Under the pieces are notes generated by a model. That model made no database searches. It was not told the origin of the DNA and saw only the letters and a program-made list of their open reading frames with translations. From Botrimarina mediterranea (GTDB lineage Bacteria; Planctomycetota; Planctomycetia; Pirellulales; Lacipirellulaceae), in contig NZ_CP036349.1 of assembly GCF_007753265.1 (NCBI RefSeq), forward strand, positions 4,621,363 through 4,685,362: a stretch of DNA of 64,000 nt. Reading direction: 5' to 3'. The translations under genes were made by a program, and so were the position numbers. The first letter of the stretch is position 1; the number at the start of each line of letters is the position of its first letter. This document shows positions 1 through 64,000 of this stretch, piece by piece.

Positions 1-768
1 GATTTGTTCCCGGGCCGCACCGAGATGATCGCCTACTGCGCCGAGAAGAACATCCCGGTGAAGGCGTCGACCTCGAAGCCGTACAGCTCGGACGAGAACT
101 GCCTGCACATCAGCTACGAGGCGGGCGAGCTCGAAGAGGTTGATAACTGCGGCGTGAGCGTCCCCGACTTCGGCATGACCGTCTCGCCGCAAGAGGCGCC
201 GGACAAGGTTGAAGAGGTGTCGGTCGGCTTCGAGTCGGGTGTGCCGGTGAGCGTCAACGGCAAGAAGCTGTCGGCACTAGAGGTGGTGCAAGAGTTGAAC
301 ACGATCGCCGGGCGTAACGGCGTCGGGCGGATCGACATCGTCGAGAACCGCTTCGTCGGCATGAAGAGCCGTGGCGTCTACGAGGCGCCGGGCATGACCG
401 TTCTCTACGCGGCCCACTTGCAGCTCGAGCAACTGACGCTTGACCGCGACTTGGTGAACCTGCGTGACCGGATCGCGCCGGAAGTGGCGCGCGACGTTTA
501 CTATGGCTTCTGGTACACGGCGAAGATGGACGCGCTCTTGGCGTTCATCAAGGAAGCCCAGCAGCCGGTAACGGGCGAGATCAAGCTCGGCCTCTACAAA
601 GGAACGATCGAAGTCCACGGCCGCACCAGCCCACAGAGCCTCTACGACGCGGCGGTGGCGAGCATGGAAGGGGGCGGCAGCTACGACCAAACCGACGCCG
701 AAGGCTTCCTGCGTTTGCAAGGCCTACCGGGCCGCGTCCAGGGCACCGTGCGGCCTCGTGCTTATTGA
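1..768 (+). CDS. argG: Argininosuccinate synthase, C-terminal part (5' truncated by window)
   Basis: Open from the first base of the window to the TGA/TAG-region stop at 766-768; the N-terminal ATP-pyrophosphatase half lies outside. The visible 255 codons match the C-terminal synthetase/multimerisation half of ArgG: VKASTSKPYSSDENCLHISYE at the start, then the GVGRIDIVENRFVGMKSRG segment and the YYGFWYTAKMDALLAFI segment typical of the family. The enzyme joins citrulline and aspartate using ATP in arginine synthesis. It appears monocistronic here: a 275-bp spacer with a large inverted repeat follows. The identification is near certain; only the upstream boundary is unknown. Confidence 0.95.
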   Translation, partial: DLFPGRTEMIAYCAEKNIPVKASTSKPYSSDENCLHISYEAGELEEVDNCGVSVPDFGMTVSPQEAPDKVEEVSVGFESGVPVSVNGKKLSALEVVQELNTIAGRNGVGRIDIVENRFVGMKSRGVYEAPGMTVLYAAHLQLEQLTLDRDLVNLRDRIAPEVARDVYYGFWYTAKMDALLAFIKEAQQPVTGEIKLGLYKGTIEVHGRTSPQSLYDAAVASMEGGGSYDQTDAEGFLRLQGLPGRVQGTVRPRAY

Positions 769-780
769 GTCGATTTAGGT

Positions 781-1029
781 GAAGGAGATAGGGGGATGTT
801 GGTGATAGGGGGGATCGCAAGCGGGTAGGACGCGAGGATGTACTTCGCTACGCCTTCATGTTGGCAAACTAGTTCATTATGGAGATGAGCAGGCAATCGC
901 AGAGCGATTGCTATTTATCTCCACAAAGCTTTGCTATCGACTCACTCCTTCAAGCAACGCTGCCGGCTGGAACGCGCAATCCCTCCGCTTGCGATCCCCC
1001 CTATCACCAACATCCCCCTTATCTCCTTC
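781..1029. repeat. Nested long inverted repeat in argG-permease spacer
   Basis: Arms at 781-824 and 985-1029 are reverse complements over about 44 bp with one single-base indel. Inside are a perfect 8-bp hairpin at 893-900/904-911 (GCAATCGC AGA GCGATTGC) and GGAGAT/ATCTCC at 881-886/917-922. Almost the whole spacer can therefore fold into one nested stem. The outer arms start 12 bp after argG and end 14 bp before the GTG of the permease. No coding potential is seen. Confidence 0.85.
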
Positions 1030-1043
1030 CTCAATAGCGACCC

Positions 1044-2699
1044 GTGTACCTAACGCAGAATCCCGTCCTGCAGCATGAGTTGTTGGCGAATTTGCGCCGG
1101 CCGCGGGCGTTTTTGTTGTTGGCGGCTTATGTGGCGTTGCTGGGGGGGATCGTGCTGCTGGCTTGGCCGCAGCAGCGGGTTATTGATATGGCGCAGCCGG
1201 CCGAGGCGCAGCGGCTGGTGAATCTGTTCTTCTTGGGGCAGTACCTGCTGGCTTCGCTGATGGCGCCGAGCTTTGCGGCGGGGGCGATCACCGGTGAGAA
1301 GGAGCGGCTGTCGTTCGAGCAGCTGGTGGCGTCGCCGCTGCGGCCCGGGGCGGTGGTGCTCGGCAAGCTGCTGGCGTCGCTGACGCACTTGGCGGTGCTC
1401 GTGTTCTGCTCGCTGCCGATTGTGATGCTGTGTCTGCCGCTGGGTGGCGTCGGCTTCTACGACGTGGCGGCGGCTTATGTGGCGATGTTGTCGTCGATCG
1501 TGCTCTTCGGCATGGTGAGCTTGTGGGCGAGCAGCCTGTTTGGCCGGACCGCTGCGGCGCTGGTGGTGTCGTACCTGATGATCCTGCCGTTGGCTTTGGT
1601 GGGCGTGCTGGTGTGGATCGAGTTGCAGTCGCTCGGCGAAGCGCGGCTGTTAGTGGCGACGACCTTCGTGCCGGCCTTCTGCCTGGCGGGGTCGGTGGTG
1701 TTGTGGGACATGGCGCGGAAGCGGCTGCTTTACCCGCCCGACCTTGGCGCCGGCGGGCAGGACGTCGTTGACGTCGAGAGCGAATCGACCAAGGCGATCG
1801 GCCTGTACATCGACCGCGACGCGTTCCCCGACCGGCTCTTTGCGCCGCCGAAGCGGACTGACTTTCTGCCGGAGGGCGCCAACCCGATCTACGACAAGGA
1901 GATGCGTAGCGAGATCTTCAGCGGCGGGACGCTGATGCTGCGGATCGTGATCCAGATCTCGATGGTGCTGGCGATCCCGATCATGGGCTACTGCCTGTAC
2001 GTCGCGCCGTGGCTGGCGCCGTGGCACATCGCCTACGTGCTGCTGTTCAACATGCTGTGCGGGCCCGTCTTCTCGGCGGGGAGCGTCGCCAGCGAGCGCG
2101 AACGACAGACGCTCGACCTGTTGCTGACGACGCTGATCACGCCGTGGCAGATCCTCTGGGGCAAGCTGCTCGCGGGGCTGCGCGTCTCGACGGTGTTGAC
2201 GGGCTTCTTGATGTGGCCCGTGCTGCTGGCGTGCATCATCCCGATCTACACCTTCCAGAACCCGCTCAATCTGCTGACGCTTGGCGGCTACTTCGTGATC
2301 TTCTTATTGGCGTGCCTGACGACATCGCTGACGGGGCTGGTGTGCTCGACGATGTCGGCCAAGACGTCGACCGCGCTCGTGGCGAGTTATCTGGTGATCA
2401 TCACGTTGTTCCTGGCGCCACTCGCCGGCAAGTACTTCGCCGACACGTTCTACCGCGGAACGCCGGCGGGCGAGGCCATGGCGGCGGCGAGCGCGGTGAG
2501 CCCGTTTGCGGCGGCTTTCGCGTTGCCGCTCGACTACGACCGCGAAAAAGCCGCCGACAACCCCGCCGCCGAAGCGGCCCAGGCAAAGGGTGAGCCGGTG
2601 CTGTTCTTCGCCCACGTGGGTTGGTCGGTGGTCTACAACACGGCGCTGTTGGGCCTGTTGATGTGGCTCTTCAAGACGCGTTGGCGCGTCGCGGATTGA
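1044..2699 (+). CDS. Two-half ABC-2 type transporter permease
   Basis: A 551-aa polytopic membrane protein. It contains two ABC-2 permease halves, each with the same signature: TGEKERLSFEQLVASPLRP near residue 90 and ASERERQTLDLLLTTLITP near residue 350. Each half has strongly hydrophobic segments before and after, about 12 membrane spans in all, separated by a cytosolic linker of roughly residues 220-290. The start is GTG at 1044 (MYLTQNPVLQHELL). Such fused permeases are common in planctomycetes and are usually paired with an ATPase; none is adjacent here, so the substrate is unknown. A related architecture is encoded at 50741-52567. Confidence 0.85.
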   Translation: MYLTQNPVLQHELLANLRRPRAFLLLAAYVALLGGIVLLAWPQQRVIDMAQPAEAQRLVNLFFLGQYLLASLMAPSFAAGAITGEKERLSFEQLVASPLRPGAVVLGKLLASLTHLAVLVFCSLPIVMLCLPLGGVGFYDVAAAYVAMLSSIVLFGMVSLWASSLFGRTAAALVVSYLMILPLALVGVLVWIELQSLGEARLLVATTFVPAFCLAGSVVLWDMARKRLLYPPDLGAGGQDVVDVESESTKAIGLYIDRDAFPDRLFAPPKRTDFLPEGANPIYDKEMRSEIFSGGTLMLRIVIQISMVLAIPIMGYCLYVAPWLAPWHIAYVLLFNMLCGPVFSAGSVASERERQTLDLLLTTLITPWQILWGKLLAGLRVSTVLTGFLMWPVLLACIIPIYTFQNPLNLLTLGGYFVIFLLACLTTSLTGLVCSTMSAKTSTALVASYLVIITLFLAPLAGKYFADTFYRGTPAGEAMAAASAVSPFAAAFALPLDYDREKAADNPAAEAAQAKGEPVLFFAHVGWSVVYNTALLGLLMWLFKTRWRVAD

Positions 2700-2714
2700 A
2701 CCTTTCTGCACGGA

Positions 2715-2812
2715 TTGCCCGAATGGGCAAGGGTCTAAAATGCCCTCGGTGTAGCGGCAAAACCGCCAATCCCATCCGTGGCATCCGTGTAATCCGTGGT
2801 TCCTCGTAACCA
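2715..2812. repeat. Short hairpin plus one arm of the ATCCGTGG word repeat
   Basis: A hairpin TTGCCC-GAAT-GGGCAA lies at 2715-2730, just after the permease stop. It is followed at about 2768-2809 by three copies of the word ATCCGTG(G/T), the same vocabulary as the long palindromes near 22.4, 23.6 and 63.3 kb. Only one arm is evident here. A second hairpin, GCCCTGG-CAGC-CCAGGGC, lies at 2892-2909 upstream of the matrixin gene. The rest of the 2700-3003 spacer shows nothing else I recognise. Confidence 0.5.
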
Positions 2813-3003
2813 AACCGCGATAGACGGTATTAAATAGCGGCGACCCCCTACCCTCGCGACGATCCCTCGAAACCTCGCGGTCTGTTTGACGGCCCTGGCA
2901 GCCCAGGGCAAACTACGCGGAGCGGCGTCTCGCCCGACGCTCCCGAATGGCGCCCGCGGCGGCAGCTCTTCACCACGCAACTCTTGCAGCCGAGTCGACC
3001 TCC

Positions 3004-4410
3004 ATGCCTACGAGCCGCCGCCCCCTCCCCAGCGCTCAGGGGGCGCTGTCTGTCGGTATTTTTGCCGTCATTGTTTTGTACGCCGCCGTTGTCTCGGGCG
3101 CATGCGGCTGTTATTCGTGCATGTCCGGTCTGGCTTGCGCTTTCCGCTCGGAGCCCTATGTCGGCGACGCTACGGACAGCCTCGGTTCGTCGCTCGACGA
3201 GGAAGAGGTCCCGTATGGCGAGTTCCGCATCACCAATCGCTGGAGTTCGACTTCCTACAACCCGTCGACCAGTAGCCGCGGCACCCCGATCACATTGTCT
3301 TGGGGCATCGTCGCTGACGGCACGCCGATCCCAGGCGACGGTGGCGATTCGAGCAGCCTGATTTCGATGCTCAACGGTCAGTACGGCGCGGGCCCGGGAG
3401 GGATCGAGAATGCCCCGTGGTTCCGACTTTTTGAGGACGCGTTCAACCGATGGTCCGAGGTCGCCGGCATCACCTACGTCTATGAACCGAACGACGGCGG
3501 CGCCGCGATCGATGGCACCACCACTCCCGCTGGACAGCGCGGCGTGTACGCCGACGCGCGGATCGGCGGCCATTCGATCGACGGGTCGACGGGTGGCAAC
3601 ACGCTTGCCTACAACTATTACCCGAACCATGCGGACATGGTGATCGACACCGACAACTTTTCTTTTTACGGCAATCGCGCGAACGACTCCCGGGCGATGC
3701 GTAATACGTTGATGCACGAGGCCGGTCACGGGCTCGGGCTGAACCACGTTGACTCCAACAACTCGGGCCAGTTGATGGAGCCGTTCATCCAGAGCGAGTT
3801 CGACGGTCCGCAGATCGACGACATCCGCGCCGCCCACCGCAACTACGGCGACGCGTTGGAGAAGAATGGAGGCAACGACACGCAACCCCGGGCGACGCCG
3901 ATCGGCGTCATTAACGCCGGCGATCGCTGGTCACTCGGCATCCATGGCGGCGCGCAGGTGGTCTCCCGAGATATGACCGATTTCATCAGCATCGATGGTC
4001 TCAACGACCGTGACTTCTACAGCTTCTCCGTCAGTTCTCCGGTGGACGCTCAGATCGTCATCACTCAGCTCGGTCGCACCTACAACGAAGGCCCGCAAGA
4101 CGGCGATCAGTCTCCTCTGGTGACTTCGCAGTTGAACCCGCTCGACTTGTCGCTTTACAGCAGCTCGGCGACGCAGGGGATCGCTCTGCTTGCCGACGCC
4201 GACCCGCGGACCCTCACGCGGAAGTCCATCGTATCCGTGAACCTCGTTCCGGGACTCGATTACTCGCTCTTCGTGCGGGGCACGGTGGACGACATTCAGC
4301 TGTATCGGCTCGACATGTTGTTCACGGCGCTGGCGGTTCCCGAGCCGGCGACGCTCGCGATGCTGTTGATTGGCTTTGCGGCCGTAGCGCCGCGGCGTTC
4401 CGCGGCTTGA
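3004..4410 (+). CDS. Secreted matrixin-like metalloprotease with PEP-CTERM tail
   Basis: From ATG 3004 (MPTSRR) the protein has 468 aa. An in-frame ATG at 2947 would add 19 residues before the signal sequence, so 3004 is preferred. A hydrophobic signal segment (about residues 12-32) is followed by a catalytic domain with the zincin motif HEAGHGLGLNHV (HExxHxxGxxH) and the downstream methionine NSGQLMEP expected of metzincins. The C-terminal half resembles bacterial pre-peptidase beta domains (DRDFYSFSVSSPVDAQIVI). The protein ends VPEPATLAMLLIGFAAVAPRRSAA-like: a PEP motif, a hydrophobic helix and a basic end, that is, a PEP-CTERM exosortase-sorting tail. The metzincin call is strong; the physiological substrate is unknown. 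Confidence 0.85.
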   Translation: MPTSRRPLPSAQGALSVGIFAVIVLYAAVVSGACGCYSCMSGLACAFRSEPYVGDATDSLGSSLDEEEVPYGEFRITNRWSSTSYNPSTSSRGTPITLSWGIVADGTPIPGDGGDSSSLISMLNGQYGAGPGGIENAPWFRLFEDAFNRWSEVAGITYVYEPNDGGAAIDGTTTPAGQRGVYADARIGGHSIDGSTGGNTLAYNYYPNHADMVIDTDNFSFYGNRANDSRAMRNTLMHEAGHGLGLNHVDSNNSGQLMEPFIQSEFDGPQIDDIRAAHRNYGDALEKNGGNDTQPRATPIGVINAGDRWSLGIHGGAQVVSRDMTDFISIDGLNDRDFYSFSVSSPVDAQIVITQLGRTYNEGPQDGDQSPLVTSQLNPLDLSLYSSSATQGIALLADADPRTLTRKSIVSVNLVPGLDYSLFVRGTVDDIQLYRLDMLFTALAVPEPATLAMLLIGFAAVAPRRSAA

Positions 4411-4536
4411 CGCTCGGCTTTCGGCTGTGCCATAACCGGAGCTTGCGGGCGGCAGGAGGGTCGCCCGTGCGCGGGGCGCCCCAGGCGGGCCCCGCGGACG
4501 CCCCGACCCGCATCCCGGACGCCCCGTCCGGATAGG

Positions 4537-5790
4537 ATGGCCATGACCGAACCGACGGTCCCGCCGACACGCGACGAACTCGATCTACGCGCCTACGAGA
4601 GCCGCCTCACCCGCCCCGTGCGGGAGAAGGCCGCCGAGCTGCAAGAGGGCGTGCGGCTGAAGCACGTGATCTTCGCCGGGCAGCTCTGGCCGCAGTTGCT
4701 GGAGAACCTCGCCGACACCGCGGACCAGATCCGCGTGATGTCGAAGTCACGGCCCGGGCAAGATTTTCTGCGCGACCTGCTCGCCAACAAGCGGGCCATG
4801 CTGTACTTCACGCAGCCTTCGACGCGGACCTTCCTGTCGTTCACTGCGGCATGCCAGATCCTCGGCATGGTCTGCAATGAAGTCCGCGACGCGAGCACCT
4901 CGAGCGAAGCGAAGGGCGAGACGCGGTTCGACTCGATTCGTATGTTCTCGAGCTACTTCGATCTGATCATCATGCGCTCGCCGCTGGCCCGCTTGGCGGA
5001 GTCGTGCGCGTACCTGATGAACGATCTCGAGCGGAGCGGCCAGCGGAGCGTGCCGATCGTCAACGCCGGGTCGGGCGCGGACGAGCACCCGACGCAGGCG
5101 CTGCTCGACATCTACACCTTGCAGCGGACGTTCCAGTTCGAGAACCCGATGGACTCGCCCGTAAGCCGTCTCGACGAGCTGCGCAGCTCTTACGGCTACA
5201 GCGACTTGGCGAAGGGCCTCTCGGACAAGACCTACTGCTTCTGCGGCGACATCGGCCGCGGGCGCACGGTGCGTTCGTTGGCAATGCTGCTGGCGGAATA
5301 TCCGGGCGTGCGGCTAGTGTTCGTGACACCCGACCACGAGAAGCTGCGGATGCGCGACGACCTGAGGCAGCGACTGATGCAGAAGGGCGTGCCGATCTTC
5401 GAGGTCGATTCACTCGAGGCGTCCGTGAATGGCAAGCCGGTCATCGAGACGCTCGACGCCCTCTACATGACACGGGTGCAGAAGGAACACGACACGGCCG
5501 ACGACGCCGCGGCGATGGCACAGCTCGACCTGACGCCCTACAAATTAACAACAACCCTGGTGCGACGTATGAAAGCGTACGCTCCGATATTGCACCCATT
5601 CCCCCGCGACCAACATTTCGGCGAGATCCCCGCCGAGATCGACGCCGACCCCCGGGCGATGTATTTTCGCCAGGCCCGTAACGGGATGTGGGTCCGCGCG
5701 GCGTTGCTCGCCCATCTGATGGACGCCGACGGTCAAATCGACCGCTACTACCACCGCAAGTTCCACGAGAGGCACGAGTACAGCAGTTAG
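4537..5790 (+). CDS. pyrB: Aspartate carbamoyltransferase, long form
   Basis: Catalyses carbamoyl phosphate plus aspartate to carbamoyl aspartate, the committed step of pyrimidine synthesis. The carbamoyl-phosphate motif FTQPSTRTFLSF, the lysine/arginine loop SSEAKGETRFDS, the HPTQALLDIYTL motif and the HPFPRD motif near the C terminus are all present. At 417 aa it is about 100 residues longer than classical catalytic chains of about 310 aa. The extra length lies in an N-terminal extension and an insert around residues 195-230. Either ATG 4537 or 4543 could start it. The 126-bp spacer before it is very GC-rich with a GCGGGGC/GCCCCGC dyad and a repeated CGGACGCCCCG word. No pyrI is seen next to it. 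Confidence 0.9.
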   Translation: MAMTEPTVPPTRDELDLRAYESRLTRPVREKAAELQEGVRLKHVIFAGQLWPQLLENLADTADQIRVMSKSRPGQDFLRDLLANKRAMLYFTQPSTRTFLSFTAACQILGMVCNEVRDASTSSEAKGETRFDSIRMFSSYFDLIIMRSPLARLAESCAYLMNDLERSGQRSVPIVNAGSGADEHPTQALLDIYTLQRTFQFENPMDSPVSRLDELRSSYGYSDLAKGLSDKTYCFCGDIGRGRTVRSLAMLLAEYPGVRLVFVTPDHEKLRMRDDLRQRLMQKGVPIFEVDSLEASVNGKPVIETLDALYMTRVQKEHDTADDAAAMAQLDLTPYKLTTTLVRRMKAYAPILHPFPRDQHFGEIPAEIDADPRAMYFRQARNGMWVRAALLAHLMDADGQIDRYYHRKFHERHEYSS

Positions 5791-5924
5791 GGGCCTGACG
5801 GCCCCAGGGGCTAGGGACGAGGGGTTAGGGACGAGGGATTGGATGGTTTACCGTCCTAGATTGCTCACCTTTTCTCTCCCTCGTGCCCTGTCCCTCGCCC
5901 CAAACCCCTGGGCCGTCAGGCCCC
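5790..5924. repeat. Inverted repeat abutting pyrB stop and NYN-gene start
   Basis: Arms 5790-5810 and 5905-5924 are inverted copies (GGGGCCTGACGG... against ...CCGTCAGGCCCC) with one base missing. Inside, AGGGACGAGGGGTTAGGGACGAG words face CCCTCGTGCCCTGTCCCTC, extending the stem. The left arm touches the pyrB stop codon (5788-5790) and the right arm ends 3 bp before the ATG at 5928, leaving no room for a Shine-Dalgarno sequence. Confidence 0.8.
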
Positions 5925-5927
5925 GCC

Positions 5928-6683
5928 ATGCGTCTCTTGATTGACGGCTACAACCTGCTGCACGCCACCGACTTGTTCGGCGCGGGTGAGTTGGCGGGGA
6001 CGCTGCGGGGGTCGCGGGAGGCGCTGGTCGCGTTTTTGGCGCAGCGGCTTTCGGCTGTGGAGCGGCGGGCAACGGTGATCGTCTTCGACGCCGCCGAGGC
6101 CCCGCCGGGGCTGCCCGACCGAGTGGAGTGCGACGGGATTGACCTACGGTTCGCCCGTGGCTTTCCCAACGCCGACGAGATGATCGAGGCGATCCTCGAG
6201 CCGATGCACCGGGCAAAACACCTCACGGTGGTCTCGGGCGACCGTCGCGTGCAACGCGCGGCGCGCTCTAGTGGCGCTAGGTGGGTCGATAGCGACGCGT
6301 GGTTCGCCGATTTGTGTCGGCGGCCAGTGATTGCAGACGAGGCGTCTAGCGCCAAGCCGATAGGTCCGGTTGGAACCACCGCCGATTGGGTGGCCGAGTT
6401 TTCCGATCCCGAAGCGCTCGCGGAGATCGAACGTCAGGCGGCCGCCGCGGCGCCGCCGAAGCGATTGCCGCCGCGGCATGCCGAAGACGCGCCCGCGCCG
6501 TCGGGACCGGCCGCTGAGAAGCCCAAGAAACGGCGGCGCCCGCCGCTCGACCCCACTGGCGACAAGCCCGCCGGCGCGTTTGGCGCGGGGATCGACGATC
6601 TCTTTCCGCCTGGATACGGCGAGGACCTTCTTGACGGCGACGACAACGGCGACAACCGAGCCGATCACAGGCCCAGACGCTGA
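5928..6683 (+). CDS. NYN-domain (YacP/Rae1-like) putative endoribonuclease
   Basis: From ATG 5928 the protein begins MRLLIDGYNLLHAT, the hallmark first strand of NYN/PIN-fold nucleases, with the conserved aspartate (D6) and asparagine (N9). Further acidic positions fit the fold: VIVFDAAEAP near residue 50, and TVVSGDRRVQRAARSSGARWVDSDAW near residues 102-125. The N-terminal 150 residues cover the nuclease. The rest is a proline/basic-rich, probably disordered tail (PKKRRRPP). YacP/Rae1 relatives cleave ribosome-associated mRNA in Firmicutes; that role is only inferred here. An upstream in-frame ATG at 5883 lies inside the inverted repeat and is rejected. Confidence 0.75.
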   Translation: MRLLIDGYNLLHATDLFGAGELAGTLRGSREALVAFLAQRLSAVERRATVIVFDAAEAPPGLPDRVECDGIDLRFARGFPNADEMIEAILEPMHRAKHLTVVSGDRRVQRAARSSGARWVDSDAWFADLCRRPVIADEASSAKPIGPVGTTADWVAEFSDPEALAEIERQAAAAAPPKRLPPRHAEDAPAPSGPAAEKPKKRRRPPLDPTGDKPAGAFGAGIDDLFPPGYGEDLLDGDDNGDNRADHRPRR

Positions 6684-6923
6684 CCGCGGCGCAGGGCTAC
6701 GCCACTCTGACCGTCCCAATCCGCAAAGCCGGAACTCGCAGGGGACGAGATTCCGACATTCCCGCGACATTTTTGCGCGTTCTTGCCGTGGGTTGCCACT
6801 GCGCAGGAGGGAACACCAATTCGTGACTTACGTTTGGCGGACCGCGTTTCCCTAGCGAAAGCGTGTGAACTGGTCGCCCACCATCCAAGCGCCGAGTCCG
6901 CAGGATCCCTTCAGGAGTTCCCC

Positions 6924-9671
6924 GTGGAAGACAATGAGCTGCTCGTCGATTTTGTCGTCGAGGCAAACGAACACCTAGCCGGAATCGAGAACCAGTTTCT
7001 CGCGATTGAAGAGGCGGCGCCAAGCGTCGATGTCGCCCTCGTCAACGAAGTCTTTCGTGCCATTCACTCGATCAAGGGCGCCGCGGGCTTCCTCGGTTTG
7101 CGGACGGTCAATGACCTGGCGCACAACCTCGAGAACGTCCTCAACATGATGCGTAACGAGGAGCTGACGCCAACGTCGGCGATCGTTGACGACATGCTCA
7201 AGGGCGCCGACGCGCTGAAGCATTTGATCGAGGACGTCGAGAACTCCAACGGAGTCGATGTCAGCGACCACATCGCGGCGCTCGAACGCATCGCTGCCGC
7301 GGCGCTGGATATCGGCAACGAGCCCGCCCCGCAGCCGGCTGTGCAGCCCGTTACGCCAGTCGCGGTTGAGCCTGAGCCCGCCCCGGCGGCGCCACCCGCC
7401 CAGCTTCCGTCCGGCGTGCCGACCGACGAGGAACTCGAAGCCGTCATCAACGCCAAGCTAGCCGCCAAGAAGGCCGCTAAAGCCGCCGCGCTGAAGCCGC
7501 CATCCGCCACGCAAGAGCCGACGCCCGGCTCCGAAGGCGACTCGAAAGAGAACGCGCCGGGCAAGACGGTTCCCGAGGCGCAGATCCGCGTCGCGGTCGG
7601 CGTGCTCGATAGCCTAATGAATCTTGCCGGCGAGCTGGTGCTCAGCCGCAACCAGCTACTGCAAGCGGTGTCGACCACCGAGCGGACGGGCCTGGAGGCG
7701 ATTTCGGCCCGGCTGGACCAGATCACCAGCGAGCTGCAAGAAGCGATCATGCAGACGCGGATGCAGCAGATCGGCACCGTGTTCAGCCGCTTCCCGCGAG
7801 TCGTCCGCGACCTGTCGAGCAAGCTCGGCAAGCAATGCGATATCGTCATCGAGGGCAAGGAGGTCGAGGTCGACAAGACGATCGTCGAGGCGATTGGCGA
7901 CCCGCTCACGCACCTCGTGCGCAACTCGTGCGATCACGGCGTCGAATCTCCCGAGACGCGTCTCGGCGCCGGCAAGCCCGCCAAGGGGACCATCCAGCTC
8001 AAGGCCTGCTACCAAGCCGGCAAGGTGCGGATCGAGATCAAGGACGACGGTGGCGGCATCTGCCCCAACAAGCTCCGCGCGAAGGCGGTGCAGAAGGGCG
8101 TCATTACCGCCGAGCAAGCCGAGTCGATGAACGACCGCGATGCTTTGCGGCTGATCTTCGCCCCGGGCTTTTCCACCGCAGCCGAGGTGACCGACGTTTC
8201 GGGCCGTGGCGTCGGCATGGACGTGGTCCGTACGAACATCTCCAAGCTGGGCGGCACGGTTGACGTTGAGTCGGAACCGGGCGTCGGTACGAGCATCATC
8301 GTTACGCTGCCGCTGACGCTCGCCATTATCCCGTCGCTGATTGTCCAGGTCGGCTGCGACCGCTTCGCGATCCCGCAGGTCAACATCGCCGAACTGGTCC
8401 GCGTCCGCGAAAGCGAGCGTGGCTCGAAGCTGGGCCGTGTCAAGGACGCCGAGGTCCTCCGCCTCCGTGGTCAACTCTTGCCGCTGGTGCGGTTGCGTGA
8501 GACGCTCGATTGTGCCCCGGCCGAGGGCCCGATCCAAGGGAACGCCACGGGCGCCACGAACGTCATCGTCGTTGACACGGGGCAGACCCGCTTCGGCCTG
8601 GTCGTTGACGCGCTGCACGACTCGGAAGAGATCGTCGTCAAGCCACTCGGGCGCCACCACAAGAACTGCCGGAAGCTCGCCGGGGCGACGATTCTGGGCG
8701 ATGGTCATGTCGCCTTGATCCTCGATATCGCTGGGATCGCTGGCGACCTCAACCTGCGTGGCGAAGAAGAGCTCCGCGATAAGGACGCCGACGCCCTGTC
8801 CTCTAGCACGAAGGACGAGGACCGCCAGTCGTTGTTGTTCTTCAAGAACAATCCGAAGGACTCGTTTGTGGTCCCGATGGATATCATCGCCCGCATCGAA
8901 AGGGTCCGGGTCGATCAGATCGACTCCGTCGGTGGGCGCGAGGTGCTTCAGTACCGCAACGCCACCCTTCCGCTGATGCGGCTCGAATCTTGCATCTCGA
9001 CCGGCGCCGGCGACTTCGCCGAGAGCGTGTCGGTCGTGGTCTATGAGGCACGCGGCCGCGAGGTGGGACTCATTGCCCCGATCCTCGAAGACATCCGCGA
9101 CGTCCCGGTCAACATCGACACGGTCACGTTCCGCGAGCCGGGCGTTATCGGTTCATTGGTCTACAACGAGCGGACGCTGCGGCTCATCGACCTCTTCGAG
9201 CTGACGCAGATGTGTCACCCCGAGTGGTTCGCCAATGACCCCGAGCCCGAGCTGAACGAGGAGTCGCTGGCGCCGATGATTCTGCTCGCCGAGGACTCGG
9301 GGTTCTTCCGCACCCAGGTGAAGAACATCTTCGAAGAGAAAGGCTATCGCGTCGTTGACTGTGAAGACGGCCAGCTCGCATGGGAAGAGCTCGACTCGGA
9401 GCGCGAGCGATTCGATCTGCTCGTTACCGACATCGAGATGCCGAACATGAACGGCTTTCAGCTCTGCGAACGCCTGAAGAATGACCCGCGTTTCGCTTCG
9501 ATACCGGTCATCGCGTTGACGTCGCTGGCCGGTTCGGCCGACATCCAACACGGCATGGAAGTGGGCATCGACGACTACCAGATCAAGATGGATCGCGACA
9601 AGCTGCTGACCGCTGTTCAGAACTTCGCCGGCCAAGCCCAGCGCGGCCGCACTGTAGGGAGCTACGCATGA
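6924..9671 (+). CDS. cheA: Hybrid chemotaxis histidine kinase CheA with C-terminal receiver
   Basis: The start is GTG 6924, chosen because AGGAG lies at 6913-6917 and the Hpt domain begins immediately (VEDNELLVDFVVEANEHL). The protein has 915 aa. Domains in order: Hpt with phospho-accepting H48 in AIHSIKGAAGF; a Pro/Ala-rich linker (about 130-210) with no clear CheY-binding P2 domain; a dimerisation helix pair (about 225-290); an ATPase with NSCDHGVESP, DDGGGI and GRGVGMDVV boxes; a CheW-like domain; a second diverged CheW-like domain (about 640-760); and a receiver (ILLAEDSGFF, DIEMPNMNG, near residues 790-905). It heads the operon and overlaps cheW by 4 bp (ATGA). Confidence 0.93.
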   Translation: MEDNELLVDFVVEANEHLAGIENQFLAIEEAAPSVDVALVNEVFRAIHSIKGAAGFLGLRTVNDLAHNLENVLNMMRNEELTPTSAIVDDMLKGADALKHLIEDVENSNGVDVSDHIAALERIAAAALDIGNEPAPQPAVQPVTPVAVEPEPAPAAPPAQLPSGVPTDEELEAVINAKLAAKKAAKAAALKPPSATQEPTPGSEGDSKENAPGKTVPEAQIRVAVGVLDSLMNLAGELVLSRNQLLQAVSTTERTGLEAISARLDQITSELQEAIMQTRMQQIGTVFSRFPRVVRDLSSKLGKQCDIVIEGKEVEVDKTIVEAIGDPLTHLVRNSCDHGVESPETRLGAGKPAKGTIQLKACYQAGKVRIEIKDDGGGICPNKLRAKAVQKGVITAEQAESMNDRDALRLIFAPGFSTAAEVTDVSGRGVGMDVVRTNISKLGGTVDVESEPGVGTSIIVTLPLTLAIIPSLIVQVGCDRFAIPQVNIAELVRVRESERGSKLGRVKDAEVLRLRGQLLPLVRLRETLDCAPAEGPIQGNATGATNVIVVDTGQTRFGLVVDALHDSEEIVVKPLGRHHKNCRKLAGATILGDGHVALILDIAGIAGDLNLRGEEELRDKDADALSSSTKDEDRQSLLFFKNNPKDSFVVPMDIIARIERVRVDQIDSVGGREVLQYRNATLPLMRLESCISTGAGDFAESVSVVVYEARGREVGLIAPILEDIRDVPVNIDTVTFREPGVIGSLVYNERTLRLIDLFELTQMCHPEWFANDPEPELNEESLAPMILLAEDSGFFRTQVKNIFEEKGYRVVDCEDGQLAWEELDSERERFDLLVTDIEMPNMNGFQLCERLKNDPRFASIPVIALTSLAGSADIQHGMEVGIDDYQIKMDRDKLLTAVQNFAGQAQRGRTVGSYA

Positions 9672-10135
9672 ACGCCATCGCGACATCCAAAGAGACTTCG
9701 ACTTCCAACGACCGGGTACAATTCGCGACGTTCTACGTCGGCGAGCTACTGATGGGAGTCGATATCCGCCTGGTCCAGGAGATCAACCGTCAACTCGAGA
9801 TGACCCCGGTGCCGAATGCGCCGCGTCATGTCCGGGGGGTGATCAACCTGCGTGGCGAGGTCGCGACCGTGATCGACCTGCGAACCGTGCTCGGCCTGCC
9901 CCCTGCGGAGCAGACCCGCGACACCCGGAACCTCATCGTTCACTCGCAAGGCGAGGCGATAGGCCTGCTGGTCGATCGGATCTCGGACATCCTGACCGTC
10001 CGTCCCGACCAGATCAGCGAACCCCCTTCGAACGTCGATGGCGTCGACGGGAAGTTCTTCTTAGGGGTTCACACGTTAGAGAAAGACATCTGCGTACTGC
10101 TGGATGTCGAAGAAGTGCTGTCCGACCGCGATTAA
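9668..10135 (+). CDS. cheW: Chemotaxis coupling protein CheW
   Basis: A 155-aa single CheW domain: FYVGELLMGVDIRLVQEIN at the N terminus, then HVRGVINLRGEVATVIDLR, and LLVDRISDILTV towards the end. CheW bridges receptors and CheA in the cytoplasmic signalling array. The start ATG overlaps the cheA stop (ATGA at 9668-9671), implying translational coupling. The length and motif order are normal for the family. Confidence 0.93.
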   Translation: MNAIATSKETSTSNDRVQFATFYVGELLMGVDIRLVQEINRQLEMTPVPNAPRHVRGVINLRGEVATVIDLRTVLGLPPAEQTRDTRNLIVHSQGEAIGLLVDRISDILTVRPDQISEPPSNVDGVDGKFFLGVHTLEKDICVLLDVEEVLSDRD

Positions 10136-10205
10136 CAATCAACTCGCAACCGATCCCCACCACGGGGTTAGCCGTCCTGCTGCCCCTCCTGACTAGATAC
10201 CTCCG

Positions 10206-12551
10206 ATGAAGATCAGCACTCGTCTCGCTCTCGGCTTCCTCGCTTGTGGAGTCGCGCCGCTACTCGTCGCGGGGATTGTCAGCTACCGATCGTCGATTGG
10301 TGGCGTCGCCCAATTGCGTGAGCACGCCGCCAACGACATCCGCACCCGCGCGGTATCGCTGCTCGAACAGCAACGCGGATTGAAGACCCAGCAGATCGAG
10401 GAGTACTTCGCGCGGATTGGCGACCAGGCCGTCACCTTTGCCGAAGACCGTATGGTCGTCGAGGCAATGCGACACTTGCCGGGCTTCTTCACTGGCTACG
10501 CGGACGCTATCGCTAACGATGACGCGTCGATCGAGACGCTCCGCAACGAGTTGCGTGAGTTCTACGCCAACGACTTCGCGAAGCGGTACACCGATCTGAA
10601 TGACGGCCAGACACCCGACTATGAGGCATGGATCGATGGGCTCGACGACGAGTCGGTGGCCCTCCAGCACGCCTACCTTCTGAAGAATGAGAATCCGCTC
10701 GGATCAAAGCACCTGCTGGACACAGCGGACGAGCGGACCGACTACGGCCGGCTCCACGCCGTCATCCACCCTGTCATCCGCAACTATCTCGACAAGTTTG
10801 GGTACTACGACATCTTCCTGATCGACAACGAATCGGGCGACGTCGTCTACTCGGTCTTCAAGGAACTCGACTTCACCACTTCGCTGACGGATGGCGCCTA
10901 CGCGTCGTCGAACTTCGGCGCCGCGTTCCGTAAAGCTCAAACGCTCAACAAGGGTGAAGTGACGCTCGTCGATTTCGAGCAGTATGCCCCCTCGTACGAG
11001 GCGCCGGCGAGCTTCATCGCGACGCCGATCTTCGACGGTGACGAGCGGCTGGGAGTCTTGTGCTTCCAGATGCCCGTCGATCGCATCAAGGCGATCATGG
11101 CTTACCGGGAAGGGCTCGGCGAAACCGGCGAGGCGATCCTCGTCGGCGCCGACAAGAAGATGCGGAGCGACTCGCACCTAGAGCCCGAGACGCACAGCCT
11201 CGACGCGTCGTTCCGTCGTGGCGACTCCGGCCGCGTTGATACGCCGGCCATCGCGGCCGCTCTCAAAGGTGAAAAGGGATCGGATGTCGCTGACGATTAT
11301 CGCGGCGTCGAAACGCTCAGCGCGTACGGCCCGGTCGATTTGCTCGGCCTGCGATGGGCGATCGTCTCGAAGATGGACGCTGCGGAAGCATTCGCAGCCA
11401 TGACCTCGATGGAAGAAACGGCCGATTCAATCGCGTCGAGCCTGCTGTGGACGAGCGTCGGCGTACTGATCGCCGCAACTACAGCTGTTCTGGCCCTCGC
11501 TTGGCTGGTCGGTCGATCGATCCTGGGACCGATCCGTTCGTTGGGGAGCCGTATCCAGGACATCGCTGAGGGCGAGGCCGACCTCACCCGCCGTGTCGAT
11601 GAGTCGAGTGACGAACTCGGCGAGCTTGCCCACTGGTTCAATGTGTTCATTGAGCGGGTCCAGAAGATCCTGCAACAGGTGTCTCAGACCAGCCTGTCGC
11701 TGTCGGGCGCCTCAGAACAACTGGCGATGACCGCCGTCTCTCTCGCCGCCGGCGCCGAGCAGACGGGGCAGCAGTCCACTAAAGTCAGCTACGCCGCCGA
11801 ACAGATGTCGCACAGCATCGGCGAGATCGCCTCGACGAGCGAGCAGATGGCCGCCAATGTCCGGAGCGTTGCGGCGGCGACCGAAGAGATGACCTCGACG
11901 ATCAACGAGATCGCCAAGAACGCCGAACAGTCCGCCAATGTCGCCGACCGGGCGGCGCGTCTCGCCGAAGTGAGCAATGATCGCGTCGGCGGGCTCGGGC
12001 AAGCCGCCAACGAGATTGGCAAGGTCATCGAGGTGATCCAAGACATCGCCGAACAAACGAACCTCCTGGCGCTCAACGCCACGATCGAAGCGGCCCGCGC
12101 AGGCGAGGCCGGCAAGGGCTTCGCCGTGGTCGCCTCGGAGGTTAAGGACCTTGCCAAGCAGACCGCATCGGCCACCGATGACATCCGCAAGCGGATCGAA
12201 GGGATCCAGAACTCGACCGGCGATGCCGTCGAATCGATCCGGGAGATCACCTCGGTCATCACCAACGTGAACGATGTCGCCCGCACGATCGCCGCGGCGG
12301 TCGAAGAGCAGAGCATCACGACGCGCGAGATTTCACAGAACGTCTCGCAGGCCGCTTCGGCGACCGAAGTGGTCGTATGCGGCGTTTCGCAATCGGCGAC
12401 CGCCAGCCGCGGCATCACCGACAACATCACCGGCGTTGACGACGGCGCCCGGCAAACGGCGGTCGCCGCTAACGACACCAAGTCGGCCGGCGCCGAAGTG
12501 GCCCGACTCGCCACCGAGCTGAATGGCATGGTCTCGCAGTTCCGGCTGTGA
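10206..12551 (+). CDS. Methyl-accepting chemotaxis protein
   Basis: A 781-aa receptor. A transmembrane helix at about residues 7-27 is followed by a large extracytoplasmic sensor of about 380 residues. That sensor includes a Cache-like segment with FGYYDIFLIDNESGDVVYSV and GETGEAILVGADKKMRSDS. A second membrane helix lies at about 415-437, then a HAMP domain (ILGPIRSLGSRIQDIAEGEADLTRRV) and a long signalling coiled coil. The coiled-coil tip has the conserved EQTNLLALNATIEAARAGE sequence. No C-terminal CheR-docking pentapeptide is seen (it ends MVSQFRL). It lies 70 bp after cheW inside the operon; the ligand is unknown. Confidence 0.93.
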   Translation: MKISTRLALGFLACGVAPLLVAGIVSYRSSIGGVAQLREHAANDIRTRAVSLLEQQRGLKTQQIEEYFARIGDQAVTFAEDRMVVEAMRHLPGFFTGYADAIANDDASIETLRNELREFYANDFAKRYTDLNDGQTPDYEAWIDGLDDESVALQHAYLLKNENPLGSKHLLDTADERTDYGRLHAVIHPVIRNYLDKFGYYDIFLIDNESGDVVYSVFKELDFTTSLTDGAYASSNFGAAFRKAQTLNKGEVTLVDFEQYAPSYEAPASFIATPIFDGDERLGVLCFQMPVDRIKAIMAYREGLGETGEAILVGADKKMRSDSHLEPETHSLDASFRRGDSGRVDTPAIAAALKGEKGSDVADDYRGVETLSAYGPVDLLGLRWAIVSKMDAAEAFAAMTSMEETADSIASSLLWTSVGVLIAATTAVLALAWLVGRSILGPIRSLGSRIQDIAEGEADLTRRVDESSDELGELAHWFNVFIERVQKILQQVSQTSLSLSGASEQLAMTAVSLAAGAEQTGQQSTKVSYAAEQMSHSIGEIASTSEQMAANVRSVAAATEEMTSTINEIAKNAEQSANVADRAARLAEVSNDRVGGLGQAANEIGKVIEVIQDIAEQTNLLALNATIEAARAGEAGKGFAVVASEVKDLAKQTASATDDIRKRIEGIQNSTGDAVESIREITSVITNVNDVARTIAAAVEEQSITTREISQNVSQAASATEVVVCGVSQSATASRGITDNITGVDDGARQTAVAANDTKSAGAEVARLATELNGMVSQFRL

Positions 12552-12610
12552 GTCGTCGACGCGACTGCTTTAAGCCTCCCCCGATTGACCCCACCCTGAA
12601 ACCGCTTCCA

Positions 12611-13696
12611 ATGTCCCGCCCCTTGCGATGCCTGGTAGTCGATGACTCGGCCTTGTACCGCAAGGTCGTCCGCGATGTGCTCGCGGCGATCCCGGGGGTC
12701 GAGGTCGTTGGGATCGCTACCGATGGGGCTCGGGCCGTCGAGCAGATCGAGGCGTTGCGTCCCGATCTCGTGACGCTCGACCTGGAGATGCCCCGCCTCG
12801 ACGGGATCGGCGTACTCAAGGAACTGCAGAGGAAGCAGATCGACGTCGCGGCGATCATGGTCAGCGCGTTCACCGCCAGCGGTGCGAAGACGACGACCGA
12901 AGCCCTCAGCCTGGGGGCGTTCGATTTTATTCTCAAGCCGACGACCAACTCACTCGACGAGAGCATCTTGCAACTCCGTCACGACCTCGCGCCGAAAGTC
13001 AACGCGGCCCGCCTCCGTGGGTTGGCGGCGCCGTCGGCGCGAACCGCACCTGCCCTGCGGACCGCCATCCCGGCTCGGCCGGCAGCGTCCAAGCCGAGGC
13101 TGCCCAACCTGCGGCCCGAGATCGTCGCCATCGGCGTCTCGACCGGCGGGCCGCAGGCGCTCACCCAACTTCTGCCGAAACTGCCGGCGAACTTCCCGAC
13201 GCCGATCGTCGTCGTGCAGCACATGCCGCCGATGTTCACCAAGAGCCTCGCCGACGACCTCGATAAGCGTTGCCAACTCCGGGTTTCGGAAGGGACCCAA
13301 GGCCAACCGCTGCGGCGCGGTGAGATCATCATCGCCCCGGGTGGCCGCATGATGCGGGTCGTGAAGCAGCCCGCCGGCGCCACCATCCAACTCACCGACG
13401 ATCCGCCGGAACGCAACTGCAAGCCATCGGCCGACTTCTTGTTCCGCTCGGTGGCGAGCGGCTACGGCGCCCGTGCGCTGGCGGTTGTCCTCACCGGCAT
13501 GGGGGACGACGGCACGCTTGGCGCCAAGCAGATCAAGTCCGCTGGCGGGATGGTGCTAGCGCAGGACGAGGCGTCTTGCGTCGTCTACGGCATGCCCAAG
13601 AGCATTGTCGAGAACAACCTAGCCGACGAAGTGCTCCCGTTGAATCAGATCGCCGATCACCTGGGCGCGATTGCGGCCGGGAGGGTGCTGGTATGA
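12611..13696 (+). CDS. cheB: Protein-glutamate methylesterase/deamidase CheB
   Basis: From ATG 12611 (MSRPLRCLVVDDS) the protein has 361 aa. An alternative GTG at 12548 overlapping the receptor stop would add 21 non-homologous residues. An N-terminal receiver carries D57 in VTLDLEMPRLDG. A linker (about 125-165) leads to the C-terminal methylesterase with catalytic serine in AIGVSTGGPQAL, histidine in VVQHMPP and aspartate in GMGDDGTLG. It removes receptor methyl groups in adaptation, controlled by CheA phosphotransfer. The stop overlaps cheR (ATGA). Confidence 0.93.
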   Translation: MSRPLRCLVVDDSALYRKVVRDVLAAIPGVEVVGIATDGARAVEQIEALRPDLVTLDLEMPRLDGIGVLKELQRKQIDVAAIMVSAFTASGAKTTTEALSLGAFDFILKPTTNSLDESILQLRHDLAPKVNAARLRGLAAPSARTAPALRTAIPARPAASKPRLPNLRPEIVAIGVSTGGPQALTQLLPKLPANFPTPIVVVQHMPPMFTKSLADDLDKRCQLRVSEGTQGQPLRRGEIIIAPGGRMMRVVKQPAGATIQLTDDPPERNCKPSADFLFRSVASGYGARALAVVLTGMGDDGTLGAKQIKSAGGMVLAQDEASCVVYGMPKSIVENNLADEVLPLNQIADHLGAIAAGRVLV

Positions 13697-14544
13697 AACC
13701 AAACGGAGCCGACATCGACGCGATCTGCGACCTGGTCAACGAGCTTTGCGGGATTTATCTCGATACCAGTAAGGACTATTTGATCGAAGGCAGGCTCGCC
13801 AAGCTCGTTAAGCAAGCGGGCTGCGCGAGCTACGTCGACTTCGCCCGCAAGGTGCGGGTCGACGCGCGGCTCAAGAACGACGTGGTGGACGCCATCACGA
13901 CCAACGAGACGCTGTGGTTCCGTGACAACACGCCGTTTGACGCCCTGCGATACAAGATCTTCCCGGAGTTAATCGACGCCAAGGCTGGGTCGCTGTTTCC
14001 AAAGAAGTTCCGCGTTTGGTCCGCGGCGTGCAGCACGGGCCAAGAAGCATATAGCATCGCGATGGCGTTCGCCGACGTCGTGCCCGACTTCGAGAGCTGG
14101 GACCTGCAGATCTACGGCACCGACATCTCGCCGGCCGCTGTCGCCCAAGCGCAACGCGGCGTCTACAACGAACTCGAAGTCAATCGCGGGCTCGATCAGA
14201 AGTACCGCGGCGCCTATTTTGTGAAGTCGGCCGGCGGCTGGGGGGTGAACGACGTGCTGAAACGTCGCTGCCGGTTCGAGGTTCGCAACTTGCTCAAGCC
14301 CTTTACGAATGTGGGCACGTTCGACCTGATCTTCTGCCGCAACGTGGCGATTTACTTCACGCCTACGGACCGCAAGTCGCTGTTCCAGCGTCTCGGACAG
14401 ACGCTCAATCGTGGCGGCTGGCTGTTTACCGGCTCGGGCGAGTCGCTGATGGACCTTGGCCCCAACTGGGCGCCCAAGCAACACTGCCGCGCGGTGTGCT
14501 ATCAACCCAACGGCTGCAACGGCGTCGCGACGCTGAAGCGCTAG
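13693..14544 (+). CDS. cheR: Chemotaxis protein methyltransferase CheR
   Basis: The start ATG at 13693 overlaps the cheB stop; longer in-frame starts lie inside cheB. The protein has 283 aa. It shows an N-terminal helical domain (DLVNELCGIYLDTSKDYLIEGRL) and then a SAM-dependent methyltransferase with FRVWSAACSTGQEAYSIAM, IYGTDISPAAV and DLIFCRNVAIYF. It methylates receptor glutamates, opposing CheB. It is the last gene of the operon; a REP-like inverted pair follows before the convergent gene. Confidence 0.93.
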   Translation: MKPNGADIDAICDLVNELCGIYLDTSKDYLIEGRLAKLVKQAGCASYVDFARKVRVDARLKNDVVDAITTNETLWFRDNTPFDALRYKIFPELIDAKAGSLFPKKFRVWSAACSTGQEAYSIAMAFADVVPDFESWDLQIYGTDISPAAVAQAQRGVYNELEVNRGLDQKYRGAYFVKSAGGWGVNDVLKRRCRFEVRNLLKPFTNVGTFDLIFCRNVAIYFTPTDRKSLFQRLGQTLNRGGWLFTGSGESLMDLGPNWAPKQHCRAVCYQPNGCNGVATLKR

Positions 14545-14557
14545 CGCGGCCGGCGGT

Positions 14558-14605
14558 GTTAGTCGTCGGTGGGTGCCTGATACCCGCTACTCACCGACGA
14601 CTAAC
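14558..14605. repeat. REP-like inverted pair between convergent genes
   Basis: A perfect 14-bp dyad, GTTAGTCGTCGGTG at 14558-14571 and its reverse complement at 14592-14605, separated by 20 bp. The minus-strand half extends into GGCGAG..GACGTTAGTCGTCGG, the same pattern as elements at 43.6, 48.9 and 49.1 kb. It sits between the stop codons of cheR and the minus-strand gene at 14622, where it could act as a bidirectional RNA 3' structure. Confidence 0.75.
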
Positions 14606-14621
14606 GTCGCGCGCCTCGCCT

Positions 14622-15305
14622 TTACGACGCTTGGACAATCCTTGCGAGGGTTTGAGCAGCGTTCTCGACACAGCGGGCGTTCGCCCCGTCGCTCGATTGG
14701 CCCTTCAAGAACCGACCGAGGTAAGCGCCCGCTTCGCGCGCGAGTGTGCGCCGGCGTGATGGAGGCGGTTGCACGATTTCCGAGGCGGAAGTCGCGGTCA
14801 CGACGGCGACAATCAGCGTGGGCTCGCCGTCTTCCACGCCTGCACGAGCCGTCACGGCGGCCCAATCGGTCGTCGCCGCAACTGCAGACGCCTTGGATAG
14901 TTCACCGTCTCCTAATGGAGTGTGGGCTATGCGATCACAGCAAATGCTTGATTCGATGGCGATGCGTACAGCGCTGGCATGGACTTCGCTTGCGAGAACA
15001 ACATCGCCGACAGCGGCGCGGCCGGTGATTGCTGTCGCCGGGCCGATCACGACACGGTGATTGGCCGGATTGCCGAGGGACATCGCCCGCAGGCAGCCGC
15101 TGAGCGTCGCCGCACGCGCGGCGGTGACGCGTTGAGGATAGCCCACCGCGATGCGGCGGCCATGCCACAGACCCGACTCGACGGCGATCTGCGGTCCGTC
15201 GTGGCGGGTGACGCGCGTCATCTGGCGAAGCATTCCAGCGGTTAGCTCACCGTTCACGTCCCAGATGGCGACGTCGCAGCGCTCGGGGCCTACCATGGCG
15301 TTCAC
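14622..15305 (-). CDS. Diverged nucleoside-phosphorylase-like protein
   Basis: A 227-aa protein starting at GTG 15305, which overlaps the kinase stop (GTGA). Segments line up loosely with MTA/SAH nucleosidase and purine phosphorylases: a strand-turn LWHGRRIAVGYPQRVTAARAA (compare the ligand-binding loop), then RAAVGDVVLASEVH (the family has VGDIVVS) and a late TLIVAVVTATSAS strand. The substrate-binding Glu and the catalytic Asp motif (SD) are not clearly recognisable, so it may be an inactive or binding-only version. The tight coupling to a histidine kinase gene is unusual and suggests a shared signalling role. Family assignment is tentative. Confidence 0.45.
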   Translation of the reverse strand: MNAMVGPERCDVAIWDVNGELTAGMLRQMTRVTRHDGPQIAVESGLWHGRRIAVGYPQRVTAARAATLSGCLRAMSLGNPANHRVVIGPATAITGRAAVGDVVLASEVHASAVRIAIESSICCDRIAHTPLGDGELSKASAVAATTDWAAVTARAGVEDGEPTLIVAVVTATSASEIVQPPPSRRRTLAREAGAYLGRFLKGQSSDGANARCVENAAQTLARIVQAS

Positions 15306-16027
15306 CCCTTCGGCAGCGTGATCGTGACCGTGACGCCCCGCCCCGGCTCGCTATCGAGCCGCACAGCGCCGCCATGGTCCGTGATGATCCGCCAACACTT
15401 GGAGAGCCCGAAACCCAAGCCGCGGCCCGCTTCGCGGCCGCTGAAGAAGGGATCGAACACGTGCGGTTGGATCTCGGCAGGCACGCCGGGGCCGTTATCG
15501 ATGACGCGGATCACGGCGTCGCCGTGGCTTTCGTCCACGGAGACACGGACCTCGCCCCCCTGCCCTAGCGCGTCGAGGCTGTTGTCGACCACCGCACGGA
15601 CGGCGACAGCGAGTTGCGCCCTATCCGCCTTGGCGATGACGGGCGATGTCGCGTCCGCCATCAGCAGGAGCGTCTCCGCCGAATCCGCCCGCGGCGCCAA
15701 CTCAGCGACGACCGCTTTGGCGACGGCGCCTAAATCGATCGGCGCCTTCACCAACTGCGGCGGCCGCGCGAAGAGCATCAGGTCGGAAATCATCTCATGG
15801 GCGCGCATCGCCGCGCGGTGCATCGCCTCGAGCGCCTTCCGCTTGTCGGCGTCGTCCTCGCGTTTGAGCATCGTCTGCGCGCGGAGGGCGATGTTCGCCA
15901 GCGGGTTGTTGATCTCATGACTCGCGCCGTAGGCCAGCTCCTTCATTGCGTCGAGCTTCGCGCGCCGCAGCTCGTCCGCAAACCACCGCCGTAGCTCATC
16001 AGAAATCGGCTCTGGTGGATCGAACAT
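15302..16027 (-). CDS. Soluble sensor-less histidine kinase
   Basis: A 241-aa protein with no membrane segment and no recognisable sensor domain. A short N-terminal helix leads into a dimerisation/phosphoacceptor domain with H37 in GASHEINNPLANI. The ATPase domain follows with N-box VVDNSLDALGQGG, G1-box VIDNGPGVP, F-box HVFDPFFSGR and G2-box GRGLGFGLS, ending exactly after ITLPKG. It presumably needs a partner to sense input. Downstream it is coupled to the phosphorylase-like gene; upstream, across a palindromic spacer on the same strand, is the HTH-receiver gene, its most likely phosphotransfer target. Confidence 0.88.
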   Translation of the reverse strand: MFDPPEPISDELRRWFADELRRAKLDAMKELAYGASHEINNPLANIALRAQTMLKREDDADKRKALEAMHRAAMRAHEMISDLMLFARPPQLVKAPIDLGAVAKAVVAELAPRADSAETLLLMADATSPVIAKADRAQLAVAVRAVVDNSLDALGQGGEVRVSVDESHGDAVIRVIDNGPGVPAEIQPHVFDPFFSGREAGRGLGFGLSKCWRIITDHGGAVRLDSEPGRGVTVTITLPKG

Positions 16028-16042
16028 TTCCTCATCTCAACT

Positions 16043-16139
16043 AACCGCCAAGACGCCAAGAGCGCCAAGGATCGCCAAAAAACTGAACCAGTTTCTGACT
16101 TTCCTTGGCGCTCTTGGCGCTCTTGGCGTCTTGGCGGTT
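16043..16139. repeat. CTTGGCG-word long palindrome
   Basis: The left arm 16043-16071 is made of GCCAAGA/GCCAAG words. The right arm 16102-16139 is the inverse, built from TCTTGGCG units, with one additional unit. The arms pair over 29 bp with a loop of about 30 bp (plus strand). It separates the response regulator stop from the kinase start on the minus strand. No promoter or terminator U-run is obvious. Confidence 0.8.
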
Positions 16140-16151
16140 CCGATTGTCCCG

Positions 16152-16733
16152 TCAGCCCGCCGAGGCGGGTTCCATGTCGAGGAGCTGGCAGACGCGGCTC
16201 ATCAGGGTGTCGACGTCAAACGGCTTCTTCATGAAGTCGTCGGCGCCGGCGCCGCGGAGCTTTTGAATGCGGTCCTCTTCGACCATGCCACTGATGCAAA
16301 TGATCCGCACGTCGTCCATCGACTTGTCGCTGCGGACCAGCTGACAGACTTCCATGCCGTTGATGTCTGGCAGCATCACGTCGAGCACCACCAGGTCGGG
16401 GCGGAACTCCTTGATCATCATGCCGGCGCCGAAGCCGTTGTTGACGCTGCGGACATCGAAGCGGCCGTCGCGCTCGAAGTGATCGACCAGCAGGTCCACC
16501 AGATCGACGTCGTCGTCAACGACGAGCAGCTTGCGGCGCCCGCTGTCGAGGGCGTCGGTCGGGATGCCGTTGTCCCGCATGAAGGAGTACAGCTGGTCGC
16601 GCGGGATGCGGCGGAATCGGCTGCCAGGGACGCGGAAGCCCTTGAGCTGTCCCGAGTCGAAGCAGCGGATAATCGTCTGCTGGCTGACCTTACAGATCTT
16701 CGCGGCTTCGCCGGTCGTGAAGACAGTTTTCAT
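16152..16733 (-). CDS. Response regulator with N-terminal excisionase-type HTH
   Basis: A 193-aa protein. Residues 1-57 form a helix-turn-helix of the excisionase/MerR type (TTGEAAKICKVSQQTIIRCF, then the wing GSRFRRIPRDQLYSFM). Residues 67-187 are a CheY-like receiver with acidic pocket D73-D75, phospho-acceptor D118 (LVVLDVMLPDING), switch S148 and K170 (MKKPF). The order HTH then receiver is the reverse of classical OmpR/NarL regulators. It lies upstream of, and on the same strand as, the soluble kinase. Its 5' region holds a strong promoter about 440 bp away and an 18-bp-phased GCAAA row that it might bind itself. Confidence 0.88.
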   Translation of the reverse strand: MKTVFTTGEAAKICKVSQQTIIRCFDSGQLKGFRVPGSRFRRIPRDQLYSFMRDNGIPTDALDSGRRKLLVVDDDVDLVDLLVDHFERDGRFDVRSVNNGFGAGMMIKEFRPDLVVLDVMLPDINGMEVCQLVRSDKSMDDVRIICISGMVEEDRIQKLRGAGADDFMKKPFDVDTLMSRVCQLLDMEPASAG

Positions 16734-17043
16734 GGACGAACCACCCCTCTCCCTAGTTGATGGCTGTGCGTCAGGCCGGGCGATTCGGCGGCCGGCCCTT
16801 CCCTCTTAAGGGTCAGGGCCAGAGCCGAGCGGCTCCGTCCACGCTCGATTTTCGTTTTGCTTCCGCGGCGGTCGCGCCCCATAAGGCGGCGACCGACGCG
16901 ACCGATGGTTCTGAACTTCGCCTCGTTCGCCCGCAGCGCCCGAAGGACGCTTCGAACTATGCGACGCGGATCGCCCAGACCTGCTAGTCGAAGCCTGACC
17001 TGCAGCCCAGGGGGCCCGCAGGGCGCCTTCTTTCCGTAGCTTT

Positions 17044-17103
17044 GCAAACTATCGCGATCGTGCAAACGTCATTTGCGACGCAAACGCCACCGGTATCGCA
17101 AAG
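17044..17103. repeat. 18-bp-phased GCAAAC/G iterons
   Basis: GCAAAC at 17044, 17062 and 17080 and GCAAAG at 17098 recur at exactly 18-bp intervals. The sequence between them is unrelated, apart from a second TTTGC at 17072-17077 and a TCGCGA dyad at 17052-17057. Exact helical-face phasing (about 1.7 turns) of direct half-sites suggests cooperative head-to-tail protein binding. It lies between the predicted minus-strand promoter and the HTH-receiver start. Confidence 0.6.
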
Positions 17104-17173
17104 CCCCACGGAGACCGCAGAACACTGGCCTCACCGCATTCGCCGAGGTTGCCTCAATTACCCTCGTCGCCGG

Positions 17174-17201
17174 ATTATAAGGGGCGAGGGCCCCCCGTCA
17201 A
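17174..17201 (-). promoter_or_regulatory. Predicted sigma70-type promoter towards HTH-receiver gene
   Basis: On the minus strand, TTGACG (plus-strand 17196-17201), a 16-bp spacer and a perfect TATAAT (17174-17179). It is the best -10/-35 match noticed in the window and points at the regulator, whose start codon is about 430 bp downstream. Confidence 0.55.
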
Positions 17202-17301
17202 CACGAGTCGCATCGCTGTAAGCGATTGCAGGAAAAGCACTTAACCGTAAATCGTTGCATGAAAATGCGGGCAGTGAACTTCGTCAGCTTCGTGCGTAAG
17301 G

Positions 17302-19194
17302 TCACGCCTGAGGCTGAGAATCGCTGCGCCGCTTGCCGCCGTCGAGGTGCGCCATGAGCAGTGCGATGTCCGCCGGGGTTACCCCGCTGATGCGGCTTGC
17401 CTGGGCGAGGTTCGTCGGCTGCACGCGAGACAGCTTCTCGCGCGCCTCGTGTCGCAGGTGCGTCAGACGCGCGTAGTCGAACGCCGCGGGGATCCGCTTC
17501 TCGGCGAGCCGGTGCTGGCGATCGATCTCCGTCTGCTGTCGGGCGACGTAGCCCGAGTAACGGGCGTCGAACAGCGCCTGCTCGATCACGTCGCTCGGCG
17601 CGCTGGCGAGCTCGGCGGCGGGTTCGGCGGGCGCCATCGCGACGATAGCTTGCCAGTCGATCTCGGGGCGCCTGAGGTGCTCGCCCAAGTTGCGGCCTTG
17701 ATAGCGGACGCTCTCCAGGAGGCCCGCAATGCGATCCACGAGGCCCAGCTTCCGCCGCAGGCGTTCTTCACGTTCGGCCGTCACGAGCCCGCAGCGGGCC
17801 CCCAGGGGCGTTAGACGGCGGTCCGCGTTGTCTTGGCGGAGCGAGAGTCGGTACTCGGCCCGGCTCGTAAACATGCGGTAGGGCTCGTCCACGCCGCACG
17901 TCACGAGGTCGTCCACCAAGACGCCGATGTACGCTTCGTCCCGTGCCAGCACCAACGGCTCGCGGTTGGCGACCTGCAGTGCGGCGTTGGCGCCAGCAAT
18001 GAGGCCCTGGGCGGCCGCTTCTTCGTAGCCGGTGGTGCCGTTGATCTGTCCGGCGAAGAACAAGCCCGCGACGTGCTTCGACTCGAGCGTCGGCGTCAAC
18101 TGATCGGGCGGGGCGTAATCGTACTCGACGGCGTAGCCATAGCGCATGATCTTCGCCCTCTCGCAGCCGGGGATGTGGCGGAGCATGGCGTCCTGCACGT
18201 CGCGCGGCAGGCTTGTGGAAACGCCGTTGACGTAAACTTCGAGCGTCTGCCGCCCTTCGGGTTCGAGGAACAGTTGGTGCTGCTCCTTCTCGGCGAAGCG
18301 AACGACCTTGTCCTCGATCGACGGGCAGTAGCGTGGGCCGCTCGTGTTGATCTGCCCGCTATACATCGGCGCGCGGTGCAGGTTAGCGCGGATCAGGTCG
18401 TGGACGGCGGGCGTCGTGTACGTGATGTGGCAGGGGACCTGCTCCTGTGTCAGCCGATCGGTGAGAAACGAAAACGGTTGCGGCTCGGCGTCGCCGGGTT
18501 GCATTTCGCACTTCGAGTAGTCGATCGTCCGCGCATTAAGCCGCGGCGGCGTCCCGGTCTTGAAGCGCTCGAGCCGCACGCCAAGCCGCTCAAGCGACGC
18601 GCTAATACCGCACGAAGTCCCCTCGCCGCCCCGCCCCCCGGGAGTCTTCGCCTCACCGGTATGCATGAGGGCTTGGAGGAAGGTGCCGGTGGTGAGGACG
18701 ACGGCATGCGCTTGGTAAGTGGCGCCGCCTCGGACACGGACACCATAGATCGAATGACGAAGATCGTTATCGTCATTCGTCATTCGTGCTTCGTCATTCT
18801 CCGTCAGGAGTTCTTCTACTCCCTCCTGCCGCAGATCCAAATTCTCTTGCTCTTCGACGAGTCGCTTGATCTCGGCTTGATAGGCGCGCTTGTCGGCTTG
18901 GGCGCGGGGGCTGTGCATCGCCGGGCCCTTGCTGCGGTTGAGCATCCGGAACTGGATGCCGGTAGCGTCGATCGCCCGGCCCATCGCGCCGCCGAGGGCG
19001 TCGATTTCGCGGACGATCTGCCCCTTGCCGACGCCGCCGATGGCCGGGTTGCAGCTCATCTGGCCGACCGTGTCGAGGTTCGTCGTCAGCAGGGCCGTCC
19101 GTGCCCCCATCCGCGCAGCGGCCAGCGCCGCTTCGGTACCGGCGTGGCCGGCGCCGATGACGATCACGTCGTATTCGTAGGTGGTTTCGCTCAT
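17302..19194 (-). CDS. mnmG: tRNA uridine-5-carboxymethylaminomethyl(34) synthesis enzyme MnmG
   Basis: From ATG 19194 ([19 protein letters not shown]) the protein has 630 aa; longer starts run into the divergent tag promoter. It has the FAD-binding [17 protein letters not shown], the MnmG signatures [21 protein letters not shown] and [21 protein letters not shown], and a C-terminal helical region ending in the MnmE-interacting domain. It modifies wobble U34 with MnmE. An insertion of about 16 residues ([17 protein letters not shown]) sits where other MnmG proteins have a short turn; it is encoded by a palindromic word repeat (18751-18800). It is divergently arranged with tag. Confidence 0.95.
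18751..18800. repeat. TCGTCATTC word repeat inserted within mnmG
   Basis: GAATGACGA at 18752-18760 faces TCGTCATTC at 18770-18778 and again at 18791-18799; the run contains ATTCGTCATTCGTGC. This is the style of the intergenic palindromic words elsewhere in the window, but here it lies inside an open reading frame and is read as [14 protein letters not shown] without breaking the frame. Confidence 0.65.
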
Positions 19195-19248
19195 AGCCAA
19201 CTCATTGTATTCGGCCGGAAGGCCGCAGACGACGGGCCAGATACGGGC

Positions 19249-19254
19249 TACATT
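19249..19254 (+). promoter_or_regulatory. Candidate -10 element for leaderless tag mRNA
   Basis: TACATT lies exactly 7 nt before the ATG at 19262, with no Shine-Dalgarno between. The same 7-nt spacing is seen at the cysteine leader peptide, the 30-codon gene and ltaE. No good -35 is seen. Confidence 0.3.
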
Positions 19255-19261
19255 TTCGAGC

Positions 19262-19837
19262 ATGCCAACCATGCGCTGCCCGTGGGCCGAGGGCTCCGAC
19301 GCCGAACGCGATTACCACGATGCGGAGTGGGGTGTTCCGCTGCGCGACGACAATAGGCTGTTCGAGATGATCACGCTCGAAGGCGCGCAGGCGGGGCTCT
19401 CGTGGCGCACCGTGCTGCTCAAGCGCGAGGGCTACCGCCGAGCGTTTGCCGACTTCGAACCCGGGGTCGTCGCCCGCTACACGCCCAAGCGTGTCGAGAA
19501 GCTGCTGCTGGACGCGTCGATCATCCGCCATCGCGGCAAGATCGAATCGACGATCTCCAACGCTCGCGCGTTGCTAACGCTGCAAGAGGCGGGCGAGACG
19601 CTCTCAGGCCTCGTCTGGTCGTTCGTCGATGACAAGCCGGTCGTTAATCGTTGGAAGCAGATGGGCGACATCCCGTCCGAGACGACCGCCTCGAAAGCGA
19701 TGAGCAAAGAACTCAAGAGCCGCGGCTTCCGCTTCGTCGGCCCCACCACCTGCTATGCCTTCATGCAGGCGGCGGGGTTAGTGAATGATCACCTCGTTTC
19801 ATGCTTCCGCATGAAGCAAGTCGACGGTGAGCAGTAG
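19262..19837 (+). CDS. tag: DNA-3-methyladenine glycosylase I
   Basis: A 191-aa protein. The family start RCPWAEG and the zinc-binding cysteine/histidine pattern (C6; HDAEWGVP; late H and C) are present, together with [16 protein letters not shown], a long helix and [22 protein letters not shown]. It excises 3-methyladenine from alkylated DNA. The start ATG 19262 or 19271 is possible; the former is chosen. The last codons and the TAG stop (GAG CAG TAG) lie in the left arm of the palindrome at 19831-19901. It is divergent from mnmG with 67 bp between. Confidence 0.92.
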
Positions 19838-19901
19838 GCAGTGGGCAGGATGCGGTCTCTCCCTTCGGGAGAGAGAAGACTTACAGCCCACTGCCTACTG
19901 C
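19831..19901. repeat. CTGCCTACTGCCC palindrome covering the tag stop codon
   Basis: A perfect 16-bp inverted pair, GCAGTAGGCAGTGGGC at 19831-19846 against 19886-19901. The loop contains a second hairpin CTCTCCC-TTC-GGGAGAG (19857-19873). The tag stop TAG (19835-19837) is inside the left arm. A related, less perfect copy of the words lies at 42159-42250. Confidence 0.85.
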
Positions 19902-19911
19902 CCACTCAGCG

Positions 19912-21168
19912 CTAGCGTCGATACTCGATGCCGGCGAACCAGCCGTGCAGGAAGAGCTCGTCGCTCTCCGCGGTGATCGGCGGCGGGGCGGTCCAGAGGT
20001 TCTCGGCCAGCTCGACGCCGCCGAGGAACTGCGCCTGGTAACCGCCGCGTAACGCGGTGGTGTTGCTGAGACGCCAGGTCGCGGCGAGCGAGGCCTCGGT
20101 CGTGAAGGCGATACGGGTGCCGTCGGCCGAGGTAGCCACGTTGGTCGTCAGCGAGTTCGTTGTGGTGTCGATACTCCGCGTGTCGTCGTTCGGGTCGAGT
20201 GGCGTGTTGTTGTCGTCATCGACCACGGTCTCTTTGGTGGTAACGGTCACCGTGCTACTCGAGACGCGGTCGCGATCAATGAAGTTGCAATAGACACCCG
20301 CCGAAACGAAGCCGGTCAGATGGAGCCGCCGGGTCGGACGCCACATGTCCAGCCGCAGACCGCTCTGGAAGCCGATCAAGTTGTTATCGACTTCGACGCC
20401 ATTGCTCTGCTGAGCAAGGATCGAGGAGAGCGAATCACCCGGCACCGTGATGTCGGGGTCGGGCAGAATGACGTTTGTGTACTGTTTGTTGATGTCCGAG
20501 ACCGACTCGCCAAAGGCAATGTACCGAACACCGGCGAATGGCTTGAGATAGCCCGGCGTCATCTTCTGGAAGTTGATCTCACCCGAGTGGAAGCGTGAGT
20601 CGTAGACGAGCTGGCGACGCTGCATACCGGCGATGTCGCCGGCTGTGATGGGTTCTTCTTCCCAATACGCGTTAGCGGTCCACTTCTCAGCGCCGAGGTA
20701 CCCCACCTGCAGTTCATAACCTGCAAACTGCGGGTACTCGCTCGTCAGCAGCACCCTGGCGCCGGCGGCGTGATCGAAATTGTTGTAGAACTCGAGCGGG
20801 GGCAGTGCGACCGCCGGCGCAATCGGCTCGACTTCAGCGAGGATCGCGGCGAGGTCGGCTTCGCCACGCGACAGCACCACGCCGTCCACCGTGACGCGCC
20901 AGTGCGGCCCCACGAGCCAGTCGTCACGACGCCCAGCGCCGGGGCGATAGCCCGGACCGCCGACGGGATAGTCGGCCGGTCCGCTCGCGGCTGAGAGCTG
21001 TTCACCGAACGTGCCGTTGGGATAAGCAGTCGATTCGCCCGGCATCGCGAGCAGCGTCGGCGCGCCGACGTCAGGCTCTTGCGCACGGACTTCGCCCTGC
21101 GATAGGCAGGTTCCTACCGTCATGACGGCGGCGACGAAACGACAAGCCGAAGCAGCCCAGTGGGCCAT
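19912..21168 (-). CDS. Outer-membrane beta-barrel-like protein (planctomycete BBP7-like)
   Basis: A 418-aa protein with a Sec signal peptide (about residues 1-29, ending VRAQ). The mature part alternates hydrophobic and polar residues as in beta strands: YELQVGYLGAEKWTANAYW, FQSGLRLDMWRPTRRLHLTGFVSAGVYCNF and the C-terminal LFLHGWFAGIEYRR, which ends in an aromatic/hydrophobic strand pattern. An Asp/Thr-rich insert (DDDNNTPLDPNDDTRSID) resembles a calcium-binding loop. The pattern resembles planctomycete BBP7-type barrel proteins; this is recognition by eye. Function unknown, probably outer-membrane localised. Confidence 0.6.
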   Translation of the reverse strand: MAHWAASACRFVAAVMTVGTCLSQGEVRAQEPDVGAPTLLAMPGESTAYPNGTFGEQLSAASGPADYPVGGPGYRPGAGRRDDWLVGPHWRVTVDGVVLSRGEADLAAILAEVEPIAPAVALPPLEFYNNFDHAAGARVLLTSEYPQFAGYELQVGYLGAEKWTANAYWEEEPITAGDIAGMQRRQLVYDSRFHSGEINFQKMTPGYLKPFAGVRYIAFGESVSDINKQYTNVILPDPDITVPGDSLSSILAQQSNGVEVDNNLIGFQSGLRLDMWRPTRRLHLTGFVSAGVYCNFIDRDRVSSSTVTVTTKETVVDDDNNTPLDPNDDTRSIDTTTNSLTTNVATSADGTRIAFTTEASLAATWRLSNTTALRGGYQAQFLGGVELAENLWTAPPPITAESDELFLHGWFAGIEYRR

Positions 21169-21326
21169 GCGATTTCCCCCCTTGGGGCCTTTGCGTCGCT
21201 CGGCATGAGCGGGCGCAGGCCCTCCCCGTGGGGACTATCGGCGCCCGGGCGACCGTCACAACACGCATTCCCGGCATCGGCGGAAATGTTGAGGGGCGTC
21301 TCTCGGGCACTGACATCGCTATGAGG

Positions 21327-22388
21327 TCAACATGTCGCTAGCAGCGAAAGCAGCACGTCGGTTTGCTCCGGCGTGCCAACCGAGAAGCGGAGGCCGTCGT
21401 CGCCGCCGGCCCAGCCGTGGTGCTTGATCCAGCGGACCAAGACGCCCGACTCCTTAAGACTCTCGTAGATCGCTTGGTGCTGGCCCGAGGGGTGCGTCGC
21501 CCAGACGAAGTTGGCGCTGGACGGCGTCGTGACGAAGCCCGCCGCTTGCAGGCCGGCGTCGAGCCGTTGCCGCTCGGCGAGTACCTTGGCGACGTTGTCG
21601 GCGAGCCACGCTTGGTCGTCGATCGCGGCGGTGGCGCCGGCGATCGACAGGGTGTCGCAGTTGTAGCTGTCCTTCACCTTGGCGAGCTGCGCGATCACGT
21701 CGGGTTGCGCAACGACGTACCCGAACCGCAGCCCCGCCAAGCCATAACTCTTGCTGAGCGTACGGCTCACGAGCACCCGCTCGTTGGTCCGCACGAGGTC
21801 GAGGCAGTTCGTCTCGGCGAAATCGACATACGCCTCGTCCACCAACACGGGGCACTCCAGCGCGTCGGCGATCGCCGCCACCTCGCCGGGCGCCAGCAAC
21901 GTGCCGCTGGGGCTGTTGGGATTCGCTAGGTACACAAGCTGCAAGTCGGGCGACGGCGCCGTCAGCTCGTAGCCGATCGTCCAGTCGGGCTCACACGGCA
22001 CGGCCTCGTGGCGGACGCCCTGAATCTCGGCGAGCGTCTTGTAGAGCATGTAGGTCGGCCACGGGTAGCGGACCGACTTGCCTTGATCGACGAACGTGCG
22101 GGTGACGATCGTCAGGATGTCGTCGCTGCCGTTGCCGCAGAGGATCCAGTCGGGCGTGATCTCGGCGTTGTGCGTCTTGAGCACTTCGGCCGCACGCATC
22201 CGGAAGGCGGTCGCCTGCGGGTCCGGGTAGCGCTGCAATCCGCTGTCGGCGGCGGCGCGGATCGCGGCCACGACCTTCGGCGAAGGCGGGTAAGGATTCT
22301 CGTTGGTGTTGAGCTTCACCAGCTTCGTCCCGCGCGGCTGCTCGCCGGGGACATAGCCGGTCATCTGCTGGATCGACTCACGGAACAT
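21327..22388 (-). CDS. hisC: Histidinol-phosphate aminotransferase
   Basis: A 353-aa fold-type I PLP enzyme. It has the substrate/PLP motifs LNTNENPYPPSP, ILCGNGSDDILTI, YLANPNSPSGTLL and VLVDEAYVDFAE, and the Schiff-base lysine K213 in SRTLSKSYGLAGLRFGY. It converts imidazole-acetol phosphate to histidinol phosphate in histidine synthesis. It is on the same strand as hisD but separated from it by an SMP-30 gene and two palindromic spacers, so co-transcription is uncertain. Confidence 0.93.
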   Translation of the reverse strand: MFRESIQQMTGYVPGEQPRGTKLVKLNTNENPYPPSPKVVAAIRAAADSGLQRYPDPQATAFRMRAAEVLKTHNAEITPDWILCGNGSDDILTIVTRTFVDQGKSVRYPWPTYMLYKTLAEIQGVRHEAVPCEPDWTIGYELTAPSPDLQLVYLANPNSPSGTLLAPGEVAAIADALECPVLVDEAYVDFAETNCLDLVRTNERVLVSRTLSKSYGLAGLRFGYVVAQPDVIAQLAKVKDSYNCDTLSIAGATAAIDDQAWLADNVAKVLAERQRLDAGLQAAGFVTTPSSANFVWATHPSGQHQAIYESLKESGVLVRWIKHHGWAGGDDGLRFSVGTPEQTDVLLSLLATC

Positions 22389-22413
22389 CGTTGCCTTCTC
22401 TAGTTCTTTTTGG

Positions 22414-22510
22414 AACCACGGATGGAACGGATAGAACCATAGTGCTTGCCATGTCTGTAGGAGGCGTCTCCTACAAATTCTTATCCGTGGTATCCGTGAA
22501 ATCTGTGGTT
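22414..22510. repeat. ACCACGGAT palindrome with a nested TGTAGGAG hairpin
   Basis: The left arm 22414-22438 (AACCACGGATGGAACGGAT) faces the right arm 22481-22510, made of ATCCGTG words ending CTGTGGTT. In the loop is TGTAGGAG-GCGT-CTCCTACA (22456-22475), an 8-bp perfect hairpin belonging to the TGTGGGAGG family found at 36.0, 56.4, 59.3 and 63.4 kb. Confidence 0.8.
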
Positions 22511-22525
22511 AAACAGTCTTTGTCC

Positions 22526-23533
22526 TCAAAAGCCGGCGCCCGTCGTTGTGGTCTGGATACGGCAGAGCCATGTGTCGGCGGTCATGTAGAGCGCCCGGCC
22601 GTCGGCGCCGCCGAAGCAACAGTTGGCGGTTAGCTCGCCGGTGAGGATGCGGCCGAGCAACTTCCCCTCGGGCGAGACGACCAGCACGCCACCGGGGCCG
22701 GTCGTCCAGACGTTGCCGTTCTGATCGATTGCAAGTCCGTCCGGCAGACCGCGGTGGTCCTTGGCGAGCTCGGTCGCGTCGAAGAAGAGCGATCCTTCGC
22801 CGACCGATCCGTCCTCGGCAACCGGGTACTTACGCACGATCGCGGCGCTCGACTCCGACTGGGCGACGTAGAGTGTCTGGCCGTCGGGCGAGAGGGCAAC
22901 GCCGTTGGGGCGCGGCAGCGTCTTATCAACGACCGTCAGCTTGCCATCCTTCGATAAGTGATACACGCCGCAGAAGTCGAGCTCGCGCGTCGAAGACTCC
23001 CAGCCTTTGGGCAGACCGTACGGCGGGTCGGTGAAATAGAGGTCGCCGTTCTTTCCCCAACAGAGGTCATTGGGGCTATTGAGGCGTTTGCCCTCAACGT
23101 TATCGACGAGCGTCCGCTTGCCGCCGTCCCACGTCATGCGCGAGACGCGGCGGTCGCCGTGCTCGCACATCGTGAGGTTGCCCTCGGGGTCGAGCGCCAG
23201 GCCGTTGCTCCCCGGCTCACGGCCGTAAGAGCCTAGGCCCGTGTAACCCGAGGGCTGCAAGAACGTGCTAGCGCCCTTCCCTTCGACCCACTTCACAATC
23301 TTGTTGTTGGGGATGTCGCTGAACAACAAGTAACCGCCGTCACGTTCGACCCATACCGGTCCCTCCGACCACACGAACCCGCCGGCGAGGACCTCGACCT
23401 TCGCGTCCTTCGCGATGAGCCTGTCGAGCGCCGGGTCGAGCCGCACGACCTCGCCGAGCGTGGGGAAGTTCTTGGTGTCCTGCGCAACGGCAACCGCGGG
23501 CAGTAGGGCGATGATGAGGAGTCGGGCGATCAT
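22526..23533 (-). CDS. Secreted SMP-30/gluconolactonase-family protein
   Basis: A 335-aa protein with a signal peptide (MIARLLIIALLPAVAVAQ). It is a six-bladed propeller of the SMP-30/gluconolaconase/LRE type: WSEGPVWVERDGGYLLFSD at blade 1, GREPGSNGLALDPEGNLTMCEHGDRRV, LNSPNDLCWGKNGDLYFTDPPYG, PRPNGVALSPDGQTLYVAQ and LPDGLAIDQNGNVWTTG. The metal-site residues Glu (SEGP), Asn (PNDL) and Asp (LPDG) are present. It probably hydrolyses a lactone outside the cytoplasm; the substrate is unknown. It sits between hisD and hisC without an obvious pathway link. Confidence 0.85.
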   Translation of the reverse strand: MIARLLIIALLPAVAVAQDTKNFPTLGEVVRLDPALDRLIAKDAKVEVLAGGFVWSEGPVWVERDGGYLLFSDIPNNKIVKWVEGKGASTFLQPSGYTGLGSYGREPGSNGLALDPEGNLTMCEHGDRRVSRMTWDGGKRTLVDNVEGKRLNSPNDLCWGKNGDLYFTDPPYGLPKGWESSTRELDFCGVYHLSKDGKLTVVDKTLPRPNGVALSPDGQTLYVAQSESSAAIVRKYPVAEDGSVGEGSLFFDATELAKDHRGLPDGLAIDQNGNVWTTGPGGVLVVSPEGKLLGRILTGELTANCCFGGADGRALYMTADTWLCRIQTTTTGAGF

Positions 23534-23551
23534 ATTGTTCTAAGAAGAGAG

Positions 23552-23688
23552 GGAACCACGGATGAACACTGATAAACACGGATTAAGACTTCACAGCAAC
23601 GTGACCACCAAAAAGCGACCTGCACCTCCCAACGGAGATTGATACAAAGACTTGTTATCTGCGTTCATCTGTGTCCATCTGTGGTTCC
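23552..23688. repeat. ACCACGGAT-family palindrome overlapping the hisD stop
   Basis: The left arm 23552-23586 (GGAACCACGGATGAACACTG..) and the right arm 23655-23688 (..CATCTGTGGTTCC) are imperfect reverse complements built of 8-10 bp words. The hisD stop codon (plus-strand 23665-23667) and its last eight sense codons are within or next to the right arm. Confidence 0.8.
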
Positions 23689-25053
23689 CTTTCTGATCGT
23701 AACCGTCCGAGCATGCCCCGTGAGGCCTTCGACGTTGGCGAGCCGCACGATGTCGTCGGCTTGCGTGGCGAGGGTCGCTTCGGTGAACGCGATGACGCTG
23801 TTGGAACGGAGGAAGTCGTTGCTCGACAGCCCATTCGCGAACGTCGCCGTCGCGCCGGTGGGCAGTACGTGTGACGGGCCCGCTGAGTAGTCGCCTACCG
23901 GCACCGGGGCAAACGGACCGAGGAACACGGCGCCGGCGCAACGCACCTGATCGAGCAGCCCCTCGGGGTCTTCGCAGGCGATGTGGAGGTGCTCGGTCGC
24001 CAGTTCGTCGCACAACTGCGCGGCGTGCTCGCGGTCGCGGACCGTGATCAGCGCGCCGAAGGATTCGAGCGATTGGCGCGTCAGGTCGCTGCGCTCGAGC
24101 GTGGCGAGCTGCTTGTCGAGTTCGGCGGCGACTTGGTGGATGAGCGGCTCGTGCCAAGTAAGCAGCACGGCGGAGCCGGGCGAGTGCTCGGCTTGGGCGA
24201 TCAGGTCGGCGGCGGCGTAGGCAGGCGGAGTCGAGGCGTCGGCGACGACGATCACCTCGCTTGGACCGGCGATCGAGTCGATGCCGACCTCGCCGAAGAC
24301 ACGTCGCTTCGCAAGCGCGACGAAGAGATTGCCGGGGCCGACGATCTTGTCGACCTTCGGGACGCCCTCGCATCCGTAAGCCAGCGCCGCAACGGCTTGC
24401 GCGCCGCCCATGCGGTAGACCTCGGTGACGCCGAGTTCGTGGCACGTCGCCAAGAGGTCGGTGTTGTAGCTGCCGAACTTCGTCGGCGGTGCGACGACCG
24501 CCAGTTCGGGCACGCCGGCGGCTTGGGCCGGGACGGCGGTCATCAGCACGGTGGACGGATACGCCGCGGCGCCTCCAGGGACGCAGAGGCCCGCGCGGCT
24601 TAGAGGGAGGTAACGCTGACGGAGGTAGCCGCCCCCTTCGATCTCGACGCGGACATCCTTGTGAAGAATCGCCGTCTGGAACCGCAGCAAGCGGTCACGG
24701 ATACGGCGGATCATCGCCAGGAAGTCGGGGTCCGCCGCCCGGTGGGCCGTTTCGAGCTCGTCGGGCGAGACCCGAAGTGTCTCGGCGGTGAGCTGGGCGC
24801 CGTCGAGTTTTGCGGTGTACTCCAGCACCGCTTCCAGGCCCCGCGATCGGACATCTTCGCAGATGCGGTCCACGACTTCGACGGGCGACAAAGGCTCACC
24901 AAAAACCTCGATCGTTTTCCGCCGGCCCGCAGCAGAGACGACGTTCCCCTCCGGCGCCAGCTTGCGGCGGAGATCGTCGATGGGACCCCGAGAATCGGCC
25001 CTACGGGCGTCGATACGGGCGATAGCGAGCGGTTTGGCGGCGTTAAGCGTCAT
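23665..25053 (-). CDS. hisD: Histidinol dehydrogenase
   Basis: From ATG 25053 (MTLNAAKPLAIARID) the protein has 462 aa; GGAGGG at plus-strand 25058-25063 is its Shine-Dalgarno. Family motifs: AGLCVPGGAAAYPSTVLM, VYRMGGAQAVAALAYG, VDKIVGPGNLFVALAKR, the catalytic-region IDSIAGPSEVIVVAD, and the zinc/active-site TEHLHIACEDPEGLL and PVGDYSAGPSHVLPT. It performs the last two oxidations to histidine. The extreme C terminus (KGTTDGHR) is encoded by the palindromic repeat, so it is probably a recent tail and not part of the fold. Confidence 0.95.
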   Translation of the reverse strand: MTLNAAKPLAIARIDARRADSRGPIDDLRRKLAPEGNVVSAAGRRKTIEVFGEPLSPVEVVDRICEDVRSRGLEAVLEYTAKLDGAQLTAETLRVSPDELETAHRAADPDFLAMIRRIRDRLLRFQTAILHKDVRVEIEGGGYLRQRYLPLSRAGLCVPGGAAAYPSTVLMTAVPAQAAGVPELAVVAPPTKFGSYNTDLLATCHELGVTEVYRMGGAQAVAALAYGCEGVPKVDKIVGPGNLFVALAKRRVFGEVGIDSIAGPSEVIVVADASTPPAYAAADLIAQAEHSPGSAVLLTWHEPLIHQVAAELDKQLATLERSDLTRQSLESFGALITVRDREHAAQLCDELATEHLHIACEDPEGLLDQVRCAGAVFLGPFAPVPVGDYSAGPSHVLPTGATATFANGLSSNDFLRSNSVIAFTEATLATQADDIVRLANVEGLTGHARTVTIRKGTTDGHR

Positions 25054-25249
25054 AAGACCCTCCAGCGTAACTGCCCGGCACGGGCCGCTACAGAGGCTCA
25101 GGGCGGACAACGGCCAATGGGGTCGGGGCGTGGGCTGCCTCACGCAACCTCCCGGCCGAGCGGTGCGTAGGCTGGGGGTCGGGCGTACGCTAGGCAAGCC
25201 GCCCTCTTCAACTGTCCACTGCCCCGTTTTCTGTAGGAACCCCGCCGTC

Positions 25250-25846
25250 ATGACCCTGCTCCGCCCCGCTGTGTTCGCTGTAGCTGGCCTTTTCGCTGCG
25301 TCCCAGGCCTACGCCCAGCCTGTCGCCGAGGTCGCACCTCCTGAGCCGCCCGCCGTTGGCGAAAGCGCCCCGACCGTCACGCTCACAAGCACCGCCGGTG
25401 AGCAGGTCGATCTGGCCGAGACCTTCGCGGGCGGCAAGACGGTGCTCGTGGTGTTGCGCGGCTATCCCGGCTATCAGTGCCCAGCATGTTCAGCCCAGAC
25501 CGCGGATTTGATCCGTAGCGCCAATGACTTTGCCGACGCCGGCGTGGCCGTTGTGGTCGTTTACCCCGGCCAGCAGAAGGGGCTTGAAGGACACGCCGAG
25601 GAGTTCCTCACCGCGACGATGGCCAAGATCAACGAGACCGAACTCCCCGGCGGCGTGACTCTGCTACTCGACCCCGACTACGAGCTCGTGAACGCCTACG
25701 GCCTCCGGTGGATGGCGCCCAACGAAACCGCCTATCCCGCCACGTTCGTCATCGCCAAGGGGGGCGAGATCACGTTCGCCGAGGTGAGCAACACTCACGG
25801 CGGCCGTGTCGCGGCGAAGAAAGCCCTGGAAGCGGCGAAGGAGTGA
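25250..25846 (+). CDS. Exported thioredoxin-fold peroxiredoxin-like protein
   Basis: A 198-aa protein from ATG 25250 with a signal peptide (cleavage near AYAQ, residue 20). The AhpC/TSA-like domain starts at VGESAPTVTLTSTAGEQVDL and carries a CxxC pair in GYQCPACSAQ at the position of the peroxidatic cysteine. It continues with VVVVYPGQQKGLEGHAEEFL and a cis-proline region AYPATFVIAKGGEI. It is probably a periplasmic thiol peroxidase or disulfide reductase. Starts upstream of 25250 run antisense through hisD and are rejected. Confidence 0.82.
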   Translation: MTLLRPAVFAVAGLFAASQAYAQPVAEVAPPEPPAVGESAPTVTLTSTAGEQVDLAETFAGGKTVLVVLRGYPGYQCPACSAQTADLIRSANDFADAGVAVVVVYPGQQKGLEGHAEEFLTATMAKINETELPGGVTLLLDPDYELVNAYGLRWMAPNETAYPATFVIAKGGEITFAEVSNTHGGRVAAKKALEAAKE

Positions 25847-25961
25847 CGATTCGTCGCCCTTGTTCTTTCCACGACGTGCCTGGGGAGGATGTAACTTGAT
25901 TAGCGGAGTCGGTATAGGTACCGGTGAGAACTACACGCCTGCAAAACCACAACGGTGATCC

Positions 25962-26008
25962 CCGTTTGTCCCCCGCGCTGAAAGGGAGGGGGACGGGGAC
26001 GTTAACGT
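25962..26008. repeat. Imperfect dyad and ACGTTAACGT palindrome upstream of ltaE
   Basis: CCCCGTTTGTCCCCC faces GGGGGACGGGG across about 13 bp, directly followed by the perfect palindrome ACGTTAACGT (25999-26008). TAACAT at 26021-26026 then lies 7 nt before the ltaE ATG and could be its -10. The rest of 25847-26033 shows nothing recognisable. Confidence 0.4.
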
Positions 26009-26033
26009 TCAACGATCGGGTAACATCCGCAGC

Positions 26034-27071
26034 ATGATCGACCTCCGCAGCGATACCGTCACCCGACCGACCGCCGCCATGCGTGAAGCGATGGCGGCGG
26101 CGCCGGTCGGCGACGACGTGTTCGGCGACGACCCCACCGTCTTCGAGCTCGAAGAACAAGTCGCGGACCTGCTCGGCAAAGAGGCGGCGTTGTTCGCCCC
26201 GTCGGGGACGATGACCAACCAGCTAGGGGTGCGCGTCCATTGCCAGCCCGGGGACGAGTTTTTCTGCGACTCGCAGTGTCACATCTACTACTACGAGCAG
26301 GGCGCGTACGCGCAGCTGTGGGGCGTTGCGGCGCACCCGCTGCCCTCGTCCGCGGGCCTGCCGAGTATCGAGACGCTCGAAGCGGCCCTGCGGCCGGAGA
26401 ACATCCATTACCCGCGCACCAAGGTGCTGTGCGTGGAGAACACGCACAACCGTTATGGCGGCGCGATCCTGCCCGAGGCCGACGTCGTTGCTGCGTGTGC
26501 GTGGGCCCATAGCGTCGGCCTGAAGACGCACCTTGACGGCGCGCGGCTGTGGAACGCGGCGGTCGCCACCGAGGGCGACTGGCGCGCCAACCTCCGCCGT
26601 CAGTGCGACCCCTTCGATACGGTGAGCGTCTGCTTCAGCAAAGGCCTTGGCGCGCCGGTCGGCTCGGCGCTCGCGGGGCCGGCCGAGTTGATTGCGACGG
26701 CGCGGCGAGTGCGTAAGGCGTTAGGCGGCGGCTGGCGTCAGGCGGGCATCATCGCCGCCGGCGCGCTGTACGCATTACAGCACCAAGTGACGCGCCTCAC
26801 GCAGGACCACGCCCGCGCCACCAAGCTCGCCAATGCTGCGCAACACACGCAGGGCTTGTCGCTCTTGGGCGACCGCTGCGACACGAATTTGGTCGTGATT
26901 GAGATCGACCCGGCGATCGGCACGGCTGCCGAGATCGCTGCGCGGCTCGCGCATCACGGTGTGCTCGTCAGTCAGCCTTCGCCCCACCGCATCCGCGCCG
27001 TGACGCACCACGACGTTAACGATGCGGACATTGATCACGTCATCGAATCGCTCGTGGCCTCGCTGCACTGA
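26034..27071 (+). CDS. ltaE: Low-specificity L-threonine aldolase
   Basis: A 345-aa fold-type I PLP enzyme. The N terminus IDLRSDTVTRPT.AMREAMA and GDDVFGDDPTV are diagnostic. Also present are ALFAPSGTMTNQLG, the PLP aspartate in THLDGARLWNA, and the PLP lysine in VSVCFSKGLGAPVGS followed by RKALGGGWRQAG. It cleaves L-threonine/allo-threonine to glycine and acetaldehyde. Length and motifs are typical. It looks like a single-gene unit. Confidence 0.94.
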   Translation: MIDLRSDTVTRPTAAMREAMAAAPVGDDVFGDDPTVFELEEQVADLLGKEAALFAPSGTMTNQLGVRVHCQPGDEFFCDSQCHIYYYEQGAYAQLWGVAAHPLPSSAGLPSIETLEAALRPENIHYPRTKVLCVENTHNRYGGAILPEADVVAACAWAHSVGLKTHLDGARLWNAAVATEGDWRANLRRQCDPFDTVSVCFSKGLGAPVGSALAGPAELIATARRVRKALGGGWRQAGIIAAGALYALQHQVTRLTQDHARATKLANAAQHTQGLSLLGDRCDTNLVVIEIDPAIGTAAEIAARLAHHGVLVSQPSPHRIRAVTHHDVNDADIDHVIESLVASLH

Positions 27072-27162
27072 GGCCAGTCGTCTGTAGCAATCGACCGGCT
27101 GGCGCTTAGGGTTCGCCTTCGATCTACGGGACCTTCGATCTACCGGCAAGCGGGCCTTCGAT

Positions 27163-27360
27163 CTATCGGGCGAGCTTGGGGCTTGGGGGCAGCTGCCCGG
27201 CTAGACGCAGATTCGCCCGCCAGCGTTGCTGGTAGGCGGCGAACTCCTCGGCTGTCGTCGCTGGCATGGTCTCCTTAGACCGCCTCTCGAGCTTCTTTAC
27301 GTGCTGGTTGAATCCGGCGATGAAGGCCATTCCGGCGAGAAGTAGCAGGGCGGCACGCAT
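27163..27360 (-). CDS. Small putative membrane protein
   Basis: A 65-aa protein: an N-terminal hydrophobic helix (RAALLLLAGMAFIAGF) followed by a charged region with KKLERRSKE and YQQRWRANL. TGGAG lies 10 nt before the ATG. I do not recognise a family. A periodic word, CCTTCGATCTA, occurs three times at 27116, 27132 and 27155 around its 3' end, which weakens the coding case a little. It could be a real small envelope protein or chance. Confidence 0.4.
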   Translation of the reverse strand: MRAALLLLAGMAFIAGFNQHVKKLERRSKETMPATTAEEFAAYQQRWRANLRLAGQLPPSPKLAR

Positions 27361-27572
27361 GGCAAGCGGCTCCAGAGAGTGGCATAGGGATTGGCTACAC
27401 CTTCCGTTCTTCGCCGCCTAAGCCCAGGCATTGGCAAGAATCTCGGCAGTCGCTCTTGGCGAGACCTTACCGGCACGGGTGGAGAGGGCGGACACCGTCC
27501 CTGCGCCTACTTCACCCCCTGCGCTGCACTCGGGACTACCAGATTTTCAGATTGAGCGAGTTGAGTCCTCAC

Positions 27573-28808
27573 TCACGCCACGCCGGCTAGCTCCGCCGCC
27601 CGCGCCACGCGTTCGATGCCTACCATGAAGGTCGTCGTCCGCAGTCCGAGGGTCCTCTCGATCGAGCGGTCCCAGACTTCTTCGAAGGCGTGCGTTAGCG
27701 TGCGGTCGAGTTCTCCGCGGACGCGGTCGAGGGTCCAGCGATAGAACTGACGGTTTTGCGCCCACTCGAAGTAACTCACCGTGACGCCGCCGGCGTTGGC
27801 GAGGATGTCGGGGAGGATGATGACGCCGCGTTCCTGGAGCTTCTCGTCCGCCTCGGGCGTGATTGGGGCGTTGGCCGCTTCGATGATGACGGGCGCCTTC
27901 ACTTGGGCGACATTCGACTCATTGATAACGCCGCCCAACGCCGCGGGGATCAGCACATCGACGCCGAGCTCGAGCAACTCATCGCCGGGGATCCGTTCGC
28001 CGCCTTCGAAGCCCTCGAGTTGCCCGTTGTTCTGGTTGACGTGGCGCAACGCGGCTTTGATATCGATCCCCTTCGGATTGCGCCAGGCGCCGGTTTGATC
28101 GGAGATGGCGACGATCTTGCAGTCGGCCTCGCTGAGAAACTTGGCCGTGTGCGTACCGACGTTGCCGAAGCCTTGCAGCGCGACGGTGGCGCCGGCGGAT
28201 TTGCGGCCCAGTCGGCCGAGCGTCTTGAGGGTCAGCAGGCCGACGCCGCGGCCGGTCGCCTCTTCGCGACCGGGAATGCCGTAGTGCTCAACGGGCTTGC
28301 CGGTGACGACGCCGGGGTTGAAGCCTTGGTACTTGGCGTACTGGTTCATGATCCACGCCATCTCCTCGTGCCCGGTTCCCATGTCGGGAGCGGGGATGTC
28401 AGAGTCGGGGCCGATCACTTGATGGATGGCGTCAACCAGCTTGCGGGTGACGCGTTCCTTCTCGTTCTTGCTGAGGCTACGGGCGTTGACGGTGACGCCC
28501 CCTTTGGCGCCGCCGTAAGGGATATTCACGACGGCCGTCTTCCAAGTCATCAGCGACGCGAGGCCGCGGACCTCGTCGAGATCGACCTCGTGGTGATAGC
28601 GCAAGCCGCCCTTCATCGGCCCGCGCGCCGAGTTGTGTTGGACGCGGTAGCCGACGAGTGTCTCGAGCGTGCCGTCGTCGCGCCTGAGCGGGATCTGCAC
28701 GGTCAGCTCACGTTCGGGCGTGATCAATAGCTTGCGCATCGGGGACTCCATCCCCAGCTCGTGCGCCGCCTTGTGAAAGTAGTGCTGGACGGCTTCGAAG
28801 GCTTTCAT
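27573..28808 (-). CDS. gdhA: Glutamate dehydrogenase
   Basis: A 411-aa Glu/Leu/Phe/Val dehydrogenase. The substrate-binding GPMKGGLRYH and the catalytic K102 in VNIPYGGAKGGV are seen, as are PAPDMGTGHEEMAWIM and GREEATGRGV. The Rossmann dinucleotide motif VALQGFGNVGTHTA is followed by ISDQTGAWRNP. It interconverts glutamate and 2-oxoglutarate. A single gene; 212 bp of unremarkable sequence (27361-27572) separates it from the small ORF downstream. Confidence 0.95.
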   Translation of the reverse strand: MKAFEAVQHYFHKAAHELGMESPMRKLLITPERELTVQIPLRRDDGTLETLVGYRVQHNSARGPMKGGLRYHHEVDLDEVRGLASLMTWKTAVVNIPYGGAKGGVTVNARSLSKNEKERVTRKLVDAIHQVIGPDSDIPAPDMGTGHEEMAWIMNQYAKYQGFNPGVVTGKPVEHYGIPGREEATGRGVGLLTLKTLGRLGRKSAGATVALQGFGNVGTHTAKFLSEADCKIVAISDQTGAWRNPKGIDIKAALRHVNQNNGQLEGFEGGERIPGDELLELGVDVLIPAALGGVINESNVAQVKAPVIIEAANAPITPEADEKLQERGVIILPDILANAGGVTVSYFEWAQNRQFYRWTLDRVRGELDRTLTHAFEEVWDRSIERTLGLRTTTFMVGIERVARAAELAGVA

Positions 28809-28915
28809 CGCGGGAAGGCGCTTGAAGGAAGGAGAGCGGACTTACGAACTGTAGCGCAAGTGGCGGTGGGCTGGTAGCGCCGGCGTCGCGGGGGGCGTGT
28901 GTTGCGAGAACTGTT

Positions 28916-28992
28916 GGCGAGCCGTCAGCACTAGCGCCCGGAGTCATTGCGGGCGCCTGCTTCGCTCCGGGCGCTGACGCTGACGGCTCGCC
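28916..28992. repeat. REP-like inverted pair upstream of gdhA
   Basis: 28-nt arms 28916-28943 and 28965-28992 pair with two mismatches (GGCGAGCCGTCAGC... against ...GCTGACGGCTCGCC). The core GAGCCG...GCGCCCGG architecture matches the REP-like elements at 14.6, 32.5, 33.1, 41.9, 43.7, 48.9, 53.9 and 62.1 kb. Confidence 0.8.
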
Positions 28993-29069
28993 TCTCACGG
29001 TTGGTGAATGGCTCGCCAGATAGTGGGTAATAGTGGCTAAAACGATTAGCGACGTGGTCGCTGCTGCCT

Positions 29070-29075
29070 TAAAAT
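29070..29075 (+). promoter_or_regulatory. Candidate -10 for a leaderless mRNA
   Basis: TAAAAT ends 6 nt before the ATG at 29082, leaving only GGTGGG between. The -35 is weak (TTAGCG at 18-bp spacing). Either this is a leaderless start or GGTGGG serves as a poor ribosome-binding site. Confidence 0.3.
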
Positions 29076-29081
29076 GGTGGG

Positions 29082-30485
29082 ATGCAACCTCGCTTTCGCC
29101 ATTCGCTGGTTCTGCTGACGCTCGGAGCGCTCGGATGTGGCGATTCGGCGCCGAATAGCGCTGCGTCTAAGTCTACGTCACCGCCCGCGCCGATTGTTCA
29201 GGGCTCGGGGGTTCAGGCGGTGTCGGATAACGCCGCTCCGCAGGAGCCGAGCGACGGGCTGGTGGACGATGACGGCCGGACGCTGTGGGCTTCGCCGACG
29301 AGCGGAGAGCCGATCGACCTGTCGCTCGTCCCCGCCGAGTCGGGGCTGTTCCTCTACGCCCGCCCGCAGGCGCTGCTGGCGACGGCCGAGGGCCGCCGAG
29401 TCTGGCGGGCGCTGTTGCTTGACGATGCGGCGCTGGAGTCGGCCCAGGTGGTGACCGTGGGCGTCGCCGCGGGGGAAGATTACGAATCCGTCAGCCAGAC
29501 GGTTGCGGTGGACCCCCCGGCCTCAAGTGATTCAGCCTCAAGCGACTCAGCGTCGGACGACCTGCCGCTCGTGCCGCGAGAGTTCGAGCAGCTGATCGAC
29601 ACGACCGACAGCGACCGACACGTGACGCTGGTGTGCCTGCCACGGTTCTTGGTCGGCGATGGGGGCGCCCTCTTGAGCGGGCCGTGGGCGCCGCTGCGTG
29701 AGCTGGTGCTCGCCCAGGGGCGTGACGAGTGGGCCGCCGTGGCCCTGAGCCTGCACATCGACGACCTGCAGCGGCTGTACTGGGAGCTACGCGTTGTCCC
29801 CAACGCCTCGGAGCCCGAGGTGCGTGTCGCCGCCGGCGTGGTGAAGCAGAGCCAGGGCTGGGACGACGACCTCGACGCCGTGGTTCGCGGCCGCGACTGG
29901 TCGGCCTACAGCCGGCGGGTGGTCGAGCGCTCGCCACGGATGATGGCGGTGGTCGGCAAGTACGCGCGGCGGGGCGTCGATGGCCGGCAGGCGGTGGTGA
30001 ACGGCTATGTCCCGTCCGGCACGGCCCACCAACTCGCCCTCGCCGCCGAGCGGGTCATCGCAGAGCTGGCTTCGCCGGTGGTTGCCGAACCGATGATCTC
30101 CGCGGCGCCGTCGCTGGCGGAGCTACCGATTGCCGAGCGTTTGCAGACGCCCGTGACGATTCAGTTCACACGGGAATCGCTTGAGACGGCTGTAGCGATT
30201 CTAGCGGAGACGATCGCCACGCCGATCGAGATCCGTGGCCGCGACCTACAGTTAGATGGGATCACCCGCAACCAGATGCTCGCTTTGGACGTAACGGACC
30301 TGCCGGCCGAGGCCGCGCTATTGGAAGTGCTCCGCCGGGCAAACCCCGATAAGGAGGCCGCCGACGCCGCCGACCTGAGGCAGAAGCTGGTCTACGTCGT
30401 CGGCGATGGGGGCGTCACGATCACCACCCGCGCCGCGGCCGAGGGCCGTGGCGATACTCTGCCCACGGTTTTTCAAGCCAACTAG
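29082..30485 (+). CDS. Putative lipoprotein with C-terminal STN-like domain
   Basis: A 467-aa protein. The lipobox LTLGALGC gives lipidated C19. A Ser/Pro/Ala-rich linker, then a middle region of unknown fold (residues about 70-330, with SSDSASSDSASDD as a small repeat). The C-terminal 110 residues have the pattern of secretin/TonB short N-terminal (STN) domains: VTIQFTRESLETAVAILAE, IEIRGRDLQLDG and VTDLPAEAALLEVLRRANP. It is followed on the same strand by a second STN-containing gene; the two may work together in the envelope. The precise function is not recognised. Confidence 0.6.
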   Translation: MQPRFRHSLVLLTLGALGCGDSAPNSAASKSTSPPAPIVQGSGVQAVSDNAAPQEPSDGLVDDDGRTLWASPTSGEPIDLSLVPAESGLFLYARPQALLATAEGRRVWRALLLDDAALESAQVVTVGVAAGEDYESVSQTVAVDPPASSDSASSDSASDDLPLVPREFEQLIDTTDSDRHVTLVCLPRFLVGDGGALLSGPWAPLRELVLAQGRDEWAAVALSLHIDDLQRLYWELRVVPNASEPEVRVAAGVVKQSQGWDDDLDAVVRGRDWSAYSRRVVERSPRMMAVVGKYARRGVDGRQAVVNGYVPSGTAHQLALAAERVIAELASPVVAEPMISAAPSLAELPIAERLQTPVTIQFTRESLETAVAILAETIATPIEIRGRDLQLDGITRNQMLALDVTDLPAEAALLEVLRRANPDKEAADAADLRQKLVYVVGDGGVTITTRAAAEGRGDTLPTVFQAN

Positions 30486-30493
30486 CCTAAAAG

Positions 30494-30596
30494 AATGGCA
30501 CGCGGATAAACGCGGATTGAACAGATGAACGCAGATGCTCATGCGCTTTGAATATCCGTGTTCATCCTTTTAATCCGCGTCCGTCCGCGTCCCATT
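30494..30596. repeat. Word palindrome between the STN-domain genes
   Basis: The left arm 30494-30536 (ATGGCACGCGGATAAACGCG..) and right arm 30553-30596 (..CCGCGTCCCATT) form an imperfect stem of about 43 bp built of GCGGAT/ACAGAT words, a variant of the ACCACGGAT family. It begins 8 bp after the first gene's stop and ends just before the second gene. Confidence 0.75.
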
Positions 30597-30621
30597 CGTC
30601 TTGTATTCAATCAGCGCTGCC

Positions 30622-32514
30622 GTGACCGCCTTTCGTGTTCAATGCGAAACCTGCCGTTCATGGCTGAAGGTGCGCGACGAGGGGTTTGTCGGTGAGGTTC
30701 ATGCCTGCCCGAAATGCGGCAGCATGGTGTTGATCGCGGCGCCCGCGGGTGAAGCCGCGGCGGCCCCTGCTGTTGCGGCGACGCCCGTTGTGGCGGTGAT
30801 GAGCGACACGCTCGAGACGACCGAGGCGCCCGCGGAGGCGTTCGCGGCGCCTCCGCCGCTGCCGGATCCGGTCGTCGAACCAGCGAGTGCAGCGGCGTTA
30901 CCGTGGATGATTGTTACAGCGGCGAGCGGCGTTGCGCTCGCCGGCGTCGCTGCGATCGCGTTCTTCCTCTGGCCCGGCGCCGAGACGCCCGACACGCCGC
31001 CGCAAACAGTCGCTGCTAACGAACAACCAACCACAGCCGAGCCGACGCCGCCCTCCGCCAGCAAGCCCGCTGCCGAACCAACTCCAGAGCCCGAACTAAC
31101 TCCAGAGGAAGTCGCGGCGAACGAATCGCCTGCCGGTGGGACTGCTGTTGACGATCTACCCGTTGAACCAACCGAGCCAGTCGATGAGGCGCTGCTGGCG
31201 TTGCCGCCGGACGCCGTTGCGGATGACGCCGCGGAGGACGATGGGGATAACGACGAGAACGGTGTCGAGCGCGTCGCACTAGCGAGTACGGCACCCGTCG
31301 AGGAAGCGCCGCCGGTTGAAGAGACGCCGTCGGAGATCGACCCGCTGTCGATCGACTTCAATGAGGTCGAGATCGTGCTTCGCAAGGGCCACGGCGCCGC
31401 TCCGGCGACGGCGCCGGCGGATGAACCGTCGAAGCCAACGACCCGCAAGCCAACCGAGCCGTCGCTCGACGACGAGCTTGCGGCCGTGGCCCAGCACGCC
31501 GGCGTCTATGTCCGTCGTGGCCCGACCAACGAAGCGAACGGCCCCTTCACCGGCTCGTCGCTAACAGCGCTGACGTACGCGGTCCCCTCGGTCAACCTGC
31601 GTGACATCCCGCTCGACGAGGCGCTGCGTGTTGTGGGTGACGTCGCGGGCGTGCCGATCACGATCGACCCGGTGGCCTTGCGGCTCGCGGGTGTGTCGGC
31701 CGCCAAGCCGATCGACTTGGTCGGTGAGGGCGTCACGCTGGCGGAACTTCTCGAGACATCGCTCCAGCCGTTGCGGCTGGGGTTTGACGCCGAGGGATCG
31801 TCTGTCACCGTCGTCCGCATCGACGCCGACAAACCCCGCACGATCCAGCACCCGGTCGCCGACCTCGTCGAGGCAGACGAGGCGGAGATGGTCGCCCTGT
31901 TGCGACGACTGGGGAAACTGCCCGCCGATTCACAATTCAGCGACGGCAAGCTCGGCGTCACCGCATCGCTCGCCACGCAGTACGGCCTCGTCGTGCTCTG
32001 TGAACGCCTGCGGATCGTACGGGGTCTGCCGCTGAAGACGAAGTACCCGCGCTCGCTGTTATCGGCCGAGCCGTCGCTGGCGACGCTCGCGCCGGTGCTC
32101 GACCGCCGGACGACGTTCAGCTTTGTCGAGCCGACGCCGCTGACGGAGGTGTTCTGTCATTGGCGCCGCGTCACGGGGCTGTCGATCCTCGTCGATTGGC
32201 GGGCGCTCGCGGACATCGGTTATGGGCCGCGATCGACGGTCGAGTGCTCGGTCACCAACCGGCCTTTCGGGGTAGCGCTCGACGGCGTGCTCGGCGGCTT
32301 GGGCCTCACCTGGGGCGCGGTCGATGGCCGCACGCTTTGGCTGACGACTAGCGACGCCGCGCGACAGCCCGAGACGATCGAGTTCTACCCGCCCGGCACG
32401 ACGGCGCCCGCCGACGTTATCGCCGAGGTCGATCCCGCATCGGGCCACGTTTTTGTGCGGGCGGCGGTGATCGAACAGCGGGGAATCAGCGAGGATTTGG
32501 CGCAGCAAAAGTAA
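30622..32514 (+). CDS. Zinc-ribbon, transmembrane, double STN-domain protein
   Basis: From GTG 30622 (VTAFRVQCETC) the protein has 630 aa; a TTG at 30601 is an alternative. An N-terminal zinc ribbon CETC...CPKC is followed by an Ala/Pro linker, one membrane helix (LPWMIVTAASGVALAGVAAIAFFLW) and a long acidic Pro/Glu/Ala linker. Two STN-like domains follow: VNLRDIPLDEALRVVGDVAGVPI near residue 330 and TPLTEVFCHWRRVTGLSILVDW near residue 510. The topology suggests a cytoplasmic ribbon and periplasmic STN modules. The TAA stop is the first part of the REP element at 32513. No family name is recognised. Confidence 0.6.
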   Translation: MTAFRVQCETCRSWLKVRDEGFVGEVHACPKCGSMVLIAAPAGEAAAAPAVAATPVVAVMSDTLETTEAPAEAFAAPPPLPDPVVEPASAAALPWMIVTAASGVALAGVAAIAFFLWPGAETPDTPPQTVAANEQPTTAEPTPPSASKPAAEPTPEPELTPEEVAANESPAGGTAVDDLPVEPTEPVDEALLALPPDAVADDAAEDDGDNDENGVERVALASTAPVEEAPPVEETPSEIDPLSIDFNEVEIVLRKGHGAAPATAPADEPSKPTTRKPTEPSLDDELAAVAQHAGVYVRRGPTNEANGPFTGSSLTALTYAVPSVNLRDIPLDEALRVVGDVAGVPITIDPVALRLAGVSAAKPIDLVGEGVTLAELLETSLQPLRLGFDAEGSSVTVVRIDADKPRTIQHPVADLVEADEAEMVALLRRLGKLPADSQFSDGKLGVTASLATQYGLVVLCERLRIVRGLPLKTKYPRSLLSAEPSLATLAPVLDRRTTFSFVEPTPLTEVFCHWRRVTGLSILVDWRALADIGYGPRSTVECSVTNRPFGVALDGVLGGLGLTWGAVDGRTLWLTTSDAARQPETIEFYPPGTTAPADVIAEVDPASGHVFVRAAVIEQRGISEDLAQQK

Positions 32515-32589
32515 CCGGGGGCTAAGGCCCCGCGGCTGATATTTGGTCACTCGTGTTGGTCATCAGCCGGCACGCGTTAGCGTCCGGTT
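32513..32589. repeat. REP pair (left cassette of transposase)
   Basis: Two 28-nt REP-like units in inverted orientation. Unit a is at 32513-32540 (AACCGG..GCTAAG..CGGCTGAT); unit b is at 32562-32589 and reads as AACCGG..GCTAAC..CCGGCTGAT on the minus strand. Unit a contains part of the upstream gene's stop; unit b contains the transposase stop (32577-32579). The cassette is repeated on the other side of the transposase. Confidence 0.85.
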
Positions 32590-33086
32590 CTGCCCCTCTG
32601 GAGAGCATCAAACTCTTTTCGATCCTGCGCTACTGTGACATAGACCACGACTTGCTCTAACTCGTCTTCCGTGTTGACGCATTGCCAGTCGCCGCCTGTC
32701 GTCCAAACGGGACGATCAATGAATTGGTCCCAATGTGTCCTCAACTCGCGAGTACAGTTCGCCTTGAGTTGGTCGCGCACTACGCTACCGGCGACCCCGT
32801 GCGCCGAAATCACTGTATGGACGTGGTTAGAACGCGCGCTCTTTGCCCATACGCGCCAACCTCGATACTCGGCTAGGCGTTCGATCTCTGACTCTACCAC
32901 TCGCCTTTGCGGCTCGTTCAGTAGCTCGATGGGGTGCTTCAATCGCTCGCGACGCCATTCCGCCAACTTTGGTTGAGCGTTCTGTTCCCCCCTTCCCCGC
33001 TTGCGCCAGCCTCGTTCGTCGCCCTGTAGAAATGTGCCGTAGACCGTCCAGGTGATGAAGTACGCGAGTGGTTCGTCATTGAGCAT
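32577..33086 (-). mobile_element. REP-associated tyrosine (Y1, IS200-like) transposase
   Basis: A 169-aa protein, MLNDEPLAYFITWTVYGTFLQGDERGW, the usual opening of planctomycete Y1/RAYT proteins. The HUH metal motif is SNHVHTVI (H88, H90) and a tyrosine in EQVVVYVTVAQDRK (Y149) is the likely nucleophile. It lacks the flanking tnpB and the compact form of IS200/IS605; instead it is bracketed by identical REP pairs, as in REPtrons where the enzyme processes REP hairpins. The low substitution between cassettes suggests recent activity. The open frame is intact, so it could be functional. Confidence 0.82.
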
Positions 33087-33110
33087 CCGGCCAGTTTAGT
33101 CTGCTGGCGG

Positions 33111-33190
33111 AACCGGGGGCTAAGGCCCCGCGGCTGATTTTTTCTTGCCGCGGGGCCGTCCGATCAACCGGCACGCGTTAGCGTCCGGTT
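33111..33190. repeat. REP pair (right cassette of transposase)
   Basis: Unit a at 33111-33138 is identical (28/28) to 32513-32540. Unit b at 33163-33190 matches 32562-32589 in 27/28 positions. The sequence between the units differs from the left cassette and includes TTGCCGCGGGGCCG. Both cassettes face the same way, bracketing the transposase as a 678-bp block (32513-33190). Confidence 0.85.
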
Positions 33191-33196
33191 TGTCCG

Positions 33197-34210
33197 CTAC
33201 AACGTCCGGTCCACCGCGTCGGCGATGCGGCGGCACTCGGCCATCATGGTGGTGAACGCGTCGCAGCTGAGCGTTTGGTAGCCGTCGCTCTTGGCGTGCT
33301 CGGGGTCGGGGTGGACCTCGACGATGACGCCGTCGGCGCCCGCAGCGATCGCGCCCTTCGCTAGGGCGGAAACCATGTAGGTGTGGCCTGTGCCGTGGCT
33401 GGGGTCGATCACCACCGGTAGGTGGGTCTTCTGCTGTAAGTAGGGGATGCTCGCCAGCGGCAGCGTGAAGCGGGTGTGCGACTCGAACGTGCGGATGCCG
33501 CGCTCGCAGAGCATGACCCGTGAGTTGCCGCCGTCGAGGATGTACTCGGCCGCGAGCAGCAGTTCTTCCATTGTGGCGCTCGGGCCGCGTTTGAGCAGCA
33601 CGGCGGCGTCGGCGCGGCCACACGCTTCGAGCAGGCGGTAGTTCTGCATGTTGCGGGCGCCGATCTGCAAGACCTCGGCGTAGCCGGCGACGAGGTCCAC
33701 GTCCTCGGGCGAGACGACCTCGGTGACGATCGCCAGGCCCGTCTCGTCGCGCGCCGTGGCGAGCAGCTTGAGGCCGTCTTCCTTCATGCCCTGGAAGCTG
33801 TAGGGGCTGGTGCGGGGCTTGAACGCGCCGCCGCGGAGGGCCGTGGCGCCCGCCGCCTTGACCGCCTTGGCGGTGGCGACGATCTGCTCTTCGCTCTCGA
33901 CACTGCACGGCCCGGCGATCACGCCGATTGGCTTGCCGCCGACTTCGAGCGAACCGGCACGGATCACGGAAGTCTCCGTGTGCGCCTCGCGGCTCGCCAG
34001 CTTGTAGGGGGCGAGCACCCGCATCACGTTGTCGACGCCCGGCGAGCTTTCGAGAGCCGTGACGCCGATGACGCGTTCATCACCGATTGCGGCGACCACC
34101 GTCCGCTCGGTGCCGCGGAGGACGTTCGCCTTGAGGCCGAGGGACTCGACGTGCTTCACAAGGTGCTGGAGGTCGGCTTCGGTGGCCGTGGTTTTCATGA
34201 CAACGATCAT
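33197..34210 (-). CDS. aroF: 3-deoxy-7-phosphoheptulonate synthase
   Basis: A 337-aa type I-beta (AroA-beta/KDOPS-like) DAHP synthase. An N-terminal regulatory domain of about 70 residues ([25 protein letters not shown], ferredoxin-like) precedes the barrel. The barrel carries [55 protein letters not shown], and the metal/PEP residues [11 protein letters not shown] and [17 protein letters not shown]. It is the first step of aromatic synthesis; trpE is elsewhere (57.7 kb). The start lacks a Shine-Dalgarno and is preceded by a C-rich tract (G-rich on the plus strand, 34214-34250). Confidence 0.94.
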
Positions 34211-34307
34211 TTTGGGAGGGGCTGGGGGCTGAGGGGTTCAGGGGGTGAGGGATTTGCTGGAATGCCTTTTTCTGACGGTGCGCTTACTAGTGAGCCCGTA
34301 GCGCACA

Positions 34308-34354
34308 AAAAAACTCAGCCCCGGGGCCGCGGGGGCCTCGGGGCTGAGTTTTTT
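34308..34354 (-). terminator. Strong rho-independent (bidirectional) terminator
   Basis: The stem AAAAAACTCAGCCCCG (34308-34323) pairs with CGGGGCTGAGTTTTTT (34339-34354) with a GC-rich loop. Read on the minus strand it ends the 30-codon gene 26 nt upstream of it; no plus-strand gene needs it. It is the clearest intrinsic terminator in the window. Confidence 0.85.
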
Positions 34355-34379
34355 GCTCACTCGTGTGTTGCAGCTCGCA

Positions 34380-34472
34380 TTACGCGGCGTTACGCACGAC
34401 CCCCGGGCCCTTGGCTCCGTAAAAGAAGCCAAAGAAGTAGGTAAACCGGTAGTCGCTTCGCCAGGTGAGCAT
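34380..34472 (-). CDS. 30-aa small protein gene with own promoter and terminator
   Basis: ATG at 34472, TAA at 34380-34382. The peptide begins MLTWRSDYRFTYFFGFFYGA and ends KGPGVVRNAA; it is rich in aromatics (Y, F, W) with a glycine-rich basic tail. On the minus strand TTGCTT and GATACT are separated by 17 bp, and GATACT ends 7 nt before the ATG, so the mRNA would be leaderless. A strong terminator starts 26 nt after the stop, giving a predicted transcript of about 165 nt. It could be a small membrane-active or regulatory peptide, or the RNA itself may be functional. No family is recognised. Confidence 0.55.
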   Translation of the reverse strand: MLTWRSDYRFTYFFGFFYGAKGPGVVRNAA

Positions 34473-34479
34473 GTGCTTG

Positions 34480-34508
34480 AGTATCGGCACGGATTTTCAG
34501 GAAAGCAA
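34480..34508 (-). promoter_or_regulatory. Predicted promoter of the 30-codon gene
   Basis: Minus strand: -35 TTGCTT (34503-34508), 17-bp spacer, -10 GATACT (34480-34485), 7 nt to ATG. The spacing is identical to the predicted promoter of the cysteine leader peptide at 53.8 kb. Confidence 0.45.
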
Positions 34509-34664
34509 GCGTATTTTCGGCTCCGATCGGTTTGCCGCCTTTCGTCTCCCGAGCCGAGCGGGCCGAGATTTCCCACCCGTGCAGAATTCCCCCTCGTTGG
34601 GCGCCGCCCTAGAATGCTGTGAAAGCGACGAAGGCCCCGATCGTCCGTGTTATTGGAACCCGCC

Positions 34665-35309
34665 ATGTCACGCCATCCCTTCTCGATGCTCGCCGTCCTG
34701 ACGGCGCTGGGAGTGTTATTCACGATGGAAGCAGCCGCTGAAGAAGCCGCGTCGCCGAAGAAGGCCCTCGCCACCCTGGGCGGCGGGTGCTTCTGGTGCA
34801 CCGAGGCGGTTTACGAAGTCACTAACGGCGTCCACTCGGCCGTGTCGGGCTACGCGGGCGGGCGCTTCGTCAACCCGACCTACGAAGCGGTCAGCACGGG
34901 CCAGACAGGCCACGCCGAGGTGGTGCAGATCGAGTACGACCCGAGTGTGATCTCGTACGAGAAAGTGCTGGAGGTCTTCTTCCGCACACACGACCCGACC
35001 ACGCTCAATCGCCAGGGACCCGATCACGGCACCCAGTACCGCTCGGCGATCTTTTACCACGACGACGAGCAGCGCGAGACGGCCGAACGGGTGATCGCCG
35101 CTCTCAACGAGTCGCGGGCCTACGGCAAGCCGATCGTCACCGAGGTGGCGCCGCTCGAAAGGTTCTACCCCGCCGAGGCGTACCACCAGGACTTCTTCGC
35201 CAAGAACCCCAATCAAGGCTACTGCCGTGCGGTCGTCAGCCCCAAGGTCGAGAAGTACCGCAAGGCGTTTGCCGATCTGCTCAAGCCCGAAGGAGGGTTG
35301 TCGCAATGA
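34665..35309 (+). CDS. msrA: Exported peptide-methionine (S)-S-oxide reductase
   Basis: From ATG 34665 (MSRHPFSMLAVLTALG) the protein has 214 aa. A signal peptide (about 25 residues) precedes the MsrA fold with the catalytic GGGCFWCTEAVY (nucleophile Cys), VSGYAGG, the HAEVVQIEYDP strand, FFRTHDPTTLNRQGPDHGTQYRSAIF and a resolving-cysteine region NQGYCRAVV. It repairs S-methionine sulfoxide outside the cytoplasm. It overlaps msrB by 4 bp (ATGA at 35306), so both sulfoxide epimers are handled by one operon. Confidence 0.94.
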   Translation: MSRHPFSMLAVLTALGVLFTMEAAAEEAASPKKALATLGGGCFWCTEAVYEVTNGVHSAVSGYAGGRFVNPTYEAVSTGQTGHAEVVQIEYDPSVISYEKVLEVFFRTHDPTTLNRQGPDHGTQYRSAIFYHDDEQRETAERVIAALNESRAYGKPIVTEVAPLERFYPAEAYHQDFFAKNPNQGYCRAVVSPKVEKYRKAFADLLKPEGGLSQ

Positions 35310-35971
35310 AATCGCTCTTGGTACTGATCGGCGCCGCGCTGGCGTCGTTTGCTGTGGTCGCCGTGTTTGCCGACAACGCGGCGAGTGAAGAACAAGGCGC
35401 GAAGCCCGCGGCGACGGCCGAGTCCGCCGCGGCTGAGGCGGCGCCCTCGGCGGCGGTTGAAGAGAAACCGGCGCGCCGCTCGAGGAAGTCGATGGCCCTC
35501 GAGCCGCTGCCGCCCGACACCGACTGGGAGAAGGTGGATTGGGTGTCGCGACTGACGCCGATGCAGTTCCGCGTCACCCGCCAAGCGCACACCGAGCAAC
35601 CCTTCCGCAATGAGTTCTGGAACAACAAGAAGCCAGGCGAGTACCGCTGTGTGAATTGCGACCAGTTGCTGTTCACCTCGAAGACCAAGTTCGAGTCGGG
35701 CTGTGGCTGGCCGAGCTTCTGGCTGCCGGTCACCGACGACGTCATCACCGAGCACCCCGATTACACCCTGAACATGCAGCGCATCGAGACGCGCTGCGCC
35801 CGCTGCGCGGCGCACCTGGGGCATGTCTTCAACGACGGCCCCCGTCCGACGGGTTTGCGCTACTGCATCAACTCGGCGTCGCTGCGATTTGTATCCGCCA
35901 AGGACGTGAAAGCGGCGAAAGGCGATGCGTCAGGAGCAATCGAGAAGGCGGCGCCCGTTAAGTCTCGCTGA
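35306..35971 (+). CDS. msrB: Exported/anchored peptide-methionine (R)-S-oxide reductase
   Basis: A 221-aa protein with an N-terminal hydrophobic signal or anchor (MKSLLVLIGAALASFAVVAVF) and an Ala/Glu-rich linker. The MsrB domain follows: FRVTRQAHTEQPFRNEFW, zinc cysteines CVNC and CARC, FESGCGWPSFW, HLGHVFNDGP and the catalytic RYCINSASLRF. It is translationally coupled to msrA. Together they form an envelope methionine repair system. A REP-type inverted pair follows 11 bp after the stop. Confidence 0.93.
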   Translation: MKSLLVLIGAALASFAVVAVFADNAASEEQGAKPAATAESAAAEAAPSAAVEEKPARRSRKSMALEPLPPDTDWEKVDWVSRLTPMQFRVTRQAHTEQPFRNEFWNNKKPGEYRCVNCDQLLFTSKTKFESGCGWPSFWLPVTDDVITEHPDYTLNMQRIETRCARCAAHLGHVFNDGPRPTGLRYCINSASLRFVSAKDVKAAKGDASGAIEKAAPVKSR

Positions 35972-35982
35972 CTCCACAATTT

Positions 35983-36070
35983 TGTGGGAGGGGTCTCCAG
36001 ACCCCGAATACGGTCTCCATACCGCAAACGGCATGGTGCGCGTCATCGGCGTCTGGAGACGCCTCCCACA
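35983..36070. repeat. TGTGGGAGG-family inverted REP pair
   Basis: Unit 35983-36009 (TGTGGGAGGGGTCTCCAGAC..) faces unit 36045-36070, which on the minus strand is TGTGGGAGGCGTCTCCAGAC. Each unit is itself a hairpin (GGGGTCT-CC-AGACCCC). The central part, GCATGGTGCGCG at 36031-36042, recurs inverted in the pair at 56427-56513. The last 37 nt (36034-36070) are identical to 63396-63432. Confidence 0.85.
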
Positions 36071-36151
36071 TTCTTGGTTTCGTGACGGCGCAATCGTGAT
36101 GGGTTACAGTGTCGGCCTCGTCCCTGCCCTATTCTTGTCCGAGCCGACGCC

Positions 36152-37063
36152 ATGCTTCGCCCCGTTGTTCTCGCCATCGCCATCGCAATCGCCTTCGTTG
36201 CCACGGCAGTCGACGCGCAAACCGTCTACGAGTACGGCCCCGAGTCTTCACGGCAGGAGGGCGTTCCGCAGGGCAAAGTCACGACGCACGAGTGGCGTGA
36301 TAGCAAGGTCTTCCCCGGCACGTTGCGGCGTTACTACGTCTACGTCCCCGCGCAGTACGACGGCAGCGACTCAAGGCCCGCGGCGCTGATGGTGTTTCAG
36401 GACGGGCACGCCTACGTCAGCGAGGATGCCGACTTCCGCGCGCCGCTTGTCTTCGACAACCTGATCCACGAAGGCGCGATGCCGGTGACGATCGGCCTGT
36501 TCGTCGATCCGGGTCACAAGAAGGACGCGCTGCCGGAGAAGCCCGGCTGGAACCCGCAGCCGGAGAACCGCAGCTTCGAGTACGACTCGCTGTCGCCCGC
36601 TTATGCGGATTTCTTGCTCACCGAGTTGATCCCCGAGCTACGCAAGACGTACAAGATCACTGACGACCCCGAGGGCCACGCGATTTGCGGCCTTTCCAGT
36701 GGGGGCATCTGCGCCTTCACCGCGGCGTGGGAGCGGCCCGACGCTTTTCGCAAGGTGATGTCGCACATCGGCAGCTTCACCAACATCCGCGGCGGGCACG
36801 TCTATCCCGCCCTCATCCGCAAGCCGCCGCGGGGCGAAGACAAGCCGCTACGCGTCTTCTTGCAAGACGGCTCGAACGACCTCGACAACGTGCACGGCAA
36901 TTGGTGGCTCGGCAATCAACAGATGGCCTCTTCGCTTGCCTTCAAGGGATACGACTACAAGTTCGTCACCGGCGACGGCGGCCACGACGGGCGGCATGGC
37001 GGGGCGATCTTTCCGGAATCGCTGCGGTGGCTGTGGCGAGACTATAAACTACCAACTGAGTAG
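36152..37063 (+). CDS. Secreted esterase (enterochelin-esterase/Fes-like alpha/beta hydrolase)
   Basis: A 303-aa protein with a signal peptide ending at AVDAQ. The putative-esterase fold shows RRYYVYVPAQYDGSDSRPAALMVFQDG, the nucleophile elbow HAICGLSSGGICAFT (serine), a later acid region LQDGSNDLDNVHGNWW and the catalytic histidine candidate in GDGGHDGRHGG. Such proteins hydrolyse siderophore or carbohydrate esters; the substrate here is unknown. It is convergent with the SOUL protein gene, whose stop is 9 bp away. Confidence 0.82.
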   Translation: MLRPVVLAIAIAIAFVATAVDAQTVYEYGPESSRQEGVPQGKVTTHEWRDSKVFPGTLRRYYVYVPAQYDGSDSRPAALMVFQDGHAYVSEDADFRAPLVFDNLIHEGAMPVTIGLFVDPGHKKDALPEKPGWNPQPENRSFEYDSLSPAYADFLLTELIPELRKTYKITDDPEGHAICGLSSGGICAFTAAWERPDAFRKVMSHIGSFTNIRGGHVYPALIRKPPRGEDKPLRVFLQDGSNDLDNVHGNWWLGNQQMASSLAFKGYDYKFVTGDGGHDGRHGGAIFPESLRWLWRDYKLPTE

Positions 37064-37072
37064 AAGTTTCGT

Positions 37073-37801
37073 TCACGGAGCCGCCGGCTTGAGCAGAATC
37101 TGCACCTCTCCGTAGCGATCTCGCTCTGGGACCTGCGGACCGTTGTAGCCGAACACGCGCATCTCGGGTTCCTTCGCCGCGCGGTACTTGGACTGGCCTG
37201 CGAGCCAATCCTTTAGGCGTTGCGCGGACTCGGCGACCTGCCGATCGTTCAAGCCGCCGCGGAATCCAAGCGAGACGACGGTCGTTGCTGGGACATCTTC
37301 GATTTCAACACCATCGATTTCACCGCGTTCTCCGACGCCAGTGTTTTGGTAGAGAAACGCCATGGCGCCATCGCCGTTGGCGCCCGGCGCTCGGTTCATC
37401 TCGACCGGCGCGGTCATCGGAATCTGCTGCTTCTGGATGTGTTGGAAGAGCGTCCAGAAAGAAGGACCAACCGCTCTACGGTACGCCGGATACTCTTTCA
37501 CCTCGATCACGCCAACTGGCGTGAAGGACGGGAACCCCTCTGGCAGTGGCGCCTCGGCGCGAGGCCGGAAAGAGAGCATCGCTCTCGCCTTATCGAGTTC
37601 ACCCGCCTCGATCACTTCGCGGGCCGGGCTGTACGGCTCGAGTTCGGCAGCGGCAGCGGGAAGGTCGGCCAGCCAGGCTGAGACCTTCTCTGAGGTCGAT
37701 CGGCGCTCAACTTTCTCCGCCGCTTGGCCGACACTCGCAAACAAGGCTATCGCCGCGGTCCCTACCAAGATGGACAGTGACCAGTCGCTAAGCGTACGCA
37801 T
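37073..37801 (-). CDS. Exported SOUL-family heme-binding-like protein
   Basis: A 242-aa protein with a signal peptide (cleavage near GQAAE). The SOUL domain follows from VGVIEVKEYPAYRRAV through FWTLFQHIQKQQIPMTAPVEMNR (the family's IPMTAPV motif), VSLGFRGGLNDRQV and a terminal FGYNGPQVPERDRYGEVQILL (the family has YNGP). SOUL proteins bind heme or tetrapyrrole fragments; binding here is inferred. The gene stands alone, convergent to the esterase. Confidence 0.85.
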   Translation of the reverse strand: MRTLSDWSLSILVGTAAIALFASVGQAAEKVERRSTSEKVSAWLADLPAAAAELEPYSPAREVIEAGELDKARAMLSFRPRAEAPLPEGFPSFTPVGVIEVKEYPAYRRAVGPSFWTLFQHIQKQQIPMTAPVEMNRAPGANGDGAMAFLYQNTGVGERGEIDGVEIEDVPATTVVSLGFRGGLNDRQVAESAQRLKDWLAGQSKYRAAKEPEMRVFGYNGPQVPERDRYGEVQILLKPAAP

Positions 37802-37914
37802 GTGTACCCCTCCGATTCCGAGAGACCCTTGTGGGCTTGCCGTAATCGTAGGCGCGACCCCTCAAATCGGCTCGCGTTTTATTTCACGCTCCTAGCCCGG
37901 CTAGTCAGCAGGGC

Positions 37915-41682
<3,768 letters not shown>

Positions 41683-41861
41683 GGAGAGGGGCTGCGGTCG
41701 GTGGAAAGCGAAGGGAGAGAGGGGCGTATGGCGGCGCCCGAGCGGTCTAGAATCGGCCATTATCCCGACTCCGGACCGCATTCCCACCCGCAAAAGACAC
41801 AACATTGGCGGCAAAGGGTTCGGCAACCGCCACCCCGTCAGCCAGCAACCCATTAAAAAAC

Positions 41862-41967
41862 GCCTGAGCCGTGGGCGCGAGCCCTCGGTGGAACCCTGGC
41901 GCCGGGCCCCCACCGAGGGCCCCCACCGAGGGCCCCCACCGAAGGCTCGCGCCCACGGCTCAGACGC
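41862..41967. repeat. REP-like palindrome with 13-bp tandem loop
   Basis: The left arm 41862-41891 (GCCTGAGCCGTGGGCGCGAG..) faces the right arm 41936-41967 (..CTCGCGCCCACGGCTCAG). The loop and right arm contain three tandem copies of CCCCCACCGAGGG (13 bp, about 41907-41943). It fits the AGCCG...CGG REP pattern. It lies between metH and the tRNA. The rest of 41683-42004 shows no gene. Confidence 0.85.
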
Positions 41968-42004
41968 CACTAGATGTTGGGTTGGAGCGACCTGTTGGAC
42001 CGGC

Positions 42005-42033
42005 TTGGCAGCTGTCGGGTCGGTCGCTAAACT
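42005..42033 (+). promoter_or_regulatory. Predicted promoter of tRNA-Thr
   Basis: TTGGCA (42005-42010), 17-bp spacer, TAAACT (42028-42033); the mature tRNA begins 45 bp later. A good sigma70-type match in the expected position. Confidence 0.5.
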
Positions 42034-42078
42034 GCGGGGCTACCGGCCAGCGGAGCGTCCGCGTTCCCTGGTCGGTAC

Positions 42079-42152
42079 GCCGGTGTAGCTTCAATTGGCA
42101 GAGCACCGCATTCGTAATGCGGGGGTTGTCGGTTCGACTCCGACCACCGGCT
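42079..42152 (+). tRNA. tRNA-Thr (anticodon CGU)
   Basis: A complete cloverleaf: acceptor GCCGGTG (42079-42085) pairs with CACCGGC (42145-42151). The D-arm contains AGCTTCAATTGGCAGAGC, and the anticodon stem CCGCA/TGCGG surrounds loop TTCGTAA with anticodon CGT. The T-arm has GTCGG-TTCGACT-CCGAC. The discriminator is U (42152) and CCA is not encoded. It reads ACG threonine codons. Confidence 0.93.
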
Positions 42153-42158
42153 TTTCGA

Positions 42159-42250
42159 GGAGAGGGCAGCAGGCAGCGAGCAGACGGCAGTACTGCGCGC
42201 CAGACCGAATTGCCCCGCTCTTCCTGCCCACTGCCTACTGCCCTCTGCCC
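42159..42250. repeat. Imperfect CTGCCTACTGCCC-family palindrome
   Basis: The left arm about 42159-42190 (GGGCAGCAGGCAGCGAGCAG) and right arm about 42227-42250 (GCCCACTGCCTACTGCCC) pair imperfectly. The words are shared with 19831-19901. It fills the space between the tRNA and the next start codon. Confidence 0.6.
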
Positions 42251-42259
42251 ACTTTGCAC

Positions 42260-43585
42260 ATGACGGCTCTCGACACGGATATCAAGCAGGCTATCGTCTC
42301 CACCGCCGCCTTCGGGCCACGTGAGATCGAGCAGATCACCGCGACAATCGCCGCCAACTACAGCAAGTACGGCGAACTGAAAGAGGCCGTTCAGGAGCTT
42401 GAGTCCCAGCCCAGCCGCACGCCGGCCGCCTCGGCGAAGCTCGGCGTCTGCCTCTATATGCTCGGCCGCTATTCGCAGGCGATCGAGGTGCTCACGAAGG
42501 CCGACGGCGGCGCCCTGACGCACTTCTACCTGGGCAAGTCCAAGCTCGCCCTCGACAAGTACGAGGAAGCCGTCTCCGCCTACGAGTCCGCTGGGCGGGC
42601 GGGTTACGACAAGGACATCGTCAACCTCGCCAAGGCCGAGGCCCTCCGCTACTCGGGCGACGCCAAGGGCGCCCTGGCGGTTCTTGACGGCCTCTCCGGC
42701 GCCGTGGAGCAGACCGCCGAGTACCTCTACCAGCGTTCGGCCACGGTCCAGGCCCTGGCCGGCAACCCCGAAGAGGTGGTCGCCCTGCTGGAACGCGCCG
42801 TCGCCGCCGACTCGACCCACGCCGGCTCGCTATTCGGCCTGGCGCTCGAGAACGACCGCCGTGGCAACGACGATTACGCACGCAACCTCTACGAGAAGGC
42901 CGCCCAGCAGTTCCCCACGCACGTCGGCACGCTGCTGAATCTCGGTATCCTCTACGAGGACGTCGAGCAGTACGAGCGGGCCAAGGGCTGCTACCAGCGG
43001 ATCCTCGACGTTTACCCCGCCCACGAGCGCGCCCGGCTGTTCTTCAAGGACGCCGACGGCAGCCGCGACATGTTCTACGACGAGGAGGCCCGTCGTCAGC
43101 AGGACCGCATGTCGCAGGTGCTGTCGATCCCGGTCACCGACTTCGAACTCTCGGTCCGCAGCCGCAACTGCCTGCAGCGGATGGGCGTGATGACCCTCGG
43201 CGACCTGACCGAGACGACCGAGCAAGAGTTGCTCTCCAGCAAGAACTTCGGCGAGACCTCGCTAATCGAAATCCGCGAGATGCTCAACTCGAAGGGTCTG
43301 GAGCTCGGCCAGTTCGCCCACCAGAAGCGCGAGCAAGAGCCTTCTTTCCGCGCCGAGGACATGTCGCCGGACGAGCGGGCCCTCTTGGACCGCCCGATCT
43401 CCGACCTCAGCCTCTCGGTCCGTGCCCGCAAGTGCATGGTCCGCCTCGGCCTGACGACCGTTGGCGAGCTGCTCCGCCGCACGCCCGACGACCTGCTGGA
43501 GTGCAAGAACTTCGGCGTCACGAGCCTCAACGAGGTCCGCGAAAAGCTCACCGCCCACGGCCTAAAGCTCCGCGGCGAGGCCTAA
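42260..43585 (+). CDS. TPR protein with two RNA-polymerase alpha-CTD-like domains
   Basis: From ATG 42260 (MTALDTDIKQAIVS) the protein has 441 aa. Residues about 30-280 are tetratricopeptide-like repeats (LGVCLYMLGRYSQAIEVL, HFYLGKSKLALDKYEEAVSAY, LNLGILYEDVEQYERAKGCY). Two modules follow that closely resemble the C-terminal domain of RpoA: copy 1 (about 300-360) VTDFELSVRSRNCLQRMGV..GETSLIEI keeps the DNA-contact Arg and Asn of alpha-CTD (R265/N268 in E. coli); copy 2 (about 380-440) ISDLSLSVRARKCMVRLGL..GVTSLNEV keeps the Arg but has Lys for Asn. A role in transcription or DNA binding is inferred. The known RpoA is not in this window. Confidence 0.82.
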   Translation: MTALDTDIKQAIVSTAAFGPREIEQITATIAANYSKYGELKEAVQELESQPSRTPAASAKLGVCLYMLGRYSQAIEVLTKADGGALTHFYLGKSKLALDKYEEAVSAYESAGRAGYDKDIVNLAKAEALRYSGDAKGALAVLDGLSGAVEQTAEYLYQRSATVQALAGNPEEVVALLERAVAADSTHAGSLFGLALENDRRGNDDYARNLYEKAAQQFPTHVGTLLNLGILYEDVEQYERAKGCYQRILDVYPAHERARLFFKDADGSRDMFYDEEARRQQDRMSQVLSIPVTDFELSVRSRNCLQRMGVMTLGDLTETTEQELLSSKNFGETSLIEIREMLNSKGLELGQFAHQKREQEPSFRAEDMSPDERALLDRPISDLSLSVRARKCMVRLGLTTVGELLRRTPDDLLECKNFGVTSLNEVREKLTAHGLKLRGEA

Positions 43586-43616
43586 TAAGCCGGCCGACAG
43601 GCCGTCCATTGGCTAG

Positions 43617-43692
43617 CCCCCGACGTTAGTCGGGGGACCGGATTGCAGTGTGTTCCGGGTTCCCTCCGACGACTAACGTCGCCGGCTCGCCA
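43617..43692. repeat. REP-like elements between TPR gene and tgt
   Basis: A perfect hairpin CCCCCGAC-GTTA-GTCGGGGG at 43617-43636. It is followed by an inverted unit at 43663-43692 that reads GGCGAGCCGGCGACGTTAGT on the minus strand. The TTAG loop is shared. A small CGGCC-GACA-GGCCG hairpin lies just upstream (about 43592-43605). Confidence 0.75.
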
Positions 43693-43713
43693 CCCATTTG
43701 TTGACGAGCCGCG

Positions 43714-44859
43714 ATGCACTCCGTCCGCTACGAACCCCTAGGCGTCGATCCCACCGGCGCGCGACGGGGACGGCTCCACACGCCGCATGGGACGGTCGAG
43801 CTGCCGACGTTTATGCCCGTCGGCACTGTTGGCGGGGTGAAGTGTGTGGATGTCGAGCGGCTTGAAGGGACCGGCGCCCAGATGGTGCTGGGGAACACGT
43901 TCCACCTCGCGCTACGGCCCGGCGGCGACACGGTCGAGAAGCTCGGCGGCCTGCACGCCATCTCAGGATGGCAGGGCCCGATGCTCACCGATTCGGGGGG
44001 CTTCCAAGTCTTCAGCCTCGCCGACGCCCGCAAGGTGGACGAACGCGGCGTGCGGTTCAAGTCGCACGTCAACGGCGACATCATCGACCTGACGCCCGAG
44101 CGGTCGGTCCAGATCCAAGAGCAGCTCGGCGCGGACGTGGCGATGCAGCTCGACGAGGTCGTGCAGCTCCCCTCGCCGCCCGAGGTGGTCCGCTCGGCCA
44201 TGGACCGCAGCATCCGCTGGGCCGAGCGCTGCATCGCCGCAAAAACCAGACAAGATCAGTCGCTGTTCGGCATTGTCCAGGGGGGCCTCGACCCCGAAAT
44301 GCGGCGGCTCTCGGCCGAGGGGCTGGTGGCGCTCGACATGGCGGGCTACGCCATTGGCGGCCTGAGCGTCGGCGAACCAGCGGCCGACATGTACCGGACG
44401 ATCGAGTTCACCGAGCCGCTGCTCCCTAAGGAAAAACCCCGCTACCTGATGGGCGTCGGGACGCCAGACGACCTCCTCGAGTCGGTCCAGCGGGGCGTCG
44501 ATATGTTCGACTGCGTGATGCCGACGCGCAACGGGCGCAACGGCTTGGCGTTCACCTACAGGGGCCCGGTGCGGCTCAAGAACGCCGTTCACCAGCACGA
44601 CCAGCGGCCACTGGAGGCGGACTGCCCCTGCGTCGGCTGCCGCCGCCACAGCCGGGGCTACCTGCGACACCTGTTTATGGCGGGCGAAATGCTCGGCGGC
44701 ATCCTGCTGTCGATCCACAACCTGACCTTCTACCAACGCCTCATGGCCGGCGCCCGAGCCGCCATCGAAGCGGAAAGCTACGCCGAGTACAAGCGGGCGT
44801 GTCAGGCCGGGTGGGCGAAAAAGCCAAATGCGGAGAGCGGAATGCGGAATGCGGAATGA
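43714..44859 (+). CDS. tgt: tRNA-guanine transglycosylase (queuine tRNA-ribosyltransferase)
   Basis: A 381-aa protein. Motifs: [21 protein letters not shown], the active-site aspartate in [42 protein letters not shown], the second aspartate in [16 protein letters not shown] and the zinc site [17 protein letters not shown]. It exchanges guanine 34 for a 7-deazaguanine precursor. The last residues ([10 protein letters not shown]) and the TGA are encoded by the palindrome at 44827-44919, giving a non-homologous tail. It heads the common tgt-yajC-secDF arrangement. Confidence 0.95.
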
Positions 44860-44919
44860 AGCGCAAGCGGAGCTTAGGGATCGCCTCGCGCGTTATTCCG
44901 CATTCCGCTTTCCGCATTC
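44827..44919. repeat. GCGGAATGC-word palindrome covering the tgt stop
   Basis: The left arm 44827-44860 (three GCGGAATGCGGAATGC-type words) faces the right arm 44893-44919 (TTCCGCATTCCGC..). The stop of tgt (44857-44859) is in the left arm. The remaining 44920-45039 spacer shows only a T-rich stretch and no further gene. Confidence 0.8.
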
Positions 44920-45039
44920 CCCCTTCGTGCTGTCTCCCCTTTCCCCTTTTCCCATAAGGCTTTACCATTCGCGGTTTCGATCCAATCGTTACCGCCAGGC
45001 AGGGGGCTAGCCGCTCGAGGCTGGCCGCCGTGAGGTTCC

Positions 45040-45429
45040 GTGTCGCCGCTCTTTCCGCCGTTGATCGCATCCGCCACAAACGCCGTTAGTTCGGTGGTGG
45101 TTCCCCCGTGGCTTTTACTCGCCCAGGATGGCGGCGGTGGCGCGGCAGCGCCGAACCCGCTGCTGACCATGTTGCCGCTGTTGGCGATGGGTCTGTTGGC
45201 CTACTTCCTGTTCATCGTCCCCCAGCGGACGAAGCAGAAGCAGTTCCAGACGATGATCGACAACCTCAAAGAGAACGATCGGATCGTCACCACCGGCGGG
45301 CTTCACGGCGTGATCACAAGCGTTCAGCGCGACGCCGGCCGGCTGACCCTGCGGGTCGATGACACGACGGGCGCCAAGGTCCGCGTCTCGCTGTGGGCCG
45401 TCGATAGCATCGTCACCGACGACAAGTAA
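45040..45429 (+). CDS. yajC: Preprotein translocase subunit YajC
   Basis: A 129-aa protein starting at GTG 45040 with GAGG 5 nt upstream. An N-terminal region longer than usual precedes the single membrane helix (LTMLPLLAMGLLAYFLFIVPQR) and the diagnostic RTKQKQFQTMIDNLKENDRIVTTGGLHGVI cytosolic domain. It associates with SecDF in the inner membrane. It lies between tgt and secDF as in many bacteria. Confidence 0.9.
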   Translation: MSPLFPPLIASATNAVSSVVVPPWLLLAQDGGGGAAAPNPLLTMLPLLAMGLLAYFLFIVPQRTKQKQFQTMIDNLKENDRIVTTGGLHGVITSVQRDAGRLTLRVDDTTGAKVRVSLWAVDSIVTDDK

Positions 45430-45533
45430 TTTCGTCACCAAGACAAACAACCACCCAATCCACCGACAGAGCCGCCGACGCCTCAACGGCTCGGCCCTTT
45501 GGCAAACCACTCATAGCAAGGGTCATTCGACCG

Positions 45534-48500
45534 ATGTCGATCCCCACCCACGACCTGACCGGACGGAACCAATTGACTCGTCGGACAGGGTCCCTCGGTT
45601 GGCTTCTCGCCTCGCTGACGCTGGCCCTCGTGGCCATGGCGCCGGTTGTCGCTCAAGAGTCCGAAACCCCCGCGGCCCCGGCCGCGCAGGAAGCGGAGGC
45701 TCCCGCAGAAGAAGCGGCGGAAGCCCCGACCGCTGACGACGCCCTGGCCCCTGACGCGGAGGTCACTAGCGAAGAAGAGATGGAAGCCGGCGACGCCGCG
45801 ATCTCGGCTGTCCCGGACGGCGCCGAGCCAGCGCCTGCCGGTAAAGGCGTGCCGTCATCGCCGAGCGCCAACTCGGACGACTCTCCCGCCGCCGGCGCGA
45901 TCGACGAGGTCGCCAGCGACGCCGCGGCCGCCGCCTCGACCGAGCGGATTCTTGGCGTCCTCGCCACGCTGGCGGCGATCATTGTGCCGATCGTGCTAGG
46001 TAACTGGCTGGCGAAGAAATGGCGGATGCCCGAGCAGGCCTGGCGGCTGGCGATCATCTTCACGGTCTTCTCGGTGGCGGCGTTGACCGTTGCGACGGGC
46101 CAGTTCAAGGGCGGCCCCGACCTCGCCGGCGGCATCACGCTCGTCTACGAGCTCGCCGACACCAGCGGCGCAGCTCCGGCTTCAGGAGACGTAGCCCCTG
46201 TCGAGGCCAACGCGCTCGATACCGAGGCCGACGAAGAGACGCGCGGCGAGACCGACACCGACGACGCCGAGGCTGAATCGACCGAGACTTCGCCCCAACG
46301 CAAGGTCGACATCGACAAGCTGATCGACGCCCTCGCCCAACGCATCGACCCCGCGGGCACCAAGGAAGTCTCGATCCGCAACTACGGCGGCGCTATCGAG
46401 ATCATCATCCCCAAAGCGGGCGATAGCGACCTGGAGTACATCAAGCGGCGGATCACCGACCTCGGCCAGCTCGAGTTCCGTATCGTCGCCGATCCGCGTT
46501 GGACCGAAGACCGCTCGATCATTGAGAAGGCCCAGCTGCTCGGACCGAGCGAGAAGCTTGTCGTGCTGAACGATAAGCCGGTCGCTGAGTGGGTGGAGTA
46601 CAACGAGAAGGAATTCGGCGAAGACGACAGTCGATTGGTGCAGCGCACCGCCGGCAGCCGCAAAGAGGCCCTGGTGCTGCTCGACCGCCACAATGTGACG
46701 GGCGAGTTTCTCCGCAACGCCTCGAAGAGCTACGACGAGATCGGCGCCCCGATCGTCATCTTCAATTTTGACACGATCGGCTCGCGCAAGTTCGGCCGGT
46801 TCACGGGCGAGAACCTCGAGAACCCCTCCACGGGGGTGAAGCGGTTCCTCGGCATCCTGCTCGACAAGAACCTGTTGTCGGCGCCGAGCCTCAACGACCG
46901 CATTACCTCGAGCGGCCAGATCTCGATTGGCAGCGGCGCCGACGCGGAGAAGGAAGTCGACTACATCGTCGGCATCCTCAACGCGGGCAGCCTGCCGGCC
47001 GCGCTCAACAAGACCCCCATCAGCGAAGAGACGATCAGCCCGACCCTCGGCGCCACGACGATCCAGAAGGGCAAGTACGCGATCACGGTTTCGCTGGTCG
47101 GCATCCTGGTTTTCATGGTGCTGTACTACCGCTTCGCGGGCGTGATGGCCTGCTTTGCGCTGTTGGGGATGCTGCTGCTGGTTCTCGCCTCGATGGTGCT
47201 TATGCAGGCGGCGTTCACGCTGCCTGGCATCGCCGGCATCGTGCTCACGATCGGTATGGCGGTCGACGCCAACGTCCTCATCTACGAGCGCATGCGTGAG
47301 GAGATGAAGAAGGGCGCCAGCCTCCGCATGGCGATCCGCAACGGTTTCGACAAGGCTTTCTCTTCGATCTTCGACGCCAACGTCACGTCGTTGATCGCGG
47401 CGGTCGTCCTCTACAGCGTCGGCACCGGCCCCATCAAGGGCTTCGGCGTCACGATGTTCCTCGGCATCTTGATGTCGATGTTTACGGCAGTTTTCTGCAG
47501 CCGGACGTTCTTCGACATCGCCGAACGCCGCCGCTGGATCAAGAAGCTGTCGTTCGGCTCGATGATCGGCGAGACCAACTTCGACTTCATCGGCAAGGCG
47601 ATCCCGGCGATGGTCCTGTCGTTGGTGGTGATCGGCATCGGCCTAGCGGGCGTCTTCGGCCGCGGCACGAACCTGCTCGACATCGACTTCACCGGCGGGT
47701 CGAGCGTCACGATGGTCCTCAAGCAAGACGAGGCGATGTCCATCGCCGAAGTCACCGAGGCCCTCACCCCCGAGCTTGGCGACAAGAACCTGCTCGTGGT
47801 CGCACGGACCGACGACGACAACGTCGAAGCGGCGCCGCAAAATCGCTACACGATCAGCACCAACGTTGACGATGTTGACGCCGTCGAGGCGTTGATCGTC
47901 GAACTGTTCGGCGACAAGCTCCAGACGTTCGACGTCCAGCTCGGCGAGCCCGAGGCCTACACAGAGGCCGGCGGCTCGACCGGCACGCTGCTGCCGCTGG
48001 TGTTCAACGAAGGACAGGGCTTCGGCGAGAACGACGGATTGGCCCACGACGCGCTCGTCGCCCAGCTGAAGGACATCCTCGCCGCGCAAGGCCGCAGCGG
48101 GATCGCGCCGCAGGTCGAGAACGACGACTACACGTCCGGAAGCGGCCAACGCTTCAAGGACTGGACGCTGCGTCTACCCCTCTCGGAAGAAGAGACCACA
48201 GCCGTCGCCCAGACGCTGCAAAGCGACCTCGCCGACGAGCCGCTCTTCCCGCTCACCAGCAAGATCGGCGGGCGCGTCGCCTCGGACCTCCAGTCGAAGG
48301 CGATCTGGTCGACCGTGCTAACCCTGATCGGCATCACCGCCTACCTGTGGTTCCGCTTCCAGAGCGTCGCCTACGGCTTGGCCGCGGCGCTCGCGCTGGT
48401 GCACGACGTGCTCGTCACGCTTGGGGCGATCGCGCTCTCGTCGTGGGTGGTCCAAAGCGTCCCCGCCCTGGCGACCGCGCTGCAGGTCGACTCGTTCCAG

Positions 48501-48872
48501 ATCAGCCTGACGATCCTGGCGGCGTTCATCACGATCATCGGCTACTCCCTGAACGACACGATCGTGATCTTCGACCGCATCCGTGAGATCAAAGGCAAGA
48601 GCCCGCGGGTCACGAAGGACATAATCAACAAGGCCATCAACCAGACGCTCAGCCGGACCATCCTCACCGCCGTGACCACGTTGATCGTGGTGGTGATCCT
48701 GTACTTCTTCGGCGGCGCGGGCATCCACGCATTCGCGTTCGCGATGGTGATCGGCGTCATCGCCGGCACGTACAGCACGGTGTTCATCGCGACGCCGGCG
48801 CTGCTGTGGATGATCGGCGGCGGCGACGGCACAAAGACCGCCGCCGGCAACTCCCCCCGCAAGGCGGCGTAA
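45534..48872 (+). CDS. secDF: Fused protein-export membrane protein SecDF
   Basis: A 1112-aa fusion. An N-terminal hydrophobic segment (residues about 20-40) precedes an Ala/Glu-rich acidic region and a second membrane helix. The SecD part includes GGPDLAGGITLVYELAD (family DLxGG), a periplasmic domain and transmembrane helices with GMAVDANVLIYERMREE (about residue 575). SecF begins near residue 670 (ETNFDFIGKAIP), with DFTGGSSVTMVL and TIVIFDRIREIKG (about 1010). The two ~50- and ~45-residue acidic linkers are unusually long. Uses the proton gradient to pull exported proteins. Confidence 0.94.
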   Translation: MSIPTHDLTGRNQLTRRTGSLGWLLASLTLALVAMAPVVAQESETPAAPAAQEAEAPAEEAAEAPTADDALAPDAEVTSEEEMEAGDAAISAVPDGAEPAPAGKGVPSSPSANSDDSPAAGAIDEVASDAAAAASTERILGVLATLAAIIVPIVLGNWLAKKWRMPEQAWRLAIIFTVFSVAALTVATGQFKGGPDLAGGITLVYELADTSGAAPASGDVAPVEANALDTEADEETRGETDTDDAEAESTETSPQRKVDIDKLIDALAQRIDPAGTKEVSIRNYGGAIEIIIPKAGDSDLEYIKRRITDLGQLEFRIVADPRWTEDRSIIEKAQLLGPSEKLVVLNDKPVAEWVEYNEKEFGEDDSRLVQRTAGSRKEALVLLDRHNVTGEFLRNASKSYDEIGAPIVIFNFDTIGSRKFGRFTGENLENPSTGVKRFLGILLDKNLLSAPSLNDRITSSGQISIGSGADAEKEVDYIVGILNAGSLPAALNKTPISEETISPTLGATTIQKGKYAITVSLVGILVFMVLYYRFAGVMACFALLGMLLLVLASMVLMQAAFTLPGIAGIVLTIGMAVDANVLIYERMREEMKKGASLRMAIRNGFDKAFSSIFDANVTSLIAAVVLYSVGTGPIKGFGVTMFLGILMSMFTAVFCSRTFFDIAERRRWIKKLSFGSMIGETNFDFIGKAIPAMVLSLVVIGIGLAGVFGRGTNLLDIDFTGGSSVTMVLKQDEAMSIAEVTEALTPELGDKNLLVVARTDDDNVEAAPQNRYTISTNVDDVDAVEALIVELFGDKLQTFDVQLGEPEAYTEAGGSTGTLLPLVFNEGQGFGENDGLAHDALVAQLKDILAAQGRSGIAPQVENDDYTSGSGQRFKDWTLRLPLSEEETTAVAQTLQSDLADEPLFPLTSKIGGRVASDLQSKAIWSTVLTLIGITAYLWFRFQSVAYGLAAALALVHDVLVTLGAIALSSWVVQSVPALATALQVDSFQISLTILAAFITIIGYSLNDTIVIFDRIREIKGKSPRVTKDIINKAINQTLSRTILTAVTTLIVVVILYFFGGAGIHAFAFAMVIGVIAGTYSTVFIATPALLWMIGGGDGTKTAAGNSPRKAA

Positions 48873-48880
48873 CCGGCAAG

Positions 48881-49145
48881 GTCTCGCGCAGAGACGCGGA
48901 GACAGCAGAGAAACCAGCGGCGAGCCGGCGACGCAAGTCGTCGGAGACGCCTCACGGACAGCCTTGCAAGCAGCGCACTCAACCACAGAGCCACCGAGAG
49001 CACGGAGATTGGCACAGAGGTTTTTCCTCCGTGTTTAACTCCGAGACCTCGGTGGCTCTGTGGTTAACTATTTTCGGGTAACTCCGACGACTTACGTCGC
49101 CGGCTCGCCAAGAACTCTCGGCGTCTCCGCGTCTCTGCGCGAGAC
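48881..49145. repeat. Three-layer nested palindrome after secDF
   Basis: Outer arms 48881-48903 and 49123-49145 are perfect 23-bp reverse complements (GTCTCGCGCAGAGACGCGGA..). Middle REP-like arms 48919-48946 and 49082-49109 pair with one mismatch over 28. The inner ACCACAGAG-type arms are 48981-49007 and 49026-49065. Each layer belongs to a different word family. The remaining spacer 49146-49442 shows no gene. Confidence 0.85.
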
Positions 49146-49442
49146 TTGAGAAGAACTCTTTTCCGGCGGCCGCGTATCTGTGGGCGCTGCGAGCGGAGAG
49201 TCGATCGCAACGGGAGCCGGAGGTGGGCCGCAGGCTTTGCCTAACCGGCGCCGAACGCGTTCTGACGCCTCTGCTAGCGGCGCCGGTGCTTGATGGCCGA
49301 TGCCATTGGGTACGGAGACCAATGCGAGCCCGGACCGGATGTTGCCGGGCCGCTTTCTGGTGTTCACGGACGAGCCTTTCATTCCCCCTAGTGACGCCGC
49401 GCAAGCTACAGGCTTGGCGGGGCGTTAGGGCTGAGGTGCGCC

Positions 49443-50777
49443 GTGACCGAACTCAACAAGCTTCTCACTTCGCTGATTCTCTTGGGCGGCGGCTTCTTCG
49501 CCGCGTCGCTGGTCGGCCCCCCCGAGGTGATCGACCGCCTGTCGCGGTACTTGCAGCCGTCGGGCTTCGACGAGTCCGAAGGGCTGCGACCGCTCGCCGC
49601 CAACACCTTGGACCGTCGGAACGGCATCGGCGGCGCCGACCCGTGGTCGGCCCCGGCGCCGTCGGCGGCGGCCTCATCGCTGGGCAACCCTTCATCGCCA
49701 ACCAACCCTTCATCGCCAACCAATCCCTCGTCGCCAACCAATCAAGTCGCCTCCGTGGCGGCGATGATGCCGACCGGTTCGTGGTCCGACGAGGCGCCGA
49801 TGTCGAACGTGGCGCCGGAGTCTCCCTGGGGACCACCCTCTGAGGCGTCCACAGGGGCCTCTAGGCTCGATGTCGAGGCTCCCTCGCAGGATTGGCTTAC
49901 CAGCCAAAACCTCGCGTCAACGGGCCTCCAGGAGCCTCACAGGGGCCCTTCTGGGCGTCCCCTGACGCCCGTCCCCCGCGGCAACGCGACCGACGACGCC
50001 AGGCCGGCCCTCGGCGTCGAGGCGCCCGAGTCGGCCGAGCGGGAGGCGCCCCCGTCGGACGGCTGGCCCGAGCTCCGCGCCCCACTGCCGCCGGTGGCCC
50101 AGCAGGGGGCCCAGCAAGGGGTTCAGGAAGGGGTTCAGGAAGGCTTCGAGCCGAACGTCCCGCAAGAAGTCACCGTGGCCAAGCCCATGCTCGACGCCAG
50201 CCCGTACGAGGCCGAATTCAACGAGCCCAACCCGTATGGAGCCCGTCCGCGGTTCGACGCCGCCTCGACGGGGTTCGACTCCGATCGCAACCCGCTCCGC
50301 TACGACGCGTCGGCGGGGCAATCGTTCGACCCGATCGAGCGGCAACCGGCCGCCGCCAGCGAGTCGTTCGTCCAGCACATCGTCACCGACGGCGACACGC
50401 TCGCCTCGATCGCCGATCGCTACCTCGGCGACTCGGACCGATCGCAAGAGCTCTTCGAGTTGAACCGCGACCGGCTCCAGCACCCCGACGTCTTACCGAT
50501 CGGCATGGTCCTCAAGGCGCCGAAGGACCGCCCGGCCCGAGCCGCGGCGCCCGCCGTCAGCGCCACCGGCGTTGGCTACCCGCACCTCGAACGGCCCGGC
50601 GACTTCTCGACCGTGTCGGCGTCGGAGGCCTACCTGCCGCCGGCAGCGACCGCTCAGCGCCGGCCGCTGAAGCCGGTCGGCTCGGCCGAAGACCGCCCGC
50701 TGACGGATGAACAGCGCCGCGGCCCCGTCGATGCGCTGTATCAACAAGAGTTCGCCTGGGACGCCAACGGCTGGTGA
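49443..50777 (+). CDS. LysM-domain membrane-anchored protein
   Basis: A 444-aa protein from GTG 49443. An N-terminal membrane helix (LTSLILLGGGFFAASLVG) is followed by a long low-complexity Pro/Ala/Ser region with tandem SSPTNPSSPTNPSSPTN (three copies, about residues 83-99) and QQGAQQGVQEGVQEG. One LysM domain follows at about residues 315-360 (HIVTDGDTLASIADRYLGDSDRSQELFELNRDRL..LPIGMVLKAP). It probably binds peptidoglycan or another glycan in the envelope. Its 3' end overlaps the convergent permease gene by 37 bp. Confidence 0.8.
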   Translation: MTELNKLLTSLILLGGGFFAASLVGPPEVIDRLSRYLQPSGFDESEGLRPLAANTLDRRNGIGGADPWSAPAPSAAASSLGNPSSPTNPSSPTNPSSPTNQVASVAAMMPTGSWSDEAPMSNVAPESPWGPPSEASTGASRLDVEAPSQDWLTSQNLASTGLQEPHRGPSGRPLTPVPRGNATDDARPALGVEAPESAEREAPPSDGWPELRAPLPPVAQQGAQQGVQEGVQEGFEPNVPQEVTVAKPMLDASPYEAEFNEPNPYGARPRFDAASTGFDSDRNPLRYDASAGQSFDPIERQPAAASESFVQHIVTDGDTLASIADRYLGDSDRSQELFELNRDRLQHPDVLPIGMVLKAPKDRPARAAAPAVSATGVGYPHLERPGDFSTVSASEAYLPPAATAQRRPLKPVGSAEDRPLTDEQRRGPVDALYQQEFAWDANGW

Positions 50778-52567
50778 TTCGCCGAAACGGGTAGTGGGAC
50801 CGCTTCGGGGCTGCGGCCGTTGATGCGGTCGAATTGCCGCTTGTTGCTTACCGTCACGAAGAACCCGATGACCGCGTAGAAACCCAGACCAAGCGCGTAC
50901 GAGGCGACGACTTCGTCGGGCGGTCCGGACGACTCGGCGCCCACGAGCATGGGGAATGCGATTAGGAACGGCGCAAGCGGAGGGGCGACGAAGATCGCAA
51001 AGTCGTTATCGCTCCACCCTCCGACCGCCGCGAAAGTAAACCCGAGGAGTGAATAGAAGACGCCGATCGCCAGCAAGACAAACATCGTCGCCGCGATCGC
51101 CTTGATGGAGTTCTTCATCCGCATCGAGACCGCCAGCCCGATGGCCGTCGCCGCCCACGACAGCAGCGCGAGCGAAGTGATGACGCCGAGGGTTGAGAGC
51201 AACGCCTGGATCTCGATCATGGCGCCTAGCAACGGGATCAGCGCCAATCCGATCAGCGGCCAGCGGTAGGCGTAGAGGTTGCCCCACGTCTTCGCGGAGA
51301 CGATCGCTGTGCTGTCCAGCGGGGTCGAGAGCAACGACACGAGCGTGTCGCGTTCGTGCTCGTAGGTCACCAGCCCCGCCGCACGGCTGCCGATCAGTAG
51401 CACGAGGATCGAGCCGCACGTCGTGACGATCCCGGTGGCGACGCCCATGTACGTCTCGAAATCCACCCGCCACTCGCCCGTAATGACGCCGTAGAGCATC
51501 ACCGCGAACGGAGAACCCGCGGCGATCAGCAGCACCGCCACGCCCAACCTCGCCACCCACTTCTTCGTGCCCGACTTGCGGACCGACGCGGCGAACATCT
51601 CCTTCCACAGCATCGGGCGATTCTCGTAGGGCGAACGCGAAGCGGCCGAGCCCGTCGTGGCCTTGAGCCTGACGCCCGGCTTCGCGGCCGCTCGCAGGTG
51701 GACCTTCCGCACCATGGCGACGCACACCCCCAGCAGCACCGTCGCCGCGACGAAGTGAAGCAGGACCATCCGCGCGATCGCCCAGCGGTCGAGGTCGATG
51801 CCCAGCACCGACCCCAACACGCCGGACGATTGGAAGAGCATCATCAGCGGATGGACGGCCGCCATCGCCTGGATCGTCGGCATCAGGACGCTGGTGTTGA
51901 ACCAGTCCGCCCACGGCGTCTGCCGGAACATCAGCAAGGAGCTAATAAAGAACGCCATCGGCAGCGCGACGATCCAAGCAAACACCGCCCCGATGGCGCG
52001 GGGCACGGCGTCGCGCGCCCGCTCGCACCACACGCCGACCGTCAGCGCAATCGCGGCGGTGAGCGTTGCGGTGCTGGCGAGCATCGCGAAGTGCGTCAGC
52101 AACAGCGCGCCGGGCACGCCCCCCAGCAGGCGGAAGATGGCGAGCACCGGCAGCGTGGCGAGCACCAACTTCGCGACCACCAGCAGCCGCGCGACGATCT
52201 TGTCGAGCACGATCTCCGCGTTCGACAGATCGGTGGCGAAGAGGTATTCGATCGTGCGCCGCTCACGCTCGGTGGCGATCGCCCCCGCGACAATGGCGGG
52301 GGTGATCAACAGCACGCCGAGCATCGTCGCCCAGGCGAACATGACGTAAAACGTCGATGACAGCATCGCCGCGCCAGAGATCGACATCCGCCCGGCGCCA
52401 TCGACGGCATTGTAGCCCTGTTGGAACCGGGTCTGCTCGTAGACCGACAGATAGCCCATCGCCAAGAGCAACAGCATCCCGACGCCCACCAGGACGCGAA
52501 CCCAGAAGTACCGCCGCTTCCGCCCGGCGGCGAGCATCTCATGGCGAAAGACGGGGCCGAGGGGCAT
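50741..52567 (-). CDS. Two-half ABC-2 type transporter permease
   Basis: A 608-aa polytopic protein with two ABC-2-like halves. Each has the sequence after the first span: ATERERRTIEYLFATDLSN near residue 98 and YEHERDTLVSLLSTPLDST near residue 400, with about 12 hydrophobic helices overall. No ATPase gene is adjacent. The same architecture as the permease at 1044-2699 suggests paralogues. The gene is convergent with the LysM gene, with a 37-bp tail overlap. Its start follows a C-rich palindromic arm (plus-strand 52570-52607), not a Shine-Dalgarno. Confidence 0.82.
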   Translation of the reverse strand: MPLGPVFRHEMLAAGRKRRYFWVRVLVGVGMLLLLAMGYLSVYEQTRFQQGYNAVDGAGRMSISGAAMLSSTFYVMFAWATMLGVLLITPAIVAGAIATERERRTIEYLFATDLSNAEIVLDKIVARLLVVAKLVLATLPVLAIFRLLGGVPGALLLTHFAMLASTATLTAAIALTVGVWCERARDAVPRAIGAVFAWIVALPMAFFISSLLMFRQTPWADWFNTSVLMPTIQAMAAVHPLMMLFQSSGVLGSVLGIDLDRWAIARMVLLHFVAATVLLGVCVAMVRKVHLRAAAKPGVRLKATTGSAASRSPYENRPMLWKEMFAASVRKSGTKKWVARLGVAVLLIAAGSPFAVMLYGVITGEWRVDFETYMGVATGIVTTCGSILVLLIGSRAAGLVTYEHERDTLVSLLSTPLDSTAIVSAKTWGNLYAYRWPLIGLALIPLLGAMIEIQALLSTLGVITSLALLSWAATAIGLAVSMRMKNSIKAIAATMFVLLAIGVFYSLLGFTFAAVGGWSDNDFAIFVAPPLAPFLIAFPMLVGAESSGPPDEVVASYALGLGFYAVIGFFVTVSNKRQFDRINGRSPEAVPLPVSANHQPLASQANSC

Positions 52568-52569
52568 GG

Positions 52570-52672
52570 GGGGAGGGGCTAGGGGCTAGGGATGGGGGAC
52601 GAGGGAAGTATAAGCATACTGGTCCCCTCGTCCCCCGTCCCTAACCCCTCGTCCCTAACCCCTCGTCTCTCG
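52570..52672. repeat. GGGGCTAGGGACGAGG-word palindrome
   Basis: The left arm 52570-52607 (GGAGGGGCTAGGGGCTAGGG..) faces the right arm 52624-52672, made of CCCCTCGTCCCTAA words. It shares vocabulary with 5790-5924 and with the single arm at 57636-57673. It fills the space between cysE and the permease start. Confidence 0.8.
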
Positions 52673-52675
52673 CCG

Positions 52676-53644
52676 TCAGGCGCTCGCCGCTGCGTCGTCG
52701 GAGCGGACGCGGAGCTTAGGCTTTTCGATCACGATCGTTGAGTGGGGGCCGACGCTCTTGGTGAGCCAGACGCTCGAACCGATCACCGAGTCGTGGCCGA
52801 CGGTCGTGTCGCCGCCGAGGATTGTCGCGTTGGCGTAGATCACGACGCGGTCCTCGATCGTCGGGTGCCGCTTGGTGTTGCGCACCAGGTTGCCGTCGTC
52901 GTCGGTCGGGAACGACAGCGCGCCGAGCGTCACGCCTTGGTAGAGCTTCACGTGCTCGCCAATGTGGCACGTCTCGCCGATCACGACGCCCGTGCCGTGG
53001 TCGATGAAGAAGTACGGCCCGATTGTCGCGCCCGGGTGGATGTCGATGCCGGTGCGGCCGTGGGCCCACTCGGTCATCATCCGCGGGACAAACGGGATAT
53101 CGAGTTCGTACAACAGGTGCGCAAGTCGATAGACGGTTATCGCCTCGAGGCCCGGGTAGCAGAAGATGACTTCATCGGGCCCTTTGCACGCCGGGTCGCC
53201 GAGGTAGGCGGCCTTCACGTCGGTGGCGAGCGTCTCGCGCAGCTCGGGGAGGCGGTCGAGGAACAGCATCGTCTTCGCCTGACCGAGGGCCTCGTAGTCC
53301 TCGGGCGACTCGCACGGGCCGACGACTCCGTCGCCCCCTTCCTCATAGAAACGCTGCGCCTCGTGCTGCAGCGCGCGGCCGATCTGCTTGGTGAGCTTGT
53401 CGTGCAAGCGGTCGAGGAGGTCGCCGATGTAGTAGCCGATGTTGCCGCGGTGGAGCCCCTCCCGCTGGCGGTAGCCGGGGTAGAGGATCTCCATCAAGTC
53501 CTGCACCGCCGAGACGATGTCGCAGTACTTCGGCAGCGGGCAGTGGTCGAGGTGGTTCAGCGTGCCGACGCTGTCATACGTGGCGACGATGCGCTCGGTG
53601 AGCCGGGGCAGGTCGCAGTCTTTGACGCGGGGGTCGGTGGCCAT
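52676..53644 (-). CDS. cysE: Serine O-acetyltransferase
   Basis: From ATG 53644 ([23 protein letters not shown]) the protein has 322 aa; a TTG at 53725 would extend it. A long N-terminal helical domain (about 170 residues) precedes the left-handed beta-helix with hexapeptide repeats: [42 protein letters not shown] and [12 protein letters not shown], then [32 protein letters not shown]. It makes O-acetylserine for cysteine synthesis. A cysteine-rich leader peptide gene lies 131 bp upstream on the same strand. Confidence 0.92.
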
Positions 53645-53775
53645 CGCAGGGCTTCCGTCGGGTGGCGGCTCGCAAAAGGCGGGGGCGAGCGGCGGGGCAA
53701 GCAAAGGGAGGGAAGCGTCGGCCAACTAGCGGACGCTAGCGGCGACGCACGCGGCGGAGACCCGCTCAGTCCTGC

Positions 53776-53835
53776 TTAGAACTGGGCGGGGCCGCTACAC
53801 AGGCAGCCGAGGCAGTTAGGGCTGTGCTTGCTCAT
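53776..53835 (-). CDS. Cysteine-rich leader peptide upstream of cysE
   Basis: A 19-codon ORF, MSKHSPNCLGCLCSGPAQF, with three cysteines in a CxxCxC pattern, ending in TAA. The minus strand has TTGATA, 17 bp, TACGAT, then 7 nt to the ATG, so the mRNA should start at or next to the start codon (leaderless). Cysteine-coding leaderless uORFs of this kind act as attenuators of cysteine biosynthesis genes in mycobacteria; ribosome stalling on Cys codons at low Cys-tRNA would open the downstream region. It is 131 bp upstream of the chosen cysE start. The zinc-binding alternative for CxxCxC is less likely. Confidence 0.6.
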   Translation of the reverse strand: MSKHSPNCLGCLCSGPAQF

Positions 53836-53842
53836 AGCGCGA

Positions 53843-53871
53843 ATCGTAGGCGTACCGCGACCGGATATCAA
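53843..53871 (-). promoter_or_regulatory. Predicted promoter of the cysteine leader/cysE unit
   Basis: Minus-strand -35 TTGATA (53866-53871), 17-bp spacer, -10 TACGAT (53843-53848). A transcription start 7-8 nt downstream falls on the leader ATG at 53835. Confidence 0.55.
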
Positions 53872-53931
53872 CTCGCCAGGGGGAGTATTCGGCGGTCGGC
53901 CGGGGTCGAATGCAGCGATTCTCGGCGGGGC

Positions 53932-54093
53932 GACTCCCGGCGCTGACGCTGAGGGCTCCTCAGAATCTGCTAGCTGATCATCAAGACGCCGTGAACTGCC
54001 GACGGGTTCGCGAGCCATCGGCGCCGGTAATGCCCCAACTCGTTGCTATCCCTCCCACAGCCAGGGAGCCGGTATGCGTTAGCGTTCGGAGTC
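53932..54093. repeat. REP-like inverted pair upstream of the cysE unit
   Basis: Unit 53932-53959 reads on the minus strand as GGAGCCCTCAGCGTCAGCGC..; unit 54065-54093 on the plus strand is GGAGCCGGTATGCGTTAGCG... Both fit the GAGCC...GCG(T/C)TAGCG...CGG REP pattern in opposite orientation. Nothing else is recognised in 53872-54124. Confidence 0.65.
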
Positions 54094-54124
54094 GACGCGA
54101 CAAAAAACCCACCAAGCCGAGACG

Positions 54125-54937
54125 CTACCGCACCACCAACAGCGTCAAGTCATCCGGCTTCGACGGCACGCCAGGCAAGGTCGAGATCATCCGTTCGTGG
54201 GCCGCGTCGGCGAGGCGGCGGGCGGCGTCCATCGCCGTGCCCCGGCGGCTGAGCTGGATCAGCTCGTCGGTGGTGAGGTTGTCGAACAACCCGTCGCTGG
54301 CGACGAGCACCGTGTCGTGCTGCGACAGCTTGACCGCGGGCCCCAGCTCGATGCGTGAGTCGGCCGCGCCGATCACGTTCGACACCACGTGGCGGTCCTC
54401 GTGGTGCATCGCTTCATCGTTCCCGATCAGCCCCGCCTCGACTCCGTAGGCGACCGGGGCGTGGGCGGTGGTCAGCAGCTTGAGCTTGCCGCGCCCGCCG
54501 CACACCAGGACGCCGGCGTCGCCGACGTGGTACGTGCGTGCAAAGTCGCCGTCGGGCCCGCCGATTGAGAACTCGACGATCGCCAGCGTCGTCGCCGCCC
54601 CGCCGCCGATCGCGAGGACGGCCTGGTTCGCCGCTTCGATGCCGTCGATGATCGCGGTGCGGAGTTGGTAGGTCTCACGGTCGGCCAGCGCGAGCGAACG
54701 CTCGAGCGCCTGCACCGCTTTGCGTGACGCGACCTCGCCGAGCGACTGCCCGCCCACGCCGTCCGCCACCACCAGCACGGCCGAGTAGTCGTCCCACGGC
54801 AACAGCGCGGCGGAGTCTTCGTTAGGCGTCTCCTTGCCGGGCGAGCGCGTCGAGAACGCGGCGATCGCGCGGCGACCCAGCCGACCGATCTCGGTGGGGG
54901 TCGTCATCTCGGATTCGTGGAAGCATGTCGCCTGCAT
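54125..54937 (-). CDS. PP2C-family protein phosphatase
   Basis: A 270-aa protein (start ATG 54937; ATG 54907 possible). PPM/PP2C motifs: metal-binding aspartates in KETPNEDSAALL and VLVVADGVGG, YHVGDAGVLV, and the late DTVLVASDGLFDNLTTDELI and PDDLTLLVVR. It dephosphorylates Ser/Thr residues. It follows the kinase gene by 21 bp on the same strand, so the pair is probably one operon of writer and eraser. Confidence 0.9.
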   Translation of the reverse strand: MQATCFHESEMTTPTEIGRLGRRAIAAFSTRSPGKETPNEDSAALLPWDDYSAVLVVADGVGGQSLGEVASRKAVQALERSLALADRETYQLRTAIIDGIEAANQAVLAIGGGAATTLAIVEFSIGGPDGDFARTYHVGDAGVLVCGGRGKLKLLTTAHAPVAYGVEAGLIGNDEAMHHEDRHVVSNVIGAADSRIELGPAVKLSQHDTVLVASDGLFDNLTTDELIQLSRRGTAMDAARRLADAAHERMISTLPGVPSKPDDLTLLVVR

Positions 54938-54958
54938 CGTGCGTCTCGGACGCCAAGG

Positions 54959-56296
54959 TTAACCACCGGTGAGGCTACGCAGCCCCTTCCGACACCACGG
55001 ACAACAGCTCCAGAACTCTCTGACGACGCCCCAACCGCACGCCGCGCAGTTGTCGCTGACGCCCTCGACCTTCCACTTGCGTTTGACCTTGGTGTGGCAC
55101 CACGGGCAGTAACGCATCCAGGGCATCAGCAGCTTACGCTCGCACGCCTTGTTGCCGCAGCGGGCCGAGTAACGCTTGTCGGTAAACTCGCGGCTGGTGG
55201 TGACCTCGAACCCCGGGCCGTAGCACCAGGGGCAGTAGTGCCAGTCGAGCTTCATCCCGCGGTGGCAACGGGGGCACGCCTGCGGGAACTTCGTCTCGTC
55301 CGCGAAGCGCGAGCGGTCCGCCCGGCACCAGGGGCAGAACGCCATCGCCTCGGACACCGGGCCGTCGCAGCGCTCGCACGTGTAGCGCGTATCGAGTTGG
55401 GCGCCGAAGCGGCGTTTGAACTCGACCCGTTGGATCGTCCGCCAGTTCTGTGTCGAAGCGACCGGGCGCTTGCGATTGCCGCGCGACGCGCCGGCGTCGG
55501 ACAGCGCCTTGGCGCCGACCCGCTTCCACGCCCCGCGCATCGCTTCGGCCGTGGCGTAACGACCACCGGGCTCGATCTCGATCGCCCGACGCAACACGGC
55601 GATCGCCTCTTCCTTGAGCACACGCTTGAGCCGTTCGTGCCCCAGCAGCGGCCAGCGGTACGGATACGTCGGCAACTGCCCCGAGAACATCCGCCACAGC
55701 GTCAGCCCCATCGAGAAGACGTCCGACCGCAGCGACGGCGACCCGAGCGCCTGCTCCGGCGCCACGTAGCCGACCGTCCCGGCGCCGGAGCCGCGCAGCG
55801 TCCGCTGCGCGATCCGCGCGATGCCGAAGTCCCCCAGCCGCACCCGGCCGCCGGCGAACAACAGGAAGTTGTCGGGCTTCACGTCGCAATGCGCGATCGA
55901 TAGCTCGTGGGCGTACGCCAGGCCGGCGAGCATCTGGTCGGCGTAGGTGATCGCCGTCTTCGTGGCGAGGCGGCGCTCCAGCCGGTCGCCGAGCGACTCG
56001 ACCGCCAGCGACGTGACGATCACAAACAGCCCGTCGATCACGTCCGCCGACTTCAGTGGCAAGACGTTCGGGTGGTCGAGCGACGCGATCATCCGCACCT
56101 CGCGGCGGAACTGCTCAGTCGCTGCGTCGTCCATCAGGTGCGTGTGCGGCGCCTTGATCGCGACCCGCACGCCCTCGATCGTGTCGCGGGCCTGGTAGAC
56201 GGTGGCGAACCCCCCCTCGGCAAGCCGCTTCTCAATGACGTACTTGCCGAGGCGGCTGCGGGGTCGGAGGCGTTTATCGGCAGGCATGCGGTGCAT
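54959..56296 (-). CDS. Ser/Thr protein kinase with four C-terminal zinc ribbons
   Basis: A 445-aa protein. The Hanks-type kinase covers about residues 18-275: glycine loop LAEGGFATVYQA, lysine K48 (VAIK), the catalytic loop AHCDVKPDN (HCD in place of the usual HRD, so the activation-loop-type arginine is missing), DFG at 156-158 and YVAPEQ. After a basic linker come four CxxC-type ribbon pairs: CERC/CPWC, CPRC/CPWC, CGNKAC/CPWC and CAAC/CPWC, each second half ending CPWC. No transmembrane helix is seen, so it is cytoplasmic, unlike most PASTA kinases. It is paired with the PP2C gene. Confidence 0.85.
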   Translation of the reverse strand: MHRMPADKRLRPRSRLGKYVIEKRLAEGGFATVYQARDTIEGVRVAIKAPHTHLMDDAATEQFRREVRMIASLDHPNVLPLKSADVIDGLFVIVTSLAVESLGDRLERRLATKTAITYADQMLAGLAYAHELSIAHCDVKPDNFLLFAGGRVRLGDFGIARIAQRTLRGSGAGTVGYVAPEQALGSPSLRSDVFSMGLTLWRMFSGQLPTYPYRWPLLGHERLKRVLKEEAIAVLRRAIEIEPGGRYATAEAMRGAWKRVGAKALSDAGASRGNRKRPVASTQNWRTIQRVEFKRRFGAQLDTRYTCERCDGPVSEAMAFCPWCRADRSRFADETKFPQACPRCHRGMKLDWHYCPWCYGPGFEVTTSREFTDKRYSARCGNKACERKLLMPWMRYCPWCHTKVKRKWKVEGVSDNCAACGWGVVREFWSCCPWCRKGLRSLTGG

Positions 56297-56426
56297 TCTC
56301 GGCGGAAGACTGACAGAGTAAACCGCGGAGACGCCCTGAGCGCCAAGATCGCCCCGGAAGGGCTTTTAGACAGGATTGACTGGATCGACTGGAATAACCG
56401 CTACCGCGGGGGGCAGCAGGTGAAAT

Positions 56427-56513
56427 TGTAGGAGGGGTCTCCAGACCCCGATTACGCGCACCATGCCGTTATGGAATGGAGACCGTAATCGGCGTCTGGA
56501 GACGCCTCCTACA
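56427..56513. repeat. TGTGGGAGG-family inverted REP pair (flipped centre)
   Basis: Unit 56427-56456 (TGTAGGAGGGGTCTCCAGAC..) faces unit 56484-56513. The centre CGCGCACCATGCC (56455-56467) is the reverse complement of the centre of the pair at 35983-36070, so the loop has been inverted relative to the arms. The rest of 56297-56629 shows no gene. Confidence 0.85.
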
Positions 56514-56629
56514 GGCTGCGGCGCAATCGGGTGGCGAGGGCGCTCCGTCAGGAAGCCCCTAAGAAGTGGAGACCCAGACGCCACTGCAACGGGGGCTTCC
56601 CTAAGCGGGAGCGCCCCCGCCACCCACCG

Positions 56630-56920
56630 CTACCTCGTCTGACCGCACTCAAAGCACTTTGTCGATTCAGGTGTGCGGAGGGCTTTTCCACATGCGGCGC
56701 ATGGTGGTCCGTAAAGCGAAATCCTGTGGTGGAATACTGCGTTGATGTTCGTTTCGTGAAAGCCGGTGATTTCTTTGTAGTGTTCAAGCATTTGGGCGTA
56801 TGGCTCGGTACTACTTCCTTCACGCCGTGTATAGCCAGTGACTGGGTGCACGCGCGCCCACTCTTCTTCGTCAAGCATCGGCATGTAGGTTTTGCATTGC
56901 CAGCACCAGAGAACTTTCAT
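56630..56920 (-). CDS. Small zinc-ribbon protein of unknown function
   Basis: From ATG 56920 (MKVLWCWQCKTYMPMLDEEEW) the protein has 96 aa with AGGAG 9 nt upstream. An N-terminal CWQC knuckle and a C-terminal CAACGKAL...CFECGQ pair flank a helical middle with Tyr/Glu residues (YAQMLEHYKEITGFHE). The GC content and codon use are lower than those of its neighbours (TTTCTTTGT- and GTATAG-type stretches), suggesting acquisition by transfer. I do not recognise a named family. An upstream in-frame start lies in the palindrome and is rejected. Confidence 0.7.
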   Translation of the reverse strand: MKVLWCWQCKTYMPMLDEEEWARVHPVTGYTRREGSSTEPYAQMLEHYKEITGFHETNINAVFHHRISLYGPPCAACGKALRTPESTKCFECGQTR

Positions 56921-56968
56921 CGTTAAGACTCCTCCGCGTCCTCTGCGAACTCCGCGGAGAACAAGTAG

Positions 56969-57083
56969 GTAGGGTGCGATGCAGCGCAGCGGAATCGCAC
57001 CGCCACGGCGTCGAGCGGAGGGCATAACGCCGACCAATCGATACCGGGAAGGTGCGATTCCGCTACGCTGCATCGCACCCTAC
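56969..57083. repeat. 33-bp near-perfect inverted repeat before yqgE stop
   Basis: The left arm 56969-57001 (GTAGGGTGCGATGCAGCGCA..) and right arm 57051-57083 pair over 33 bp with one mismatch. The right arm ends 3 bp from the yqgE stop. It is another word family (GCGATTCCGC) without a match elsewhere in the window. Confidence 0.85.
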
Positions 57084-57086
57084 GAT

Positions 57087-57635
57087 TCAATTCAACGACG
57101 GGTCATCCGGCGCCGACTTCGGGTCTCTACCCGGCAGCAGCACCCCCAGCGCGATGCGTTTCGTGACTTCGTCCCAGACTTCGTCGGGTTCGGCGAAGAC
57201 GTCGTCGACTTGGGCTTGGGTCGTTAGCCAGCCGCCCTGTTGGAGCTCGCCTTCGAGTTGGCCGCCGCCCCAGCCGCTGTTCCCCGTGTAGAGACGGAAG
57301 GGGTGTTTGGATTGCCGCACCAGCGGGTCGACGGTGTGCTTCTGCATCGACATGTAGAGGCCGGGGAGGATCTGCTTCTCGCTGAGCTTCTTCGACGTGT
57401 GCAGCGCGATCAGCGGCCCCGGCACCGGGCCCCCCTGGTTGAGCTGCTGCTGGCAATCGCAGGGATCGAACTCGACCGCTTCCCAAACCTGCTCGATCGT
57501 CCGGTCCACCACCCGATTGAGCACCACCCCGAGCGCGCCGTCGTCGTTGTGCTCCAAGAGCAGCACGACAGTCCGCTGGAAGTTCGGGTCCCGAAGCTTC
57601 CGCGAGGCGACGAGAAGATGGCTGGAGAGGGACAA
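57087..57635 (-). CDS. YqgE/AlgH family protein
   Basis: A 182-aa protein. The family opening LLVASRKLRDPNFQRTVVLLLEHNDDGALGVVLNR is clear, with GGPVPGPLIALHT in place of GGPV, and RLYTGNSGWGGGQLEGELQQGGWL as the second conserved block. The role in other bacteria is uncertain. Its start follows a C-rich tract (plus-strand G-rich 57636-57673) with no Shine-Dalgarno. Confidence 0.88.
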   Translation of the reverse strand: MSLSSHLLVASRKLRDPNFQRTVVLLLEHNDDGALGVVLNRVVDRTIEQVWEAVEFDPCDCQQQLNQGGPVPGPLIALHTSKKLSEKQILPGLYMSMQKHTVDPLVRQSKHPFRLYTGNSGWGGGQLEGELQQGGWLTTQAQVDDVFAEPDEVWDEVTKRIALGVLLPGRDPKSAPDDPSLN

Positions 57636-57673
57636 GGGGAGGGGTTAGGGGCTGAGGGGCTGAGGGGTTTGGG
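57636..57673. repeat. Single G-rich arm of the GGGGTTAGGG family
   Basis: GGGGAGGGGTTAGGGGCTGA continues as GGGGCTGAGGGG. It lies immediately before the yqgE start. The same type of tract precedes aroF (34214-34250) and the permease (52570). No matching inverse arm is evident here. Confidence 0.55.
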
Positions 57674-57709
57674 AATCCCTACAGGCTACTTGCCTCTTGC
57701 CTTGATCAT

Positions 57710-59251
57710 CTAGCCACCCAGCCTCTCTCTCGTAATCTCGATCGCCTTCAAGAGCCCTCGCGCCTTGCTCAGCGTCTCTTGGTGCTCGCTCTCGGGGACG
57801 CTGTCAGCGACGATGCCGGCGCCGGCTTGGACGTAGGCTTTGCCGTTCGCGACGACGATTGTTCGCAGGGCGATGCAGGTGTCCATGTCGCCGGCGAAGT
57901 CGAGGTAGCCGACGGCCCCCGCGTACGGCCCGCGGCGGTGAGGTTCGAGCTCGTCGATGATCTCCATCGCCCGGACCTTCGGGGCGCCACTCACGGTGCC
58001 CGCCGGCAGGCAGGCGGCGAGGGCGTCGAACGCGTCGCGGTCCTTGGTGAGTTGGCCGGTGACGTTCGACGTGATGTGCATCACGTGGCTGTAACGTTCG
58101 ATGACCATCACGTCGGAGATCTGCACCGAGCCGTACTGGGCGACGCGGCCGACGTCGTTGCGGCCGAGGTCGACGAGCATCACGTGCTCGGCCCGTTCCT
58201 TGGGGTCGGCGAGCAGCTCCTCGGCGAGGGCCTGATCCTCGGCCTCGTCCTTGCCGCGGCGGCGCGTGCCGGCGAGCGGCCTGACCGTGACGTGGCCATC
58301 GACGACGCGGACCATGATCTCCGGCGAGCTGCCGACCAGCGTGCAGCCGGGCATCCGCACGAAGAACATGAAGGGGCTCGGGTTCACCACCCGCAGCGTG
58401 CGGTAGATCTCCAGCGGGTCATGCTCCCAAGGCGTCACCAACCGCTGGCTGAGCACCACCTGAAAGATATCCCCGGCGCGGATGTACTCGACGCATTTCT
58501 CTACCGCGTCTTCAAAACCTTTCTTCGTGAAGTTCGACTCGAAGTCGAGCGTGACGTCGCCGGTGGTGTCGATGTCGGTCGGCACGAGTTCGTCGATCGG
58601 CTGTGAGATCCGCGCGACGAGTTCGTCGACGCGCTCGCACGCCTCGGCATACGCCGCTTTCAGATCGGAACCCCCCTTTCCAATAGACGCGTCGGTCTTC
58701 GCCAAAACGAGGACCGTCAGCGTCTTATCGACGTTATCGAACACTAGCAGGTGATCGAAGAAGCCGAATGCTAGGTCCGGCAGCTGGCGGTCGTCCTCGG
58801 GCGCGTTCGGCAGGTGCTCGACGTAGCGCACCGTGTCGTAACCCGCATAGCCGATGGCGCCGCCGACGAACGGCGGCAGGCCGGGCGGCTTAGCGACGCG
58901 GACCTTGCCCACCTCTTCGCGGAGCGTTTCCAGCGGGTTGTCCGACTCGAACGACTGTGGCTTGCTGGCGCCGGCGCCGAATTCGGTGCGTGTGACCTTT
59001 GTGCCGCTAGCCTCGAGCAGCAGAAAGGGGTCGGTCGCCAAGAAGCTGTAACGCCCCACCTTCTCGCCGCCGATGACGCTTTCGAAGAGGCACGCCACGG
59101 GCCCGTCGCCGGTCGCCTCGAGCCGGTGGAACGCCGACACGGGCGTCAGCGCGTCGCTCACCAGCCGCCGCCACACCGGCACGCGATCCGCGTCTTTCGC
59201 CAACTCGGCGAACTCGGCGTACGTAGGACGGTGAGGCGATGACGCTGACAC
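57710..59251 (-). CDS. trpE: Anthranilate synthase component I
   Basis: A 513-aa protein from GTG 59251 with AGGGAG 7-12 nt upstream. The N-terminal regulatory region ([35 protein letters not shown]) and the chorismate-utilising domain are both complete: [93 protein letters not shown], and [22 protein letters not shown]. It makes anthranilate from chorismate. A 15-bp hairpin lies in its 5' leader, but no Trp-rich leader peptide is convincing. Confidence 0.95.
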
Positions 59252-59276
59252 GAGTTAGCTCCCTGACATGACAATC

Positions 59277-59309
59277 CTTGTAGGAGGCGTCTCCGACGCC
59301 TCCTACAAG
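59277..59309. repeat. Perfect 15-bp hairpin in the trpE leader
   Basis: CTTGTAGGAGGCGTC (59277-59291), TCC loop, GACGCCTCCTACAAG (59295-59309). It belongs to the TGTGGGAGG family. It is 26 bp upstream of the trpE GTG and has no U-run, so terminator function is unlikely. Confidence 0.8.
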
Positions 59310-59477
59310 AACCACAAAACACAGCTGCTGACGCCAGACCGCTGACGATCCGCCGGGGTTCGCGGCCACTCTACCAGTGGGCGCTGGGCCCGACAACGCA
59401 CGCCCCGCGGCCGTCGGGCCGGGCGTATCCCGTGCAGAGGCAACACGTTACGCACGAGGCCCTGATCGTCACCGTTC

Positions 59478-59506
59478 TTGCCGCCCCCCACGGGCGCCGA
59501 TAGACT
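59478..59506 (+). promoter_or_regulatory. Predicted promoter of the mcsA-mcsB unit
   Basis: TTGCCG (59478-59483), 17-bp spacer, TAGACT (59501-59506); the start codon of mcsA is about 85 bp downstream. The rest of 59310-59598 shows no gene. Confidence 0.4.
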
Positions 59507-59598
59507 CCTTTTGCAGACCCCCTAGCTTTCTCGACTAGGCCAGCCTCACCGCTAGCCAGCCCCTCCGCAACACAAGCCCCTTACGCCCCGCGACTTCG

Positions 59599-60105
59599 AT
59601 GAAGTGCCAGAAGTGCGACCGACCGGCGACCTTCCACATCACCGACCTCGTCGATGGTGAGCCGAAGGAGGTCCACCTCTGCGAGGTCTGCGCCAAGGAG
59701 TTTCTGTCGCCGATCACGCAGGACTCGGACTCGGCCATGCCGGAGATGGCGGGCCTGCTCGCGCAGCAGCTGGCGATCGGCCAGACGGCCGAGGAGCTCG
59801 CCGAGCTGGATCAACGGGTGTGCCCCGTGTGCGGCATCAGCTTCCTCGAGTTCCGCAAGCAAGGCCGCTTGGGGTGCCCGCACGACTACGTCCACTTCGC
59901 CAAGGAGCTGGAGCCGCTGCTGGTGAACATCCACGGCGAGACGCAGCACGTCGGCAAGACGCCCCGCCGCGGCGGCGCCAACGCCGAGCAGCAGACCCAG
60001 CTCATCCGCCTCCGCCGCGAGATGAAAGAAGCGGTGACGAAAGAGAACTACGAGCGCGCGTCACAGTTGCGCGATCAGATCCGTGAGATTGAGCAAGCAA
60101 GTTAG
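59599..60105 (+). CDS. mcsA: McsA-like activator of protein arginine kinase
   Basis: A 168-aa protein. N-terminal zinc knuckles CQKCDRP and CEVCAKEF, a further CPVCGISFLEFRKQGRLGC, and a C-terminal UVR-type coiled motif (LRREMKEAVTKENYERASQLRDQIREIE). McsA activates McsB, which phosphorylates arginines and marks proteins for ClpCP in Firmicutes. The stop TAG begins the palindrome at 60103-60200; mcsB follows 101 bp later. Both components are intact. Confidence 0.88.
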   Translation: MKCQKCDRPATFHITDLVDGEPKEVHLCEVCAKEFLSPITQDSDSAMPEMAGLLAQQLAIGQTAEELAELDQRVCPVCGISFLEFRKQGRLGCPHDYVHFAKELEPLLVNIHGETQHVGKTPRRGGANAEQQTQLIRLRREMKEAVTKENYERASQLRDQIREIEQAS

Positions 60106-60200
60106 GCGCTAGTTGCTGGGCGCTAGGCGCTAGGCAACGAAACGCAATCAAAGCCGAAATCTACCCATCAACTAGCGCCTAGAAACTAGCGCCCAGCGCC
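60103..60200. repeat. GCGCTAGG-word palindrome between mcsA and mcsB
   Basis: The left arm 60103-60137 (TAGGCGCTAGTTGCTGGGCG..) faces the right arm 60170-60200 (AACTAGCGCCTAG..). It begins with the mcsA stop codon and ends 6 bp before the mcsB ATG, so it would lie within an mcsAB transcript. Confidence 0.8.
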
Positions 60201-60206
60201 TCCCCT

Positions 60207-61313
60207 ATGTCTCTCGACTTCGAATCGATGGCCCACCACTGCGGGGAGTGGCTCCGCGCGTCGGGCCCCGAGTCGGACATCGTCATCAGCAGCCGCGTGC
60301 GTCTGGCGCGCAACCTGACCGACTTCCCGTTCATCGCCCGGGCGACCGAGTCGGACCGTGAACAGATCGAGCAGATCCTGCACGCCCGGATCGAGGCGCT
60401 CCAGGCGGCCGGCAAGCTCCCCCCCGCCCAGCCCAGCAACGAGCTGCACTACGTCAACGTCAGCCAGCTTCCCGAGATCGACCGCCAGTTCCTGATGGAA
60501 CGGCAGCTGATCAGCCGCGAGCTGGCCGACGCCGAGGGCGCGCGGGCCGTGGTGATCGATGGCGGCGAGCGCTTCAGCGTGATGATCAACGAAGAGGATC
60601 ACCTGCGTCTGCAAGTGATGCACTCGGGCCTCGACCTCGAGACCGCTTGGCGAGAGATCAACGAGATCGACGACCTGCTCGAAGAGCAGATCAACTACGC
60701 CTACAACGACCGCCTCGGCTACCTGACGGCGTGCCCCACCAATGTCGGCACCGGCATCCGCGTCAGCGTGATGCTCCACCTGCCCGCGCTGGTGATCACG
60801 CGGCAGATCGACAAGGTCTTCCGCAGCCTGCAGAAGATCAACCTCGCCGTCCGCGGCCTGTACGGCGAGGGCTCGCAAGCGATGGGCGACTTCTATCAGA
60901 TCTCGAACCAGGTCACCCTCGGCATGCCCGAGGAAGAGTTATTGAAGAAGGTCGCCGACGTGGTGCCGGTGCTGCTGGAGTACGAACGGCAGGCGCGGGA
61001 CTTCTTGATCCGCGAAAGCCAAGAGACGCTGCACGACCGCGTCAGCCGGGCGTTCGGCATCCTGCGGACCGCGCAGACGATCTCGAGCGAAGAGACGCTG
61101 CACCTGCTGTCGAGCGTCCGCATGGGCGTGAACCTCGGCCTGATCGGCGATGTCGGCATCCCGACGGTCAACAAGCTGTTCGTCCACACCCAGCCCGCGC
61201 ACTTGCAAAAGCTCGCCGGCATGGAGCTCGACCAATCCGACCGCAACATCGAACGCGCCAGCTACCTACGCCGCCACCTGAACGGCGGTACGTCGACGAC
61301 GGGGGCGAACTGA
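60207..61313 (+). CDS. mcsB: Protein-arginine kinase McsB
   Basis: A 368-aa phosphagen-kinase-fold enzyme. Motifs: DIVISSRVRLARNLTDFPFI (nucleotide-binding arginines), the conserved acidic NEEDHLRLQ and the catalytic-cysteine motif YLTACPTNVGTGIRVSVMLHLPAL, and GLYGEGSQAMGDFYQISNQ. The C-terminal region (LLSSVRMGVNLGLIG) resembles the phosphoarginine-binding part of Firmicute McsB. It adds phosphate to protein arginine. It is downstream of mcsA on the same strand. No clpC or ctsR is adjacent in this window. Confidence 0.9.
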   Translation: MSLDFESMAHHCGEWLRASGPESDIVISSRVRLARNLTDFPFIARATESDREQIEQILHARIEALQAAGKLPPAQPSNELHYVNVSQLPEIDRQFLMERQLISRELADAEGARAVVIDGGERFSVMINEEDHLRLQVMHSGLDLETAWREINEIDDLLEEQINYAYNDRLGYLTACPTNVGTGIRVSVMLHLPALVITRQIDKVFRSLQKINLAVRGLYGEGSQAMGDFYQISNQVTLGMPEEELLKKVADVVPVLLEYERQARDFLIRESQETLHDRVSRAFGILRTAQTISSEETLHLLSSVRMGVNLGLIGDVGIPTVNKLFVHTQPAHLQKLAGMELDQSDRNIERASYLRRHLNGGTSTTGAN

Positions 61314-61320
61314 GGCGGCC

Positions 61321-61929
61321 GTGTCTTCGCCCGCACTTCGCACGATCTACACCGTCGGCTACTCGACCCACGAGTGGCCCGCGTTCGTCGCTTTGCTACG
61401 CGGCGCCGGGATTACCGCCCTGGCGGACGTCCGCTCGAATCCCCAAGCGCGGCTGCCGCAGTATCGGCAAGAGAATCTGGCGCCGGGGCTGCGTGCTGAG
61501 GGTATCGCTTACGTCTGGCTTGGCAAGGAGCTCGGCGCGCGGCGTGACGAGCGTGAGTGTTACGTCAACGGGCAAGTCGATTACGAGCTCGTCGCCACTC
61601 TGCCGAACTTCCGCGCGGGGCTTGCTCGACTTGAGAAGGGCGTCGTCGATCACACGGTCACGCTGATGTGCGCCGAGCGCGAACCGCTCGACTGTCATCG
61701 GGGCGTGCTCATCGCGCGTGTCTTGAAAGCCGGGGGCTGGCGCGTGCGGCATCTCCGCGCGGATGGTTCCATCGAAGAGCACGACGAGACCGAGCGGCGG
61801 ATGGTCCAGCGCGTCGGCATCGACCCACTGCTCGATGCGGGAGTCGAACACGAGACGCTCGTCGAGCGAGCGTATCGAGAGCTAGGCCGCGCGATGACCT
61901 ACAAGCCGCCCCAAGACGCCGATGGGTAG
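61321..61929 (+). CDS. DUF488 domain protein
   Basis: A 202-aa protein. DUF488 pattern: IYTVGYSTHEWPAFVALLRGAGITALADVRSNPQAR (the strand ending in DVR), PGLRAEGIAYVWLGKELGARRD, and TLMCAEREPLDCHRGVLIARVL, the conserved Cys-His block. The biochemical function is unknown. It starts 8 bp after mcsB and may be part of the same transcript. The ending PPQDADG appears disordered. Confidence 0.88.
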   Translation: MSSPALRTIYTVGYSTHEWPAFVALLRGAGITALADVRSNPQARLPQYRQENLAPGLRAEGIAYVWLGKELGARRDERECYVNGQVDYELVATLPNFRAGLARLEKGVVDHTVTLMCAEREPLDCHRGVLIARVLKAGGWRVRHLRADGSIEEHDETERRMVQRVGIDPLLDAGVEHETLVERAYRELGRAMTYKPPQDADG

Positions 61930-61989
61930 GGTCCGCTGTGCGGACCACGGCTTGGGGGTCCAACCCCCGAAAAAAACCACCAATCGATC

Positions 61990-62241
61990 GGCGAGCCGGG
62001 AGCGTGAGCGACCAGAGTTTCGCCGGGTACCCGCTACAATGCCGGTCGCTCACGAGCATTCTGCCAGTGTTAATCAAAGGCTTGGCGATCAAGACGTCAC
62101 GTCAAACGATAGGCAACGAGCCGGGGGCTAAGGCCCCGCGGCTAATAAGGGCTAGCCACCAAGATCAGCCGGCACGCCTTAGCGTCCGGTTCTTCGACTT
62201 ACGACGATGGATGCAATATGCTCTCACGCTCCCGGCTCGCC
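61990..62241. repeat. Nested REP cluster downstream of the DUF488 gene
   Basis: Outer arms 61990-62008 and 62223-62241 are 19-bp perfect complements (GGCGAGCCGGGAGCGTGAG). An 11-bp inner stem pairs 62003-62013 with 62044-62054. Within is a third copy of the transposase-type REP pair: unit a' at 62119-62146 and unit b at 62164-62191. The rest of 61930-62494 shows no gene. Confidence 0.8.
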
Positions 62242-62494
62242 ACTGAACGCGCGGGGATCAGCGAATCGCTGTCACCGACGTCACCGAGGGTCGGTTTCAC
62301 ATCGTCGGCACTACGGACAGTGAGTGGCTAAAAACAAGCGGAAAGGCCACAAAAAGCCGACAAAAGCGGCCACCCCGCAGGCCCCGCAAAAAGGGCCCTT
62401 CTGTGCGTCAGAGGCCCGACCCCGGGGTAGACTCGCATGCCCCGCAAGGCGCCACAGGCGTGGACGCTAGGGCCCTTAGAATCGATGCTGTGGC

Positions 62495-63217
62495 TTACGC
62501 CTCCCACACCCCCGATTCGACCAGCTGCCGGGTCGCCGCCGGGGCCCAACCGCGGTTGGCGGCCGGGCTCGCCGGGCTCGGATGGAGGACCGTCGTCACC
62601 CGCACCGAGTCGCCCGCGACGCGCTTGAGGCACGCCTCGGCGTACTTGCCGACGCCGACCGCCCACTCGGGGTTGGTGACCTGTAGCAGTTCGGCCAAGT
62701 GCTTGTCGCATGCCGCGTCGAGCGGCTTGCGCTCCGACTTCGGAAGATGGTCGGGCGTGTGGTTCTTGCCGCTTTCGGTCATGAAGACCAGCGGGCAGTA
62801 GTTGGCGACGAAGTGTTCTTTGAAGAACTTGGCGGAGGTCCCGAAGCGCTCGCGGAAGAGTCCCCACAGTCGCTGGCCCGAGACCTCGCTGCGCTGGCAA
62901 GCAAAGCCCTCGATGGGGCGCTTGGGGTGTTCAGCGGCGGGCCGCTTCACGGTCTCTTCGATGCCGATCCAATCGCGCACCGACGCGACCTCGCCAAAGG
63001 GGACGCCCGTCTGCGCCATGCCCCACGGCCCAGGGTTCATCCCGAGGAACAACACCCGCACACCCTTGGGGTTCAGCCGCCGCAAGTAGGCCTCGTGCGG
63101 CTTCCAAGCGTAAGCGAGCGGGTTGTAGACATGCGTCACCGGCGCGTCGAACGACAAAGCGCTGGCGGCCTTCGACAATCGCTTCGCCGAACGAATCGCT
63201 TCTTCAACGATGGACAC
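62495..63217 (-). CDS. SMUG1-type uracil-DNA glycosylase
   Basis: A 240-aa protein from GTG 63217 with AAGGAGG at plus-strand 63224-63230. The UDG-fold motif A is VRVLFLGMNPGPWGMAQTGVPFGE and motif B is HPSPASPAANRGW (histidine for catalysis/base flipping), in keeping with SMUG1-like enzymes. The aspartate of UDG family 1 is replaced by N in GMNPGPWGMAQ. It excises uracil and oxidised uracils. The end of the gene is just past the last recognisable motif. Confidence 0.88.
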   Translation of the reverse strand: MSIVEEAIRSAKRLSKAASALSFDAPVTHVYNPLAYAWKPHEAYLRRLNPKGVRVLFLGMNPGPWGMAQTGVPFGEVASVRDWIGIEETVKRPAAEHPKRPIEGFACQRSEVSGQRLWGLFRERFGTSAKFFKEHFVANYCPLVFMTESGKNHTPDHLPKSERKPLDAACDKHLAELLQVTNPEWAVGVGKYAEACLKRVAGDSVRVTTVLHPSPASPAANRGWAPAATRQLVESGVWEA

Positions 63218-63267
63218 GATCGCCCTCCTTGGCGGCGAAGTCTGACGGACTAGCAATCGGAATTATT

Positions 63268-63351
63268 GAACCACGGATGACACGGATTTCACGGATTTCA
63301 CGGATGGGTTGGACGCCGCATCATCCGTGCTATCCGTGTCATCCGTGGTTC
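63268..63351. repeat. ACCACGGAT-family palindrome
   Basis: The left arm 63268-63306 (GAACCACGGATGACACGGAT..) faces the right arm 63322-63351 (..GTCATCCGTGGTTC). Built of CACGGAT(T/G) words with a 15-bp loop. It lies in the spacer upstream of the uracil-DNA glycosylase. Confidence 0.85.
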
Positions 63352-63395
63352 TCTTCTTCTTTTTGATTCTACTTGAAGACAGGCCGTAGTCGGCG

Positions 63396-63432
63396 TGGTG
63401 CGCGTCATCGGCGTCTGGAGACGCCTCCCACA
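63396..63432. repeat. TGTGGGAGG-family single unit
   Basis: 37 nt identical to 36034-36070 (TGGTGCGCGTCATCGGCGTC..CTCCCACA). Only one arm is present here, so this is a degenerate or half copy of the inverted pair. Confidence 0.8.
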
Positions 63433-63450
63433 AGGAGAGGTAAGGCGGCT

Positions 63451-64000
63451 TCACTCAACGACGACGCCGTCGAGGCCCGGTTCGCTGGGTGGGAACTGCG
63501 GGTCCATCGCTTCGAGCGTGTCTTTGACGAGCTCGCTCACGATGAGATTGCGGTACCATTTGCGGTCCGAGGGGATGATGCGCCACGGGGCGTGCTCGGT
63601 GTTGCACTTCTCGAGGGCGTCCTCGTAAGCCTCCTGGTACTTTCCCCACAGCTTCCGTTCGGCGAGGTCGCCCGAGCTGAACTTCCAACGCTTGTCAGGG
63701 TTGTCGAGCCGCGCCTGCAGCCGCTCGCGTTGCTCCTCCTTGCTGACATGCAGGAAGCACTTCACCATGGTCACTCGACCCTCAACCAACAGCCTTTCGA
63801 ACTCGTTGATCCGCTCATAGCGCCCCTTCCATTCATCCTCCGGAACGAGGTTGTGGACCCGCACCACGAGCACGTCTTCGTAGTGAGAACGATTGAAGAT
63901 GCCGATCTCGCCGCGCCGCGGGACCGACTTGTGAATTCGCCACAGAAAGTCATGGTCGAGCTCTTCGGGGCTAGGCTGCTTGAACGACTGGATATGGAAG
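63451..64000 (-). CDS. PPK2-family polyphosphate kinase (5' truncated by window)
   Basis: The minus-strand frame is open to the window edge; the visible 183 codons are the C-terminal part of PPK2. Motifs: FHIQSFKQPSPEELDHDFLWRIHKSVPRRGEIGIFNRSHYEDVLVVRVH and the later LHVSKEEQRERLQARLDNPDKRWKFSSGDL, KYQEAYEDALEKCNT and the terminal APWRIIPSDRKWYRNLIV. The Walker A lysine lies outside. It transfers phosphate between polyphosphate and nucleotides; the ADP or AMP specificity cannot be told from this part. Confidence 0.9.
   Translation of the reverse strand, partial: FHIQSFKQPSPEELDHDFLWRIHKSVPRRGEIGIFNRSHYEDVLVVRVHNLVPEDEWKGRYERINEFERLLVEGRVTMVKCFLHVSKEEQRERLQARLDNPDKRWKFSSGDLAERKLWGKYQEAYEDALEKCNTEHAPWRIIPSDRKWYRNLIVSELVKDTLEAMDPQFPPSEPGLDGVVVE

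Follow-up and report, generated by a model that had tools for sequence, protein, structure and literature searches.

The cysE locus and its predicted leader

The window, a 64,000-nucleotide stretch of the Botrimarina mediterranea genome, carries on its minus strand a gene for a cysE-type serine O-acetyltransferase of 322 aa (52676–53644). The assignment rests on matches in relatives and on two NCBIfam models: TIGR01172 matches the window CysE at 3e-47 with 160.7 bits, under the model cut-off of 210.65, and NF041874 scores 150 bits, which equals its cut-off (150). A CysE match is found in 55 of 59 relatives, some of which have a second, weaker match, and among named relatives the closest found is Botrimarina colliarenosi, whose CysE is 93% identical. 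The start of cysE, the ATG at 53644, is conserved: 51 of the 55 matching relatives align from residue 1 or 2 onwards (counted from the alignment rows). A putative Shine–Dalgarno-like GGAAG (53652–53656, minus strand) lies 7 nt 5′ of this ATG.

Upstream of cysE on the same strand is an upstream open reading frame (uORF) of 19 codons (53776–53835) that would encode the leader peptide MSKHSPNCLGCLCSGPAQF; its codons 8, 11 and 13 specify Cys. The original prediction had described this Cys-containing frame, 131 bp ahead of cysE with no intrinsic terminator between the two, and a promoter TTGATA-17-TACGAT 7 nt before the uORF ATG. The sequence and its translation agree with the frame and its three Cys codons, the coordinates agree with the strand and distance, nothing terminator-like was found in the interval in the window, and the hexamers are where they were placed: the −35-like TTGATA at 53866–53871 and the −10-like TACGAT at 53843–53848, both on the minus strand.

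Right behind the cysE stop codon, at 52558–52672, there is an imperfect inverted repeat with arms of 48 nt that are 79% complementary. A search of the genome with its 87-base core yields 71 matches when palindromic places are counted on both strands, and we therefore regard it as a dispersed palindromic, REP- or MITE-like repeat. When 52000–55200 was compared with Rfam at E-values up to 5, no match to the uORF or to the hairpin described below (H1) was found. The 46 hits that were returned all fall on the inverted repeat (∼52574–52656) except for one weak hit inside cysE, and the spurious miRNA hits among them are explained as chance matches to this repeat.

A Cys-rich reading frame is conserved upstream of cysE in Pirellulales

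We collected the regions upstream of cysE from the family of the window (30 regions) and from 20 families of the order Pirellulales (80 regions). Two regions with less than 300 nt upstream were left out, giving 108 of 110. A uORF was scored when it started with ATG, had at most 45 codons, stopped 60–280 nt before cysE and encoded at least two Cys in its last ten residues; controls were 20 rounds of dinucleotide shuffling, the antisense strand, and the region 300–600 nt upstream. Such a uORF is present in 70 of the 108 regions, compared with a shuffled mean of 5.0 (maximum 11) and 0–5% across the controls. With at least three Cys the count is 43 (shuffled mean 0.6, maximum 3) and with at least four it is 23 (shuffled mean 0). 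The antisense strand of the same regions has none in 108, and the region 300–600 nt upstream has two with two Cys and none with three among 78. The candidate Cys-rich uORF before cysE is thus not a product of chance, and the expectation that its Cys codons would be conserved in related genomes is strongly borne out.

Frames with at least three Cys are spread over 13 of the 20 families. Per family label, the rule is positive in 26 of 31 loci in f1, 5 of 5 in f2, 4 of 4 in f12, 11 of 19 in f15, 8 of 10 in f17 and 3 of 3 in f19, with 1 of 16 in f7. By the rule there is no uORF in f6 (one locus), f8 (two), f14 (one) or f16 (two). The 38 rule-negative loci comprise 15 from f7, eight from f15, five from f1 and ten others. 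The rule is blunt: six of these 38 loci do contain the motif, including both f8 loci, and it passes a few frames that look like chance, at L129, L144 and L192 (e.g. MACCNRR). Four extra f1 loci outside the 108 (L111–L114) are all positive, with 3–4 Cys; named contigs L031–L059, which are partly of the same species, were also kept out of the 108.

Farther away, another order of the class (f21) has frames with at least three Cys in 4 of 11 loci, two of the four being near-identical congeners; examples of the f21 peptides are MKFAVCCDCC and MRSILFGALSVGGCCCC, each running to its stop codon. Planctomycete loci from outside the class have none in nine. Loci L060–L110, nearly all labelled Verrucomicrobiota, have two Cys in 6 of 51 and three in 0 of 51, which is about background.

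The predicted frame is itself conserved. Of 55 loci (of 56, with L178 left out), 52 have an ATG in frame ahead of the motif, compared with a shuffled mean of 11.8 (maximum 18) and with 5 and 6 loci in the other two frames. Numbered back from the Pro codon, position −5 is Cys in 50 of 55 loci (TGC 35, TGT 15) and position −3 is Cys in 53 of 55, with TGT in 51 of these 53. In the window these are codon 11 (TGC, 53803–53805) and codon 13 (TGT, 53797–53799), both on the minus strand, and they are the only two of the three Cys codons that are kept within the genus. Both are present in the close congeners L002 and L003 (the window being L001), and L004 has one near the hairpin; Cys codon 8 (53812–53814, minus strand) is absent from the same place in L002–L004. 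The genes of the window use TGC 189 times and TGT 38 times for Cys. One guess is that the bias towards TGT at position −3 comes from slow wobble reading of this codon. In f1, 22 of 28 loci have Thr (ACN) at codon −2, and neither this preference nor that for TGT at −3 is accounted for by the hairpin. A strict need for several Cys codons is unlikely because L024 and L029 have a single Cys codon only, in addition to L004 with its one near the hairpin.

The reading frame ends in a covarying hairpin

The end of the window uORF forms part of a hairpin, H1 (53761–53790, minus strand), identified by folding and by covariation of its core in relatives. The segments CCCGC (53790–53786) and CAGUUCU (53784–53778) pair, across a loop at 53777–53774, with AGGACUG (53773–53767) and GCGGG (53765–53761). 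The uORF stop codon (53778–53776) extends into the apical loop, and the 45-nt fold has a predicted energy of −25.9 kcal/mol (z −4.3). This second conserved part of the leader, a hairpin tipped by the stop codon, had been missed in the earlier reading. Typical uORFs end in C-x-C-(T/S)-x-P-A-stop or C-P-(A/V/G)-stop, and the constant Pro-Ala/Val/Gly is explained because these codons are the 5′ arm of the hairpin, with the 3′ arm following the stop, as in GUCCGGUC-uag-GACCGGAC. The core reads GUCCGG/CCGGAC.

Covariation was scored in 42 of the 56 sequences, with the window and weak, long-loop or odd stems left out. In these 42 aligned relatives the seven core pairs are kept in 95.3% of cells compared with 88.1% after shuffling, 15 cells are changed on both sides compared with 2.8, and the covariation score is 0.183 compared with 0.070, counts that are inflated by relatedness and by the choice of a structure drawn from the same sequences. 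None of 500 shuffles reached the observed pairing, double changes or covariation score, and two coarser measures were reached by 19 and 28 of 500. Sliding the partner by 1–3 columns lowers pairing to 22–52%. Taken locus by locus, the stem is of only moderate significance: it scores above 95% of shuffles in 33 of 56 loci and above all 100 in 21, with a mean score of 18.8 compared with 11.7.

In the minimum free energy (MFE) fold, 44 of 56 loci have a stop codon that reaches the apical loop of the hairpin. The loop ranges from 3 to about 45 nt, L013 and L015 have added stems, and the loop of G011 reads UGG. In L001–L004, L013 and L015 the uORF has 2–8 extra codons and the stem is longer, with the stop still at the tip. 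The stop lies beyond the hairpin in L122, L135 and L136, and the MFE fold of nine other loci does not place it at the tip.

Promoters and leaderless spacing

The promoter pair of the window is not significant when taken alone because a pattern scan finds three sigma-70-like matches in 19 kb, this pair among them, compared with 1.7 in shuffles. The −10 hexamer is identical in L002 and L003 and the −35 hexamer is TTGATC in both, at equal spacing. Among the 52 loci scanned (of 56; four without an ATG were left out), the best promoter score upstream of the uORF averages 7.1, compared with 5.3 after shuffling. The distance from the −10 hexamer to the ATG is 6–9 nt in 10 of the 24 loci with a promoter score of at least 8, including the window, although three of the ten belong to one genus; in the remaining loci with such scores the nearest in-frame ATG is 17–71 nt away. 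As judged from these predicted promoters, leaderless spacing is therefore a lineage-specific trait, so that the term leaderless in the original prediction fits the promoter spacing of the window and some relatives but does not hold in general.

A separate promoter-like pattern was seen in nine of 31 family-f1 leaders (L009, L010, L012, L018, L020, L021, L022, L025 and L029), where an ECF-sigma-like GAACC-N13-16-nTGTC pair lies upstream of the uORF. The shuffled mean for this pair is 0.045 (maximum 2), and it occurs in 1 of 79 leaders of other families.

Among the genes tested, the element accompanies cysE

We applied the same uORF test upstream of cysS, cysK and genes of the PAPS-reductase family in 27 relatives, using 25 of 28 fetched cysS loci, 29 of 30 cysK loci and all 30 loci of the PAPS family. 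A uORF was found in 0 of 25, 1 of 29 and 1 of 30, respectively, none with three Cys.

A covariance model built for the element matches 31 sites at E < 0.005 in 59 relatives. By coordinates each of them lies immediately upstream of cysE, with one, at a contig end, placed by translation. Twenty-four of the 31 are loci used in building the model; the other seven are not. The window's own copy is not among the matches at E ≤ 10, owing, we think, to its longer stem. There are about 50 weaker matches (E 0.005 to 1): two, G026:C16 and G021:C396, lie opposite or inside long coding frames, and at least three others, in G051, G007 and G035, are upstream of cysE by coordinates. The region G003:C1:1440200-1442200 lay outside the analysis.

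A proposed model for control of cysE by translation of the leader

We consider it probable that the element is a cis-acting, translation-sensing leader of cysE in which completed translation closes H1 and lowers cysE expression. The promoter would start a short leader transcript, and a ribosome would translate the uORF, which usually has two to four Cys codons in the eight codons before H1, with H1 built from its last codons. When Cys-tRNA is ample, the ribosome would finish and be released at the hairpin tip, allowing H1 to close. When Cys-tRNA is scarce, the ribosome would dwell on the Cys codons with its footprint on the 5′ arm, and H1 would stay open. The footprint of a ribosome is large enough for its leading edge to reach the 5′ arm while the Cys codons are in the A site. 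A ribosome still on the stop codon would also keep H1 open. That closed H1 is the ‘off’ state for cysE is inferred from feedback logic: cysteine would in this way exert feedback on the enzyme at the entry to its biosynthesis.

Comparison among relatives establishes the predicted uORF with its frame and Cys codons, the covarying hairpin with the stop placed at its tip, and the confinement of the element to cysE within the set of genes tested; that the uORF is translated, which way control runs and how the output is produced are inferred. The putative sensor half of the leader is well supported by these comparisons. The earlier proposal of a Cys-codon uORF that regulates cysE is thus partly supported as a whole, with strong conservation behind it, but it had overlooked the hairpin.

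For the output, a loss of transcription between the uORF and cysE through pausing or Rho, as opposed to masking of the cysE start, is, we think, the most likely step. With intrinsic termination, antitermination and start masking unsupported by the results given below, what is left is a transcriptional loss caused by pausing or by Rho, or else decay of the RNA. We would place about one half of the weight on an output at the level of transcription and one fifth on one at the level of translation. More tentatively, and with rather more doubt than belief, we suggest that the Pirellulales cysE leader may be a minimal attenuator of one hairpin, in which the end of the reading frame is the hairpin, the stop codon is its tip, and the structure reads whether the ribosome has completed translation. 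Such a device, if our guarded suggestion is right, would need no antiterminator, terminator U-tract or start-masking structure.

There are two Rho-like genes in the genome of the window (G000:C1:2184693-2185940 and 1367712-1368809), of which one passes the curated cut-off and the other falls short of it. A C-rich leader of the kind associated with Rho was considered and set aside as too weak to count: C exceeds G by 19 over 116 nt of the leader, and in comparison with 31 other leaders of the window this is more than the upper quartile (8.5 per 100 nt) but does not reach the 95% point (28.5).

Alternative outputs and readings

Two alternatives keep the sensor and change the output. In translational attenuation, a stalled ribosome would rearrange the leader and open a masked ribosome-binding site of cysE, an output that the available text of PMC13236596 states for the nearest analogues, the cysteine genes of M. 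smegmatis. The predicted opening of cysE positions −16 to +3, however, is 0.464 in the free leader, 0.468 with the Cys codons blocked and 0.487 with the stop codon blocked (50 of the 56 loci). In these folding predictions the change from free to Cys-blocked has p = 0.91, that from Cys-blocked to stop-blocked p = 0.049, and the leaders have no consistent second structure (49 loci). Masking of the cysE start is therefore not supported, as its predicted opening is independent of the Cys stall; the translation-coupled output raised in the original prediction finds no support from folding, and we consider it unlikely. We hold it equally improbable that H1 is an intrinsic terminator or belongs to a three-part attenuator with a pause hairpin, an antiterminator and a terminator. 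H1 is indeed compact and GC-rich with a mostly short loop, its tail is pyrimidine-rich (72% versus 63%, p = 0.002), regulatory codons followed by a stop are in a trp-like order, and family f1 has a possible second hairpin (mean z −0.75 over 23 loci, summed from rows). Against this, T is not enriched after H1 (31% versus 28%, p = 0.25), and a U-tract of at least five T in 8 nt is present in just 3 of 49 loci; with nothing terminator-like between the uORF and cysE of the window either, intrinsic termination was rejected as a general output. An antiterminator was likewise rejected, since the 3′ arm of H1 is predicted to pair downstream less than in shuffled sequences (0.62 versus 0.69, n = 49). 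Nor do we claim a second hairpin: the region behind H1 has a mean z of −0.29 over 49 of the 56 loci (Stouffer −2.1), equal to that of the last 75 nt before cysE (−0.29), with −0.09 far upstream.

Two further alternatives dispense with Cys-tRNA supply as the signal. The GTCCGG–CCGGAC palindrome could be a DNA operator for a regulator, with its overlap with the uORF accidental; the core is palindromic, lies near the promoter and has strong matches upstream of one gene only. Yet its half-sites change together, the range of loop lengths and the added stems of L013 and L015, which keep the stop at the tip, do not suit an operator, and the Cys codons and in-frame ATG are conserved too, so that this is the least probable of the readings. 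It is also improbable, if less so, that the nascent peptide acts, as an arrest peptide or through a metal- or thiol-binding CxC motif. The CxC spacing is well conserved, as is the Thr at −2 in f1 (22 of 28), but examples such as CCRCCC, CSCCCCRSCC, CLCTSPA and CCDCC show how widely the peptides differ, no relationship is apparent between their N-terminal parts, and the Pro-Ala/Val/Gly follows from the hairpin arm. Sensing of Cys-tRNA supply through translation of the uORF remains our preferred reading.

Relation to known leaders

Candidate Cys leader peptides were described in 2005 for cys operons of Mycobacterium and Propionibacterium acnes and for cbs of Bifidobacterium longum (PMC1262725), where the available text reports no conserved hairpin able to be a terminator and suggests Rho. 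As far as that text describes them, these Actinobacteria leaders resemble the Pirellulales element in having a short ORF with runs of Cys near its stop and a cysteine gene downstream, without a terminator; they differ in that the element here has a covarying hairpin, with the stop at its tip in most motif loci, and belongs to another phylum and another gene, cysE. In mycobacteria, cysteine-responsive, polycysteine leaderless short ORFs were reported by Canestrari et al. 2020 (as cited in the available text of PMC13236596 and PMC9094748), the control of cysteine genes in M. smegmatis is called translational (PMC13236596, same text), and Cys-rich uORFs, one of them before cysA2, are noted in the accessible part of PMC4633059. 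From what these sources give, the likeness lies in a Cys-rich uORF, here a putative cysteine-responsive attenuator, with Cys codons clustered at its end and, for the window, in predicted promoter spacing that would make it leaderless. The mycobacterial ORFs precede several cysteine-related genes, whereas here cysE alone has the element among the four gene groups tested; leaderless spacing varies and a hairpin is added in Pirellulales, and experiments exist only for mycobacteria. By analogy, the Pirellulales element would work like the Cys-codon leader peptides of Actinobacteria. Where it departs from them, by sequence comparison, is in its phylum, in the conserved stop-at-tip hairpin and in being confined to cysE within the genes tested.

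The stop codon of the trp leader sits between arms I and II. In the tna operon, TnaC senses free tryptophan by nascent-chain arrest. There is no evidence here for arrest of the TnaC type; a possible analogy with the tna leader is that a ribosome at the end of the leader ORF controls termination. A tna leader with Rho-dependent termination is mentioned in the available part of PMC1262725. The enterobacterial trp and his attenuators, as outlined in the accessible text of PMC1183508, likewise have regulatory codons followed by a stop, with a ribosome that gates pairing of the leader RNA, but they have a II:III partner and a III:IV terminator with a U-tract, neither of which was found here.

In the open-licence literature, searched mostly by listings, we came across no account of a leader peptide or attenuator for cysteine in planctomycetes, and no paper on Pirellula with cysE and a leader; PMC4833913 counts leader genes in Planctomycetes, and the word cysteine is absent from its available text. 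The present comparison indicates a Cys-codon leader in most sampled families of one order, at the entry step of cysteine synthesis, and that Cys-codon leaders occur outside Actinobacteria. It suggests that Pirellulales may use the speed of Cys-codon reading to set cysteine production. The element is a compact, testable case of apparent translation-sensing control in a little-studied phylum, and its one-hairpin anatomy raises the question of attenuator function without the standard terminator and antiterminator pair.

Variant leaders

Some Cys-rich uORFs, with 3–7 Cys, have no significant stop hairpin (p of 0.06 or more). They belong to some members of f9, f13, f15, f18 and f21, the hairpin-poor loci being L116, L117, L118, L121, L126, L174–L176, L179, L210, L211 and L215. 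Perhaps these polycysteine uORFs are a second layout, with more Cys codons replacing the hairpin. In f7, 15 of the 16 cysE loci (e.g. L138–L147) are without a recognisable Cys uORF, pointing to loss or to another mode of control. Finally, between H1 and cysE, the L028 leader carries tandem copies of a GACGTCAGGGATTTAG-like unit.
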